64,000 bases of DNA from Lepraria neglecta (Eukaryota > Ascomycota > Lecanoromycetes > Lecanorales > Stereocaulaceae): NCBI GenBank assembly GCA_033220425.1, contig CM065648.1, forward strand, positions 1,674,001-1,738,000. Reading direction: 5' to 3'. How positions within the stretch are numbered: position 1 is the stretch's first letter; each line of letters starts with the position of its first letter. This document shows, in pieces, positions 1 through 64,000 of this stretch. The notes beneath the pieces are model-generated. The model saw only the letters and a program-made list of their open reading frames with translations, made no database searches and had not been told where the DNA came from. The translations under genes were made by a program, and so were the position numbers.

Positions 1-297
1 GTAGGTAGTTAATACGTTCTATATTAATAACTAGTAAAGTATAGTGCAAAGGAGTACCAGGAAGATTAACCAAGTTGAACACGCTATTCCAAATAGTAGG
101 CAGAGCCCCGTATATATAGATATAGGAAATCCTACCAAGTAATCTATAAGCGTTATAAGCGCACGGCGCTTATTATACTCATTATTCTTGAGTACTATAA
201 GCGCACGTCGCTTGTCGCGCTCATCGCTTTAGCTACTAGTCCTATCTATAGTACCTTGTCCTATAGAATAGTCCTATTAGAACTAATAGTTCTAATA
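1..297 (-). repeat. 3' LTR of element C, left-truncated
   Basis: It matches 6120-6426 in the same order and ends in the degraded LTR terminus at 291-297. It includes the GCGC-rich short repeats near 150-215 and the palindromic LTR end near 275-297. Its beginning lies outside the window. Confidence 0.88.
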
Positions 298-345
298 CTA
301 GCCCCCTCCTCTAGATTTCTTGTCCTAAGAAACTATCCATTCTTT

Positions 346-873
346 ATACCTCCTCGTCGAAATATCTATTCTAAAGACCCTCTCGTCTATTATAAAGAAC
401 TCTCCGGTAAATTATCTAGATTTATAATATATCCTTATACTCTCTATATAAAGGGTAATAAGTAGTACTTAGTAGGCGTCCGTTTAGACTATTATTCTAA
501 CTATATTATAGTAGGTAAGAAGTATAACCTAGTTATATCTATCGATGAGATATATTATATTAAGAAAGTTTATAATAATACTTAGTCGGAGATAAAGGAA
601 ACGTAGGCGAAACTTATACGCCTTTAATTATAATTTAATTATATCTAGGATAAAGAGAAAAAGTTAGTTAAGTACGAGTTATAGAATATTAAGGAGTTAG
701 AGAAGGATAAGGACCTTCCTTCTAATACTCCTAACGGTCTAATATTTAATATCGGCTCCGAGTAGTTTAACCTCCCTCCCGGCCTAGAGGGCCCTAAGAG
801 CTTCGACTAGTCTTCTCTTATCTCCGATAAAACTCTTATAGGTATTCCCTATAATTCCCCGCAAGGTTCCTAA
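346..873 (+). pseudogene. Antisense Zn2Cys6-like plus coiled-coil ORF of element C
   Basis: This 176-codon frame lies on the strand opposite to pol, between pol and the 3' LTR, and ends at the TAA at 871-873. The same frame occurs in elements A, B, E and F. In the best copy (B, 19194-19721) it shows six cysteines spaced C-x2-C-x6-C-x8-C-x2-C-x6-C, the Zn(II)2Cys6 binuclear-cluster spacing, and then a charged coiled-coil region. Here all six positions read Tyr, as expected from TGY-to-TAY RIP changes, and there are several in-frame stops. The start codon reads ATA where B has ATG. The 3' end overlaps the 3' end of pol tail to tail. Function is unknown; DNA binding is an inference from the cysteine spacing. 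Confidence 0.7.
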
Positions 874-3800
874 GAGGTTCCTAGGTACTTTCCGTTTTAT
901 TATACCCTTTCTATTTAACTAGATAGAACTAATTTCTTCTATCTAGGATCCTCTCGACCTTATACTCTGTTTCTTCTTTAATATTATAGTAAAATATTTC
1001 TTAAAGTAGTATATTAGAGTCTACTAGCTCCAGAAGTAAGATATAGAATACCGGATATACTTTAGCGTCAGGTAGGAGCTCGAGTTTATAATTAATAGCT
1101 CCTTTTACCTTCTTAATCAAGAATAGTCTAACCTTAATATAATCTAGTTTCTTACTTAGTCTCTTTATCTTTATATTTTTTATTAGGAGATATACTTTAT
1201 CCCTCTCTTTAAGCTAAGGAATATTCTTTCTTTTATCGTTAACTTATTCCTTTAACCTATTATTTAAGCTCTTAATTATCTTTTATATATCCTTATATAA
1301 ACTCTTTAGCTCTTCTACCTTAACTAAGGCTTTTTCTATATTAGGTCCTTCCCTAGGTTATAGAAATATATTTATATTCTTTCCGTAGTTAGTAAAGAAT
1401 AGTATTAGACCTATCGTGTCCGACCTTTTATCGTTATACGCTAGTTATACTATTAGAAGTAGTAAACCCTAGTTATCTTATTTTAGATTCATATAGTATC
1501 TTAGGTATACTTCTATTATTTGGTTTATACGTTCCGTTTATCTATTAGTCTATAGATAGTACGCGGTTAATATCCGAAGTTTGGTTCTAATTACTATAAT
1601 TAGCGTTCTCTAATAGTTGGAAGTAAATAATTTATCTCTATTAGATATTATCGACTTAGGTATACTATAATCCCTTATTAACTTATTAAGTAAAATAAAG
1701 GCTAATTAATCCGCTTTATATATTTCTTTAAAAGGTATTATAATTATATACTTCGTGAGTTTATCTATAATGACTATAATTGAATTAAAGGTATCCTATA
1801 TAGCTGGATCCTTTAAAGGTAGTAGTTTAACTATAAACTCTATTATAATATCATCCTATAGTGATTCTAGTATAGGCGCAAACTGAATTTACCCGTACTT
1901 AGTATATCGTATAGACTTATTCTACTAGTATTAGATATATTCCTTAATATATTATTCAATACGTGCCCGAAGTTTCGGTACTGCGTATCCCCGTCCTAGG
2001 AGTTCTATAGTCTTAGATACTCTAGGGTGACCTTGTAATAGGTTATCGTAGTAATCCCTAATTACTTCTTTAACGTATATATTAGGTAAGTAGGTCTTAT
2101 TCTAGTATTTAAGTAATACTAAATCCGGTTAATCCTATCTTAGCCTTATTGCGAATATATCGTTATAGTAGGCCTTTATAATCTTGTTAGTCGTGTTAGG
2201 TCCTAATATACAAAGGGTTATTACTAATACCTAGTACGGTACTAATAATCCGTCAGCTTCTTATTTTAGGATTAGTCGTTCTATAACGTTCTTTTCTTCT
2301 ATATAGTCTAATCGCCTACTAAGCGTATCTGCTTGACTATTATCTTTTCCTAGGGTATAGGTTATCTTGAACTTATATTATCTAAGTAGTTCTAACTATC
2401 TAACTTATCTTCTATTTAATTCTTTCGTTATTATAAAGTTAAGAAGATTCTTATAATCTATAAAGATAGTTAAGTCTAAATAGCTTTCTACGTATACTCT
2501 CTAATTTTAAAGTATATATACTACGGTAAGTAGTTCTTTATCGTATATATTATAGTTTTATTCTACTACTAATATCTTTTATAAAAAGTAGGTAACTAGA
2601 TACTACTTTTAGTCTTTCGTCTAATAAAGGTATACTCCTATTATAAGATCCGAGGTATCTATTTTAATACGAGCCGGTTCGTTAGCTTAAAAGGTATAGA
2701 GTACTAGTAGATCTATATATACTTTTTTAATATGTTAAATAACTTTTATTATTCTTATCCCTATATAAATCCGATATCCTTCTTAGTAATATCTATAAGT
2801 AGAAGTACTTTCTTTAAGTAGCCCTTAATAAACTTCCTATTAAAGTTAGTAAATCCTAAGAAACTTTATACTACTTTAACGTCCTATAGTATAGGCTATT
2901 CCGCTATAGCTTTGATTTTTTCTAGGCTTATACTAATACCTTTTATACTAACTATAAATCCTAGAAACTCAATAGAGTCCTTATAAAATTCGCACTTTTC
3001 TAGTTTAAGGAGAAGTCTCGCTTATAATAGGTATTCTATAACGTCCTATATATACTTAACGTATTCTTCCTTATTCTTAGAGTAAATCAAGATATTATTA
3101 AGGTATACTATCGCTGTTCGATCTAAGTATACTCGTATAATATTATTAATAAGTGCTTAGCAGGTTACTAGTACGTTAGTAAGTCTAAACGGTATTACTA
3201 GGTACTCGTAGTAGCTATATCTAGTCTAGAAGGCAGTTTTCCATTCTTCGCCTTCTTTTATCTAGATTAGATTATATACGCCCCTAAGGTCCAGTTTTAT
3301 AAATATCTTTGCCTTACTAAGCCGATCCTATAGCTCGCTAATATTTAGTAAAGGGTAATAATTCTTTATAGTAATATCGTTTAACTTCTAATAGTCGATA
3401 TATAGCCTTAAGCTTCCGTCCTTCTTCGGTGCAAAGAGGATTAGGTAACCTACTAGTAATTTAGATTCCCGAATAAATCCTTTCTTAAGGTTCTTATTAA
3501 TATACCTACGAAGTATAGTAAGTTCCTTTTCAGATAATATATAGATAGGTCTAAATATTAGTATCTTACTAGGTTCGAGTTCGATCTTATAATCCTATAG
3601 TTAGTACTTAGGTAATACTTTTACGCTCGTCTCTTCCTTGAATAGGTATACCTACTACTTATATTCCTGAGGGATTATAGAAGGTTCGTCTTTTCCTTTA
3701 ATAGCTCTCTCTTTAGTATCCTACTAACCTTTACTAGTAACTAAAGAGTCGAGCCTTCTCTCTTAGAAGTTACTCTTATTATTTAAGAATAAAGTAATAT

Positions 3801-4240
3801 ATACTTTAACTGGTCTTCGGTTCTTTCTCTTATCTATTATTATCTACTATTAACTAATAGGTCTAATACTAGTAATATTTCCAGATTGTCCGAATTTAAG
3901 TACTTTTATCTTCTAGTTAATTTCTAGGTTATATTTATTTAACCAAGGTATTCCTAAAATAATATTATAAGTAGCTATCCTAACTATATCGAATATAATC
4001 TCCTTATAGTATTACTAAATTATTACTAGTAGGGAGCGTATCTCCTCCTCTACTCTTCCTGTTGAGAATACTAACCTGTCGGCTAGGTATAGCTCGTAGG
4101 ATAATTTCTTCTTTCGGGTCGGTAGGCCGCTTAAGTCTACTAAGTTCCTTGAGATAAAATTTCCTGTAGCTCCGCTATCTATTATCGCTACGGTCCGCTA
4201 TCTATTAATATTCACTAGTATAATAATATAAGTGTAATAT
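741..4240 (-). pseudogene. pol: pol of element C (PR-RT-RNaseH-IN-chromodomain)
   Basis: This is a degraded Ty3-type polyprotein read right to left. The protease motif (family D-S-G-A-T) is near 4157-4183, RT is about 2750-3560, RNase H about 2340-2730, integrase about 1080-2330 and the chromodomain about 880-1060. The RT active-site box at about 3088-3107 reads Y-L-N-N instead of Y-L-D-D: both aspartates became asparagines through G-to-A changes, which would abolish polymerase activity. Many TAG and TAA stops interrupt the frame. Boundaries come from alignment to the better kept copies A and B. The C-terminal chromodomain marks it as a chromovirus; in that group the domain targets integration to marked chromatin. 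Confidence 0.85.
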
Positions 4241-4259
4241 TGGGCGGAATATAATTGTT

Positions 4260-5990
4260 GTTTGGGGAATAACGCGTTAATCTCCTTATACTTCCCCGTA
4301 GTATAAGGGATTAGTCTTTTCCCTACGATAGTAGGAATCTATATACTTCCTTTATACCTTTATACGGAATATATTCGTTATATAAGTAGCTATACTATAG
4401 TACTTAATTGTAAGCTCCTCTCTTAAAGACTCTAAGCGAGTTATTTCTTTCCTTTTCCTACTTATCTATAAAGTATAGGAAGTATTAATACTTCCTCTTA
4501 CTTATAAGATACTATTAGTACCTATCTTCCTTATACTTATACTACTAGGTTTCTCTATAAGGAGTTCTCTTTAGTAGAGGTACTATATACTCTTTCGCTA
4601 GACGGCCTCTTTCTTCCCTATATATTAAATAGTCGGGTAATATATAATTAGTATATAGAATCTCGCTATATTACTAATATTCCCTATTATATTAATAGTC
4701 TCGTATAGGCTCTTCCTATCCGAGTTTTATAGATAATTACTCGTTTAGTATACCTTATACCTTACTTTCAATTTCGTCGAAGAGTTTATATTTATCTTCG
4801 TCTAACTAAGGTTCTCTAACTTCTAGTAATTTTCCTTCTACTTAGGATATAGTAGATCTAGGTTCGGGTATCGATGCTAGTCCCTTTAGACTAGCTTTCC
4901 GCTATTCCTAATCCGTCTTATATTATTAAGATCTATTACTATCTCTATAGTAATATCTCTATACTTCTTTATTAAATTCTAATTCGAAGGTATTATCTTC
5001 CGAATCTTAATTGAATTCTTCTTTACTATAGGGTTACTATATTTCTTTAGAGTCTTCCTTATTATCTAGAGGTCCTCCTTCTATTATATTAATCTATAGT
5101 TAGTATACTATATTCTTCGACCTATAGTCTCTAGCTATATAGCCTAGTTTACTATAGCTATAGTAAGTAATTACTTTCTTTCCCTTATACTACTTTTTCC
5201 CTTTAAAGTTTCCTTTCTTCTTTCCTATCTAAATAAAGTTAATCTCTATTAGTACTATACTATAGTAAGTATTATATTCTCTATAGTCTTAACGATAATT
5301 CCTTATCTTTAAAAAGAATCCCTTATATCGGGTTCCGCTAACTCCTCCGTTATATCGCTTCTCTATAGATTATTTAAATAACTTATTATTAATCTTAATC
5401 GTATTTTTAATAAGTCTATCTAGAGTATCTATTACTCCTCCGAATCTTATAAGCTTATCTTTAATATTATCTTTAAGGCCCTAATAATATATCGTTATTA
5501 GCGTATTATTATCCTAGCCTATTTTAGTAGCGTATATTTGAAACTAAGTTGAAAACTCTAACGCTGACTTCTTCTACTTTATATACTAGATAATATATAT
5601 AGCTATATTTACCTTATTAGAAGGTCCGAATATACGGCGGATTTTAACTATAAACTTTAGTATACTTTCTATCTATAACTTAACGTCGCCGTCTTCGTTA
5701 TCGTCTTCTATATATTTCTTTAGGAAAGGTTCGACCTACTTTTAGGCCCGTCCTCGTAGGTATAATATAGCGAAGGTAGTATATCTAGTTACTAGGAGTA
5801 GGTCTCCCTGGAATAGAAGGTATAGTTATACTTGCGTAAGCTATAGCTCAAGCTTGTCCCTATCTCCGTAGTATAGATCTAGTACTATAACCTTAATCCT
5901 TTTTCTAGATCCTTTATCTATAGTATAGCGTCTCTAGCTAGTAACTATTAAGGTACTTAGGGTAGGGTTTCTACCTGAAGTTGTTAAAGA
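4260..5990 (-). pseudogene. gag: gag of element C
   Basis: The remains are colinear with gag of B (14070-15755). They include the capsid stretch near 5640-5990, a CCHC zinc-knuckle region near 5130-5180 and the Cys-rich gag C-terminus near 4300-4700. Stops and C-to-Y changes are too many for function. It lies directly upstream of pol in the element's own orientation, next to the 5' LTR. Confidence 0.75.
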
Positions 5991-6014
5991 ACTTATCCCT
6001 TAGGGTATTCAAAG

Positions 6015-6426
6015 TGTTACGACCTACGGCGGTTATATACCTAATGGTGCGATAGCCGCCTAGGGTTACGTATATCTTATACTTCTATAGGAGAGGAGTT
6101 ACTTAGGTAGAATAGTAGTCTTCGTTAGTATAGGTAGTTAATACGTTCTATATTAATAACTAGTAAAGTATAGTACAAAGGAGTACTAGGAAGATTAACC
6201 AAGTTGAACACGCTGTTCCAAATAGTAGGTAGAGCCCCGTATATATAGATATAGGAAATCCTGCCAAGCAATCCATGAGCGTTATAAGCGCACGGCGCTC
6301 ATTGCGCTCATCATTCTTGAGCGCCATGAGCGCACGTCGCTCGTCGCGCTCATCGCTTTAGCTGCTAGTCCTGTCTATAGTACCTTGTCCTATAGGATAG
6401 TCCTGTTAGAACCAATGGTTCTAACA
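6015..6426 (-). repeat. 5' LTR of element C
   Basis: This is a 412-bp LTR. On the plus strand it starts TGTTACGACC and ends GGTTCTAACA, the reverse complement of the TGTTAGAACC...GTCGTAACA ends of A and B. It holds GCGC-rich short repeats and a TATA-like stretch near 6238-6250. Directly outside its inner edge the sequence TATTCAAAG (minus strand CTTTGAATA) occupies the primer-site position. Confidence 0.92.
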
Positions 6427-6681
6427 AGGAGAGCTCAAAAAACATGTTTTTGCCTGCGGACTTCCCTAAAGCTACCCCCGCAGCTACCCCCGAAGTATTA
6501 ATATACTAAATCCTTAATAACTTTCGATATATTAGGGTTAGGACTTAGCTTTATATATATATAATATACTATAAACAGAGGGCTTTCTAATTCAGCTTAA
6601 ATTTTCTAAATCGAGTATAAGATAAGTAAGAGATAGCCGGTTTTACGGTAATCTTCTGTGAAGATTACGGGTACTAACTTA
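6427..6681 (+). mobile_element. Helitron-like non-autonomous repeat, copy a (3' part)
   Basis: This is the 3' third of a repeat seen also at 7867-8642, 9035-10053, 57515-63100 and 63414-64000. Its end carries a 9-bp stem hairpin (about 6649-6669) followed about 12 nt later by the terminus CTTA (CTTG in other copies). The left part is missing because element C inserted here. To its right, element D resumes at its RNase H domain, so this copy entered D first. Confidence 0.65.
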
Positions 6682-6923
6682 TAGAACTATAATATATATA
6701 ATAAGGAGCTACTTACCGTAGTTTATATAATTTAGAACTAGCGAGTATATATAGAAAGCTACTCGGACCTAACTATCTTTATAGATTATAAGAACCTTCT
6801 TAACTTTATAATAATAAAGGAGTTAAATAGATAATAGATCTAATAGTTAGAACTACTAGGTTAATATAAGTTTAAGATAACCTATATACTAAGGAAGGAT
6901 AATAGTTAAGTAGATACCCTTAG
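6682..6923 (+). pseudogene. pol: RNase H segment of element D pol
   Basis: The translation follows the RNase H part of A (about 23340-23580), with the recognisable stretches ESYSDLTIF and YKNLLNF. Trp and Gln codons have become stops. The segment is cut on the left by Helitron-like copy a and on the right by the MITE. It continues at 7710-7866 with the linker towards the integrase zinc region. Confidence 0.75.
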
Positions 6924-7709
6924 TATATCTGCGAATTATATTTCTACCTCGGGGGTGCCTTAGTAGCCTCCGGGGCTATAAGCGGGGTGTGCCAGAAAGC
7001 TAGCTCAGGAGCGCCTCTAGGGGCCACCGAGGCACCCGAGGCAGTCACGAGGCAGCAAGAGGCAGCCCTAAATCGATTCCGTTGGGCCCTAAATTTGGAG
7101 GCCACCCGCGCAAAGGTTATGGGATAAATCAGTCTGAATCAAGGCCTCGTAGGTGCCATATTGCGCGAGTTATTCGACTGCGCAGCGTTGAAATGTTGAA
7201 GTTTTGGGGCTGCGGGCGCTAGGAATGCGTCTAGCAACGCGCCTAGCAACGCCCCAAATAACGCGCCCAGAAGCAGCGCGTCCACCGCCTAGATATCAAC
7301 AAAGCTAAGGCCTTAGCAACCCCCTAACGAGCGCCACAAACGTCAGCGCAATCAGCGCAATCAGCGCAAATGCGCAAGTCCATCGAATACGCGCCGATGA
7401 TATATACTGTAGAACCTGCACAGGCGCGTACCCCCCCGCGAGAACTTTGGCTGAATCGCCCGAATCTGAGTAGATGTTGGGGCTGCGACATGGCGCTGCT
7501 GGGGGGTGAGGCTCTCGAGCGCTGCCGCCGATCATGGAACATCACGGCTTTCGGGGTTAAGCTTCTGGGCGCTTGGCGCCGAAGCTTGGCTACTCGGGCT
7601 GCCTTAGAGTATTACGCGTTGCGCTGAGGCAGCGAGGGCACCCCTAGAAGCTCCGGGCGCTATCCGCGGAAGCTAATATTTGCCGAGGCAGAAATAATTT
7701 GCAGATATA
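6924..7709. mobile_element. GC-rich MITE with TA target duplication
   Basis: The element is 782 bp (6926-7707) with imperfect terminal inverted repeats of about 24 bp. The left end begins TATCTGCGAATTA and the right end, reverse-complemented, begins TATCTGCAAATTA; both continue into a CTCGG block. The empty site in A and B reads CTTAGTAGG or CTTAGCAGG, and here TA is present on both sides, which fits a TA duplication as in Tc1/mariner-type elements. It contains no transposase. A short tandem array of AGCGCAATC units lies near 7344-7369. It is GC-rich with little RIP although its host is saturated, so it is either young or was never multicopy enough to be mutated. Confidence 0.7.
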
Positions 7710-7866
7710 GGCAATTAGACTATATAGAAGAAAAGAATATTATAGAATAACTAATCCTAAAGAAAGAAGCCAATAGATTATTAGTACTATACTAGGTATT
7801 AGCTATAACTCTTTATATAATAGGACCTAATATAACTAATAGGATTATAAAGGCCTATAAAGATAA

Positions 7867-8642
7867 CAAGTAAGTGCCCGTAATCTTCATAGAAGATTAC
7901 CGTAAAAATGACTATATCTCGCTTATTTTATACTCTATTTAGAAAATTTAAGCGGTATTAGAGAGCTCTCTAGTTATAGTATATTTTATATATATAAAGC
8001 TAAGCCCTAACCATAATATATCGAAATTTATTAAGGGTTAAATATTTGAGTGCTCCGGAGGCACTTCGGGGGTAGCTGCGGGGGTAGCTTTAAGGAACTC
8101 CGCAGGCAAAAACATATTTTTTGAGCTTTCTATAGCCAAATCTTAGCCAAATTTTAAAATCCGAACGGCGTTGGAAAGCGCATGCTTCGTTCCAAAACTC
8201 ATGAAATCATCTCGATATCATATAACGTGTGTGGCGCGGGGCATTGCTACGAAGAAGTTGCGGTGCGCACTCAACTTTTGATGTTCCAGGGTCCGGGGGA
8301 CGCCAAGCTCAATACTTGGCATTTGCCACCGAGCTTGGGCTGCCCGTAAAAACATGGCGAAAACGCTTCTTTTGCTCATAACTATTGCGCAAATAGGCCG
8401 ATTCTAAAAATTCTTGATGCGCAAGCAAGCTAATAATTGACTTCAAAACTTATGAAATCATCTTATTATTATATAGCGTATATGGCGCGGGGCATTACTG
8501 CGAAGAAGTGCGCAGCGGATTTAACTTTTGGTAGTTGAAGGCGCTAGCCGAGAGAGGAAATACAGCTCTAAAGGGATATTCTGATTGGCTACAAGTGCGG
8601 AATTGCTCCGAATGTCGCGATAATCTATTATTAGAAGAAAGA
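7867..8642 (-). mobile_element. Helitron-like non-autonomous repeat, copy b
   Basis: The repeat is 776 bp. Read on the minus strand it begins TCTTTCTTCTAATAATAG and ends with the hairpin GTAATCTTC/GAAGATTAC, a 12-nt spacer and CTTG. It carries no inverted repeats and no clear target duplication. It sits in the integrase zinc region of element D. Internally it has one full unit and a partial unit of a repeat of about 249 bp. It shows little RIP compared with its host. Confidence 0.65.
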
Positions 8643-11000
8643 TATATTCGTAATAATCCTAAGAAAAGATTAGCTAAATACTATATTACTTAAATACTAG
8701 GGGAAGACTTATCTACCTAAATAATATATAGAAGAAGTAATTAGAGATTACTATAATAACCTATTATAAGGTTATCTAGTAGTTACTAAGATAGTAGAAC
8801 TTCTAGAACGAGGATATACGGCGCTAAAACTTCGAGCGCGTGTTAAATAATATATTAAAGAATATATCTAATACTAGTAGAATAAGTCTATACGATATAC
8901 TAGATATAGGCAAATATAATTTATACTAGTCCTAGAGTTACTATAGGATAATATTATAATAGACTTTATAGTTAAGCTACTACTATTAAAGAATCCAGCT
9001 ATATAGGATACCTTCGATTCAATTATAGTTATTACAAGTGAGTGCCCGTAATCTTCACAGAAGATTACCGTAAAACGGCTATATCTCGCTTATTTTATAC
9101 TCTATTTAGAAAATTGAAGTGAAATTAGAAAGCCCTGTATTTATAGTATATTTTATATATATAAAGTTAAGCCCTAACCCTAATGTATTAAAAGTTATTA
9201 AGGATTTAGTATATTAGTGCTTCGGGGGCGGCTGCGGGGGTGGCTGCCGGGGTAGCTTTAGGTTACTCCGGAGGCAAAAATATGTTTTTTGAGCTTTCCT
9301 TAGCTAAATCTTAGCCAAATTTTAAAATTCGAACGGCGTTGGAAAGCGCATGCTTGGTTCCAGAACTTATGAAATTATCTCGATATCATATAACGTATAT
9401 GGCGTGGGGTATTACTGCGAAGAAGTTGCGGTGCGCATTCAACTTTTGATGTTCTAGGTCCGGGGGCGCCAAGCTCAATGCTTGGCATTTGCCACCGAGC
9501 TTTGCGCTGCCCGCAAAACATAGCGAAACCGCTTCTTTTGCTTATAAGTTTTGCGCAAATAGACCGATTTTGAAAATTTTGACGGTGTTGGAAAGCGCAT
9601 GCTTGGTTCCAGAACTGATGAGATTATCTCGATCTCATATGACGTATGTGGCGCGGGGCATTACTGCGAAGAAGTTGCGGTGCGTATTCAACCTTTGATG
9701 TTGGTCTGGGGGCGCCAAGCTCAATGCTTGGCATTTGCCACCGAGCTCGCGCTGCTAGCAAAACATGGCGAAAACGCTTCTTTTGCTCATAACTATTGCG
9801 CAAATGGGCCGATTCTAAAAATTCTTGATGCGCAAGCAAGTTAATAATTGACTCCAAAACTTATGAAATTATCTCGATATCATATGGCGTATGTGGCGCG
9901 GGGCATCACTGCGAAAAAGTGCGCAGCGGATTCAACTTTTGGTAGTTGAAGGCGCTAGCCGAGAGAGGAAATGCAGCTCTAAAGAGATGTTCTAATTGGC
10001 TACAAGTGCGGAATTGCTCCGAATGTCGCGATAATCTATTATTAGAAGAAAGATAGATAATTAATAAAGTATACTATTATAGTACCTTTTAAGGAAATCT
10101 ATAAAGCGGATTAGCTAGTATTTATACTATTAGATAGGTTAATTAGAGACTATAGTATACTAAAGTCAATTATATTAGATAGAGAAAAGCTCTTTATATC
10201 TAATTACTAGAAGATACTTATTAGAGTAATTAGAATAAAACTACGAATATTAATAGTATACTATCTATAGATAGATAAATAGAATATACGAATTAGATAA
10301 TAGAAGTATACCTTAGGTACTACGTTAACTATAAATAGAATAGCTAGGTATTACTACTTCTAATAGTATAACTAGTATATAATAATAAAATATTAGATAT
10401 AGTAAAGCTAATACTATTCCTTACTAACTATAGAAAGAATATAAATACTTTTCTATAATCTAGAGAGGGACCTAATATAGAAAAAGCCTTAGTAAAGGTA
10501 GATAAGCTAAAGAATTTATATAAGGATATATAAAGGTCTATTAAGACCTTAAATTATAGACTAAAGGAATAAATTAATAAGAAAAGGAAGAATATTCCTT
10601 AGCTAAAGAAGAGGGATAAAGTATATCTTCTAATAAAAAATATAAGAATAATAAGACTAAATAAGAAACTAGATTATATTAAGGTTAGATTATTCTAAAT
10701 TAAATAGGTAAAAGGACCTATTAACTATAAACTTGAACTTCTAACTAACGCTAAGATATATCCGGTATTCTATATCTTACTCTTAGAGCTAGTAGACTCT
10801 AATATACCCTTATAGAAAATATTTTATTATAATATTAAAGAAGAAATAGAGTTCGAGGTCGAGAGGATTCTAAATTAGGTTAATTAGAAATATCTAGTTA
10901 AATAGAAAGGGTATAATAATACCGAAAATACCTAGGAACTACTTAAGAATCTTATAAACTACTAGAGACTTCTATAAAAGTTCCGGGAGTATTATAGAAG
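8643..11000 (+). pseudogene. pol: Integrase and chromodomain of element D pol
   Basis: After copy b the frame resumes with the zinc-binding region of integrase (about 8700-8880, compare A 23800-23985). It then passes into the catalytic core, which is split by copy c (9035-10053) and resumes at 10054. The C-terminal domain (about 10450-10800) and a chromodomain (about 10850-10990, remnants of YLVK-KGYNN) follow. Stops are abundant. At 11001 the element is cut by the LTR of element F, so its own 3' end is displaced beyond the window. Confidence 0.75.
9035..10053 (-). mobile_element. Helitron-like non-autonomous repeat, copy c
   Basis: This is the best copy at 1,019 bp. On the minus strand it starts TCTTTCTTC at 10053 and ends CTTG at 9035, with a hairpin at 9048-9068. 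The flanks join as GTTATTA|TAGATAA, exactly the uninterrupted integrase reading of A and B, so insertion was between A and T with no duplication, as Helitrons do. It holds two tandem units of 249 bp (9338-9586 and 9587-9835) plus a partial third. Each unit contains a perfect short hairpin, GCCAAGC...GCTTGGC. There is no coding capacity, so it would depend on a helicase supplied elsewhere. Confidence 0.7.
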
Positions 11001-11144
11001 TATTACGAACACGTTGCGTAAGGTATCGTCCTATAGATCGATTCTCAATAGGGATGGAGGTATTACTATATAAGAGGTAAAGTAGACTTCAAGTAATACT
11101 AAATAGGTCTAGTATATAATTAGATAATATATATTTAGTACCTA
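11001..11144 (-). repeat. 3' LTR of element F, left part
   Basis: It starts TATTACGAAC, the degraded form of TGTTACGAAC seen at 53070, and follows that LTR until the large DNA transposon begins at 11145. The LTR resumes at 49887. It is in the opposite orientation to element D, which it interrupts. Confidence 0.75.
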
Positions 11145-11345
11145 TATTAGCAAGTCGGGAGCACCGGCTCAGGGCCCAAGGGGCTAGCCCCGGGCGCGAG
11201 GGGCCGATCTGCCCAAGTACTAGCTCACGGGAGCTAGGGGCTGGTCGAGCCCCCATGCAACCAGCTAGGGGCTTCCCGAGCTACTTGAGCTACTCGAGCT
11301 GATCGAGCTGGAAATGCGATTTCGTTAGAGATCCTTGTCAGAGAG
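11145..11345. repeat. Left terminal inverted repeat and subterminal repeats
   Basis: The 18-bp inverted repeat at 11145-11162 is followed by a GC-rich block. This has GGGGCTAGCCCCGGGC-like palindromic sequence and then GAGCT repeats spaced 9-10 bp (about 11275-11315). The right end shows the same arrangement inverted. Subterminal repeats of this kind are transposase-binding sites in CACTA-type elements (family knowledge). Confidence 0.65.
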
Positions 11346-12239
11346 AATAAACTTTCTAGTATAGAACCTAGGCCTAGCTTGGCCGGAGTCTTAGCCCAAG
11401 CAAAATTACTCTACTCACGTTTATTATATATAGTAATTATAATTACACTAGAGATTAATAAATACTTAGTACTACTTATATTCGAGGTAACGGTGATTTA
11501 AAGTTATTATTATCGTCTATAGTAATATCTACTTACTAATCTCGACGAGCGACTTACTATAGCCTTTTATATATAGTCTCATCGAGTATAACTACTAGAG
11601 GCGTCTTTAGCGTCGCACGGTACTATACCCTATAGCCCTTCTTCACCCTAAGTTTCTTGTACTACGTAGTATATATAATCCCTAACCTTATGCGTTATGG
11701 CTCGTCGGTACCCTTTACCTTTATTATATATTCGTCCGCTAGTATATCTAACTCTTATATATTATCGTCCTTAGTAATCTCCTTATTAGGTATATCGCCC
11801 TATTATAAACCTTTTATAAGTACTAGTTTTATTATATATATCCATATCTACTATACCTCGTATTGGGCTTGCGATAGTATAATACCGCCGGAAGTTTCTC
11901 CCTTATCGATCGGATCCGATAGAGATAGGATTATTATATTATCGCCCTAGTACCTTATATTTAGTAGATATTTACTTCTTCGATAATCGGGATAATAATT
12001 ACCTTTATATTATTATACTATCCTCCGCTATCCTCGTCTCCTATATTAAATACTATATCCGAGTTCGATAAGATACCCTAGTAAAGAGTAAATAATATAT
12101 CTTAGTAAAGATAAATCGAATAATAAACTATTCGACTATTCCGATCTATATCGCCCTTAGATCTATTAATTAGGTTATCTCTATTATCTAATTACTAACT
12201 TTATATAGAAGGACGAGAATATAGGATAGAGTTATTAAT
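11346..12239. other. Degenerate transposon interior, no gene assigned
   Basis: This is AT-rich, RIP-type sequence. Near 11365-11400 it has a GC-richer tract with the CTTGGCC/CCCAAGC motif that recurs elsewhere in this transposon. Short open stretches, such as 11657-11950 on the plus strand, resemble nothing I recognise. It may include the 3' end of the DUF6532-like gene. Confidence 0.4.
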
Positions 12240-12898
12240 ATCGCTCAAACTATCTATAAATAGGTCTATAAATTCGTTTTCCTTAGGATTAGTAGTCTCG
12301 TCTATAAGGGTATATACTATAATTTCTACTTATATAACCCGTTGGATTTTCTCCTATCTACTCGGAGGGACGGTATTCTACTAGGAATTAAGTCTTTGGA
12401 ACGTTTCTATATATTTGGGTACTATTAGTTTATATTTATTATATATCGTCAGGTATTATCCTACTTACTATCTACCGCCAGTCCCTCGAACTTGATTATT
12501 CTCTTCTCCTCGTATTTATATTCCCTAATACTATACCTAATTATTGTTATAACCGTTATAATAGTCCTCCTAGTAATAGGGTTAAATATATATTTAGTTA
12601 ACCTTATTCGACCGAAGCTATCCTTCTAATTCCCGAAGAAAATAGAGCTAATCGCCTTAACGATAATATCGGAATAGCCTTTACCTTTACCCTAGTATAT
12701 ATTCGTTAGTAGTAGACGCGTATCGGGGATAATACGAACCTATATCTTGTCCTAATAGGCGAAACGATTATCTTTTAATAAGCCTACTATAAACCTATAG
12801 GGATCTCTCTGCTTATTGAAGCTATAATAGTAGCGAACTATCTCTCGTACCTTCTCTATTATATATCCCCTAAAGTCGCCGATATAGTCGTAGAGCTA
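12240..12898 (-). pseudogene. DUF6532-like cargo gene, C-terminal part
   Basis: On the minus strand, reading left from 12898, the translation runs through YDYIGDFRGYIIEKV, a VGLLKDNRF segment, AISSIFFGN and then FNPITRR with an alpha-helical continuation into KFEGLAVD. The pattern resembles the fungal DUF6532 family: an FRG/LRG helix, an LL...F segment, an FF patch, an 'NPI' segment and a helix ending in an E-Y motif. Function is unknown, but the family is common in transposon-rich fungal regions. Stops are TAG or TGA at expected Trp, Gln or Arg codons. Element A inserted within the gene, with AGCTA duplicated on both sides, and the N-terminal part lies at 26026-26400. Family assignment is by eye only. 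Confidence 0.45.
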
Positions 12899-13325
12899 TA
12901 TTAGAACCGCCGGTTCTAACAGGACTGTCCTGTAGGACAAGGTACTATAGATAGGACTAGTAGCTATAGCGATGAGCGCAACGAGCGCCGTGCGCTCATG
13001 GCGCTCAAGAATAATGAGCGCAATGAGCGCCGTGCGCTCATAGCGCTTATAGAATGCTTGGTAGGATTTCTTATATCTATATATACGGGGCTTTGCCCGT
13101 TGCTTGGAACAGTATATTCAACTTGGTAAACCATTACTTGGTTAATCTTCCTGGTACTCCTTGTACTATACTTTACTAGTTATTAATATAGAACGTATTA
13201 ATTACCTTCAACTACAAAGACTACCATTCTACCTGAGTAACTCCTCTCCTACAGAAGTATAAGACATCTATATCTATGCCCGGTTATCGCACCGTTAGGT
13301 AAACGATCGGATGTGGGTCGTAACA
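12899..13325 (+). repeat. 5' LTR of element A
   Basis: It runs from TATTAGAACC (TG changed to TA) to GGGTCGTAACA. It opens with a palindrome, TTAGAACC...GGTTCTAA, and has paired GAGCGC...GCGCTC hairpin repeats near 12970-13050. A TATA stretch near 13078-13085 precedes the ATTCAA segment (13116-13121) that complements the primer-site region. Confidence 0.93.
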
Positions 13326-13616
13326 CTTTGAATACCCTAAGGGATGAGTTCTTTAACAACTTCAGGCAGAAACCCTACCCCAAGCGCCTCAACGGTTATT
13401 AGCTAGAGACGCTATACTATAGACGAAGGATCTAGAAAAAGGATTAAGGTTGTAGTACTAGACCTATACTATAGAGATAGGGATAAGCTTAAGCTATGGC
13501 TTACACAAGTATAACTATACCTTTTGTTCCAGGGAGACTTGCTCCTAGTAACTAGATATACTACCTTCGCCATATCGTACCTACAAGGACGGGCCCAAAA
13601 GTGGGTCGAACCTTTC
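13326..13616 (+). pseudogene. gag: gag of element A, 5' part
   Basis: This is the N-terminal capsid region, colinear with gag of B at 14052-14342. It includes the segment GRAQKWVEP-like that precedes the insertion point. It stops at CCTTTC, where element B is inserted, and continues at 20168. The join restores CCTTTCCTAAAG exactly as in B. Confidence 0.8.
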
Positions 13617-14051
13617 TGTTAGAACCATGGGTTCTGACAGGACTATCCTGTAGGACACAACACTATAGACAGGACTAGCAGCTGTAGCGATGGGCGCAAT
13701 GGGCGCCAGGCGACCATGGCTACCATGGGCGATAGGCGCAATGGGCGCCAGGCGACCATGGCTACCATAGACTCTTGGCAGAGATTCCCTATGTCTATAT
13801 ATACGGGGCTTTGCCCGTTGTTTGGAACAGCGTGTTCAACTTAGTTCAACTTGGTAAACCATTACTTGGTTAATCCTCCTGGTATTCCTTGCACTATACT
13901 TTACTAGTTATTAATATAGAATGCATTGATTACCTCCAACCGCAAAGACTACCATTCTCCTGAGTAACTCCTCTCCCATAGAAGCATAAGACGACTACAC
14001 CCGCACCCGGTTATCGTACCGTTAGGTTACCAACCGGCGTGGGTCGTAACA
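13617..14051 (+). repeat. 5' LTR of element B with duplicated 42-bp unit
   Basis: It is 435 bp, from TGTTAGAACC to GTCGTAACA. It exceeds its 3' partner (393 bp) by one 42-bp unit, which is present in tandem at 13687-13728 and 13729-13770. A TATA box at 13796-13803 lies 36 bp upstream of GTGTTCAA (13832-13839), which is perfectly complementary to TTGAACAC at 14054-14061 just outside the LTR. Confidence 0.93.
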
Positions 14052-14070
14052 CTTTGAACACCCTAAGGGA
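14052..14070 (+). promoter_or_regulatory. Candidate self-priming primer-binding site of element B
   Basis: The base after the LTR begins CTTTGAACACC and not the TGG expected for a tRNA primer. TTGAACAC (14054-14061) is the exact complement of GTGTTCAA at 13832-13839, just where transcription would start about 30 bp after the TATA box. This is the geometry of Tf1-type self-priming (family knowledge); its use here is an inference. Confidence 0.4.
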
Positions 14071-15755
14071 TAAGTTCTTCAATAACTTCAGGCAGAAACC
14101 CTACCCTAAGCACCTTAACGGTTACTAGCCAGAGACGCCAAACCATAGACGAAGGATCTGGAAAAAGGATCAAGGTTATAGTACTAGACCTGTACTACGG
14201 AGACAGAGATAAGCTTAAGCCATAGCTTACGCAAGTATAACTATACCTTCTATTCCAGGGAGACTTGCTCCCAGCAACCAGACACACTACCTTCGCCATA
14301 TCGTACCTACAAGGACGGGCCTAAAAGTAGGTCGAACCTTTCCTAAAGAAGTATATAGAAGATAATAACAAAGACGGCGACGTTAAGTCATAGATAGAAA
14401 GTATACCAAAATTTATAGTTGAAATCTGCTATATATTCGGACCTTCTAACAAGGTAAACGCAGTAATACATATTATTTAGTACATAAAGTAGAAGAAGTC
14501 AGCGTTAGAGTTTTCAACTTAGTTTTAAATATATACTACTAAAACAGGCTAGGATAATAATACGCTAATAACAATATATCGTCAAGGCCTTAAAGATAAT
14601 ATTAAAGACGAGCTTATAAGATTCGGAGGAGTAATCGATACTCTAGACGGACTTATTAAAAATACGATCGAGATTAATAATAAGCTATTTAAATGATCTA
14701 TAGAGAAACGGTATAACGGAGGAGTTAGCGGAACCCGACATAAGGGATTCTTCTCAAAAACGAGGAATTACTGATAAGACTACAGGGGACGTAATACTTA
14801 TCGTGGCACGGTACTAATAGAGATTAACTTTATTTAGATAGGAAAGAAGAAAGGAAACTTTAAAGGGAAAAAGCAGCACGGGGGAAAGAAAGTAATTACT
14901 TACTATAGCTATAGCAAACTGGGCTATATAGCTAGAGACTGCAGGTCGAAGAATATAGTATACCGACCGCAGATTAACGTAATAGAAGGAGGACCTCTAG
15001 ATAACGAGGAAAACTCCGAAGAAATATGGCTACTCTACGACATAGAAGAATTAAGTCAGGATTCGGAAGATGATACCTTCGAATCAGAATTCAATAAAGA
15101 AGTATAGAGGTATTACTATAGGGATAGTAATAGATCTTAATAGTACAAGACGGATCAGGAACAGCGGAAAGCTAGTCCGGAGAGACTAGTATTAATACCC
15201 GAACCTAGATCTACTATATCCCAAGTAGAAGGAAAATTGCCGGAAATCAAAGAACCTTAATCGGATAAAGATAAATATAAACTCTTCGACGAAATCGAAA
15301 GCAAAGTATAAGGTATATTAAATAAGTAATTATCTATAAAACCTAAATAGGACGAACCTATACGAGACTATCGGTGCGATAGGGAATATTAGTAATATAG
15401 CGAAATTCTATGTACTGAATGTGTACTACCCGATTATTTAGTATATAGAGAGGAAAGGGGCTGTCTAGCGAAAGAATATACGGTACCTTTACTTAAGAAA
15501 GCTTACTATAGAGAAATATAGTAGTATAAGTGTAAAGAAGACAGGTGCCAATGGTATCTTGCGAGTAAGAGGAAGTATTACTACTTCCTATACTTTACAG
15601 AAAAGTGGGAAAAAGAAAGAAATAACTCACTTAAAGTCTTTAAGAGAGGAGCTTGTAACTAAGTACTATAGTATAGCTGCCTATACGATAAATATATTCC
15701 GCATAAAGGTATAAAGGAAGTATATAGCTTCCTACTATTACAGGGAAAAGAATGA
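14070..15755 (+). pseudogene. gag: gag of element B
   Basis: This capsid/nucleocapsid precursor is read in one frame to the TGA at 15753-15755; the start is not certain. The N-terminal half carries the Ty3-type capsid segment (SYLQGRAQKW-like, about 14300-14345). A CCHC zinc knuckle lies near 14901-14945. Its C, C and H positions now read Tyr through TGY-to-TAY and CAT-to-TAT changes, while the final Cys is kept. The C-terminal third is rich in Cys, Tyr and basic residues (about 15400-15750) and looks like a second metal-binding region. Stops are TAG or TAA at expected Gln and Trp codons. pol follows in the -1 frame, so a -1 frameshift or re-initiation would be needed. Confidence 0.8.
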
Positions 15756-15784
15756 TCTCTTATACTACGGGGAAGCATAAGGAG

Positions 15785-18700
15785 ATTAATGCGTTATTCC
15801 CCAAATAACAATTATGTTCCGCCTAATACTATACTTACATTATTGTACTAGTGAATATTGATAGACAGCGGACTATAGCGATGATAGACAGCGGGGCTAC
15901 AGGAAATTTCATCTCAAGGAACTTGGTAGACTCGAGCGGCCTACTAACCCGAAAGAAGAAATTGTCCTATAAGCTACGCCTAGCCGACGGGTTAGTATTC
16001 TTAACAGGAAAAGTAGAGGAGGAAATACGCTCCCTACTAGTAATAATTTAGTAATACCACGAGGAAATTACATTCGATATAGTTGGGATGGCTACTTATA
16101 ATATCATTTTAGGAATACCTTAGTTAAATAAATATAACCTAGAAATCAACTGGAAGATAAAAGAACTTAAATTCGGATAATCTAGAAATATTACTAGTAT
16201 TAGACCTATTAGTTAATAGTAGATAATAATAGATAAGAGAAAGAACTAAAGACCGGTCGAAGTATATATTACTTTATTCTTAAATAATAAGAGTGACTTC
16301 TAAGAGAGAAGGCTCGACTCCTTAGTTACTAGTAAGGGTTAGCAGGATATTAAAGAGAGAGCTATTAAAGGAAAAGACGAACCTTCTACGATCCCTCGGG
16401 AATATAAACGGTAGGTATACCTATTCAAGGAAGAGACGAGTATAAAAGCGTTGCCTAAGTACCAGCTATAGGATTATAAGATTAAACTCGAACCTGGCAA
16501 GGCGCTAATATTTAGACCTATCTATACATTATTAGAAAAGGAACTTACTATACTTCGCGGGTATATCGAAGAGAACCTTAAGAAAGGATTTATTCGGGAA
16601 TCTAAATCACTAGTAGGTTATCCAATCCTCTTCGCGCCGAAGAAGGACGGAAGCTTAAGACTATACGTCGACTATCGAAAGTTGAACAATATCACTATCA
16701 AAAATCGGTATCCTTTACTAAATATCAGCGAGCTGCAGGACCGGCTTGGCAAGGTAAAGATATTCACGAAACTAGATCTTAGAGGCGTATATAATCTAAT
16801 TCGGATGAAAGAAGGCGAAGAATAGAAAACTACCTTCCGAACCAGATATAGCTACTACAAGTATTTAGTAATACCGTTTAGACTTACTAACGTACTAGTA
16901 ACCTGCTAAGCACTTGTTAATAACGTCGTATAAGCACACTTAGATCGAATAGCGATAGCGTACCTCGACGATATCTTGATTTACTCTAAGAAAAAGGAAG
17001 AATACGTTAAGTATATATAGGACGTTATCGAATACCTATTGTAAGCGGGACTTCTCCTTAAACCAGAAAAGTGCGAGTTTTACAGGGACTCTATTAAGTT
17101 CCTAGGATTTATAGTTAGTATAAAAGGCATTAGTATAAGCCTAGAAAAGATCAAAGCTATAGCGGAATAGCCTATACTACAGGACGTCAAAGCAGTACAA
17201 AGTTTCTTAGGATTTGCTAACTTTAACAGGAAGTTTATTAAAGGCTACTTAAAGAAAGTACTTCTACTTACGGATATTACTAAGAAAGATATTAGATTTA
17301 TATGGGGGTAAGAATAATAAAGGTCGTTTGATACGTTGAAAAAAGCATGTACAGATCCTCTAGTACTCTGTACCTTTTAAGCTAACGAACCGGCTCGTAT
17401 TAAAATAGATACCTCGGATCTCGTAATCGGAGTATGCCTTTATTAAATGAAGGACCAAAAGTAGCATCTAGTTGCCTACTTTTTACGAAAAATGTTAGTA
17501 GTAGAATAAAACTATGATATATACGATAAAGAACTACTTGCCGTAGTATGTATACTTCAAAATTGGAGAGTGTACGCAGAAAGCTACTCGGACTTAACCA
17601 TCTTTACGGATTATAAGAATCTTCTTAATTTTATAATAACGAAAGAGTTGAATAGAAGATAAGTTAGATAGTTAGAACTACTTAGATAATATAAGTTCAA
17701 GATAACCTATACCCTAGGAAAAGATAATAGTCGAGTAGATACGCTTAGCAGGCGATTGGACTATATAGAAGAAAAGAATGTTATAGAACGACCAATCCTG
17801 AAACGAGAAGCCGATAGATCATTAGTACCGTACTAGGTATTAGTAATGACCCTTCGTATATCAGGACCTGATACGACTAACAGGATCGTAAAGGCCTACG
17901 ATAACGATATATTTGCAACAAAGCTACGACAGGATCAACCGGATTCAGTATTACTCAGATATCAGGAAAAAACTTACTTACCTGATATATACGTTGAAGA
18001 AGTAATCAGGGATTACTATAATAACCTATTATAAGGTCACCCTAGAGTATCTAAGATAATAGAACTCCTAGGAAGAGGATATATAGCGCCGAAACTTCGG
18101 ACACGCGTTAAACAATATATTAAGGAATGTATTTAATACCAGCAGAACAAGTCTGTACAATATGCTAAGTACGGGCAAATTCAATTTGCGCCTATACCGG
18201 AGTTACTATAGGATGATATTATAATAGACTTTATAGTCAAACTGCTACCTTCGAAGGATCCAGCTATATAGGATATCTTTAACTTAATTATAGTTATTAT
18301 AGACAAACTGACGAAGTATACAATCATAATACTATTCAAGGAGACATATAAAGCAGATTAATTAGCCTTTATACTACTCGACAAGCTGATAAGAGATTAT
18401 AGTATACCTAAATCGATAATATCCGATAGAGACAAGTTATTTACTTCCAACTATTAGAAAACGCTGATCGGAGCGATTAGAACTAAACTTCGGATATTAA
18501 CTATATACTATCTACAGACTAATAGACAAACGGAACGTGCAAACCAAATAATAGAAGTATACCTAAGGTACTATATGAACCTGAAACAAGATAATTAGGT
18601 TTTATTACTTCTAATGGTATAACTGGCGTATAACGACAAAAGATCAGATACGATAGGTCTAATACCGTTCTTTGCCAACTATAGAAAGAACGCGAATATA

Positions 18701-19321
18701 TTTCTATAAGCTAGGGAAGGACCTAATACAGAAAAAGCCTTAGTCAAGGTAGAAGAGCTAAAGAATTTATATAAAGATATATAAAAAACGATTAAGAGCT
18801 TAAATAATAAGTTAAAGGGATAGGTCAATAGTAAAAGAAAGAATATTCCTTAACTTAAAGAGGGGGATAAAGTATACCTCCTAATAAAAAATATAAAGAT
18901 AACGAGACTAAGTAAGAAATTGGATTATGTTAAGGTCGGACTATTCTTAATCAAGAAGGTAAAGGGGGCCGTTAACTATAAACTCGAGCTTCTACCTGAC
19001 GCCAAAGTATATCTAGTATTCTATATCTTACTTCTAGAGCTAGTAGACTCTAATATACTACTCTAAGAAATATTTTATTATAACGTTAAGGAAGAAACAG
19101 AGTATAAGGTCGAGAGGATCCTAGATAGAAGAAATCAGTTCTATCTGGTTAAATAGAAAGGGTATAACAAAACGGAAAGTACCTAGGAACCTCTTAGGAA
19201 CCTTGCGGGGAATTATAGGGAACGCCTATAGGAGTTTCATCGGAGACAAGAACAGACCAGTCGAAGCTCTCGGGGATTTCTATCCCGTCGGGGAGATCGA
19301 AGCACTCGGAGCCGACGTTGA
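15785..19321 (+). pseudogene. pol: pol of element B (PR-RT-RNaseH-IN-chromodomain)
   Basis: The Ty3-type polyprotein is in the -1 frame relative to gag. It has protease with D-S-G-A-T-G (15887-15904), RT with Y-L-D-D (16971-16982), RNase H (about 17500-17760) and an integrase zinc region (about 17960-18150). The integrase core keeps its D, D and E positions at 18227, 18430 and 18554. A chromodomain lies at about 19100-19200. The frame ends with TGA at 19319-19321, so its last 128 bp overlap the antisense ORF tail to tail. Roughly fifty stops fit C-to-T change. The product would copy and integrate the element, and the chromodomain would direct it to particular chromatin. Confidence 0.88.
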
Positions 19322-19721
19322 ACATAAGGTCGTCAGGGGCCTGGGAAGAAGCTCGCTGATCTTCCTCCAACTCTTTAATATTCTAAAGCTCTCGCTCTAC
19401 AATCTTTTGCTTCTAATCCTCGATCTTATCGTATACTTTTTGCAGCCGCAGCAGTTTGGATTAGGTTTCCTTTATCTCAGACCAAACTTTCTTTCGGTCG
19501 TTTTCAATACGACGCATCTCGGCAGGCGACACCACAAGGTCGCATTTCTTTCCACTAGCTACGCAGCCCGAACACCGGTCGGACTCGGCACCCACTAAGC
19601 ACTGTTTGTTACCAGCGGCACATCGAGAACAGGGACGCATGGCGATTTCGGATAACCCTTAGGCCAATTCCTTGTGACGGATAGTGGGATTACAGGATCG
19701 TTTAGTACAACGGGGAGGCAT
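19194..19721 (-). pseudogene. Antisense Zn2Cys6-like plus coiled-coil ORF of element B (best copy)
   Basis: This is a 176-codon frame with ATG at 19721-19719 and stop TAA at 19196-19194. It starts MPPRCTKRSC. Six cysteines at about residues 33-63 are spaced C-x2-C-x6-C-x8-C-x2-C-x6-C, matching the fungal Zn(II)2Cys6 cluster. A charged heptad-like segment follows (about residues 70-130), then a short acidic Phe/Pro-rich tail. Only four in-frame stops occur (one between the start and the cysteines, three in the coiled-coil region), and all are Gln or Trp changes expected from RIP. It lies between the pol end and the 3' LTR on the opposite strand and overlaps pol by 128 bp. Related copies lie at 346-873, 25019-25545, 50210-50785 and 53536-54063. 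The role is unknown; an antisense regulator driven from the 3' LTR is one possibility. Confidence 0.75.
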
Positions 19722-19769
19722 GAAGGACGGATGGTTTCTCGGGACGAGAAATCTGGAGGAGGGGGCTAG

Positions 19770-20162
19770 TATTAGAACCATGGGTTCTGACAGGACTGTC
19801 CTGTAGGACACAACACTACAGACAGGACTAGCAGCTGTAGCGATGGGCGCAATGGGCGCCAGGCGACCATGGCTACCATAGACTCTTGGCAGAGATTCCC
19901 TATGTCTACATATACGGGGCTTTGCCCGTTGTTTGGAACAGCGTGTTCAACTTGGTTCAACTTGGTAAACCATTACTTGGTTAATCCTCCTGGTATTCCT
20001 TACACTATACTTTACTAGTTATCAACATAGAATGCATTGATTACCTCCAACCGCAAAGACTGCCATTCTCCTGAGTGACTCCTCTCCCACAGAAGCATAA
20101 GACGACTACACCCGCACCCGGTTATCGCACCGTTAGGTTACTAACCGGCGTGGGTCGTAACA
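19770..20162 (+). repeat. 3' LTR of element B
   Basis: It is 393 bp, from TATTAGAACC to GTCGTAACA. It carries a single copy of the 42-bp unit that is doubled in the 5' LTR. It is followed by the target duplication CTTTC and then by gag of element A. Confidence 0.93.
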
Positions 20163-20167
20163 CTTTC

Positions 20168-21580
20168 CTAAAGAAGTATATAGAAGACGACGACGAGGAC
20201 GGTGACATTAAGTCTTGGATAGAGAGTATACCAAAGTTCATAGTCGAAATCCGCCGTATATTCGGACCTTCCAACAAGGCGAATATAGTAATACGTATTA
20301 TCTAATACATAAAGTAGAAGAAGTTAGTATTAGAGTTTTCAACTTAGTTTCAAATATATACTACTAAAATAGGCTAGGATAATGATACGCTAATGACAAT
20401 ATATCGTTAAGGCCTTAAAGATAATATTAAAGATAAGCTTATAAGATTCGGAGGAGTAATCGATACTCTAGACGGACTTATAGAAAATGTAATCGAAATC
20501 GATAACAAGCTATTTAAACGATCTATAGAGAAATAGTATAACGGGGGAGTTAGCGGAACCCGACACGAGGGATTCTTTTTAAAAACAAGGAATTACTGAT
20601 AAGACTACAGAGAATATAATACTTACTGTAGTATAGTACTAATAGAGATTAACTTTATTTAGATAGGAAAGAAGAAAGGAAACTTTAAAGGGAAAAAGCA
20701 GCACGGGGGAAAGAAAGCAATTACTTACTATAGCTATAGTAAACTAGGCTATATAGCTAGAGACTGCAGGTCGAAGAATATAGTACACCGACCGCAGATT
20801 AACGTAATAGAAGGAGGACCTCTAGATAACGAGGAAAACTCCGAAGAAATATGGCTACTCTACGATATAGAAGAATTAAATTAGGATTCGGAAGATAATA
20901 CCTTCGAATTAGAATTCAACGAAGAGGTATAGAGATATTACTATAGGGATAGTAATAGGTCTTAATAATACGAGACGGATCAGGAACAGCGGAAAACTAG
21001 TCTAGAGAGACTAGCGTTAATACCCGAACCTGGATCTACTATATCCCAAATAGAAGGAAAATTGCTAGAGATTAAAGAACCTTAATCGGATGAAGACGAA
21101 TATAAACTCTTCGACGAAATCGAAAGCAAAGTACGAGGTATATTGAATAAGCAATTATCTATAAAACCCAAATAGGACGAACCTATACGAGACTATCGAT
21201 ATAATAGGGAACATTAGTAATATAGCGAGATTCTATATACTGAGTATATATTACCCGATTATTCAGTATATAGGAAAGAAAGGGGCCGTCTAGCGAAAGA
21301 ATACACGGTACCCCTGCTTAAGAAAGCTTACTATAGAGAAATATAGTAGTATAAGTATAAGGAAGATAGATACTAGTAGTATCTTGCAAGTAAGAGGAAG
21401 TATTACTACTTCCTATACTTTATAGAGAAGTAGGAAAAGGAAAGAAATAACTTATTTAAAGTCTTTAAGAGAGGAGCTTATAACCAAGTACTATAGTATA
21501 GCTACCTATACGATAAATATATTCCGTATAAGGGAATAAAGGAAGTATATAGATTCCTACTATTATAGGGAAAAGAGTAA
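20168..21580 (+). pseudogene. gag: gag of element A, 3' part
   Basis: It continues the gag begun at 13326 after the insertion of B and stays colinear with gag of B. It covers the capsid C-terminal part, a CCHC knuckle near 20726-20770 with C-to-Y and H-to-Y changes, and the Cys/Tyr-rich C-terminal region, ending at TAA 21578-21580. Pol follows in the -1 frame, the same arrangement as in B, which supports a real gag/pol frame change rather than chance indels. Confidence 0.78.
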
Positions 21581-21599
21581 TCTCTTATACTATAGGGAA

Positions 21600-24500
21600 G
21601 CATAAGGAGATTAATATATTATTCCCCAAACAACAATTATATTCCGCCTAATACTATACTTATATTATTATACTAGTGAATATTAATAGATAGCGGACTG
21701 TAGCGATAATAGATAGCGGAGCTACAGGAAATTTTATCTCAAGGAACTTAGTGGACTTAAGCGGCCTACTAACCCGAAAGAAGAAATTATCTTACGAGCT
21801 ACGCCTGGCCGACAGGTTAGTATTCTTAACAGGAAAAGTAGAGGAGGAAATACTCTCCCTACTAGTAATAATTCAGTAATACTATAAGGAGATTATATTC
21901 GACATAGTTAGGATAGCTACTTATAATATCATTTTAGGAATACCTTGGTTAAATAAATATAACCTAGAAATTAACTAGAAGATAAAAGTACTTAAATTCG
22001 GATGATCTAGAGACGTTACTAGTATTAGACCTATTAGTCGATAGTAGACGATAATAGATAAGAGAAAGAACCGAAGACCGGTCGAAGTATATATTACTTT
22101 ATTCTTAAATAATAAGAGCGACTTCTAGGAGAGAAGGCTCGACTCCTTAGTTACTAGTAAAGGTTAGTAGGATACTAAAGAGAGAGCTATTAAAGGGAAG
22201 GACGAACCTTCTACTATCCCTCGGGAATATAAACAGTAGGTATACCTATTCGAGGAAGAGACAAGCGCAAAAGCATTACCTAAGCACTAGCTATAGGATT
22301 ATAAGATCGAACTCGAACCTAGTAAGGCGCTAACATTTAGACCTATCTATATATTATCGGAAAAGGAACTTACTATACTTCGCGGCTATATCGATAAGAA
22401 TCTTAAGAAAGGATTTATTCAGGAATCTAAATTACTAGCAGGTTATCTAATCCTCTTCGCGCTGAAGAAGGACGGAAGTCTAAGGCTATACGTCGACTAT
22501 CGGAAGTTGAACGATATTACTATCAAGAATCGTTACCCTTTACCAAATATCAGCGAGCTACAGGATCGGCTCAGCAAGGCAAAGATATTTACGAAACTAG
22601 ATCTCAGGGGCGTATATAATCTAATCTGGATGAAAGAAGGTAAAGAATGGAAAACTGCCTTCCGGACTAGATATAGCTACTACGAGTATCTAGTGATACC
22701 GTTTGGACTTACCAACGCACTAGCAACCTACCAAGCACTTATTAATAACGTTATACGAGCATACTTAGATCGAACAGCGATAGCGTACCTCGACGACATC
22801 TTGATTTACTCTGAAAACAAGGAAGAACACGTTAAGTATATATAGGACATTATCGAATACCTGTCGCAAGCGGGACTTCTCCTTAAACCGGAAAAGTGCG
22901 AATTTTACAGGGACTCTATCGAGTTCCTAGGATTTGTAGTTAGTACAAAAGGTATTAGTATAAGCCTAGAAAAGATCAAAGCTATAGCGGAATGGTCTAT
23001 ACCACAGGACGTCAAAGTAGTACAAAGTTTCTTAGGATTTGCTAACTTTAATAGGAAGTTTATCGAGGGCTACTCAAAGAAAGCGCTTCTACTTATAGAT
23101 ATTACTAAAAAGGATATTAGATTTATATAGGGACAAGAATAATAGAAGTTATTTAATACGTTAAAAAAAGCATGTACGGATCTACTAGTACTCTGTACCT
23201 TTTAAGCTAACGAACCGGCTCGTATCGAAATAGACGCCTCGGATCTCGTAATAGGAGTGTACCTTTATTAAATGAAGGACTAAAAGTAGTATCCTATTAC
23301 CTACTTTTTACGAAAGATATTAGTAGTAGAACAAAACTACGATATATACGATAAAGAACTACTTGCCGTAGTATATATACTTTAAAATTGGAGAGTATAC
23401 GCAGAAAGCTACTCGGACCTAACCATCTTTACAGATTATAAGAATCTTCTTAACTTTATAACAACGAAAGAGTTAAATAGAAGATAAGTTAGATAGTTAG
23501 AACTACTCGGATAATATAAGTTCAAGATAACCTATACCCTAGGGAAAGATAATAGTCGAGTAGATACGCTTAGTAGGCGATCGGACTATATAGAAGAAAA
23601 GAACGTTACGGAACGACCAATCCTAAAGCGAGAAGCCGATAGATCATTGGTGCCACATCAGGTATTGGCAATGACCCTTCGTATATTAGGACCTAATATA
23701 ACTAACAGGATTATAAAGGCCTATAGCAACGATGTATTTGCAACAAAGCTACGACAGGATTAACTAGACTTAGTATTGCTTGAATATCAGGAAAAAACTT
23801 ACTTACCTAATGTATACGTTGAAGAAGTGATCAGGGATCACTACGATGACCTATTACAAGGTTACCCTAGAGTATCTAAGATAATAGAACTCCTAGGACG
23901 AGGATACGCAGCGCTGAAGCTTCGGACGCGCGTTAAACAATATATTAAAGAATGTATTCAATACCAGCAGAACAAGTCTGCATAATACGCCAAGTACGGG
24001 CAAATTCAGTTTACGCCTATACTAGAATCACTATAGGATAATATTATAATGGACTTTATAGTTAAACTACCACCTTCGAAGGATCCAGCTACGCAGGATA
24101 TCTTTGATTCAATTATGGTCATTATAGATAAACTAACGAAGTATACAATTATAATACCGTTCAAGGAGATATACAAAGCGGATCAATTAGCCTTTATACT
24201 ACTCGACAAGTTGATAAGGGATTATAGTATACCTAAGTCGATAATATCCGATAGAGACAAGCTATTCACTTCTAACTATTAGAGAACGCTAATCGCAGCG
24301 ATTGGAACTAAACTTCGGATATTAACGGTATACTATCTATAGACTAATAGATAGATAGAGCGTGCAAATCAAATAATAGAAGTATACTTAAGGTACTACG
24401 TGAACCTAAAACAAGATAATTAGGTTTCACTACTTCTAATAGTACAATTAGCGTATAACGACAAAAGGTTAGCCACGACAGGCCTAATACCATTCTTTAC

Positions 24501-25152
24501 CAACTATAGAAAGAACGTAAATATATTTCTACAAGTTAGGGACGGACCTAACGCGGAGAAAGCCTTAGTTAAGGCGGAAGAGCTAAAAAATTTGTATAAG
24601 GATATATAAAAAATAATCGAAAGCTTAAATAACAAGTTAAAGGAACAGGTTAATAGTAAAAGAAAGAATATTCCTCAGCTTAAGGAGGGGGATAAAGTAT
24701 ACCTCCTAATAAAAAATATAAGAATAATAAGACTAAGCAAGAAACTGGATTATATCAAGGTTAGACTATTCTTAATCAAGAAGGTAAAGGGGGCCGTTAA
24801 CTATAAACTCGAACTTCTACCTGACGCCAAAGTATATCCGGTATTCTATATCTTACTTCTAGAGCTAGCGGACTCTAATATACTACTCTAAGAAACGTTT
24901 TATTATAATATTAAGGAAGAAACAGAGTATAAGGTCAAGAGGATCCTAGATAGAAGAAATCAGTTCTATCTAGTTAAATAGAAAGGGTACAACGAAACGG
25001 AAAGTACCTGGGAACCTCTTAGGAACCTTGCAGGGAATTGCGGGGAACGCCTATAAGAGTTTTATCGGAGACAAGAGAAGACCAGTCAAAACTCTTAGGG
25101 CCCTCTAGGCCGGGGGGAGGTCGAACTGCTCAGAGCCGATATTGAATATTAA
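21600..25152 (+). pseudogene. pol: pol of element A (PR-RT-RNaseH-IN-chromodomain)
   Basis: The protease motif is near 21712-21735. RT has a clean stretch at 22507-22845 containing Y-L-D-D (22786-22797). RNase H lies about 23340-23585, the integrase zinc region at 23776-23985 and the integrase core from the Asp at 24052 to the Glu at 24379. The chromodomain is about 24925-25030. The frame ends with TAA at 25150-25152. It is less damaged than C, E or F: long windows are free of stops and the RT active site is intact. It is still interrupted many times and cannot be functional. The last 134 bp overlap the antisense ORF. Confidence 0.88.
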
Positions 25153-25545
25153 ACCGTCAGGGGTATCAGAAGGAAGGTCCTTATCCTTCTCTAACTCCTT
25201 AATATTCTATAACTCGTGCTTAACTAGTCTTTTCTCTTTATCCTAAACTCGATCGAATTACGATTAGAGGCGTATAAGTTTCGCCTGCGTTTCCTTTATT
25301 TCTAACCAAGTATTATTATAGACTTTCTTAATACGACGTATCTCGTCGACGGACACTACTAGGTTATACTTCTTGCCCGCTGCAATATAGTTAGAACAAC
25401 GGTCTAAACGGACGCCTACTAAGTATTACTTATTGCCCTTCGTACAGAGAGTATAAGGACGTATTATAAATCTGGATAATTCGCTAGAGAGCTCTTTACG
25501 ACGGACGATAGGATCTTTAGAACGAATATTTCGACGAGGAGGTAT
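25019..25545 (-). pseudogene. Antisense Zn2Cys6-like plus coiled-coil ORF of element A
   Basis: It is the same antisense frame as in B, between pol and the 3' LTR, with start position ATA at 25545 and stop TAA at 25021-25019. Of the six cysteine positions, two are still Cys and four read Tyr. One base is missing relative to C in a run of G near 25110-25120, which shifts the frame near the C-terminus. The product differs markedly from B outside the cysteine and C-terminal blocks, so the antisense ORF seems to diverge faster than RT. Confidence 0.68.
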
Positions 25546-25593
25546 AAAGGATAGATGGTTTCTCGGGACGAGAAATCTAGAGGAGGGGGCTAG

Positions 25594-26020
25594 TGTTAGA
25601 ACCGCCGGTTCTAACAGGACTGTCCTGTAGGACAAGGTACTATAGACAGGACTAGCAGCTATAGCGATGAGCGCAACGAGCGCCGTGCGCTCATGGCGCT
25701 CAAGAATGATGAGCGCAATGAGCGCCGTGCGCTCATAGCGCTTATAGAATGCTTGGCAGGATTTCTTATGTCTATATATACGGGGCTTTGCCCGTTGCTT
25801 GGAATAGTGTGTTTAACTTGGTAAACCATTACTTGGTTAATCTTCCTGGTACTCCTTGCACTATACTTTACTAGTTATCAATATAGAACGTATTGATTAC
25901 CTTCAACCACAAAGACTGCCATTCTACCTGAGTGACTCCTCTCCTACAGAAGCATAAGACATCCACATCCATGCCCGGTTATCGCACCGTTAGGTAAACG
26001 ATCGGACGTGGGTCGTAACA
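25594..26020 (+). repeat. 3' LTR of element A
   Basis: It is 427 bp, identical in length to the 5' LTR, begins TGTTAGAACC and ends GTCGTAACA. It is followed by AGCTA, the second copy of the target duplication, and then by the interrupted cargo gene. Confidence 0.94.
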
Positions 26021-26025
26021 AGCTA

Positions 26026-26400
26026 TATCGTATTAGTATAATTCTCGTATCTATAGGAGTGGAAGTATATATAATTCGCGCCTCTTCTTGTTCTAGGGTC
26101 TTCTTTACGTCGATATCTCTATAACCTAGTACTTAACCGAGGTTAGCAGCCAGCTTTCTCTATATCCTACCTATTAGTTTACTAAGTAGTATATTCTAGT
26201 AAATATTTAGCTATAGCGAGTAGCCTCCTATATCTAAAATACTTATAATAGTAGCCTTTATAAAGTACTTGGCCTGATCTATTACAGGTTTATATACCTT
26301 GGTCGACGTATAGCTAGGCCTCCTATTTATTTTTCCCTAGAGAAGCCGTATCTCTATATACTAGGGGGATAATATACGTATTAAGGAAGAGGAGCTCGAG
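26026..26400 (-). pseudogene. DUF6532-like cargo gene, N-terminal part
   Basis: On the minus strand the translation contains IIDQAKYFIKATII-like and LGYRDIDVKKTLEQ segments and reaches the insertion site of element A at 26025. After removal of A it joins the segment at 12898 in a neighbouring frame, so a one-base indel or a lost intron lies near the junction. Gln and Trp codons read as stops. The family call rests on the C-terminal part. Confidence 0.4.
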
Positions 26401-27100
26401 GATACTATAGAGCGAGAGTAGGAGGTCGAGGATATCTCGGAGCGAGAGTTACGGGATAACTGGTTCCGAGAGGAAGGTAAGGGCGCTGGCGACGTAGAAG
26501 GCCTCTTATATACATTTAGTAAGGAGGATAATAACTATAACTAGTTAGCTAAGGTATTTCGCGCTGTATAAACTGTAGATAGATATAGGTACCGTGCGTT
26601 GTATTTGCGGAGGCGCGTAGATATCCCTCTCTAGACTATTATATCTATTATTTGTTCGTCGTCGTTTACTACTAGGTTACCGAATATCGTTACTATTACT
26701 AGACGTATCGCCCTAGTCTCCGTAGTAGTCCTTATTCACGCCGTTAGTCTTAAAGCAATAGGGAAGGAAATATACGCTCGATAGACTATATACTTCTTCT
26801 CCTACTCTCTAGCCGTTATTCTCTTACTATAAGCTATACTAATTATATAGGGTAGATAGGAGCTAATATTAATAAACTTAGATACAAAATATAATTAGGA
26901 TATAAAGGATATATAGGTATAAGAAATAGCGAGAATAGTGGATTAAAACAAAGGGTTATTAGTATATTAATAGACTAGTATTAGCCGACTCGGTCTAGCT
27001 TAATCCGGCTTGGCCCAAGCTCCGCCCTAGCTCCGTCCAAGTATACTTAGGCCCTTATTATTTCAGTTAATAGAATATATAATAATATTTATATTAGTAA
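26401..27100. repeat. Degenerate transposon interior with CCAAGCTCCGCC tract
   Basis: No gene was identified. At 26985-27055 there is a GC-rich tract of CTTGGCCCAAGCTCCGCC-like repeats, inverted relative to the tracts at 29220 and 44070. A plus-strand acidic stretch near 26380-26530 (EEELED-like) is too short and damaged to call. Confidence 0.4.
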
Positions 27101-27159
27101 GTATATATTCTATTACTATAACTCCTATTATTAGTAGTATAATATTCAGCCGAGACTAT

Positions 27160-28440
27160 TACTTATATTTTGGCCTGTCGCGGTTACTAATATTATTATC
27201 TAGATCCTCCTGAAAGTAGTCTATTAGAGTAGTATATCGTATTATTTCTATTGCTACGCGAAATAAGCCGGCCTTTAGATACTAGATACTCTCGATATAC
27301 TATAGCCGTATTAGTAATCTATCTTTAATATAGAGAGATACTTTATTAAAAGGGAATAAGGGTAATAACGGCTAGAACGTAGAGTAGTAATATACTTTAG
27401 GAGTCGAATATACTAGAGAGTATAGTTCCGCTACTACTAGAAAATTAGTTATATATATTAACTTCTCGGTACTAGTAAGACGTTGCGTAAGAAGCTTCTC
27501 CAAGAATTTAACCTTGCCGCTACGTTAGTAGAGCTTAGCAGCTCGCTTGTACTATAGAAAGGTCTTATCGTCTAGATACTACTTTAACTTCTACCCTTCG
27601 CTAATCGTATAGGCTAACCGCTATTCTCTTACCAAGTCTACTATATCTAGCGAATCCGCCAGACCGCGCAGTCGATTTGCCATCCTAAGTACTATACGAT
27701 TGCCTACGTGCGAAGCTGGTCTATTTGAGCCACCTTTAACCTAGTCCTTTTGGCCTTCTCTCGCTTTTAAGTAAGGTCCTTAATAACGCCGGTATAGAGG
27801 TCCTAGATCTTTTCCTTTAGCGGCGAGGGGATAATATATTATACTAGTTAGATATATAGGTCTAATAGCCTAATTAGTTCCTTACCAAATAGTAGGGTTT
27901 TATAGATTCGTCTATTAAGAAATAATAGTAGTATTTTAGGCAAATACTCTTCTACCTCTATAAGCTTAGTTATCTTTTAGGTAATAGTCTTATCCTACTA
28001 CTCTCTTTCCTTAATATTTAAATAGTTCTTAAATATACCTCCCTATCTCTCTATAAATACTTATTAGTTCTTATAGTATTTAAATTTCTTCTATAACTAG
28101 CCGGATCGCTATAGGTAACTCGTAGAACCTATTAAATCGCTAAGGGAGGTATCTATAGATATTCTTAAGAGGACCTATTTAAATATTCGGTTGTCGTTAT
28201 AGAAGCCTAGAAGGTTTAAATAAGTACTAGGGGCAAGGTCTTTGAATTTGTCTTTTAAGACCCCTGGTAAATTAGTTAATAGTAGTAGTAGCGTATTGGA
28301 GAAGGTAGGCGACGTACTATCTACCCTAGTTAATACCGTCTAGGGCTTATATATATTCAGTTCCGTGACTATTTTATACAAATTTGGAGCCGTAGTACAG
28401 AGTATATATATTTACTCTAGCTTCGGTTTCTAATCCTCGT
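27160..28440 (-). pseudogene. Unknown cargo gene, copy 1 of a duplicated pair
   Basis: The minus-strand translation is dominated by helices and basic residues. It includes LNLLGFYNDNRIFK (about 28205), LPKILLLFLNRR (about 27930), SLDIVDLVREQRLAY (about 27640) and LYIKDRLLIRLQYIE (about 27310). The same order appears in the second copy at 29820-31120, about 2.68 kb away, with clear amino-acid similarity and many synonymous or RIP-type differences. I recognise no domain. Stops are at positions expected for Gln or Trp. The duplicated gene lies on the strand opposite to the transposase. Confidence 0.5.
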
Positions 28441-28500
28441 TAATAACGATATCGTAAACGTCCTTAGCTACTAAGTACTAGTACCGCTTCAGGTAGCTAG

Positions 28501-29190
28501 TATAGTCATTCTGGAAAGTATAATATTAATTTTGAAGTTTTTCCGATCTTCTTCGAAAGCCTTATATAGCCTAGATCGTAATATCTCTCCGATAGTTAGT
28601 ATTTTTACTCCTGAAGCTATATATACCGGTACAAGTAGATATATAAATAGATGCTTGGGCGGTCTAACACCAGGGCTAGCAGGCCTAGAAAGGCTACAAC
28701 AGGTGCCCCAGCGCTAGAAAACTCCCATGCCTAGGCGGTATAGACCTAGAGTGTAGATAGGCTATATATAGGCTATATATAAGATGCGGGTGGGCGGGAA
28801 AGAACTACTATAGCTCTAAAAGAGATAAACTCGACTAAAGAGCTAACTACTGGTAGGATACTCATATAAATAGTGCTCTTAGGATGTACAGATCTCTCGC
28901 TATAGCCTATAGTTATGGCGTATAGCTAAAACCGTATCTAATTATAAGATATACTAACCTATAGTCCTACTATAGCGAATAGTTAATAGTATAGGACCGA
29001 TCTTCTACTTCCGGCTATAAATATATAAGATCTTCAAATTCTAGAGAGAGTGTATAGTCAAGTCTAGCTAGAGTAGACTGGGTCTATTAACTATCTAAGC
29101 TTCTTAGCCAAAGTCGGTAGTATTAGCTATTAATTTAATAATCTTAAACAAGTTAATTAGCTACTATATAGTATAGGTACTTGTAGAGAT
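28501..29190. other. Spacer in large transposon, no gene seen
   Basis: This stretch is AT-rich with a GC-richer patch at 28645-28800 that contains GCTTGGGCGG, one of the dispersed transposon motifs. A short plus-strand open stretch at 28532-28717 has no recognisable product. Confidence 0.4.
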
Positions 29191-29440
29191 ACTGATTACG
29201 AGAGGTAGAGGTAATATCGCCACCGCGTATTATAGGCGGAGCTGGGGCCAAGCTTGGGCCAAGCTGGGGCGTAGTTTAGGCCAAGTAGTAGCGGAGCTGG
29301 CGACGACCTAGGACGGAACCCTGGCTTGGGTCTTGGGCCAAGCTTATCTATAGCGACGACTTTATTCCTATAAATAATAATGTAGCTTATAGATATTAGT
29401 TTCGATTCAATATCTATTCGTATTGGAACCATATAGGCTG
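29190..29440 (+). repeat. Direct repeat with GGGCCAAGCT tract, copy 1
   Basis: It begins GAGAGGTAGAGGTAATATCGC, runs through GGAGCTGGGGCCAAGCTTGG repeats and ends in an AT-rich stretch. A second copy in the same orientation lies at 44015-44270. Confidence 0.6.
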
Positions 29441-29819
29441 CTTCTAATAGAGTCAACCGCTATTAATATACTAAATTATAGGGTTTGGCGCCGACAGTAC
29501 CGAATTAGGCTAGTAACCTCTTATATATTAACACCCGCATCTAGTATCTTAATATCTTCAGGCTTTAATTCGTATACCTTATTAATAAATATTAACTTCT
29601 TCTCTACCCTTACTATAACGGCCTTCTTATCTAGCGAATCTTCTTAGAGAAACTTCTATATAGTATATTCCCGCTTTTAGCCTATCTAATATATTCTCTT
29701 ATATACCTACCTATCTATCCCTAAAGAGTAATAGATATTGAACTTGACGAGGTTGTTAGCTATAGTAAGTGTGAATCCTACGGCTATAACTCCCGTTACC
29801 GCTATTAGAATATATGGCC

Positions 29820-31120
29820 GGAAGTCCTACTTATATTTGGGCTTGGCGAGGTTATTGTTATTAGAGTCGAGATACTCCTGAAAGCTATCTACTAGAGCTT
29901 TATATATCTCTAGCTTGGTCCTACTATAGAAAAAGCCGACTATAATATATAATACTCTCTCGATATACTATAGTTATATTAGTAATCTATCTTTAATATA
30001 GAGAGATACTTTATTAAAAGGGAATAGGGGTAAAGATAGTAGAGATATAGAGTAGAAATATACTTTAGAAGAAGACGAATATACTAGAGAGAGTAGTTCC
30101 GCGATAATAGGAAAGTCGGTTATATATACTAACTTCTTATTAGAAGGGAGTATTTATATAAGGAGATTCTCTAGGAAAGCGACCTTACTACTCCCTTTGC
30201 AGATCTTAGTAACTCGCTTACGCTATAGGGATTTCTTATTATTCAGCTACTATTTCATCTTCTACGCTTCGTTAAATATATACGCTAAACGCTATACCCT
30301 GACTAAGTCTACTATACCTAGTAGATCTGCCAGTACGCGTAAGCGATATATTAACGTTAGGACTATTTTATTCGCTAAGAGCGGAGCTGTACCTAGGGAG
30401 CTATTCTTTACCCAGTCCCTCCGTATCTTCTCTTACTCCTTAGTAAGGTCGTTAATAATCTAGGTATAGATATCCTAGATCTTGGTCTTCAGCGGCGGCG
30501 GGGTAGTATATTCTACTATTTTTATATATAGGTCCGGTAGCTTAAGTAGTTCCTTACTAAATAGTAGGGTTTTATTAGTTCGTCTAATTAGAAATAATAG
30601 TAGTATTTTAGGGAAATACTCTTCCGCCTCTAAAAGCTTGTTTCTCTTTTTAGTAATAGTCTTCTTCTACTACCCTTTATTATTTATATTTAGATAGCTT
30701 ATAAATACCTTTCTCTATCTCTCTATAAACGCTAATCTATAATTATAGTATTAGGATTCGTCCTTCTTTAACTAGCTCGGTCGCTTAAGGTAAGATATAG
30801 AACCTATAAAGTCACCGGGGAAGGTATTAATAGGTATCCCCGAGAGGAACTATTTATATAGTCGGTCGTCGTTATAGAAGCCCGGATATTCGCCGAAGTT
30901 AGTATCTCTAAGATCCGCGAATTTGCTATTAAGTCCCCTAATAAACGTTATAACGTTAGTAGTAGCGTTTTTCTACCTATAGGCTTCGTTAAAGATAATA
31001 CGACTGTGATATACCCTATATTAACTATTGAATTTTCTCCCTATTCGTTTTTTTCCCGTGATTTAGACCTATATCTTCGATAGGTTTTCATTTATAAGTT
31101 TCTTATAAGACTATAGAGTT
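29820..31120 (-). pseudogene. Unknown cargo gene, copy 2 of a duplicated pair
   Basis: It is a paralogue of 27160-28440 in the same orientation. Matching blocks are GFYNDDRLYK (about 30880), FPKILLLFLIRR (about 30600), LLGIVDLVRV (about 30310) and SLYIKDRLLI (about 29990). A Leu-rich helix follows, with EYLDSN at about 29870. The stop density is similar to copy 1. Its 5' end is unclear; similarity fades near 31100. Two diverged copies of one gene inside a transposon suggest a role useful to the element or a capture followed by duplication, but no function can be stated. Confidence 0.5.
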
Positions 31121-32540
31121 ATAATATAGAAGATATAAGTCTATCCTAGTTTTGGCTTCTAGTTATCGCCTATAATAATATTATTATAGTCCCTTTTACG
31201 ATTAAATTAGTATTGCTTCAGGGCGAGGGGGGCCTAGTTCTAGATTAGGACAATCTTGACCTTGTATTTTCCCCCGCTTTTTCTAAACGTCTTATAGATT
31301 TCGTTAATCTATATACTAATATTTCCTAGAGGGATGATTAAAAGAATAGGCCCGCGCTTCGGCTTAAGCTAAGAGGTATATAAGGTTTCTATATATAGAT
31401 AGGGAAAGGGTAGATTAGGCTGGCCGGGATAGACGGTATTACTTAGCTATTTATAGCTCTCCCCCGAGGGTTAATAGTACTTATAAGCTATTTCGCTATT
31501 CTTGACTCTCGATATATCGATTTTATACTATATAATATCTAGGAATATCTCGAAATAGCAGACGAAAAGCTTAGTGAATATCTAGAGTAGGCTAAGTTAG
31601 CCTGAGCTCCGCCCTAGCTTGGCCCAAGCCCGGTATAAGCTTTTATACCTGGGTATACAGAAGGGTATATACCTTACCTAGTCCTATATTATTAGTAAGC
31701 TAACCTCCCTTATATTCGCCCCTCTCGTAGAAAATTATCTAGAAATCTACGATAAGTTAATATTTATATAGGGTGACCTCGAGGCTAATAATCTTGACCA
31801 TAATAGCTTGATTAGTCTTGTTCGGTGGATGTCCGACGATTTCACAATCTCGAACCTAGTTATCCTCGTCCTACTACTCGTAAAGTAGGGAATTCTATAT
31901 CGCTATAAATCTAGATAAAACATTAGCCAATAGCCAAGTTTAGTAGATATAATATATACTATTTCTATAGGGCTTTATGATTATTATTATCCTCCTCCTC
32001 GCTATTATCTATAAAAATCGAGCTTTTATTATTACCTATAGTATTATCTTTATTGATAGTTATATTCTTTATACTAAATAGCGACTCTAGTAGCTTTAGT
32101 ATTACGATTAATAACCGCGAAGCGCTCTTATTTTCTTTTTTACTCCCCTCCTTACTACTTATATTATAGTCTAGATCGAAGGATAAGGAATAGCCTATAC
32201 GACGTGTACGGCGTATACGGCGTAAGGGAGGATAGATAGTATCTTCGTTATCTTTACTAGAGGGATCCTTTTGCGGGGATAGAGTTCTCGGCTATTAACC
32301 TTAGTATAATAGTAGCTTGGCTTTTCTAGACCCTAGAGACGTTAATCGCGAAGTACTATATAGGTCTAGGATGATTATAATAACCTACTATCCTTTGCCT
32401 ATAAGCCTTCCATATACCCTATTACCTGACTATCTCCTTTAGACGAAGGAGCTTTCTTCTTAGACGCCTATACCTTAGGCGAGACTAGCCTAGATTTCTC
32501 CTTATTTAACTTATATAATTTCGAGAGGTAGTAGAAAGAG
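31121..32540. other. Degenerate transposon interior, no gene assigned
   Basis: It contains the CTCCGCCCTAGCTTGGCCCA tract at 31600-31640, inverted relative to the tract at 29220, and AT-rich sequence with short open stretches on both strands. I could not connect them into a gene. Confidence 0.4.
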
Positions 32541-33282
32541 AGATATAGATCTAATTATAGTATTAGCTTGGCCACGATATTATATAGAAAAGAATTATAT
32601 ACCTAGGCTAATCCGGCCTTCCGCTACCGGTAAAAGGATCTAAAAGAGATTCTCGTAGCGTCGCTGGCCTTATATATACCGAATAGTATTATAGAGATAT
32701 CGGTCGTTTATAATAGACTTTAGGGTCTTAAGTAGCCTAGTAACCAAGCGCTTGTTACTATCTTTTATAAGATTATTAGCCTTAAAGAGTTCGAGTAATA
32801 CTATAAATAAGAGGTTACTAATCTCTAATTAGGACTCTAACTTCTGAACTCCGGGGTATTTCAGTATAGCGGCACTATAGATATACTAGTAGCTACTATC
32901 AGGACGACTACGGCGAATAATAATCCCTAGCTCGCTGATAGGTCGAACTGGCCCTTTATAGACAGCCGGTGAGGGTACGACGGACGTAGACGTCAATCTG
33001 GAATACTCCGATATAGCTATTCTCCTATACTTAGATTTTGCTTCGGGGTTAGGTTTAACCCTAAGTCGCTTCTCTAAGATTAGGTAGGAGACTAGGCTTT
33101 TCCCGGCCTAGAGTTTCTACTCGTCGGTAGCGTTCGGGTTAGTATTTAAATTATTAGCGAATTATTATACCTATTTTTTAGTAATCGCGGTCGACTTAGT
33201 TTAGTTAGTAGATCGGTAATTAGGAACGATTCTGTCTTCTAGCTCTAGTAAACCGGCTGCTCTAATCGCTGGCTCTAGCCAT
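32541..33282 (-). pseudogene. Unknown minus-strand ORF starting beside element I
   Basis: An ATG at 33282-33280 opens a minus-strand frame starting MARASD with a basic, Arg-rich N-terminus. Further helical segments follow in one frame or its neighbours: SYLILEKRLRVKPNPEAKS near 33080, LLFIVLLELFKANN near 32800 and NKRLVTRLLKTLKSII near 32740. Stops are of the RIP type. No family was recognised. Element I lies only 8 bp upstream of the ATG (target copy 33286-33290), so it separated this ORF from its promoter. Confidence 0.45.
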
Positions 33283-33290
33283 GCTATCCA

Positions 33291-33451
33291 TGTTATGGTT
33301 GCTGGTTGCTGGATTAGTAAGCGCTTACGCCCGGCCTCATGTATTTCTCCCGCTCAGGAGCTAAGAGAAACATAATACTCATTCAACCCTAATAACTCGT
33401 TCATTGTGATCTTTGCGCGTTGTATATTTCATCCTTACTGAGACCCTGCCA
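33291..33451 (+). repeat. 5' LTR of element I
   Basis: It is 161 bp, from TGTTATGGTTGC to ACCCTGCCA. It repeats TTGCTGG twice near the start. It is preceded by target copy ATCCA. Confidence 0.95.
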
Positions 33452-33452
33452 A

Positions 33453-33467
33453 TTGGTAGCAACGGCA
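33453..33467 (+). promoter_or_regulatory. tRNA-type primer-binding site of element I
   Basis: TTGGTAGCAACGGCA starts one base after the LTR. TGGTAGCAACGGC would pair with a tRNA 3' end GCCGUUGCUACCA. The same 13 bases flank the 5' LTR of element H on its own strand. The tRNA itself is not identified. Confidence 0.6.
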
Positions 33468-34021
33468 GTGTATTCATTCCCGCCGTACACCAGCCCTTAG
33501 GGCACCAGTCCTCCGCTGTCACGAATCATTAATCATTAAGCATCATTGATTCGCCGAGACAGCACCATCTTCCGCACCAATCACTTCCTGCAGATCGAAA
33601 CGGCCTACGCTACTAAGTTCGCCTTCATCTGCAACTATCCCTGCAATTCCACGCTATTAAAAGGCACCCGCTTGGTGTAGCTACAAATCACCAGTGTATC
33701 ACCGCACTATCACCACCACCGTCACCACTTCGGACCGAGCCGAGAACGCCTCATCCATTTCCGTCTGAACTACACTACAAGGCTACAAGAACTCTACTAC
33801 CTACGAAGCTATACCAGCGACCTTCTGCGTCAGCGTACTTTGCGTATAGCTCTACGCCAGCAAATTCTGTTAGGACGCTATTCTATATCCGGATTTCGCC
33901 CCTAACGCTTGGCGCGGTACGAATTTCTGCCGAAGAATTGAGTTACTAGATTATATTACCGCCTCTGCACCTTGCGTTAAACAAAGCTTTTCCTTTGACA
34001 CGAAAATACTATCTTTAATCA

Positions 34022-37000
34022 GTTATTAATAACGAGCTCCTTATAAGCTAGACAGGAGTTACTCTAGAAGCGGAGAAGCCGAAGTTATCAGACCTTACCG
34101 TTTCCCTTACTTTCTAGTTGAACGCCTTTTCAGCGAACAACGTCGATGCGTACGAAAAGAATATTAATATATTATACTATCAAGTCATTCTTTCGATCGT
34201 TGATATATATAATCCGCTAATAGACGTTCTCAGGGGTAGTAAACCTTATATAAGACGTGGTCGTTCTAATAGTAGGGCTCTCTCAGTCGATCCCTCGGAA
34301 GTTAACTCGTCAGAAGTCGACGCGAAGGAAGTTCCTTTTATATTTCTACTTGCTTAGAAGTATCCCTCGTCTCTCGCGGAGGCTTTAGCTATATTTACTA
34401 AGGGAGTCAGATTTTACAGAGACTCTGAGTATTTCGAAGTCTGGAAGGTCGACTAAATAGAAGACGTAGACGAGCTTCCAAGCCCTTGGATTTCACGAGC
34501 AGCTCGAGAAAAGGCACGTTAGTATTTATTAACCTTGTAGTCCTTACTAGTTCTCTCTCTATCTGGTTCTCTTTCAGCTAGTCCGTTAGCCCCGAGGAGG
34601 TTTCTTCTACTAGGTAAGACCTATACTATAGATGATATTATAAGGCGGGTTTTATTCCCGAACGGATCAACTATAATACCTATAGGAGGGAATAATGGCG
34701 GACAGAGCAGTTTATCAGGAGGACTAGGCTTCGGAAATTTCAACCAGAGGGGAGGTCAGCCTCCGTTTACTCCCCAGTAATATAGAGCTCCTTAGAATCT
34801 AGGGAACCAATAATAAGGAAATGGCGAGATACCGCAGGCCCCTCCTGGCGTCGATGCTGCACTGTATAACGCCATGATTCAAGCCATACGAGCTACGGTG
34901 CCAGAAGCGGTAAACAATACTCTGGCAAGTTACAATCTACATGAGTTCCGAGGTCCAGTTGGACCCCTAGGACTACTAGGCCCTACCGGAGAACCTGGAG
35001 AAGCTGGTTAATCGAATCAATCTGGTGGTAGAGCTTTCCGTGCCCATGAACTTGGTTTCTTTCACCCGGATTATCCAGAGTCTTAGGGTACTAGTGATAT
35101 CGTACCGAATCCTAGAGAATTGATCTTCCGAGAAGTCTATACTTTCTGTAGTCGTACCTAAGACTTCGCTATTATAAAAGGCGAAGAGGTAGTAAGAAAG
35201 AATCTGAATAGTTGCTTCCGCGGGGCGGCAGTAAACTGGTAGCTTAAGATTCTTTCCCAGGACGAGAAGGATGCTATAATATAACTACTAACCGGCCTCT
35301 AACGCCAAATTGCCAGGTTGCAGGATTATTTCAAGATTACAATATCTACGGCTTTGGAAGAACTAAGCCGATAGTCCTATACTTCGAGGGATACAAGTGA
35401 ACGAAATGACCCGTCGGTATACGTCTAGAACGTATCCAAATATGTAGTGCAGGCCGGGATCACCGAAGAATATGCACAGGCTACATAGGCTTGGAATCAC
35501 CTAGATATAGAATTCCAGGCTACGATTCCTCCTCCGACTACGAATACGACCCTCCGAGAATTCATCGAGCAGCTAAAGGGTAGGAAGGAAATATGGTATC
35601 GAATACAGTTACAGAAGGAGTAACAGTACAAAGACACTTAGAAGGAAATCAGGGAACGTGAAAAGGATAGGGATAATTAACAGGAACGTTCTAGTAAGGA
35701 GAAATTCTTGCCGCCGGGACGGCAAGGTAGGTACTCTTTATTACCGTATCGTCTATAGTAATATTAGCAGCGGCCTTTTCAGCAGAACAGACCGATAATA
35801 GGAGGATTTCCTCCGCAATACGGATATCAGCAGCTAGGACAGCCTTTTTATTCCAATCTATTTCAAGCGCCTTATACTTAGCCAGCTTATATTACTAATA
35901 TATAGACAACGTAACCACCTCAGCAGGCTTCCAGTCAAGCCGCAGGCCAGAACCAGCCTCTAAGAAACGCGCTTCCTCCTCCGAAGTAACCCCTTATGAT
36001 TACCGCCGGAAACGTACAGCCAAATTAAAACCTTTACGCCGCGAGTCGACAGAATCAGAACTATGGGAACCGTGGTAGACGCCCGTACTACCCTCCGAGG
36101 CAGTATGGCTATAGTAATCGAAGCTACGGCAATCAGAATTACGGTCTACCAGCACTCCCAATACAGCCAGTCTACTTTGGTCAGGAAGTCTACTATAATA
36201 ACTCCTAGGATGAAAACTACGGGTATGGAGCAGACGGAGCTACCGAAGGATATCACGCAGGCACGGATTATAATCCTTAAGATCCCTATAGCTACCATAC
36301 AGGCACTGATGAGAACTTCTATAACGCCCAAGAATCAGTCCCTCCCGAGGAAAAGAAGGAGTTAGAAGACGTCGATATAGGATTCGTGGCAGTCTTATAC
36401 CATATCTCTACTGGCAAGATAGGGCATCGTTCCGTATATCGTTACTATAAGGCAGATTTTCCTTCAAATAATCTGCTTCATATACACGTCAAGGCGAAAA
36501 CATACTGCCGCACTAAGGCTTCTGCGAAGAAGTCGGTTAATCCTATACCTACCAAAGAGGCACTAGTACTATTAATTGACCTAGTATTATAACCAACGAA
36601 GGTAATCAATAAAGGCGAGGTGATCGAATCCGCAGTACCCCGGTTATCTCTCAATAGCCTGTCTTTCCGTTTATAGCACTACCTCACTAGATAAATTGCC
36701 TTATCCCCGAATACTCCTCGTAAGCCGGGATGTCTTAATACAGGATGCCTAATGACCATAATCGATCGCACTTTTCTGAAAAGGCGAATTCCTACCTTTG
36801 AAATGAAGGTACATGAGTTACCTATTACGCTGCGCGGGATCGGCTCGAATAGACATACTATAGCCGAATGGACTACCCTCGACTTCTATATGGACGGAGA
36901 ATCAGAAGTAGGAGACTCGGTTACGATCAAAATCACCCGAGATTTCTATATTGTGGATAATTTAAAGGCAAACATGCTCATCGGAATGGACGTCCTAGGA

Positions 37001-40000
37001 CCTGAACAGGTCACTATTGACCTACTACATAATAAGGTCATCTTCGGGAGCTGTAATAACGTCTCGGTTCCTGTTTAGACTACCGCTAGAGACAATGTCC
37101 GCATTCGTCGCGTTGTACGCTCCGAACGATATCAGGAAGTTCCACCGCGGTCTACAGCTCAGGTTGCTGTAATAGTTGGAGGTAATGCGTAATTGCCTGA
37201 CAGAGATTTCCTCTTCGAGCCTTATACTACAGGTGTATATACCTATTTCATCGACTCTAGAGTCAACTTTGTGAACGTTCGAAATGAAAAGAATACGCCT
37301 CTTATCATCAGTCGTCGATAATGTATAGGCTTAGTAGTAGAGTATGAAGCGGAAGAAACCTACCCTATTAACCTAGATAATCATTCGTTGGCAGCGAAGA
37401 CTATATATAGCGAAGAATCCGTGGTTTCCGAATTGACCAAGATGCTAGACCTAAGGCCGGCAATTACACGAACTTATATTGATCCTACTATAGAAACGAA
37501 GCTTGCTAACGGTATTACCATCTATAGCAAAATGGAAGATGTCTCCGCCATTCAGAAGCTTACAGAGGAATACCCTCGAATCTAGGAAGATACTAGAGAC
37601 ATAATCGACCTCCCGGAATCTGAATGGCTGACTGTTCCTGTTACAACAAATTGGCAATCTTCTAACGCCAAACTCGGCAACAAGGTATATCCTCTTAGCC
37701 CTGATACCCGGGCCCTTATCGACGAAAAGTTCGATAAGATGTATGAGCAGGGAAGGATATCGTGGTCTACTAAACCTTTACTGTTCGCTTTCCTAGTATT
37801 TGTCGTATAGAAAACCGTCTACGAAGGTCTAGAAAAGACTCCGAGGCGGAAGGGACGCGTTGTGATCGATATTCGTGGACTTAATAAAATCACCGTCTCT
37901 GATAATTATCCTTTACTACTCTAAAGCGATATCGTATCGTCTATATAAGGATGTACTTAGATCAGTATCGTCGACTGCAGCGGCCAATTCTACCTTTTCT
38001 TGGTTAAGAAGGAAGATCGGTATAAATTTATAGTTGTCTTATACCGAGGGGCGGAATACTATAATATCGCCGCTATAGGTTTCAAAGGATTAGTTCCTTA
38101 CGTCTAGAGGAAGATGGATGATTTCCTTCAACTATACCGATACTTCGCGAGATGCTACGTAGACGATATAGTTATTTTCTCCCGATCGATAAACGAATAC
38201 CTATAGTACTTAAAGATCATCTTCTCTCTATTCGCAAGCCTAAAGATTACGCTTAAACCGAAGAAGTCTTACCTTACTTACCCTTCCGTTATACTACTAG
38301 AATAGAAGGTAGATGGTTTCGGTATAACTACTACTGCAGAGAGAGTAGCAGCTATTAAGGATATTCGTTTCCTAGATATATTATAAGTACTAGAGACTTA
38401 TATTAGAATAGTAAATTAGTTGCGAAGCAATATCAAGTACTTTGCCTAGATTGCCGAGCCTCTCTAGTATTATAAGACGGAGTTATTAAAGGGCTCCCTA
38501 GCGAAGGGTAGGTATATATACAAGGCGTACTTACGGAACGCAAAGTTCGTGCTAACCGAAGAGGAATTGAATTCATTTGAGATGCTTCAGAAGGCCCTAA
38601 CGTCCGAAACATACCTACATCATCGGGATCCATCCCGTCAATTGTACATAGATATTGATACGTCTAAGAGGTACGGGATTAGCATTATAGTATACCATGT
38701 CAAGGGAGATCCACAGGGTAATTCCTTCCCAAGGGCTGATGTTCAGCCTATTCTGTTTCTATCGAAGCTTCTCAACCCTGCTAAAGCTCGGTATTAGCCC
38801 ATAGAACTTGAAGTTACCGGTCTCATTTAGACCCTAAAGAAGATCCCACACCTATTGGTGCAGGTACCGATGAAGAAAGTCATCATTTTCACCGATTATT
38901 CAGCAACTACAGATATCGCCCGGCAAACTATATTGTCCTCGTCCTCTTCCGACAGGATGAACCTGCGTTTAGTCCGAGCTTCCCAATATGCCTCGCAATA
39001 TGACTTGGATGTGCGTTAGAGACCGGGGAAGCAGAATATAGTTCCTGATACCTTATCAAGGCTGCTCTGCAAGAAGGAGGGAAAGGTAGATATAGATTCA
39101 CTAGGAGTACTCGATAAGGTATTCACCTATAGTATAACCTTTACCGAGATGTCAGAAGACTACCGGAAAAGGCTTATAGAGGCGTATACCGAGGACAAGA
39201 AATGGTCTAAGATTATGATCGTTCTCTCCGAAGAAAAGGATAGGCTAGAGAAGCTGGATCCTGGAAGCACTAAGGATGATGTCTGCGTTCCTAACATCCA
39301 ATTCTTTCTACGAGATGGTCTTATCTACTATAAGGATGGTTTCGACGACCAAGAACGACTCTGTATTCCCAAGACTATAGAATAAGAAGTCTTCGAACTA
39401 GCCTATAACAAGCGAAGTCACGGAGGGTTTCACCGCATATATGAGTAGATCGTCGGAAATTATTACATGAGGCACCTTACACGAAGACTTAAGCGCTATA
39501 TTTCACATTGTCCTGATTATTAGCTAAACTAAACCAAGAGATATACACCTTATAGGGAGATGAAACCGATCGTCACGCCACCCAAGGTCTTTCATACTAT
39601 TACTATTGATTTCATTCTCGTATTACCTATCCTACGGAATGGTTATAATACTATACTTATAGTTACCGATAAATTCTCTAAGAAGGTTACTATAGTATCC
39701 GGGAAGGACACCTAGACTATAGAGGAATGGGCTATTGGGTTACTCGCTGTATTAACTAACTAGGGAATTCCTAACGTAATCATCTCTAATAGAGATCCGA
39801 AGTTCCTTTCTGCACTATAGAAGGCTATTTTCAAGGTATTAGGCACCGAGCTTATAGTCTCTACTGCCTACTATCCTTAATCGGATGGTTAGTCCGAGCG
39901 AACGAATCAAATAGTCGAAATTGCCCTGAGGTTCTACATTACTTGTTTCCTAGATAAACCCTGGGATGAGTTCGCCGTAACGCTTCGTTCAGTACTTAAC

Positions 40001-40684
40001 AATTCTTCTAACGCTTCTACGATATTATTACCGAATAAGATTGTATACGGAATGAAGCTTAATGACGGAACAACGATTACAGTTTCAACGTCTAGGAATT
40101 AGATAGATATTACTAACGCGAGGTCTACGAATCGAAAGGAAGCCGTAGACGCAATTGCTTTCGCGGCAGCTGAATCAAAGATTCGCTACGATTCTAAGCA
40201 CGTTCCGCTCCTTATAGAGGAAGGAGATATAGTCTTCCTAAAGCTCTATAAGGGATATCGATTACCAGGGTTAGACAATAAGAAGCTTTCTAACCAACGA
40301 GCTGGCCTATTCAAGATCCTTAAGAGATACGGACGGCTTATATACAAGCTCGACCTCCCCGAATCAATAACTATACACCCTGTCGTCTCAGTTGTAGTAC
40401 TAGAACCCGCTCCGCTTAGAGAGGACCCGTATAAGCGGCCGAGGGAAACCGGCTAGGACCCGGTGTTCGACAACGATGAGGAAGGTACTAATGATTACTA
40501 TAAGATTAAACGTCTACTTAACCGAAGAGAGAGAAGGCTTCCTGGTCGTAGAAAGCGAATAGTAACTGAATACCTAGTCAAGTGGAAAGGATGGGGACCT
40601 ATCTAGAATAAGTAGTATAGTATCTATGACTTAGTAGACGCAAGAGAGCTTATCCAGGAATACAAAGAAAAATATAGGCCTTAA
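34022..40684 (+). pseudogene. gag-pol: gag-pol polyprotein of element I
   Basis: One reading frame holds the whole polyprotein, broken only by stops at Gln and Trp codons. No initiator ATG is clear. The gag part (to about 36600) carries a Gly-rich region, a collagen-like run of Gly-X-Y triplets (34952-35008) and a Gln/Tyr/Pro-rich tail (35740-36300). Pol has a retropepsin-like segment (36752-37078), in which a degraded LIGMDVLG motif is visible. RT has Y-V-D-D at about 38157-38168, RNase H is about 38550-39080 and an integrase zinc region and core follow (about 39390-40000, with DFILV and SDG-SERTNQ). The chromodomain ends in EYLVKWKGW (about 40500-40680). The RT lies in a more damaged stretch than the gag. 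Confidence 0.88.
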
Positions 40685-40916
40685 TTAGTGCGAGGCTACT
40701 AAATAGAGTCTCGAAAAGAATCTAAAGGAAAGAGACAACAAAGCGCAGCTTAGAAGAAATCCTGAACGCTACCTTTCTTCTTACACGCCGACAAGCATTA
40801 CTTATTAGCGTACCGTCAAGCTGGACGTTAAACGTAGCGGGTCTTACTAAAGGCCCGGAGTATCATTTAGGACAACGAGGACGTTGACTGGCTTTCCAGT
40901 AGGGGCAGAAGAATTT

Positions 40917-40978
40917 GCATCTAGCTACAACTCCAGCATAAGCAGTAGCATCTAGCTACAACTCCAGCATAAGCAGCA
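40917..40978 (+). repeat. Tandem duplication of a 31-bp unit
   Basis: Two adjacent units beginning GCATCTAGCTACAACTCCAG differ by one base. They lie in the spacer between pol and ORF3 of element I. Confidence 0.85.
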
Positions 40979-41145
40979 GATATCTATATAGCTCCAAAGC
41001 CGAATAAGTGACGCGGCTGCAGAGATTTTTCGGTGGCAATTTTCACGCCTTTATCACGGTGTGGTGACGCGCTTGGTTTTGCTTCGCAAAGATTATAATA
41101 TCTTACCTCACTTGACTTACCTATACCCTATACCTTTTACACGCG

Positions 41146-43176
41146 ATGTCGCATTAAACGTAATCTATATCTTTTCCTGAATACGAATTCGAGCTACGAG
41201 AAGACCGCACGGAAGAAAAGGATACAGAGGCCAAGTTTATTATTCCTTTACCCTTATACGACAGCTTCTAGGGTATACCTTTCAAACCAAAAGATTATCG
41301 TTACGCCGAAGCTATTCCGTGGTACTACCCATCTGAAGACGACGACGCGCAGTTCATTCTTAGCGGATTACCCTCTATTAACAAGCTGTTAGAACATCTA
41401 CAACGCTAAAACGAGGAGACCGTTAGGTCAGGATTCAGACCTGATATTGATCAGATCGTTGGAACAATTAACGTGCATATCATTCCGAGGTACCCTATCA
41501 CCGCAAACGCTAAGCTTCCACCTGTTATTACAGAACCTAAGGAGCTGGCACATGTGTTGTAGAATTTCATGAACGATCCATTCAAGGCAACTTTTAGAGA
41601 ACTTATCAGTCCCTCAGCCTGCCCTATCGACGAAAACCCATACGCAGAGTTATTCATTTACCCGGACTTGTACCAAGGTCTTGACCTTTATACCCCTTAA
41701 ATTGATTATACGCATTTTCTACAACTAGTACTATAGTATACTAACCACCTGAATCAACTAGAAGAGAGGCTAGATCCAAAGAGGGAGCTCGACGATCTCT
41801 AGGATACTCTAGTCCTTCCTTTTCGCAAGCCTACTAGTCTGTTCAGCAAGCTTAAATCTTCGAAAGGACACCTCCCTACTAACAAGTTCGTTCGCGTTGA
41901 TTTACCTGCCCTTAAGATCCTCCTTAGCGATAACGATTCCCCTACTTCGATGAAGCTACGCTCTGGTATTCCGGTATACACCTACTGGAAAGAAGGAGAC
42001 AGGGACTGGATAGGCGATCGGAAGGCTAACGACCCTCTACTTTACGACGAGCCTGATTATGATATAATAGCAGACGAATCTATATGGCCGCCAACTAGTG
42101 TTAATCTTTTATCGCTTTAGGTAGCTAATATCGCCGAGAACGGAGTAATCTCTCGGACAGAGCGCTATAAGAGATAGCCTACGGTCTTCCATTCAAGGGA
42201 CCCGCTGCGTTCGGAATGGACGAATCATGGCCAGGCAGCAAAGCGTTACGATAGCAAGATAGAAAAATGGGTCTACAAGGTTCCGTTCGGATACATACAG
42301 ATATATAGAGATAAAGGAGAGCGGTCATATAATATGGACCAGGAGGATTTCACTGGGATGAAGGTATATAACAAACATACTATCGTCAACGGCCGAGTTT
42401 GTGAAATCTAGGCTGCGCTAGGTGAGGCCACGGAGACAGCCTTGAAGTTGAAGCGTAAGGGAGGTAAAAACATATCGGGCCCGCTACCGAAGCGTCAGAA
42501 GATGAAGACACCGCTGAAGAAGTTGGTAGCCGAGATAAAAGGAAAGGGCGAGAAGACTACACCAAGGAAGGATGCTACGCAGGAGCCTACGCAGGAGCCT
42601 CTACCACCTCCAAAAAATACTACACCCGCAAAGTAGAAGCCGAATATGATTCTTATCGATAGCGATGAAGATGAAGAGGAGCCACTACCAGACGACGATA
42701 CAAAGGACAAGCTTATTACTACCCTAACTCTGGATAATAAAAACCTCAAGAAGAACTTACGTATCGCGGAAGGAAAGGTAGTAGCTATAGTATGGCTGCT
42801 TGAAGGATTTTATAAGGCATTCAACAGCTACGCTACACGCATATTCAAGTGGAGCAGGATCGTTACCTACTGGAAATTATTCATACCGTAGACGAAGGTT
42901 CCTACACAAACGTTAAAGGTCCAGGGCGCTTTTGAAGCTGCAAAGAACGAAATAGACGAGCTTACAGATAATCGGGCATACTGTAACGGTATCGCCAAGC
43001 GTGTCAACGACGCTATAGTTCTTTTCACCGACGCTTTCCCTGCTATATCGCGTGTCACCTTTCATAATGGTTCATTTGAGAGCTGGAGACAAGCTCCTTC
43101 GGAGAACTTTGAGAAGCTGGTGGAAGACGGTGATATCGAGCTCAATGCTCGAGGAGAGCCATACATTATCGAATAA
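41146..43176 (+). pseudogene. ORF3 of element I, accessory protein of unknown function
   Basis: It is one frame of 677 codons from ATG (41146) to TAA (43174-43176), broken by about ten TAA/TAG codons that fit Gln or Trp. The N-terminal third is acidic and aromatic (FPEYEFELRED near 41173, IPWYYPSEDDD near 41305). The middle contains FIYPDLYQGLD, then SMKLRSGIPVYTYWKEGDRD near 41950. The C-terminal third has a basic, nuclear-localisation-like stretch (KRKGGK...PKRQKMK, 42442-42510) and a Pro/Thr-rich linker. An acidic patch DSDEDEEE (42652-42675) and a helical segment follow. No transmembrane segment or signal peptide is visible, so it is not an envelope. It may be a nuclear accessory factor, but nothing in the sequence names its function. 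Confidence 0.7.
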
Positions 43177-43370
43177 GCATGGCTGAGAAAAGGCACGGCA
43201 CTAATACTCCACCTATCGACTTTTCATTCCTGATAACGGCGACCCTGAATGATGGGAACATCGAAGTCGTACGGAATCGCGACACTGGCAAGGCAATTCT
43301 CTTGATGTATGTAGCATCTTCTAGCTTCTTGATGCCTCGTGGACGAACGGCATCTTTCGGCGGGGGCAAC

Positions 43371-43531
43371 TGTTATAGTTGCTGGTTGCTGGATTAGTAA
43401 GCGCTTACGCCCGGCCTCATGTATTTCTCCCGCTCAGGAGCTAAGAGAAACATAATACTCATTCAACCCCAATAACTCGTTCATTGTGATCTTTGCGCGT
43501 TGCATATTTCATCCTTACTGAGACCCTGCCA
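43371..43531 (+). repeat. 3' LTR of element I
   Basis: It is 161 bp, from TGTTATAGTTGC to ACCCTGCCA, and is preceded by GGCGGGGGCAAC, the likely polypurine tract. It is followed by ATCCA. Confidence 0.95.
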
Positions 43532-43536
43532 ATCCA

Positions 43537-45539
43537 GTTCCTCTATACTCTATTTTAGGTAGCGTTATCTGCGAATTACAGGCCACTTATAATATATATC
43601 TTAGTAAATTATCTTAGGGGCTATTAACTCTAGTCGAAGCCTTAGAAGCCTAATATAGTATACGGGGTAAGGGGCTAAGATATAAAAGGTAAGGGATAAG
43701 TAATTAGGCTTGTCTAAGCTTAGTAATAGTAGGTATCGTATTATCTAGTAAATGTCGTCGAATTAGAATATAAGTAGTATTAGTAGTAGATAAAGGTAGC
43801 TAGTATTATCTAAGATTAATAAGAAGAGATAGAATAGTACGAAAGAAGATAGTAGGTAACGACTTTATTTATAAATTCACTGAAAATTCTACGCGCTAAG
43901 ACTACCGTATTATTTACAAATTTATATAAGGAGCCTAGTATCCGATCCTCTAGACGAGAGTACTAAATAGTTATAAGTAGTTCACGAGCTTTAGGCTAAT
44001 ATAATATAGCGTATTATAGAGACGTTAGTTGCGAGAGATAGAGGTAATATCGCTATCGTATATTCTGAATAGAGCTAGAGCGGAGCTTAGGCCAAGCTGG
44101 GGCCAAGCTAAGGCCTACCTAAGGCGAAACCTTGGCTCGGGTCTTGGGCCGAGCTTATCTAGAGCGACGACCTTATTTCTATAAATAATAGCGTTTCTTA
44201 TAAATATTAGATTCGATTTGATATAATATATATTTATACTAGAACTATCTAGGCTACTTGAGCTAAGGACTAACGCCGACGTAAAATATATAATTATACT
44301 AGAAGTATAAATAGTATAATAATACCCTAATCTAATATAACTACTTATATTCTATATTACTTATAGTATCTTTAATATCTTCTAATAGCAGTAACTACTC
44401 TATTTACTATCCCTTCACGACCAACTTTGTTTATTAATCGTCTATATACGAAATACTAATATAAATTATACTATAGATAACTATATAGCCGTCCGGTATA
44501 TGCGTATTTAGCCAGATTAGCTATACTATCAAGTTCTGTAGTTTCTAGAGTCTTCTCTCTATCTCAACTACTATTATCTTTCTATTTCTAGCCTCCTAGT
44601 ATTATAAAGAGGCTTAAATCTAGGGCTTAAGCCTAGTACCGGTAGAGGACTTAAATTATACCTTCTCTTTTTTAAGGTTAACTAGAACCGTAGCGGTATT
44701 AAAGATAGTAGAGGAGTACTAGGATATAGTAGGGAAGGGCTTATTAGTATTAAAGGTAGTAGAGGAGGGCTAGATAGGAAGACTTCTAATAATAAAGCCG
44801 TTAATAACGACGTACTCTTATAGTCTATCTCTAGCGAACCTATCCTAGTACTATTCGCGTAGAGAGATAGTTCTAACTCTTTAAAGAGATCGTCCTTAAG
44901 GCTTAAATCCTTTACGCTCAGTTCGATATAAATCCTCTTATATAAATACTCTTCCCTTAGGCCTATATTTAGTCGATCCTAGTTATTACCGCTTAACCTA
45001 AACCGTAGGTCTATATATAGCTACTCTACTAGAGGCTTCAGCTCTCCTCGCTACTCGGGTAGGAGGTAGTAAGTCTTAGGGACTATCGACAGTATCTCTA
45101 GAATAGTATATATATACTATTAGTGCCGTTGAAAAAATACCGTATTAATATAGTCGATATCTTTCTAATTAGAAGGGATCTCTAGATAGGGAGGCTAGAA
45201 CCGAGTAGAGTTCTCGAAAGTAACGGCGGGGAATAGATTCGGAGAGGCGAAATCATCTATAGTAGTAGCTATATATAGGTCTAGGGACGAAGAGAGGGTA
45301 CAGGATATATATTATATATACTCCCTATACTAGGACGACCGAATCCGGGATAGTAATAGAAGTACTAGTTATTAGATATCTGGGCTAAGAGCTTAGGCTA
45401 AGAACTTGGGCTAAGTACCTAGGCCAGGAACTTACGCTAGTGCTTTAGGGCCCAAACCCTCCTAAAGGTATCGCGTACTAATTCTTTATTTACTTAGCAC
45501 GCTTTCTATATTCCTCTATAGGTAATAGGAAGAAAGATA
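43537..45539. other. Transposon interior between element I and transposase
   Basis: This is AT-rich sequence without an assignable gene. It holds the second copy of the direct repeat (44015-44270) and a tract of GGGCTAAG-type repeats at 45390-45440. It should contain the promoter of the minus-strand ORF beginning at 33282 and the 5' region of the transposase gene. Confidence 0.45.
44015..44270 (+). repeat. Direct repeat with GGGCCAAGCT tract, copy 2
   Basis: It matches 29190-29440 in order and orientation, including GCGAGAGATAGAGGTAAT, the CCAAGCTGGGGCCAAGCT tract and the following AT-rich part. It lies upstream of the transposase. Confidence 0.6.
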
Positions 45540-48500
45540 GCTTTCTATAGCGACTTTCTATTACTAAAGACCCCTCTACTATAACTAGATAATACGAAGC
45601 CTGCAGGTTTATCTCTAAGTCCGGTAATAACTTGGCACTTACGCGTTACGTTAATAAATACCTTATAGCACGCGGTATAAAGAGAAGGCGAATAGTTTAC
45701 GACGAAGCTATTAGTATAAGAGAGGATTAAGTACTCCTCTATCTAGGTATAGATATTAATATTGATAACGACGAGACGAACGAAAACGGACTGATATTAG
45801 TCCCTATAGTAGAAGAGGATAACCTAGTAACCCCCGCTATTAGTAAAGGCTATCGCTATTAGTAAGATATACTAATAAAGATAGATACCTATCGAACCCG
45901 CGATAAACGCCTTCCTAATCGCGCTACAGATATCTAGTACTCGATTAACGTCCTTATCGATTAGAATTATAATATATTAGGCAGCGACGGGCAAGTAGGC
46001 TAGGGAACTAATTGCCGATATCGAAAAGATAGATATATTCGCACGAGGCCCTGACCCTAATAATCTTTACTACCCCTTTAAGGGTGAAATCTAGTATATA
46101 ATAGCCTAATAGCTCTTCCGAAACAAGTACTCTAAAGGGGGCGTAAACGACCTCGCTAAGAACCTAGACTTACAAGCAATTCGGCTATACTGCAGGTTTA
46201 GTTCTGTAGAAGAATGGTAAGGCAATATAGAAGTAGTCCTATAGGGGATCGAAGATGATTATTGGCTCGAGGAATCCTTTACTATTCGCTCGGATATTAT
46301 TAGGGCTCGGTTACCAGAATATACTATACGCTTTCGAAACGTGATTAATATAGTATAGTTCCTTCTAGGACACGGGCCCTTCTAAGACTATTTGGTATAC
46401 GTACCGGTTCAGCAATTTAATACTAATAACGACCGGTTATAGAGCGAGATATATACTGGCGACTAGTAGTAGGAGATATAAGAGAAACTGCTAGATAGAG
46501 CAACGGCGGTACTACTCTTATTATCTACCGATAAGATAGTACTTATATAGTATTATAGTGACCTATCCGTATAGCCTATTTATCTAATAGTCGGTAACCT
46601 GGATAAAGCGACGTATATAAGCCAAACTCAGCCGGGGTTCGTACTGCTAGGTATAATACTAGTAGTTAAGATAGGGACTAAGTACGCCGAGTACCTAAAG
46701 TATAAGGTATACTATACCGTAATAGGACTTATACTAAAACGTAAGTACTTAGGCTAAGTATAGAGGGATAGAACTCTAGCTAACAGTTAGCCTTATAGTA
46801 TTAGAGTACCTATCGGAATTAGGTATACTAATTATATATACGAATAGCTTTACTCGGTAATACTACCCTCTTATTTTAGGAATAATAGCCGACTATAAGG
46901 AACAAGTATTGATTACTAGGATTAAGAAGAACTAGTAGTACCCGATCTATAAAGTTCTACCGAAAGAGCGCGAAAACCTTATAGAAATATAGGAACCCTA
47001 TATATACTAGGATATACAAGTATAAATCCAAAAATAGGTATAAAATAAATAGTTCCAGAAGGGGGACAAGGACTAGGTATATCCTATACGGAACTTCGTA
47101 TAGTAATATTATATAGTTAATATCCACGCCTATATAATATCGGATATTCTATATTAGCTACTAAAGAGTATTATTATAATATTAATATATTGGATTTAAG
47201 CCCTTATAAACGTCTCTATTACTAAGATAACTAAGAGAAGTAAATATAAAGGTAACCGGACCGTTAAAGAATCTAATACGATCTTCTAATTAGATAAACG
47301 ATTTCGGTAGGTACCAGTCTATAGAGGTCTTAAGTAATTTACCTACTTTAGTAAGGTTTAGTAGTAGACCGGAAACGAATAGAAACAAATATTGCGACAG
47401 TTAATATCGGTTATCGCGCCACTTCTAGTAGACTATACTCTAGCCGCCCTATACTACGCGCGGGCAGTCTTAGACTTCGTGATAATAGCCTAGTACAATT
47501 ATTATAACGAAGATACTTTGAGCTATATAAGTTATATACTATATAGGATCGATAAGCTTAAAAGGGTATTCAAGGAGTTACGCCCCTAGGCGAAGGATAT
47601 AGAAGAGAGATACTTTAATATTCCAAAACTCTATACGATAATATATTATATCAACTTCATTAAGAAGTACGGGAGCGTAACCGGCTTTAATATATACTAT
47701 AGGGAGGTAGCTTATAAGTTCCTAGTAAAAGAATTCTTTCCCTAGACTAATAAAGGTAAAACCTTCCAATAGTAGATTTTACTCTATAATATTCGTTAGT
47801 ATAATATAGTTACTATAGTAGATATAATACTCTATCGAAAAACTATTATCTAAAACCAAGCTAAAGTAGATATAGAACTAGAGCTAAATAAACCCTTGCG
47901 AGACTATCTCGACCTATTATAACTAGGAATAGAGTATTCTCCGGTAGATATATATCATCTAGCAGGATTGGCTATTTCTTCTGCGATATACAGGTAGTAG
48001 CGGCGCGCGGGGCAAGTAGTATCCTACCTGACGCTCGACGGTCTTATAGAAGCCCTAGTAGTATTCGTCCAAGAGAATCGCAAGAAATGGGACAGGGTAT
48101 TTTTAAGTAGCGACGAGCTAGATTAGCGGGAAGCAGATATAGGGTAGGCTTATAACCTGTTTATAGGGCTCTATTCCTCTATAGTATATTAGAGATTAGA
48201 TAGGAAGGATAGAGCGAACCCCGAAAAGCGAACGGAGGAGTATATATACTACTCACCGAATTGGCGTAGGAAGGCTAATAACTAGTAACGAGACTATATA
48301 TAGGTATAAGAGTATACGGTAGTAGAGGTATAAGGACTAGGTCATCCGAATAGGTAAGAAGGAAGGCTACTAGGTTAACTATAATTAATCCTAACTATTC
48401 TTAATAATAAGAGACGTAACTAGAAAGGACGTATAAAGAGATACGTTAGAGCCTTTATTAAAGCCTTTCGCTAGTATAACGGTAGTAAATATAATAATAT

Positions 48501-48860
48501 ATATAGTATATTCAAAGTCGAGCGCTATCCGATAAATAATACGAGAAACCTATACAAACTAGGACCAAGGCGTATATACGAGATGCCTACGATTATACGA
48601 AGTATATATATAGTCCTATCGAACGAATAAGGGACTAGGATATTTATTAATAATTAGATTGATCTAGAATTATATAATATACTATTTAATAAAGACTAGA
48701 AAGCTAAAGGAATTCAAGAGGTAGATCGTCTAGCGAGGAAGCTATAGTTAAATATAATAGCGGGTTATTTATTAGGAAATAGAATAAGTAGTACTATAAT
48801 AGTCGGATTAGAATCAAACTGGGCCCAAGTTCCGCCCAAGTTCCGCCTAAGTTCCGCCCA
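45540..48860 (+). pseudogene. Plavaka-type (CACTA/CMC superfamily) transposase
   Basis: The frame shows the order typical of Plavaka transposases. An N-terminal region (about 45590-46020) is followed by FRNKYSKGGVNDLAKNLDL and SVEEW (46110-46220). An SFTIRSDIIRARLPEYTIRF segment comes next (about 46285-46345), then the core block with STDK and PIYLIVGNLDKAT followed by VLLG (46497-46680). An ADYKEQVLIT block with remnants of a C-P-x-C motif lies at about 46890-46950. The later FNIPKL...YY block is at 47615-47665 and an NKGKTFQ stretch at about 47750. A conserved-looking C-terminus (GTRIFINN...DLELYNILFNKD) is near 48630-48700. The two halves are in different frames, so an indel or intron lies between about 46740 and 47540. 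Stops are RIP-type. It would cut and insert elements bearing the 18-bp ends at 11145 and 49884. Confidence 0.75.
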
Positions 48861-48885
48861 AGCTTAGCCCAAGCTGGCTAATTCA
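48800..48885 (-). repeat. Tandem GTTCCGCCCAA-type repeat at end of transposase gene
   Basis: Three adjacent 11-bp units (CAAGTTCCGCC and variants) are followed by CAAGCTTAGCCCAAGCTGGC. The tract may be read through by the transposase frame. It is the best of the dispersed GC-rich tracts in this element. Confidence 0.7.
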
Positions 48886-49735
48886 ACAAGTAGCTACTAC
48901 AGATATAAGGTTACTAAGGGATACCGTTATATATAGCGGAATGAATGAATTGAATATATAGCTCCGAAGCGTATTAGGCCTTGATAGACTAGTTAAAGTC
49001 GGTGTAGACCGTAAGGAGAATACTAGTAAAGGGCAACGCTATAATTACCGAGGAGGCTTAGTAATATTACAGGTAGCGCTTCCCTATACGAGCGTGGATT
49101 ACTCCTTATAATTACGACGTAATAGATAGCTAAACTAAGCTAGATATATATCTAGAGCGCGAATTACGAGTAAGATTAATAATACGACTAATAGTACTAT
49201 AGAAAAGATAATAGCGATAAAAGATCTATCTGGCGGATAGTCTATTGAGTATCTAATAGGATCTACCAGGTAGCGTATAATAGATAGAGGTCTATAAAGC
49301 GCGACGGTAGTAATAAGTCCCAAAGTTAGGCTAGTTAAATAGTCCCTTTACAGTAAGTCTCTCTACTATTAGTCTATTAAAAGCTTCGTATAATAGTAGT
49401 AATTCTTCTATAACTGACGCCCACGTTCTTAACTATCTATATATACCAAGCTCTTACCTAACTAAGGATGACCCCGCGGTCTTTAATAGCGAGGCCACTA
49501 CTATTCCGCAAGCTACCGCTAGCTCTCCGGATAATAGTAACAATATTATCGGATTGTAGACGTCAATAGGAGGTGGGAAAGTTAATTAGAATATCTATAG
49601 TATAGGTCTTATATTAGTGAAAGCGCGATAGTAGAGCCGGCTTATAGGATAGGCAATAACCGTATATAAATGAAATCTATCACTGTATCGATTATTGTAT
49701 CAAATAGATATATTACTTAGAGCGATATCAGTAGA
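48886..49735. other. Right interior of large transposon, no gene seen
   Basis: This is AT-rich sequence with short open stretches on both strands (for example 49135-49323 minus, hyd r­ophobic C-terminus) and no recognisable product. Confidence 0.4.
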
Positions 49736-49884
49736 AGTACTCGAACCGTATATTTGACCAGCTCGACCAGCTCGACCAGCTCGAGCAGCTCGAGCAGCCC
49801 GAGACCGTGCGGAATCAGCGCCTAGCGCCCGGGGCCGGCCCCTTGGACGCCCGATTTTGGGGAGTCGCTCCCGATTTGCTAATA
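49736..49884. repeat. Right terminal inverted repeat and subterminal repeats
   Basis: Repeats of CAGCTCGAC and CAGCTCGAG (49757-49800, five units about 9 bp apart) are followed by a GGGGCCGGCCCC palindromic block and the inverted repeat ending at 49884. Reverse-complemented, the order and spacing mirror the left end at 11145-11345. Confidence 0.7.
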
Positions 49885-49886
49885 TA

Positions 49887-50162
49887 GCCTAAGAGATCTA
49901 TTATATATAGTAAACAATTGAATAGGAAGTTAAGTATAATACTCTAAGTAGTAAATAGTACTCTATATATATAGCGATAGGAAACTATACCAAGCATTCT
50001 ATAATCAAAACGATCGCACCGCCAAGCGTTGCGATTATTACGATCAAACATCCTGATTAAAACGATTATACCGCCAAGCGTTGCGACTATTACGACTAAG
50101 GATATCCTGTCTAAAGTCCTTTGTCCTTCGCGATAGTCCTATTAGAACTACTAGTTCTAATA
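49887..50162 (-). repeat. 3' LTR of element F, right part
   Basis: It continues the LTR begun at 11001. It contains a tandem duplication of a segment with CACCGCCAAGCGTTGCGA (about 50006-50090) and ends at the degraded terminus near 50162. It aligns to the LTR at 53070-53487 downstream of the shared stretch TAGCCTAAGAGATC. Confidence 0.78.
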
Positions 50163-50209
50163 CTAGCTCCCCCTCTAGATTTCTCGTCCCGAGAAACTAT
50201 CTATCCTTT

Positions 50210-50785
50210 ATACTACTCTACCGTACTAAATAATCATCCAACCTAGCCATTCGCAAGAAGGAACTGGCTAGTGAACTAGTTAAAGTAGTAATACGTCCCT
50301 ACTCCCGATATACTACTACTAGGAAGTAATACCTAATGGGTACTAATTCCGATCGATATTCCAACTGTGTCGCTAGTAGTAGGAAATACAACCTTATAGT
50401 ATCGCCCCTTGAAATATATTATATCGAATCCGAATAAAAGAGAGCGTAGGCTTAATTGAAACCTATATATAATAAGCTTAAAGACTATATACGAAAGTCG
50501 ATAGAAGAGTCTATATATCTTTAGAATAAGCTTATATATCTTTAAATATAGTATAAGAGAACTAAAGAGGAGAAAAGGAAGTTGGTTAACCGGGAAGTTT
50601 AGAATATCCAGGAGTTAGAGAGGGACTAGGTCTCTATTGCTCCTAACGATTTAATATTTAATATTAGTACTAAGCGTTTTGATTTCCCTGACGGGCTGGA
50701 AGCTCCCGAGAGTTTCGACTAGTCTTCTCTTATCTCTAATAGAACTCTTATAGATATTCCCTATAGTTCCCCGCAAGGTTCCTAA
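50210..50785 (+). pseudogene. Antisense Zn2Cys6-like plus coiled-coil ORF of element F
   Basis: It is the longest version at 192 codons, from an ATA start position (50210) to TAA (50783-50785). The six cysteine positions read Y, Y, Y, Y, C, Y, with the same spacing as B. The coiled-coil segment is longer than in the other copies. It ends in the same acidic, Phe/Pro-rich tail found in all five copies. Stops fall at Gln or Trp codons. It overlaps the chromodomain end of pol on the other strand. Confidence 0.68.
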
Positions 50786-53069
50786 GAGGTTCCTAGGTAT
50801 TTTCTATCTTATTATACCCTTTCTATTTAACTAGATAGAACTAATTTCTTCTATCTAGGATCCTCTTGACTTTATACTCTATTTCTTCCTTAATATTCTA
50901 ATAAAATATTTCTTATAGAGATATATTAGAGTCTACTAGCTCTAGAAGTAAGATATAGAATATTAGATATACTTTAGTATTAGATAGAAGTTAGAGTTTA
51001 TAGTTAACTAGTCCTTTTATCCGTTTAATCAAGAATAGTCTAACCTTAATATAATCTAGTTTTTTACTTAGTCTTATTATTCTTATATTTTTTATTAGGA
51101 GGTATACTTTATCCCCCTCTTTTAGTTAAGGAATATTCTTTCTTTTCCTATTAATCTACTCCTTTAATTTTCTATTTAAACTTTTAATAGATCTTTATAT
51201 ATCCTTATATAAATTCTTAAGCTCTTCTATTTTAACTAAGGCTTTTTCTATATTAGATCCTCTCTTTAGATCTAGAAATATATTTATATTCTTTCTATAG
51301 TTGGCAAAGAATAGTATTAGTCTTATTATATCTAACCTTTTATTATTATAAGCTAGTTATACTATTAGAAGTAGTAAAACCTAGTTATCTTGTTTCTAGT
51401 TTATATAATATCGTAGGTATACTTCTATAGTCTAGTTTGCACGCTCTATTTATCTATTAGTCTATAGGTAGTATACTATCGATATCCGAAGCTTGGTTCT
51501 AATTACTACTATAAGTGTTTTCTAGTAGTTAGAGGTAAATAGCTTATCTCTATTAGATATTATTGACTTTAGTATACTATAATCCCTTATTAACCTATCT
51601 AGTAGTATAAATACTAACTAATCCGCTCTATAGATCTCCTTGAATGGTATTATAATTATATACTTAGTTAGTTTATCTATAATAACTATAATTGAGTTAA
51701 AGGTATCCTACGTAGCTAGGTCCTTCAAAGGTAGTAACTTAACTATAAAGTCTATTATAATATCATTCTATAGTAACTCTAGTATAGGCGCAAACTATAT
51801 CTATCCGTACTTAGTATATCGTACTACCTTATTCTACTAGCACTATATATATTCTTTAATATATTACTCGATATACGCCCGAAGCTTCGGCGCAGCGTAT
51901 CCTCGCCCTAGGAGTTCTATAGTCTTAGATACTCCTAGGTAACCTTATAAAGGGTCGTTGTAGTAATCTCTAATTACTTCTTCAACGTATATATTAGGCA
52001 AGTAGGTTTTATCCTTATATTTGAGTAATACTAAATCCTACTAATCTTTTCGTAGGTTTATTGCGAATATATTATTATTATAGGCCTTTACGATTTTATT
52101 AGTTATATTAGGTCCTAATATATAAAGGGTTATAGCTAATACTTAGTATAGTACTAGCGATCCGTCCGCTTCTTTCTTTAGGATTAGTTATTCTATAATA
52201 TTCTTTTCTTCTATATAGTCTAATCGCCTACTAAGGGTATCTACTCGACTATTATCCTTTCCTAGAGTATAGATTATTTTTAATTTATATTAATCTAGTA
52301 GTTCTAACTATTAAACCTATCTTCTATTTAACTCTTTCGTTATTATAAAGTTAAGGAGGTTCTTATAATCCGTAAAGATAGTTAGATCTAAGTAGCTTTC
52401 TATATATACTCGCTAATTCTATAGTATATAAACTACGGTAAGTAGTTCCTTATCGTGTATATTATAGTTTTATTCTACTACTAATATCTTTCTTAAGTAG
52501 TAGGCTACTAGATACTACTTCCTATCTTTTTCCTGATATAAGTATACTCCGATTACAAGATCCGAGGCGTCTATTTCAATATAGGCCCGTACGTTAGCCC
52601 GAAAGGTATAGAGTACTAGTAGATCTATATATAATTTCTTTAGTATATCGAATAACCTCTACTAGTCTTCTCTCTATATAAACCTGATATCCTTTTTAGT
52701 AATATCCGTTAGCGGTAGTACCTTCTTAGAGTAGCCTTCAATAAACTTCCTATTAAAGTTAGTAAATCCTAAGAAACTTTGTACTACTTTAACGTCCTAT
52801 AGTATAGGCTATTTAGCTATAGCCTTGATCTTCTCTAGGCTTATACTAATACCTTTTATACTAACTATAAATCCTAGAAATTCCACTTCCGTTTTATAGA
52901 ATTCGTACTTCTCTAGTTTAAAGAGAAGTTCTACCTATAATAGGTATCCGAGGATATCCTATATATATAGGATATATTCTTCCTTATTCTTAGAATAAAT
53001 TAGTATATCGTCGAGGTACGCTATCGCTATTCAATCTAAATATATTCTAATAATATTATTAATAAGTAA
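50650..53069 (-). pseudogene. pol: pol of element F, partial (RT-RNaseH-IN-chromodomain)
   Basis: Read right to left, RT begins at the break at 53069 and keeps a Y-L-D-D-type box at about 53005-53020. RNase H is about 52240-52610, the integrase zinc region about 51960-52060 and the integrase core about 51480-51850. The chromodomain is about 50800-50960. It is heavily mutated, yet the RT aspartates survive, unlike C and E. Confidence 0.78.
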
Positions 53070-53487
53070 TGTTACGAACTATATTGCGTGCGGTAGTTGT
53101 ATCGTGGATTGATTCTTACTAGGATATAGATATAATAGAGTAAGAGTATAAAGTAGGCTTCAAGTAATACTAAGCGGGTCTAGTATATAATTAAGTAATA
53201 TATATATTTAGTACCTAGCCTAAGAGATCTATTATATATAGTAAATACTAGATGAAAATAGAAGTTAAATACGATACTCTAAGTAGTAAGCAAGTACTCC
53301 TATATATAGTAATAGGAAATCCTACCAAGTATTCTATAATCGCACCGATCGCACTACGACTATTATAACCATCATTCTTGTTTACATTAATCGCACTACG
53401 ATTATTACAATTACCGCTTAACCTACTTATCCTATCCCAAGTCTCCCGTTCTTTACAATAGTCCTGTTAGAACTACTAGTTCTAATA
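53070..53487 (-). repeat. 3' LTR of element E
   Basis: It is 418 bp. On the plus strand it starts TGTTACGAAC and ends at the degraded TTCTAATA terminus, keeping the terminal palindrome TTAGAACTA...AGTTCTAA. It shares the LTR subfamily with F. Confidence 0.9.
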
Positions 53488-53535
53488 TTAGCTCCCTCCT
53501 CTAGATTTCTCGTCCCGAGAAACTATCTATCCTTT

Positions 53536-54063
53536 ATACCTCTCTACTATACTAAACTATTATCTAATCTAGCCATCCGAAAAAAGATACTGGCTAGCAA
53601 GTTATCCGAAGTCGTAATACGTCCCTATTCCCGATATACCGCTGCCGGGAAGCAGTACCTAATAGGTACTGATTCCGACCGATATTCCAACTATATCGAT
53701 AGTAGTAGGAAATACAACCTTATAGTGTCGCCCCTTGAAATACGTCGCGTTGAGAAACGTTGCAACGAACTGCGACTAGAGCTGAAAGATATACTGGCGA
53801 AGCTTATATATATCTAGGCGTAGTTAGATTCTATTAAAGATGAGAAGAATAAGATAGTTAACCACGAGCTACAAAATATTAAGGAGTTGGAGGAGGATCA
53901 ACGAACTTCTCCAAATACTCCTAGCAACCTTATATTTAATATTAGCTCCGAGCGTTTCGATTTCCCTAACGGCCTAGATACCCCCGAGAGTTTTAACTAG
54001 TCTTCTCTTATCTCCGATAGAACTCTTATATATATTCCCTATAGTTCCCCGCAAGGTTCCTAA
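53536..54063 (+). pseudogene. Antisense Zn2Cys6-like plus coiled-coil ORF of element E
   Basis: It has exactly 176 codons from an ATA start position to TAA at 54061-54063. All six cluster positions read Tyr with the spacing Y-x2-Y-x6-Y-x8-Y-x2-Y-x6-Y, precisely where B has Cys. Three in-frame stops remain, fewer than in the neighbouring pol. The coiled-coil region (NELRLELKDILAKL) and the tail (NISSERFDFPNGL) align with B. Confidence 0.72.
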
Positions 54064-57000
54064 GAGGTTCCTAGGTACTTTCCGTTTTATCGTACCCTTT
54101 CTATTTAACTAGATAGAACTAATTCCTTCTATCTAGGATCCTCTCGACCTTATACTCTATTTCTTCCTTAATATTATAATAAAATATTTCTTAGAGAGAT
54201 ATACTAGAGTCTACTAGCTCCAGGAGTAAGATATAGAATACTAGATATACCTTTATATTAGATAGAAGTTAGAGTTTATAGTTAATAGGTCCTTTTACCC
54301 GTTTAATTAAGAATAGTCTAACTTTAATATAATCTAGTTTCTTACTTAGTCTCGTTATCCTTATATTTTTTATTAGGAGGTATACTTTATCCCCCTCTTT
54401 TAGCTAAGGAATATTCTTTCTCTTCTTATTAATTTATTCCTTTAACTTACTATTTAAGCTTTTAATAGACCTTTATATTTCCTTATATAAATTCTTTAGC
54501 TCTTTTACCTTAACTAAGGCCTTCTCTATATTAGGTCCCTCCTTCGGTTATAGAAATATATTTATATTTTTTCCGTAGTTAGCAAAGAATAGGGTCAGGC
54601 CTATTATATCTAATCTCTTATTATTATATACTAACTATACTATTAGAAGTAGTAAAACCCAGTTATCCTATTTCTAGTTCACGTAGTATCTTAAATATAC
54701 TTCTATTATTTAATTTGCACGTTCTATCTATCTATTAGTCTATAGGTAAAATACTAAAAATATCCGAAGTTTGGTTCCAATTACTACTATAAGTATTCTC
54801 TAGTAGTTAGAAGTAAATAACTTATCCCTATCGGATATTATCGATTTTAGTATACTATAATCTCTTATTAGTTTGTCGAGTAGTATAAAGGCTAACTAAT
54901 CCGCTTTATAGGTTTCTTTAAATAGTATTATAATTATATATTTTATTAGTTTATCTATAATAACTATAATTAAATCAAAGATATTCTATATAGCCGGATC
55001 CCTTAAAGGTAGTAGCTTGACTATAAAGTCCATTATAATATTATTCTATAGTAACTCTAGTATAGGTATAAATTATATTTGCCTATACTTGGCGTATCGT
55101 GCCGCTTTATTCTGCTAACACTCGATATATTCTTTAATATATTATTCGACGCGCGCTCGAAGTTTCGGCGCCGTATACCCCCGTCCTAAGAGTTCCATTA
55201 TTTTAGATACCCCTAGATAACCTTATAAAGGGTCGTCGTAGTAATCTCTAATTACTTCTTTAATATATATATCAGGTAAGTAGGTCTTATCCTAGTATTT
55301 AAGTAATACTAAATCCTACTAATCCTTTCGTAGGTTTATTACGAATATATTATTATTATAGGCCTTTACGATTCTATTAGTTATATTAGGTCCTAATATA
55401 TAAAGGGTTACTACTAATACCTAGTACGGTACTAATAATCTATCAGCTTCTTTCTTTAGAATTAGTCGTTCTATAACGTTCTTTTCTTCTATATAGTCTA
55501 ATCGCCTACTAAGGGTATCTACTTAACTATTATCCTTCCCTAGGGTATAGGTTATCTTGAACTTATATTGACCTAATAGCTCCGACTATCGAACTTATCT
55601 TCTATTTAACTCCTTTATTATTATAAAGTTAAGAAGGTTCTTATAATTCGTAAAGATAGTTAGATCCGAGTAGCTCTCGGCGTATACTCGCTAGTTTTAT
55701 AATATATATACTATAGTAAGTAGTTCCTTATTATATATATTGTAGTTCTACTCTACTACTAATATCTTCCTTAAATAGTAGATAACTAGATACTATTTTT
55801 GGTCTTTCATTTAATATAGGTATACTCCGATTATAAGATCCGAGGTATCTATTTTAATACGAGCCGGTTCGTTAGCCTAAAAGGTATAGAGTACTAGTAG
55901 ATCTATATATACTTTCTTTAATGTATCGAATGATTTTTATTAGTCTTTTCCCTATATAAATCCGATATCTTTCTTTATAATATCCGTTAGTAGTAGTACC
56001 TTCTTAGAGTATCCCTTAATAAACTTCCTATTAAAGTTAGCAAATCCTAAGAAGCTTTATACTACTTTAACGTCCTATAGTATAGGCTATTCCGCTATAG
56101 CTTTAATCTTTTCTAGGCTTATACTAATACCTTTTATACTAACTATAAATCCTAGAAATTCTACTAATTCCCAATAGAATTCGCACTTTTCTAGTTTAAG
56201 AAGAAGTTTCGCTTATAATAGGTATCTAAGGACGTCCTATATATACTTGATATATTCTCTCTTATTCTTAGAATAAATTAGTATATTATTAAGGTACGCT
56301 ATCGCTATTCGATCTAAGTATACTCGTATAATATTATTAATAAGTACTTAGTAGGTTACTGGTACGTTAGTAAGTCTAAACGGTATTACTAGATATTTAT
56401 AGTAGCTATATCTAGTTCGGAAGGTAGTTTTCTATTCCTCGCCTTCTTTTATCTAAATTAGATTATATACGCCTCTAAGATCTAGTTTAGTAAATATCTT
56501 TGCTTTTCTAAGCTAATCCTATAGCTCCTCTATATTTAGTAATAGATATCTATTCTTAATTATAATATCGTTTAACTTTTAATAGTTAATATATAGTTAT
56601 AGGCTTCTATCCTTCTTTAGTATAAAGAGGATTAGGTAATCTACTAGTAATTTAGACTCTCGAATAAATCCCTTTTTAAGGTTCTCGTTAATATACCTAC
56701 AAAGTACTTTAAGTTCCTTTTCTAATAATACGTAAATAGGTCTAAATATTAGTTACTTACTAGGTTCGAGTTCAATCTTATAATCCTATAGCTAATACTT
56801 AGGTAATACTTCTATATTTATCTCTTCCTTGAATAAATATACCTACTTACTATATTCCTAAGGGATAGAGGGTATATTAGTTCCTCCCTTATCTCTTACT
56901 TTACTATCCTACTAAACTATACTAGTAACTATAGAGTCGGACTACCTTTTAGTACCGTCCTTATATAAAGCTAAGGTAATATATACCTTAACTAGTCTTC

Positions 57001-57420
57001 GATTCGACTTCTTATCTACTATTAAACGCTACTAATATATAGGTATAATCCTGGTAATATTTCTAGATTAATCTATCTTAAGTACTCCTCGAGCCTAATT
57101 AATTATTAGGTTATACTTTTTTTAACTAAGGTATTCCTAAAATTATATAATAGATAGCTATTCTAATAATATTAAAGGTAATCTCCTTATAGTAGCGCTG
57201 AATTATAATAGGTAATAAAAGTATCTCTTCGTCTACCTTTCCTATTAATAGTATTAACCTATTAGCTATCTAAAGGTTATACTACTATAACTTCTTTCGG
57301 GTTAGTATTCTAGTTATCTATACTAGATCCCGTGAAATAAAGTTCCTAGTAGCTCTAGAATCTATTATCGTAATAGTCCGCTATCTATTAATAATTACCG
57401 GTATCTTTATATATATATTA
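53930..57420 (-). pseudogene. pol: pol of element E
   Basis: It is colinear with C and B. The chromodomain is about 54070-54230, integrase about 54260-55500, RNase H about 55510-55900 and RT about 55920-56750. The protease motif is near 57338-57365, where the D-S-G-A-T-G box has lost its glycines to Arg through G-to-A change. The RT box at about 56280-56300 reads Y-L-N-N. It is saturated with stops. Confidence 0.82.
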
Positions 57421-57913
57421 TATTGCGTAGAATATAGATATTATTTAGGGGTTAATATATTAATCTCCTTATAGCTACCTCTACTAAGAGGGATTACTCT
57501 TTTCTCTATAGAAATCTTTCTTCTAATAATAGATTATAAGGACTTTCGGAGTAATTCCGTACTTATAGCCAATTAGAATAGCCCTTTAGAGCTGCATTTC
57601 CTCTCTCGGCTAGCGCCTTTAACTACTAAAAGTTGAATATACTACGCACTTCTTCGTAGTACTTCCCCGCGCTATATACGTCGTATAATATCAAGATAAT
57701 TTCACAAGTTTTGGAGTTAATCATTAGCTTACTTGCGTATCAAGAATTTTTAGAATCGGCCTATTTACGTAATAGTTATAAGTAAAAGAAGCGTTTTCGC
57801 CATGTTTTACAGGTAGCGCAAGCTTAGTTGAATACGCACCGCAACTTCTTCGCAGCAATGCCCCGCGCCATATACGCCATATGATATCGAGAGGATTTCA
57901 TAAGTTTTGGAAC

Positions 57914-58066
57914 TAATATGGGGTTTTCCTGTATATTCATAATAGTAGTATTTGTGGTAAGATTGTTGATTATTCTATAGAGTGGGAGCGTCTATATGAA
58001 AGCTTATAGGGCTGAATGCTGACTAAGCTGAAGTCTGCGGTGTAGACCAAATCCAGCCCTATATCA
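57914..58066 (-). repeat. Left (3') LTR of element H
   Basis: It is 153 bp. It differs from the right LTR by a few transitions, all in the RIP direction and all in this copy (for example TAATATGGGG against TGATACGGGG). Confidence 0.92.
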
Positions 58067-58076
58067 GAATGCCCAT

Positions 58077-58107
58077 AAAAGAAGAAGAAGGCGACGTCCC
58101 CGTCGTC
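58077..58107. repeat. Hairpin motif 1 of element H
   Basis: A purine tract AAAAGAAGAAGAAGG is followed by a 7-bp stem with loop TCCC (GGCGACG TCCC CGTCGTC, 58090-58107). On the coding strand the loop is GGGA, a GNRA-type tetraloop, followed by a T-rich stretch. It lies next to the 3' LTR. Confidence 0.65.
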
Positions 58108-58125
58108 TATAGCCATTGCAGAGCT

Positions 58126-59035
58126 TTAACCAAGCTTATATCCACGTATCCAACCAATCATATTGTCTGTATATAAGTCCGAGCTCTTGTAGGGCGACTC
58201 TTCTTGGTCCTGTAGGGCCGTATCGAAATTTGGCGGCAGTAAGGTAGCACAGCGAGCTGCTTTGGGAGGACGCGTAATACGCTCGGAGGTTATTATGACG
58301 TGTATCGGTAAGGGGCGCATGCTTATTGGTCGATTAGGAAGGTGTATATATCGTATAGTGCTGAGTCGTATATTGTATATTGAAAATTTAGAAGTCTTGG
58401 CAAAGACCTGGCTTGGGCCAAATATTTGAAAGGAGCTATTTGCGAGTTCAGATACTGATTTAGCGCCGTGCTAGGCTCAATCCAGTAAGGTGTCGAATTG
58501 ACAATTTTGATGTATGATGTTCTGAAGGATTGAAAGTTGCAAATGGTTTGTCGGCTAAGGAGTAATAGCTGCTGGTGCTGCTGGAGTAAATGTACGCCTT
58601 TGTGGATAGTAGCAGTAAGCTTGTCGATGAGCTTGCTAATGCTTTAGTTGTCGATATAGAGAAGCTCGCGCTGAGATAAGGTGATTTGCAAGTTGTAAAA
58701 GCTGGAAATTTGCTAGTGGTCTATGCAGTTGTCAACCTTCCGCTAAGCATAGCTTGTGGCCTCGGTATGCTTGATTGCCATTGGTCAGCAGCCTCTACTG
58801 TAGTATGCAGTATAGGTCCGTTCCGGCTGTATGACATATGTCAATCTATCGACATCTCCAATCAACGTCGCTCCTAGCCAAGCTCGGTTGCTTGCTAGGA
58901 TATAGCAACGTTCGCTTGTCTTATCGACTCGGTTGCTTGGTAGTGTTAATGTGGACGCTCGGTTGACTCCCTGTATAGGGGCATATAGTATTGCTATGCT
59001 GCATATAGCACTGTATATACTACTACCCTTATTGC
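58126..59035 (-). pseudogene. Third coding module of element H, degraded
   Basis: Minus-strand frames here contain a segment LNQYLNSQIAPFKYLAQARS (about 58455-58395). Its spacing and composition recall LKQYLNAKTVPIDYFSLSQ of the first module (about 61815). A 64-codon open stretch with no ATG lies at 58126-58320. No domain was recognised and the reading frame changes at least once. I treat it as a damaged paralogous module, with low certainty. Confidence 0.35.
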
Positions 59036-59053
59036 CGGTAAAAGAAAAGAGAA

Positions 59054-59071
59054 GACAGCGTCCCCGTCGTT
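59054..59071. repeat. Hairpin motif 2 of element H
   Basis: GACAGCG TCCC CGTCGTT has one mismatch in the stem and is preceded by the purine tract CCGGTAAAAGAAAAGAG. The tract and loop match the other two copies while the stem bases differ. Confidence 0.6.
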
Positions 59072-59470
59072 ATAGGTGAGAAGTTGTATAAGTTGTATTT
59101 GCATGAATGGAATTTTTTTTATTGAAAATTTTAGTGTCAGTTAGAAATCTCGCAGGGAATCCGGTTGCTAGTGGAGACAAGTAAAGCATAGCGTATGCCG
59201 GTTTGACTGGCCAAATTGTATGTACAGCCAATAGTAGGGCCTGGATATTGAGCCATTTGGCTAAGGCGTTGGCATGTAATGCTTGTTGATCTGAAATTTG
59301 GAAGACTGCTTGCAAATCGAAATTTTGGACGTCGGAAGCTCGGTGAGAAAGTAGCCGTGTCGGCAATGATTGCGGTGAGCGGAGCTTCTGATTGGCTGGC
59401 GGAGCGGAGTCGCAATTGAGAATTCTGCCTTAAAGTCTGCCCGCAAAAGAAGTTGCATTTGGCGGCGACG
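59072..59470 (-). CDS. Small unidentified ORFs downstream of the BIR-C2H2 gene
   Basis: Three overlapping minus-strand frames are open here, the longest being 98 codons (59070-59366). It includes LAKWLNIQALLLAVHTIW and has a helical, hydrophobic centre. It might be a short module related to the other two modules that precede a hairpin in element H. The overlap of frames makes any single choice uncertain. Confidence 0.3.
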
Positions 59471-59484
59471 TTATCATAGCGACG

Positions 59485-61494
59485 TCATTGCTTGCAGTGT
59501 GCCGATAGCGCTTGGACGGCGGTTTTGTATCCTGTAGACCATGTCTCGTATGCTTGTGGAGTCCCTATGCTCTTACTTTTGCAATTTGGCTTTCCTCGCT
59601 GAATTGCATGTGCGGAATTGCGGCGGCGAGATGGGTGGTAAGCAGGTCCCTCGGGGCTTGAAAAGTATGCTCGGGGGAAGCCATGAGACTGGTTGCCAAG
59701 GGGAGCATGTTTCATAATTGATCTAGGGTGTTGTTGTTGTTGTTGCAATTTCGGTGGCTGAGGCAAAATGCAGATATCTAAGGTCTTGGTATTCGACTTT
59801 CTGGACCGAACGGAGTCGATTGCCGATGTTTCCAGGTCTGACATATGTTTGTCTTGGCGAGCTAGCTGGATTTGGTTTAGCTCCGTGTCTGACTGCTTGC
59901 ACTGCTTGCTTATAGCTGTTGCGGAGGATTTGCTTGCAGGCTTGTCTGTAGCTGGGGCAGATTTGGCTGAGGGTCCCCATGGAAATTTGGCTGAGGTACG
60001 CTTGCCAAATCGTCGAAATAAGTCATGGATGGTGAGATAGCTAGATACGGGTGTAGCTTTGTAGCTAGCTGATGAGGGTGCTAGAGCTCTTAGGGGTGCG
60101 TATCGCATATAGAGATCTTCGACTGTGAGGTACGCCTTCTTAGCTTTGTAAGCTGGCGGCGGAGGCGAGACTGCTCGATATGTCGGAGGTGGCGTAGCCG
60201 GTGGAGTCGCTGGCGCTGTTGGTATTGCTGACACTGTAGGCCTGGAAGAAGATGTCTCTACTGAATGAGATATCCTCGCTGGGAGATATAGCGACAAAGT
60301 AGCTGTAAGAGTAGCTGAGGTCTTGCTGACTGGTAAAGCATATAATTCCTGTAGGGGTGTCTGTACTGAAACAAGCGTTGATGCTGCTGATCTGGGAGTA
60401 GCTAGTCTCTGCGGAGATTCGCTTGATAAGTCGCATTTGCTTGACTGTATGCGGTTATTCCTGCTATATTTGTATTCGGTACGCAAATGCTGGTGTAGCT
60501 GATTCTTGGAAGCAAATGTCTGCTCACATAGCTTGTATCTGGGCTTGTTGCATGTGCTATTCTGCGCATGACATATGAGGCGTGCAATGGATGAGAAGGC
60601 TGCATTGCATAGCTTGCATATATGGTAATCGAGAGGTCCTGCTTGCTTAGCTGGTAGCAGGTCTGCCTGTAAGGATGTATGTGAAGTTGCTTGTAGAGAG
60701 GCTTCCTGAGAAGTTAACTGGGAAGCTGCTTGTAAAGACACTTGTTGGGTAGTCGGCTGAAGAGCTTACTGAGTGAGTAGCTGAGAAGCTCGTTGGGGAG
60801 ATTTCGGAGGAAGGGGTTGCGAAGCCGCAAGTGGCGTTGTCTGAGCAGCTTGCTTAGCAGCTGATTGCGTAGGTGGCTGAGAGGCTATATGCTTTTGCTG
60901 TTGCGCACATTGCTTGCCCGGGGGTTCTTGCTTATCTCGAGTAAGGGACGACACTTGAGAAGGTGGCTGATTAGCTGAGGAAGCTGATTTGCTGAGCTCA
61001 CGAGATGTCTCTAGCGTTGTAGTTTTAGCGGGTGTCTTAGTAATCGATTGAGAAGCTTGTCGAAAAGCTGATTGGATAAGTTGCTAAGTAAGCTTATGCC
61101 GTTGTTCATTCGTATGCGGGTTGGTAGAATAGGGTAATACTGTATGTGCTTGTTTGAGAGCCTGCTTCATCCTCGCGACTGCTTTCTGAGCTAGGTCCGG
61201 CTCAGGGAGAAAGCGTTGAATTGCTTGAGGAGTTGATAATATTGGCTGCGCTGGATAGGCTTTGACGAATGGACAATCTGGCGAATAACGTTGATGCTCA
61301 TCTTCAGGATCAGCTTCTTTGGTCCAGTCGCTAAGGAGTAATCTACAGTCCTTGCATCCTACCAAATCTGGATATTGACTACCAATATATGTGAATCCTT
61401 CTGTAGCAAGATCATAAGTGTATAGCTGATGCGGTAGATCAGTCGGCAATGCATAGAAGGTATAAAGGCGCTCGAAGAATTCCCGTGTTTGCAT
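59485..61494 (-). pseudogene. BIR domain plus C2H2 zinc-finger protein of element H
   Basis: One minus-strand frame runs from ATG at 61494 to TGA at 59487-59485 (669 codons). Only two stops occur, TAG at 61086 and TAA at 60768, both Gln codons changed by C-to-T. Residues about 9-77 form a BIR domain: R-x2-TF at the start, GF in the middle, PDLVGC, then zinc ligands C47, C50, H67, C74 with spacing C-x2-C-x16-H-x6-C. W57 and the ADPEDEH segment also fit. A Gln/Ser/Pro/Ala-rich linker follows to about 285. Finger 1 uses C293, C296, H309, C315. Finger 2 has C323 and H336 kept, while the outer Cys and His are Tyr through RIP-type change. The rest is Pro/Ser-rich with a Gln run near 59735. A BIR domain in a retroelement is unexpected. 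Role unknown; a Gag-like role is possible for the fingers. Confidence 0.82.
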
Positions 61495-61555
61495 ATTGTA
61501 TACTGCAGAGTTTTGTATACGGGATGCAGTTAGGGTGCCGGCAAAAGAAAAGGAA

Positions 61556-61573
61556 TGACACGTCCCTGTGTCA
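61556..61573. repeat. Hairpin motif 3 of element H
   Basis: TGACACG TCCC TGTGTCA has a 7-bp stem and the same TCCC loop, preceded by GCCGGCAAAAGAAAAGG. It lies between the first module (stop at 61602) and the ATG of the BIR-C2H2 gene (61494). Confidence 0.65.
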
Positions 61574-61601
61574 AGGCTGTAGAGAGGTAGTGCGGAGAGC
61601 T

Positions 61602-62330
61602 TTATAGCTCGTGTGGTAGCTGGATCGACGGCTCAATAAAGAGATCGACGCAGTTGCTTGCTAAAGTGTATAGGGCGTTATATTGAGAGTTTGGTGTGTT
61701 GAGGTCCGGTGGAGAGGTCTGAGCATACAGTCGAAAAGTCGAGTCTTGACATGAAATCTGACTGAGCGAAAAGTAGTCGATTGGCACTGTCTTTGCGTTC
61801 AGATACTGCTTGAGTACTAAGCTAGCCTGATCTAGTAAAGCTTGCTGTCGTTGCTGAGCAAGCTTCGCAAGGTGCTTCCGCAGAGTAAATATAGACCGTA
61901 TATGTCCTTCTCTTTCTCGTGGTGCAGCACGCTGAGCTACTCGTAGATGAGGCTTTCGGTAGTAGTGGTTTGAAATGTAGGTGAAGGGCTTGGAATGAGT
62001 GCTCGGGGTAAGTGGGTGTTGAGCAGTTGGTGTTGTAGATACCCTGGGGCGTGCAGGGTCAACGATATGATTATATAAGCTGGCCTATTCGTGGATAGGG
62101 CTTTCGGGGTCGCTGAATCAACTGGTATAGTTGGTTTCTTCGTAGGAGTGGCGGTTGTAGAGTTCTGCTGGCGGGTAGCTTGCGAGCTTTCCGAAGGATA
62201 GAGGATGCGGGGTTAACGAAGGATGTAGGATATAGGGGTCAATGAGAAGGTAGAAGAAGCTTTCGGGGTCGAGGAGTCGATTAGTACGCTTAGTCTAGGC
62301 GTATAATTCGTAGAATTGCTGCTGGCGGGT
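61602..62330 (-). pseudogene. First coding module of element H (DPES-repeat protein)
   Basis: The minus-strand frame ends at TGA or TAA near 61602 after IEPSIQLPHEL. The C-terminal half is a long helix (LRKHLAKLAQQRQQALL) followed by LKQYLNAKTVPIDYFSLSQ. The N-terminal half contains two in-frame repeats of about 53 residues around an R-F/L-x-DPES motif (gaccccgaaagc at 62100-62111 and 62259-62270). A third repeat at 62408 is out of frame by one indel. Two or three RIP-type stops interrupt it. No family was recognised. It is the first gene after the 5' LTR, the place where gag would be. Confidence 0.5.
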
Positions 62331-62480
62331 AGCTTGCGAGCTTTCCGAAGGATAGAGGATACGGGGTTAACGAGAAGGGAGAAGAAGCTGGTTTATTCGT
62401 AGGTAAGGCTTTCGGGGTCGAGGAATCGACTGGTACGCTTGTTTTTTGCGTATGAATTGCAGAGTTACTACTAGCGGAGG
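62095..62480. repeat. Tandem repeats of about 150-159 bp in element H
   Basis: Three units each contain GCTTTCGGGGTCG (62100, 62259, 62408). Two also share GCTGGCGGGTAGCTTGCGAG with the following GGATAGAGGAT block (62168 and 62321). They encode the DPES repeats on the minus strand. Confidence 0.8.
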
Positions 62481-62593
62481 ACGTGGTTCTTCTGAATGGT
62501 TCTCGTGTTGAATGGTTTGGTAGCGCTGTAGCTTACCAGGGGGTTGCTGGGCTTAAAGCAACTGGTTGAGCATGTATGGCGATATACTCTGGA

Positions 62594-62620
62594 TCGTGTA
62601 TCCGGCCGTTGCTACCATTA
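62594..62620 (-). promoter_or_regulatory. Primer-binding site of element H
   Basis: On the minus strand TGGTAGCAACGGCCGG lies three bases inside the 5' LTR. The first 13 bases equal the site in element I, so both elements should use the same tRNA primer. Confidence 0.6.
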
Positions 62621-62773
62621 TGATACGGGGTTTTCCTGTATGTTCATGATAGTAGTATTTGTGGTAAGATTGTTGATTGTTCTATGGAGTGGGAGCGTCT
62701 ATATGAAAGCTTATAGGGCTGAATGCTGACTAAGCTGAAGTCTGCGGTGTAGACCAAATCCAGCCCTATATCA
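62621..62773 (-). repeat. Right (5') LTR of element H
   Basis: It is 153 bp, from TGATACGGGG to CTATATCA on the plus strand, and ends directly before the target copy GGAAC. Confidence 0.93.
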
Positions 62774-63100
62774 GGAACCAAGCATACGCTTTCCAACGCC
62801 GTTCGAATTTTGAAATTCGGTAAATATTTGGCTAAGGAAAGCTCAAAAAACATGTTTTTGCCTGCGGAGTTCCCTGAAGCTACCACCGCAGTCACCCCCG
62901 AAGTGCCTCCGGAGCACTCAAATATTTAACCCTTAATAACTTTCGATATATTAGGGTTAGGGCTTATCTTTATATACAAAAAATATACTATAAATAGAGG
63001 GCTTTCAAATTAGGCTTAAACTTTCTAAATCGAGTATAAAATAAGCGAGATATAGTAGTTTTTACGGTAATCTTCTGTGAAGATTACGGGCACTAACTTG

Positions 63101-63413
63101 TCCTACTATAGATTCTATCTACTTTAGTAGTAGGAGTAGGAATCCTACTTCGGATTTTACTTATATATATTCCGTGCAGTTATTATATAAATAGGCGTAC
63201 TATTCTCTAAGATAGCATTTTTCTATATACGGGTAGTATATTATTTCTTTCTTAACACGTTCTAACTAACCTATATTATTCCCTAGAAAAAACTAGTAGA
63301 TTCTTTTCGTTGCAAGGTACTATAGATATTCGTTCCTTCTATAGTTATAGTAGAAGCTATACCTATAGTAAGGTACCCTTATTAGTCCCTTCTTAGTATT
63401 CCTTAGCGTTCTA
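63101..63413 (-). pseudogene. gag: gag fragment of element E
   Basis: It resumes the sequence left at 57514 and is loosely colinear with 4330-4700 of element C. It covers the Cys/Tyr-rich C-terminal part of gag in heavily mutated form. It ends where copy e of the Helitron-like repeat begins. Confidence 0.45.
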
Positions 63414-64000
63414 TCTTTCTTCTAATAATAGATTATAAGGGAATTCGGAGTAATCCGGTACTTGTAGCCAATTAGTATAGACCTTTGGTTCTCTTCCCGA
63501 GATCCCTCTTTCGGTTAGCGCCCCTATCAAAAATTGAAAATTTATATCGCAACTTCTACGCAGTACTTCCCCGCGCTATATACGTTATATGATATCGAGA
63601 TAATTTCATAAGTTTTGGAGTCAATCATAAGCTTGCTTGCGTATCAAGAATTTTTAGAATCGGCCTATTTACGTAATAGTTATAAGTAAAAGAAGCGTTT
63701 TCGCTATGTTTTGCTTGCGCACCGTAACTTCTTCGCAGGACTTCCCCGCGCCACATACATCATATAATATCGAGATGATTTCATAAGTTTTGGAACCAAG
63801 TATGCGCTTTCTAACACCGTCAAAATTTTCAAAATCGGTCTACTTACACAATAGTTATGAGCAAAAGAAGCGTTTTCACTATGTTTTGTAGGCAGTACGA
63901 GCTCAGTAGCAAATGCCAAGCATTGAGCTTGGCGCCTCCGGACCCTGGAACATTAAAAGTTGAATGCGCACCGCAACTTCTTCGCAGTAATGCCCCGCGC
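63414..64000 (+). mobile_element. Helitron-like non-autonomous repeat, copy e (cut by window)
   Basis: It starts A|TCTTTCTTCTAATAATAG and follows copies b-d, including the GCCAAGC...GCTTGGC hairpin region near 63917-63936. Its 3' end is outside the window. Confidence 0.65.

Follow-up and report, generated by a model that had tools for sequence, protein, structure and literature searches.

Non-autonomous retroelements that encode little else than Gag have been described before. Gag-only TR-GAG elements are known in plants, as reported in the accessible part of PMC8704663, and the corresponding part of PMC12542154 describes the paired elements RLG_Kyoko and RLG_Beelzebufo from A. mediterranea, a lichen alga, together with the criteria by which an autonomous and a non-autonomous element are paired, i.e., a common LTR, a common primer site and a common polypurine tract. 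LTR elements that bear an additional domain of host type are regarded as uncommon in PMC9289625, which reports orchid Ty3/Gypsy elements carrying an AlkB domain.

In this work a stretch of 64,000 nucleotides from Lepraria neglecta (contig CM065648.1, positions 1,674,001 to 1,738,000), referred to as the window, was analyzed around a frame which joins a BIR domain to zinc fingers inside an LTR element. Fungal BIR proteins are few. It is probable, in our judgment, that the dead element copy in the window represents a non-autonomous, Gag-only LTR family which was moved by the enzymes of a chromovirus and in which Gag had gained a BIR. The argument draws on what the DNA sequence itself establishes, namely the architecture of the frame, the LTRs with their target-site duplication, the lack of a pol match, the LTR and primer-site match to a chromovirus, the similarity to a Gag profile and the exchange of a cassette between copies. 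Gag-only elements and extra host-type domains were already known. Among the matches listed (titles and starts of abstracts) the open-access literature gave no report of a BIR joined to Gag or carried by a fungal retroelement, and the word "BIR" is absent from the main texts of PMC9289625, PMC10799480, PMC3248453 and PMC12542154.

The window element and its chromovirus relative

The element spans positions 57914-62773 (4.9 kb) and has the direct LTRs, the TG...CA ends and the short target duplication of an LTR retrotransposon. Its outer features, in the sense of the open reading frame, are:

57914..58066, minus strand: 3' LTR, 153 bp, TGATA...TATTA
62621..62773, minus strand: 5' LTR, 153 bp, TGATATAGGG...CCCCGTATCA, TGATA...TATCA
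57909..57913: left target-site duplication, GGAAC
62774..62778: right target-site duplication, GGAAC
62606..62620, minus strand: presumed primer-binding-site stretch beside the 5' LTR, TAATGGTAGCAACGG
62056..62477: 5' leader with internal duplications, repeat families D6, D9 and D10

The two LTRs form a 97% repeat pair, whose six differences (five C>T changes, each before an A, and one G>A change) include the 3' LTR end that was gapped by the aligner. Since these differences are of the repeat-induced point mutation type they do not date the insertion. At the presumed primer site TGG begins three bases past the 5' LTR, and no clear polypurine tract was seen beside the 3' LTR. In a six-frame scan for a pol inside the element (with X at stops) neither reverse transcriptase nor integrase was matched; the profile matches obtained were the BIR and weak fingers, the other two listed having E values of 0.38 and 0.41 on the opposite strand. 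The reverse transcriptase, RNase H, integrase and chromodomain of an autonomous Ty3/Gypsy chromovirus were all without a match in the element. The first-pass annotation, made from the letters of the window, had called it a short-LTR retroelement, a description which agrees with the 153-bp LTR pair, the GGAAC duplication and the absence of a pol match. The insertion lies in a repeat with a unit spacing of approximately 175-196 bases (57632-57916 and 63534-64000). Elsewhere on the plus strand of the window there are reverse-transcriptase matches at 16637-17116 and 22465-22938 and a Gag-like match at 35036-35593, which presumably belong to other decayed Ty3-type elements.

The genome searched comprises 42.0 Mb in 11 contigs, with the window element on contig C3 and its type designated family A. 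LTR and internal matches of family A occur together at four places, which are the window itself, C1:3221743-3226928, C1:3594872-3599760 and C4:940134-945098; the family is also present as single LTRs and fragments, with at least 30 LTR matches and at least 36 internal matches. Relatives of the family A LTR (77-82% identity) flank 7-kb intervals on C6 and C8. The sense strand of the C6 interval matched RNase H (5.5e-11), the Tf2-1 SH3 domain (1.7e-8) and the chromodomain (4.3e-7), together with RVT_1 (1.7e-5, under the cut-off) and the integrase zinc domain (1.5e-5, just under the cut-off), and on the strength of these matches it is classed as a decayed Ty3/Gypsy chromovirus. The C8 chromovirus is identical to TAATGGTAGCAACGG over all 15 bases, and the C6 copy differs from it by one G>A change. 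LTR and primer site are hence shared with a relative of autonomous type, the pol matches being those of C6 and both LTR-sharing relatives, C6 and C8, being decayed. By the criteria given in the accessible part of PMC12542154, the polypurine tract excepted, the sequences of the window element and the chromovirus qualify them as an autonomous/non-autonomous pair, and the window copy was most likely mobilized by the enzymes of a Ty3/Gypsy chromovirus sharing its LTR and primer-site stretch.

The BIR–zinc-finger frame and an intact relative

The internal part of the element is occupied by a broken frame with the following features:

59485..61494, minus strand: BIR–Q/S/P linker–zinc-finger–tail frame, broken, with its ATG at 61494 and its end at 59485
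61261..61470, minus strand: BIR domain (PF00653, E 4.4e-13), found at the same place in the genome-wide PF00653 search
60550..60618, minus strand: zinc finger 1, C2HC, from pattern and frame translation
60472..60537, minus strand: zinc finger 2, C2HC in relatives, with the pattern broken in the window copy
60085..60215, minus strand: conserved tail motif SPPPPxY ... YLTxxDLYxRYAP, its DNA being 82% identical to that of the family B copy on C7 (see below)

The single 669-codon frame with two stops and the exact BIR signature noted in the first-pass annotation were both borne out: the in-frame stops fall at residues 137 and 243 of the minus-strand frame, splitting it into a 136-aa BIR piece, a 105-aa linker piece and a remainder, and the pattern C-x2-C-x16-H-x6-C is exact. 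The window copy is dead. The profile search and structure prediction proposed alongside that annotation also point to a BIR. The Pfam profile covers residues 9-78 with 50 bits against a cut-off of 22.9, and in a PDB sequence search the best 60 of 91 matches were all BIR-containing (IAP-type) proteins, with NAIP (9.3e-14) and DIAP1 (2.2e-7) as best matches. The AlphaFold model of the 136-aa piece is of only fair quality, having a mean pLDDT of 65 and values of 72-88 for ten-residue blocks within residues 31-80; all of the 50 structural matches listed for it are BIR domains and no other fold is among them, at low Z scores (up to 4.6). No RING was matched in the window frame, in the six frames of the element or in the family B ORF, and only a single BIR is present, so that the element protein shows neither the multiple BIRs nor the BIR with RING that mark IAP/Bir1 proteins. 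A survivin-type reading of histones is not claimed for the window BIR, which reads KEADP at the position where NAIP reads EGDDP. Comparison of the BIR part with a protein collection returned no match at E <= 0.001 among 98 candidates sharing short exact words with it, and thus the nearest source of the window BIR was not found.

The zinc fingers were described as C2H2 in the first-pass annotation and are actually C2HC. The patterns C-x2-C-x12-H-x5-C and C-x2-C-x12-H-x4-C fit 40 and 42 of 58 relatives, respectively, and the C2H2 pattern tried, C-x2-C-x12-H-x3..5-H, fits none of the 58. For comparison, the CCHC knuckle of the Gag nucleocapsid is C-x2-C-x4-H-x4-C. In the window copy the fingers stay under the Pfam cut-offs (best 21.5 bits versus 27). 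The relatives, at least 58 in the protein database, were collected from two overlapping searches which yielded 42 and 53, the latter having scored the 8000 best candidates. The named hosts are Lepraria finkii (two proteins; Lecanoromycetes) and Gongronella butleri (BIR only), and of these two the complete architecture is seen in L. finkii, a lichen fungus, alone. Three of the proteins (P0042, P0057 and P0058) are BIR proteins in which neither a Gag nor a finger motif was seen. Including these three the exact BIR signature is found in 12 of 58 relatives, and without them in 9 of 55; in the remainder the ligand set is shifted, missing or cut off, some lacking the N terminus. When 37 members were scanned (E up to 1), a C2H2-type finger profile was matched in all of them and the BIR in 26. 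In the BIR type of the family A copy on C4 (L002) the distance from the Trp to the last His is some 12 residues longer, the addition lying near a position at which the host Bir1 gene seems by eye to contain an intron; P0039 has the same type.

The genome-wide search for intact copies, also proposed with the first-pass annotation, found one intact relative, in a second family (family B). On C7 a single uninterrupted ORF of 473 aa (4712266-4713684, minus strand) contains a BIR (8.9e-16) and one finger model over the Pfam cut-off (28.4 versus 27), and its protein has the order BIR, Gag-like segment, two C2HC fingers and conserved tail, so that BIR and fingers do lie in one frame in an intact copy. 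The LTRs of this copy are about 177 bp long with the target-site duplication ACAAG. The single difference counted falls on a base outside the LTR pair, and the lack of any difference inside it indicates a recent insertion; the polypurine stretch of the family is AGAAGAGGGGG. Family B is unrelated to family A in its LTRs; the DNA of the two is 82% identical over 131 bp of the tail and 74% identical over 90 bp of the fingers. Six further places hold most of the family B protein, all of them with stops or shifts, and there are additional fragments:

C3:3763624, C7:791734, C8:4013756, C8:4137199, C2:5477941 and C3:1548312: broken family B-type places
C3:592297 and C5:1508789-1509540: family B-type fragments

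At least 40 family B LTR matches were found, none near C3:1548312, and this relative may belong to another LTR family. A search for a helper of family B through its LTR scored 40 out of 54 candidates and yielded 40 LTR matches, none of which could be paired with a pol in the expected orientation. A reverse transcriptase at C5:3384231-3392182 lies, on the strand opposite to expectation, between two LTR matches of family B that are separated by 7.9 kb, and this arrangement may be a nested insertion.

Gag likeness, constraint and exchange between copies

The segment which follows the BIR in family B reads DIGFLDPSLQ...FCDRIE...ILELLPKCLRGEALxWF. The Pfam route to Gag proved too weak for use, since Retrotrans_gag was matched in just two of the 37 members scanned (best E 0.034) and in neither of two open Ty3-type Gag pieces, and profile comparison was substituted. 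The Gag profile built from this genome has four rows, two of which are X-masked decayed copies (the C6 and C8 chromovirus) and two the open, putative Gag pieces; the latter were found with the C8 row (E 4.8e-8 and 1.2e-17). With hhalign, A5 matched the four-row profile with a probability of 95.5 and an E value of 1.4e-8 over 68 columns, and A2 matched a single row of it with a probability of 94.0 (E 1.5e-7); the controls gave at most 0.31 for 40 column shuffles of the profile and 0.06 for the reversed profile. The match covers the N-terminal part of Gag only, with the second capsid half unmatched. When the 58 proteins were compared by tblastn with the chromovirus pieces, four weak matches were obtained (E 0.016-0.083), three falling within the L027 Gag region, and these are taken as no more than a hint. 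Viral contigs scanned with A2 gave 32 pattern hits and no relative. The Gag-like segment was not seen by eye in the window frame, and family A appears to be without it; compared with an element having a single Gag ORF in the manner of TR-GAG, family B has the N-terminal Gag-like part and the window frame has none by eye. The first-pass annotation had offered cell-death control, chromosome attachment and a Gag-like structural role for the protein, and the last is the best supported of the three because the family B relative has a segment resembling Ty3 Gag between its BIR and fingers.

Constraint was estimated from the comparison of the C7 copy with C3:1548312 (404 codons used, three stop codons skipped, 79 codons in the BIR part), in which dN/dS was 0.55 for the BIR, 0.19 for the Gag segment, 0.16 for the fingers, 0.51 for the tail and 0.38 overall. 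The other four pairs were set aside as two of them look mosaic and two are too close, and the claim of constraint therefore comes from one pair; in those four the regional values ran from 0.05 to 5.17 with one undefined, being 0.05, 1.18, 1.45 and 0.41 in the Gag segment, where values above 1 come from few changes, and 0.53 to 5.17 in the BIR. This one pair suggests that the Gag segment and the fingers are more constrained than the BIR.

Comparison of the four family A copies located a region which departs from its surroundings:

61065..61510, minus strand: exchanged BIR cassette, with 48-57% identity to the other three copies between flanks of 87-94%

In the BIR stretch (61510-61190) the three other copies are 95% identical to one another at the DNA level and share 56-57% with the window copy, versus 87-90% in the 5' flank and 93-94% in the fingers. 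In the adjoining stretch (61064-60955) the window copy is 89% identical to the C4 copy and 51-52% identical to the C1 copies, C4 and C1 likewise being 51-52% identical. The two segments occur in three arrangements, which favors exchange over point mutation, and on this pattern of identities the BIR region of the window copy is taken to be an exchanged cassette. Family B looks similar in the mosaicism of its copies, judging from C7:791734, with a Gag-segment dS of 0.04 and saturated finger differences, and from C2:5477941, with a dS of 0.02 in the BIR and 0.55 in the Gag segment. The likely route by which the BIR cassette is swapped between copies, and the simplest, is template switching in reverse transcription. 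Cassette exchange of this kind shows that protein domains are shuffled by non-autonomous elements.

Origin of the BIR and comparison with known systems

The BIR profile search of the genome found 13 places, 12 of them over the cut-off and element copies included; the statement in the first-pass annotation that fungi normally keep a single Bir1-type gene does not fit this genome. The host Bir1-like gene at C2:900949-901423 has two BIRs. A BIR (1.1e-10) in a separate 189-aa ORF at C2:2970413-2970613 is without a finger match in that ORF. A further BIR at C4:278540-278713, found once in the genome, is followed by a finger-like stretch with one stop between them and preceded, by eye, by a decayed second BIR-like stretch, and is a possible host-side relative. 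In a tree of 26 BIRs over 73 columns the family B BIRs form one clade (99/97) and the two family A types are paired (89/88). A tree constrained to join the BIRs of both families was worse by 8.5 log units (p-AU 0.039); the single clade, a grouping tested once the tree was known, is rejected only marginally. In the phylogeny against Bir1 that the first-pass annotation had proposed, the placement of the family A BIRs with BIR2 of Bir1 (p-AU 0.26) and that of family B with BIR1 (0.55) were not rejected, and most branches separating the element BIRs from Bir1 lack support. Of the overall interpretation offered from the letters, the genuine BIR, its common frame with zinc fingers and its place in an LTR element stand, and the finger type and the single-Bir1 statement do not.

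These data bear on three other explanations. The BIRs of families A and B may have been acquired separately onto a common finger-tail body, which is a possibility of some weight, if the less probable course. The cost of the joint clade is in its favor, as is the 82% DNA identity of the tails over 131 bp when set against BIR proteins that are 38% identical, but the alignment has 73 columns, few branches are supported, the grouping was tested after inspection of the tree, and fast evolution could mimic a separate origin. We regard as unlikely that a host BIR–zinc-finger gene, derived from Bir1 or resembling the BIR at C4:278540, was taken up to act on the host, for instance by suppressing cell death, with the Gag likeness being incidental. 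The genome does contain both the two-BIR gene and the lone C4 BIR with its finger-like stretch, EHQRxSPDC is common to the window BIR and BIR2 of Bir1 (by eye), and neither placement with Bir1 is rejected by the tree; however, the Gag match lies far above all 40 shuffles, the single usable pair shows the Gag segment to be more strongly constrained than the BIR, and no such fingers were noticed in the approximately 300 Bir1 codons translated.

It is more improbable still that the BIR has no selected role and is a fast-decaying N-terminal passenger which spread along with the fingers. Its dN/dS of 0.55 versus 0.16-0.19 for its neighbors in one pair, its values of 0.53 to 5.17 in the other four and the zinc-ligand changes in many members are what such a passenger would produce; yet 0.55 is below 1 over 79 codons, dN may be inflated by RIP-like changes, the exact zinc signature is kept in 9 of 55 relatives, with part of the rest lacking the N terminus, and the profile is matched in 26 of the 37 members scanned. 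Against the Gag reading itself stand the two of 37 Retrotrans_gag matches, the restriction of the profile match to 68 N-terminal columns, the altered ligands in many BIRs, the unrelated LTRs of the two families and the failure to find a helper for family B. Moreover, family A appears to lack the Gag segment, so that its protein may not function as Gag.

Under the preferred reading of a Gag that gained a BIR, the RNA of the element would be translated into a BIR–Gag-like–finger protein, whose C2HC fingers would bind element RNA in place of the CCHC knuckle of Gag and whose Gag segment would join or attract helper particles. The BIR would serve as an adapter to a host protein, giving access to chromosomes as in survivin/Bir1 or protection from death signaling; in family A the protein has a BIR and fingers and appears to lack the Gag segment. 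A more speculative extension, which we offer tentatively and consider rather doubtful, is that the BIR fused to Gag is an exchangeable host-docking cassette, swapped as the host target escapes in an arms race. Particles or RNA would be tied to a putative docking target, either mitotic chromatin, with the chromosomal passenger machinery as the link, or else a death protease. An extra host-type domain points to a host pathway with which the element must deal, and a BIR on Gag would, if the reading is true, connect fungal chromosome segregation or cell death with a retroelement. What the BIR binds can be tested with the intact family B protein.

Among the described systems TR-GAG elements resemble the present ones in their LTR pair, lack of pol and inferred helper and, as far as family B is concerned, in a single ORF with a Gag-like segment. 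The accessible part of PMC8704663 does not mention a BIR, and the elements reported here differ in being fungal, in having a C2HC finger with C2H2 spacing and in including a family that appears to lack the Gag segment. With RLG_Kyoko and RLG_Beelzebufo they share the combination of a Gag-only derivative and an autonomous element with a common LTR and primer site; that pair, for which no extra domain is mentioned in the available portion of PMC12542154, is centromere-specific, whereas the copies here are found on many contigs. The orchid AlkB elements are alike in that a host-type domain became fixed in a Ty3/Gypsy lineage, and they differ, as described in PMC9289625, in their length of 25 kb, in carrying an additional ORF and in the domain being a demethylase. 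Bir1, survivin and the IAPs share the BIR zinc signature; Bir1, as presented in the accessible part of PMC3158057, is a host gene with two BIRs, whereas the protein described here, which is encoded by a mobile element, has one BIR besides its C2HC fingers and, in the case of family B, also a segment resembling Gag.
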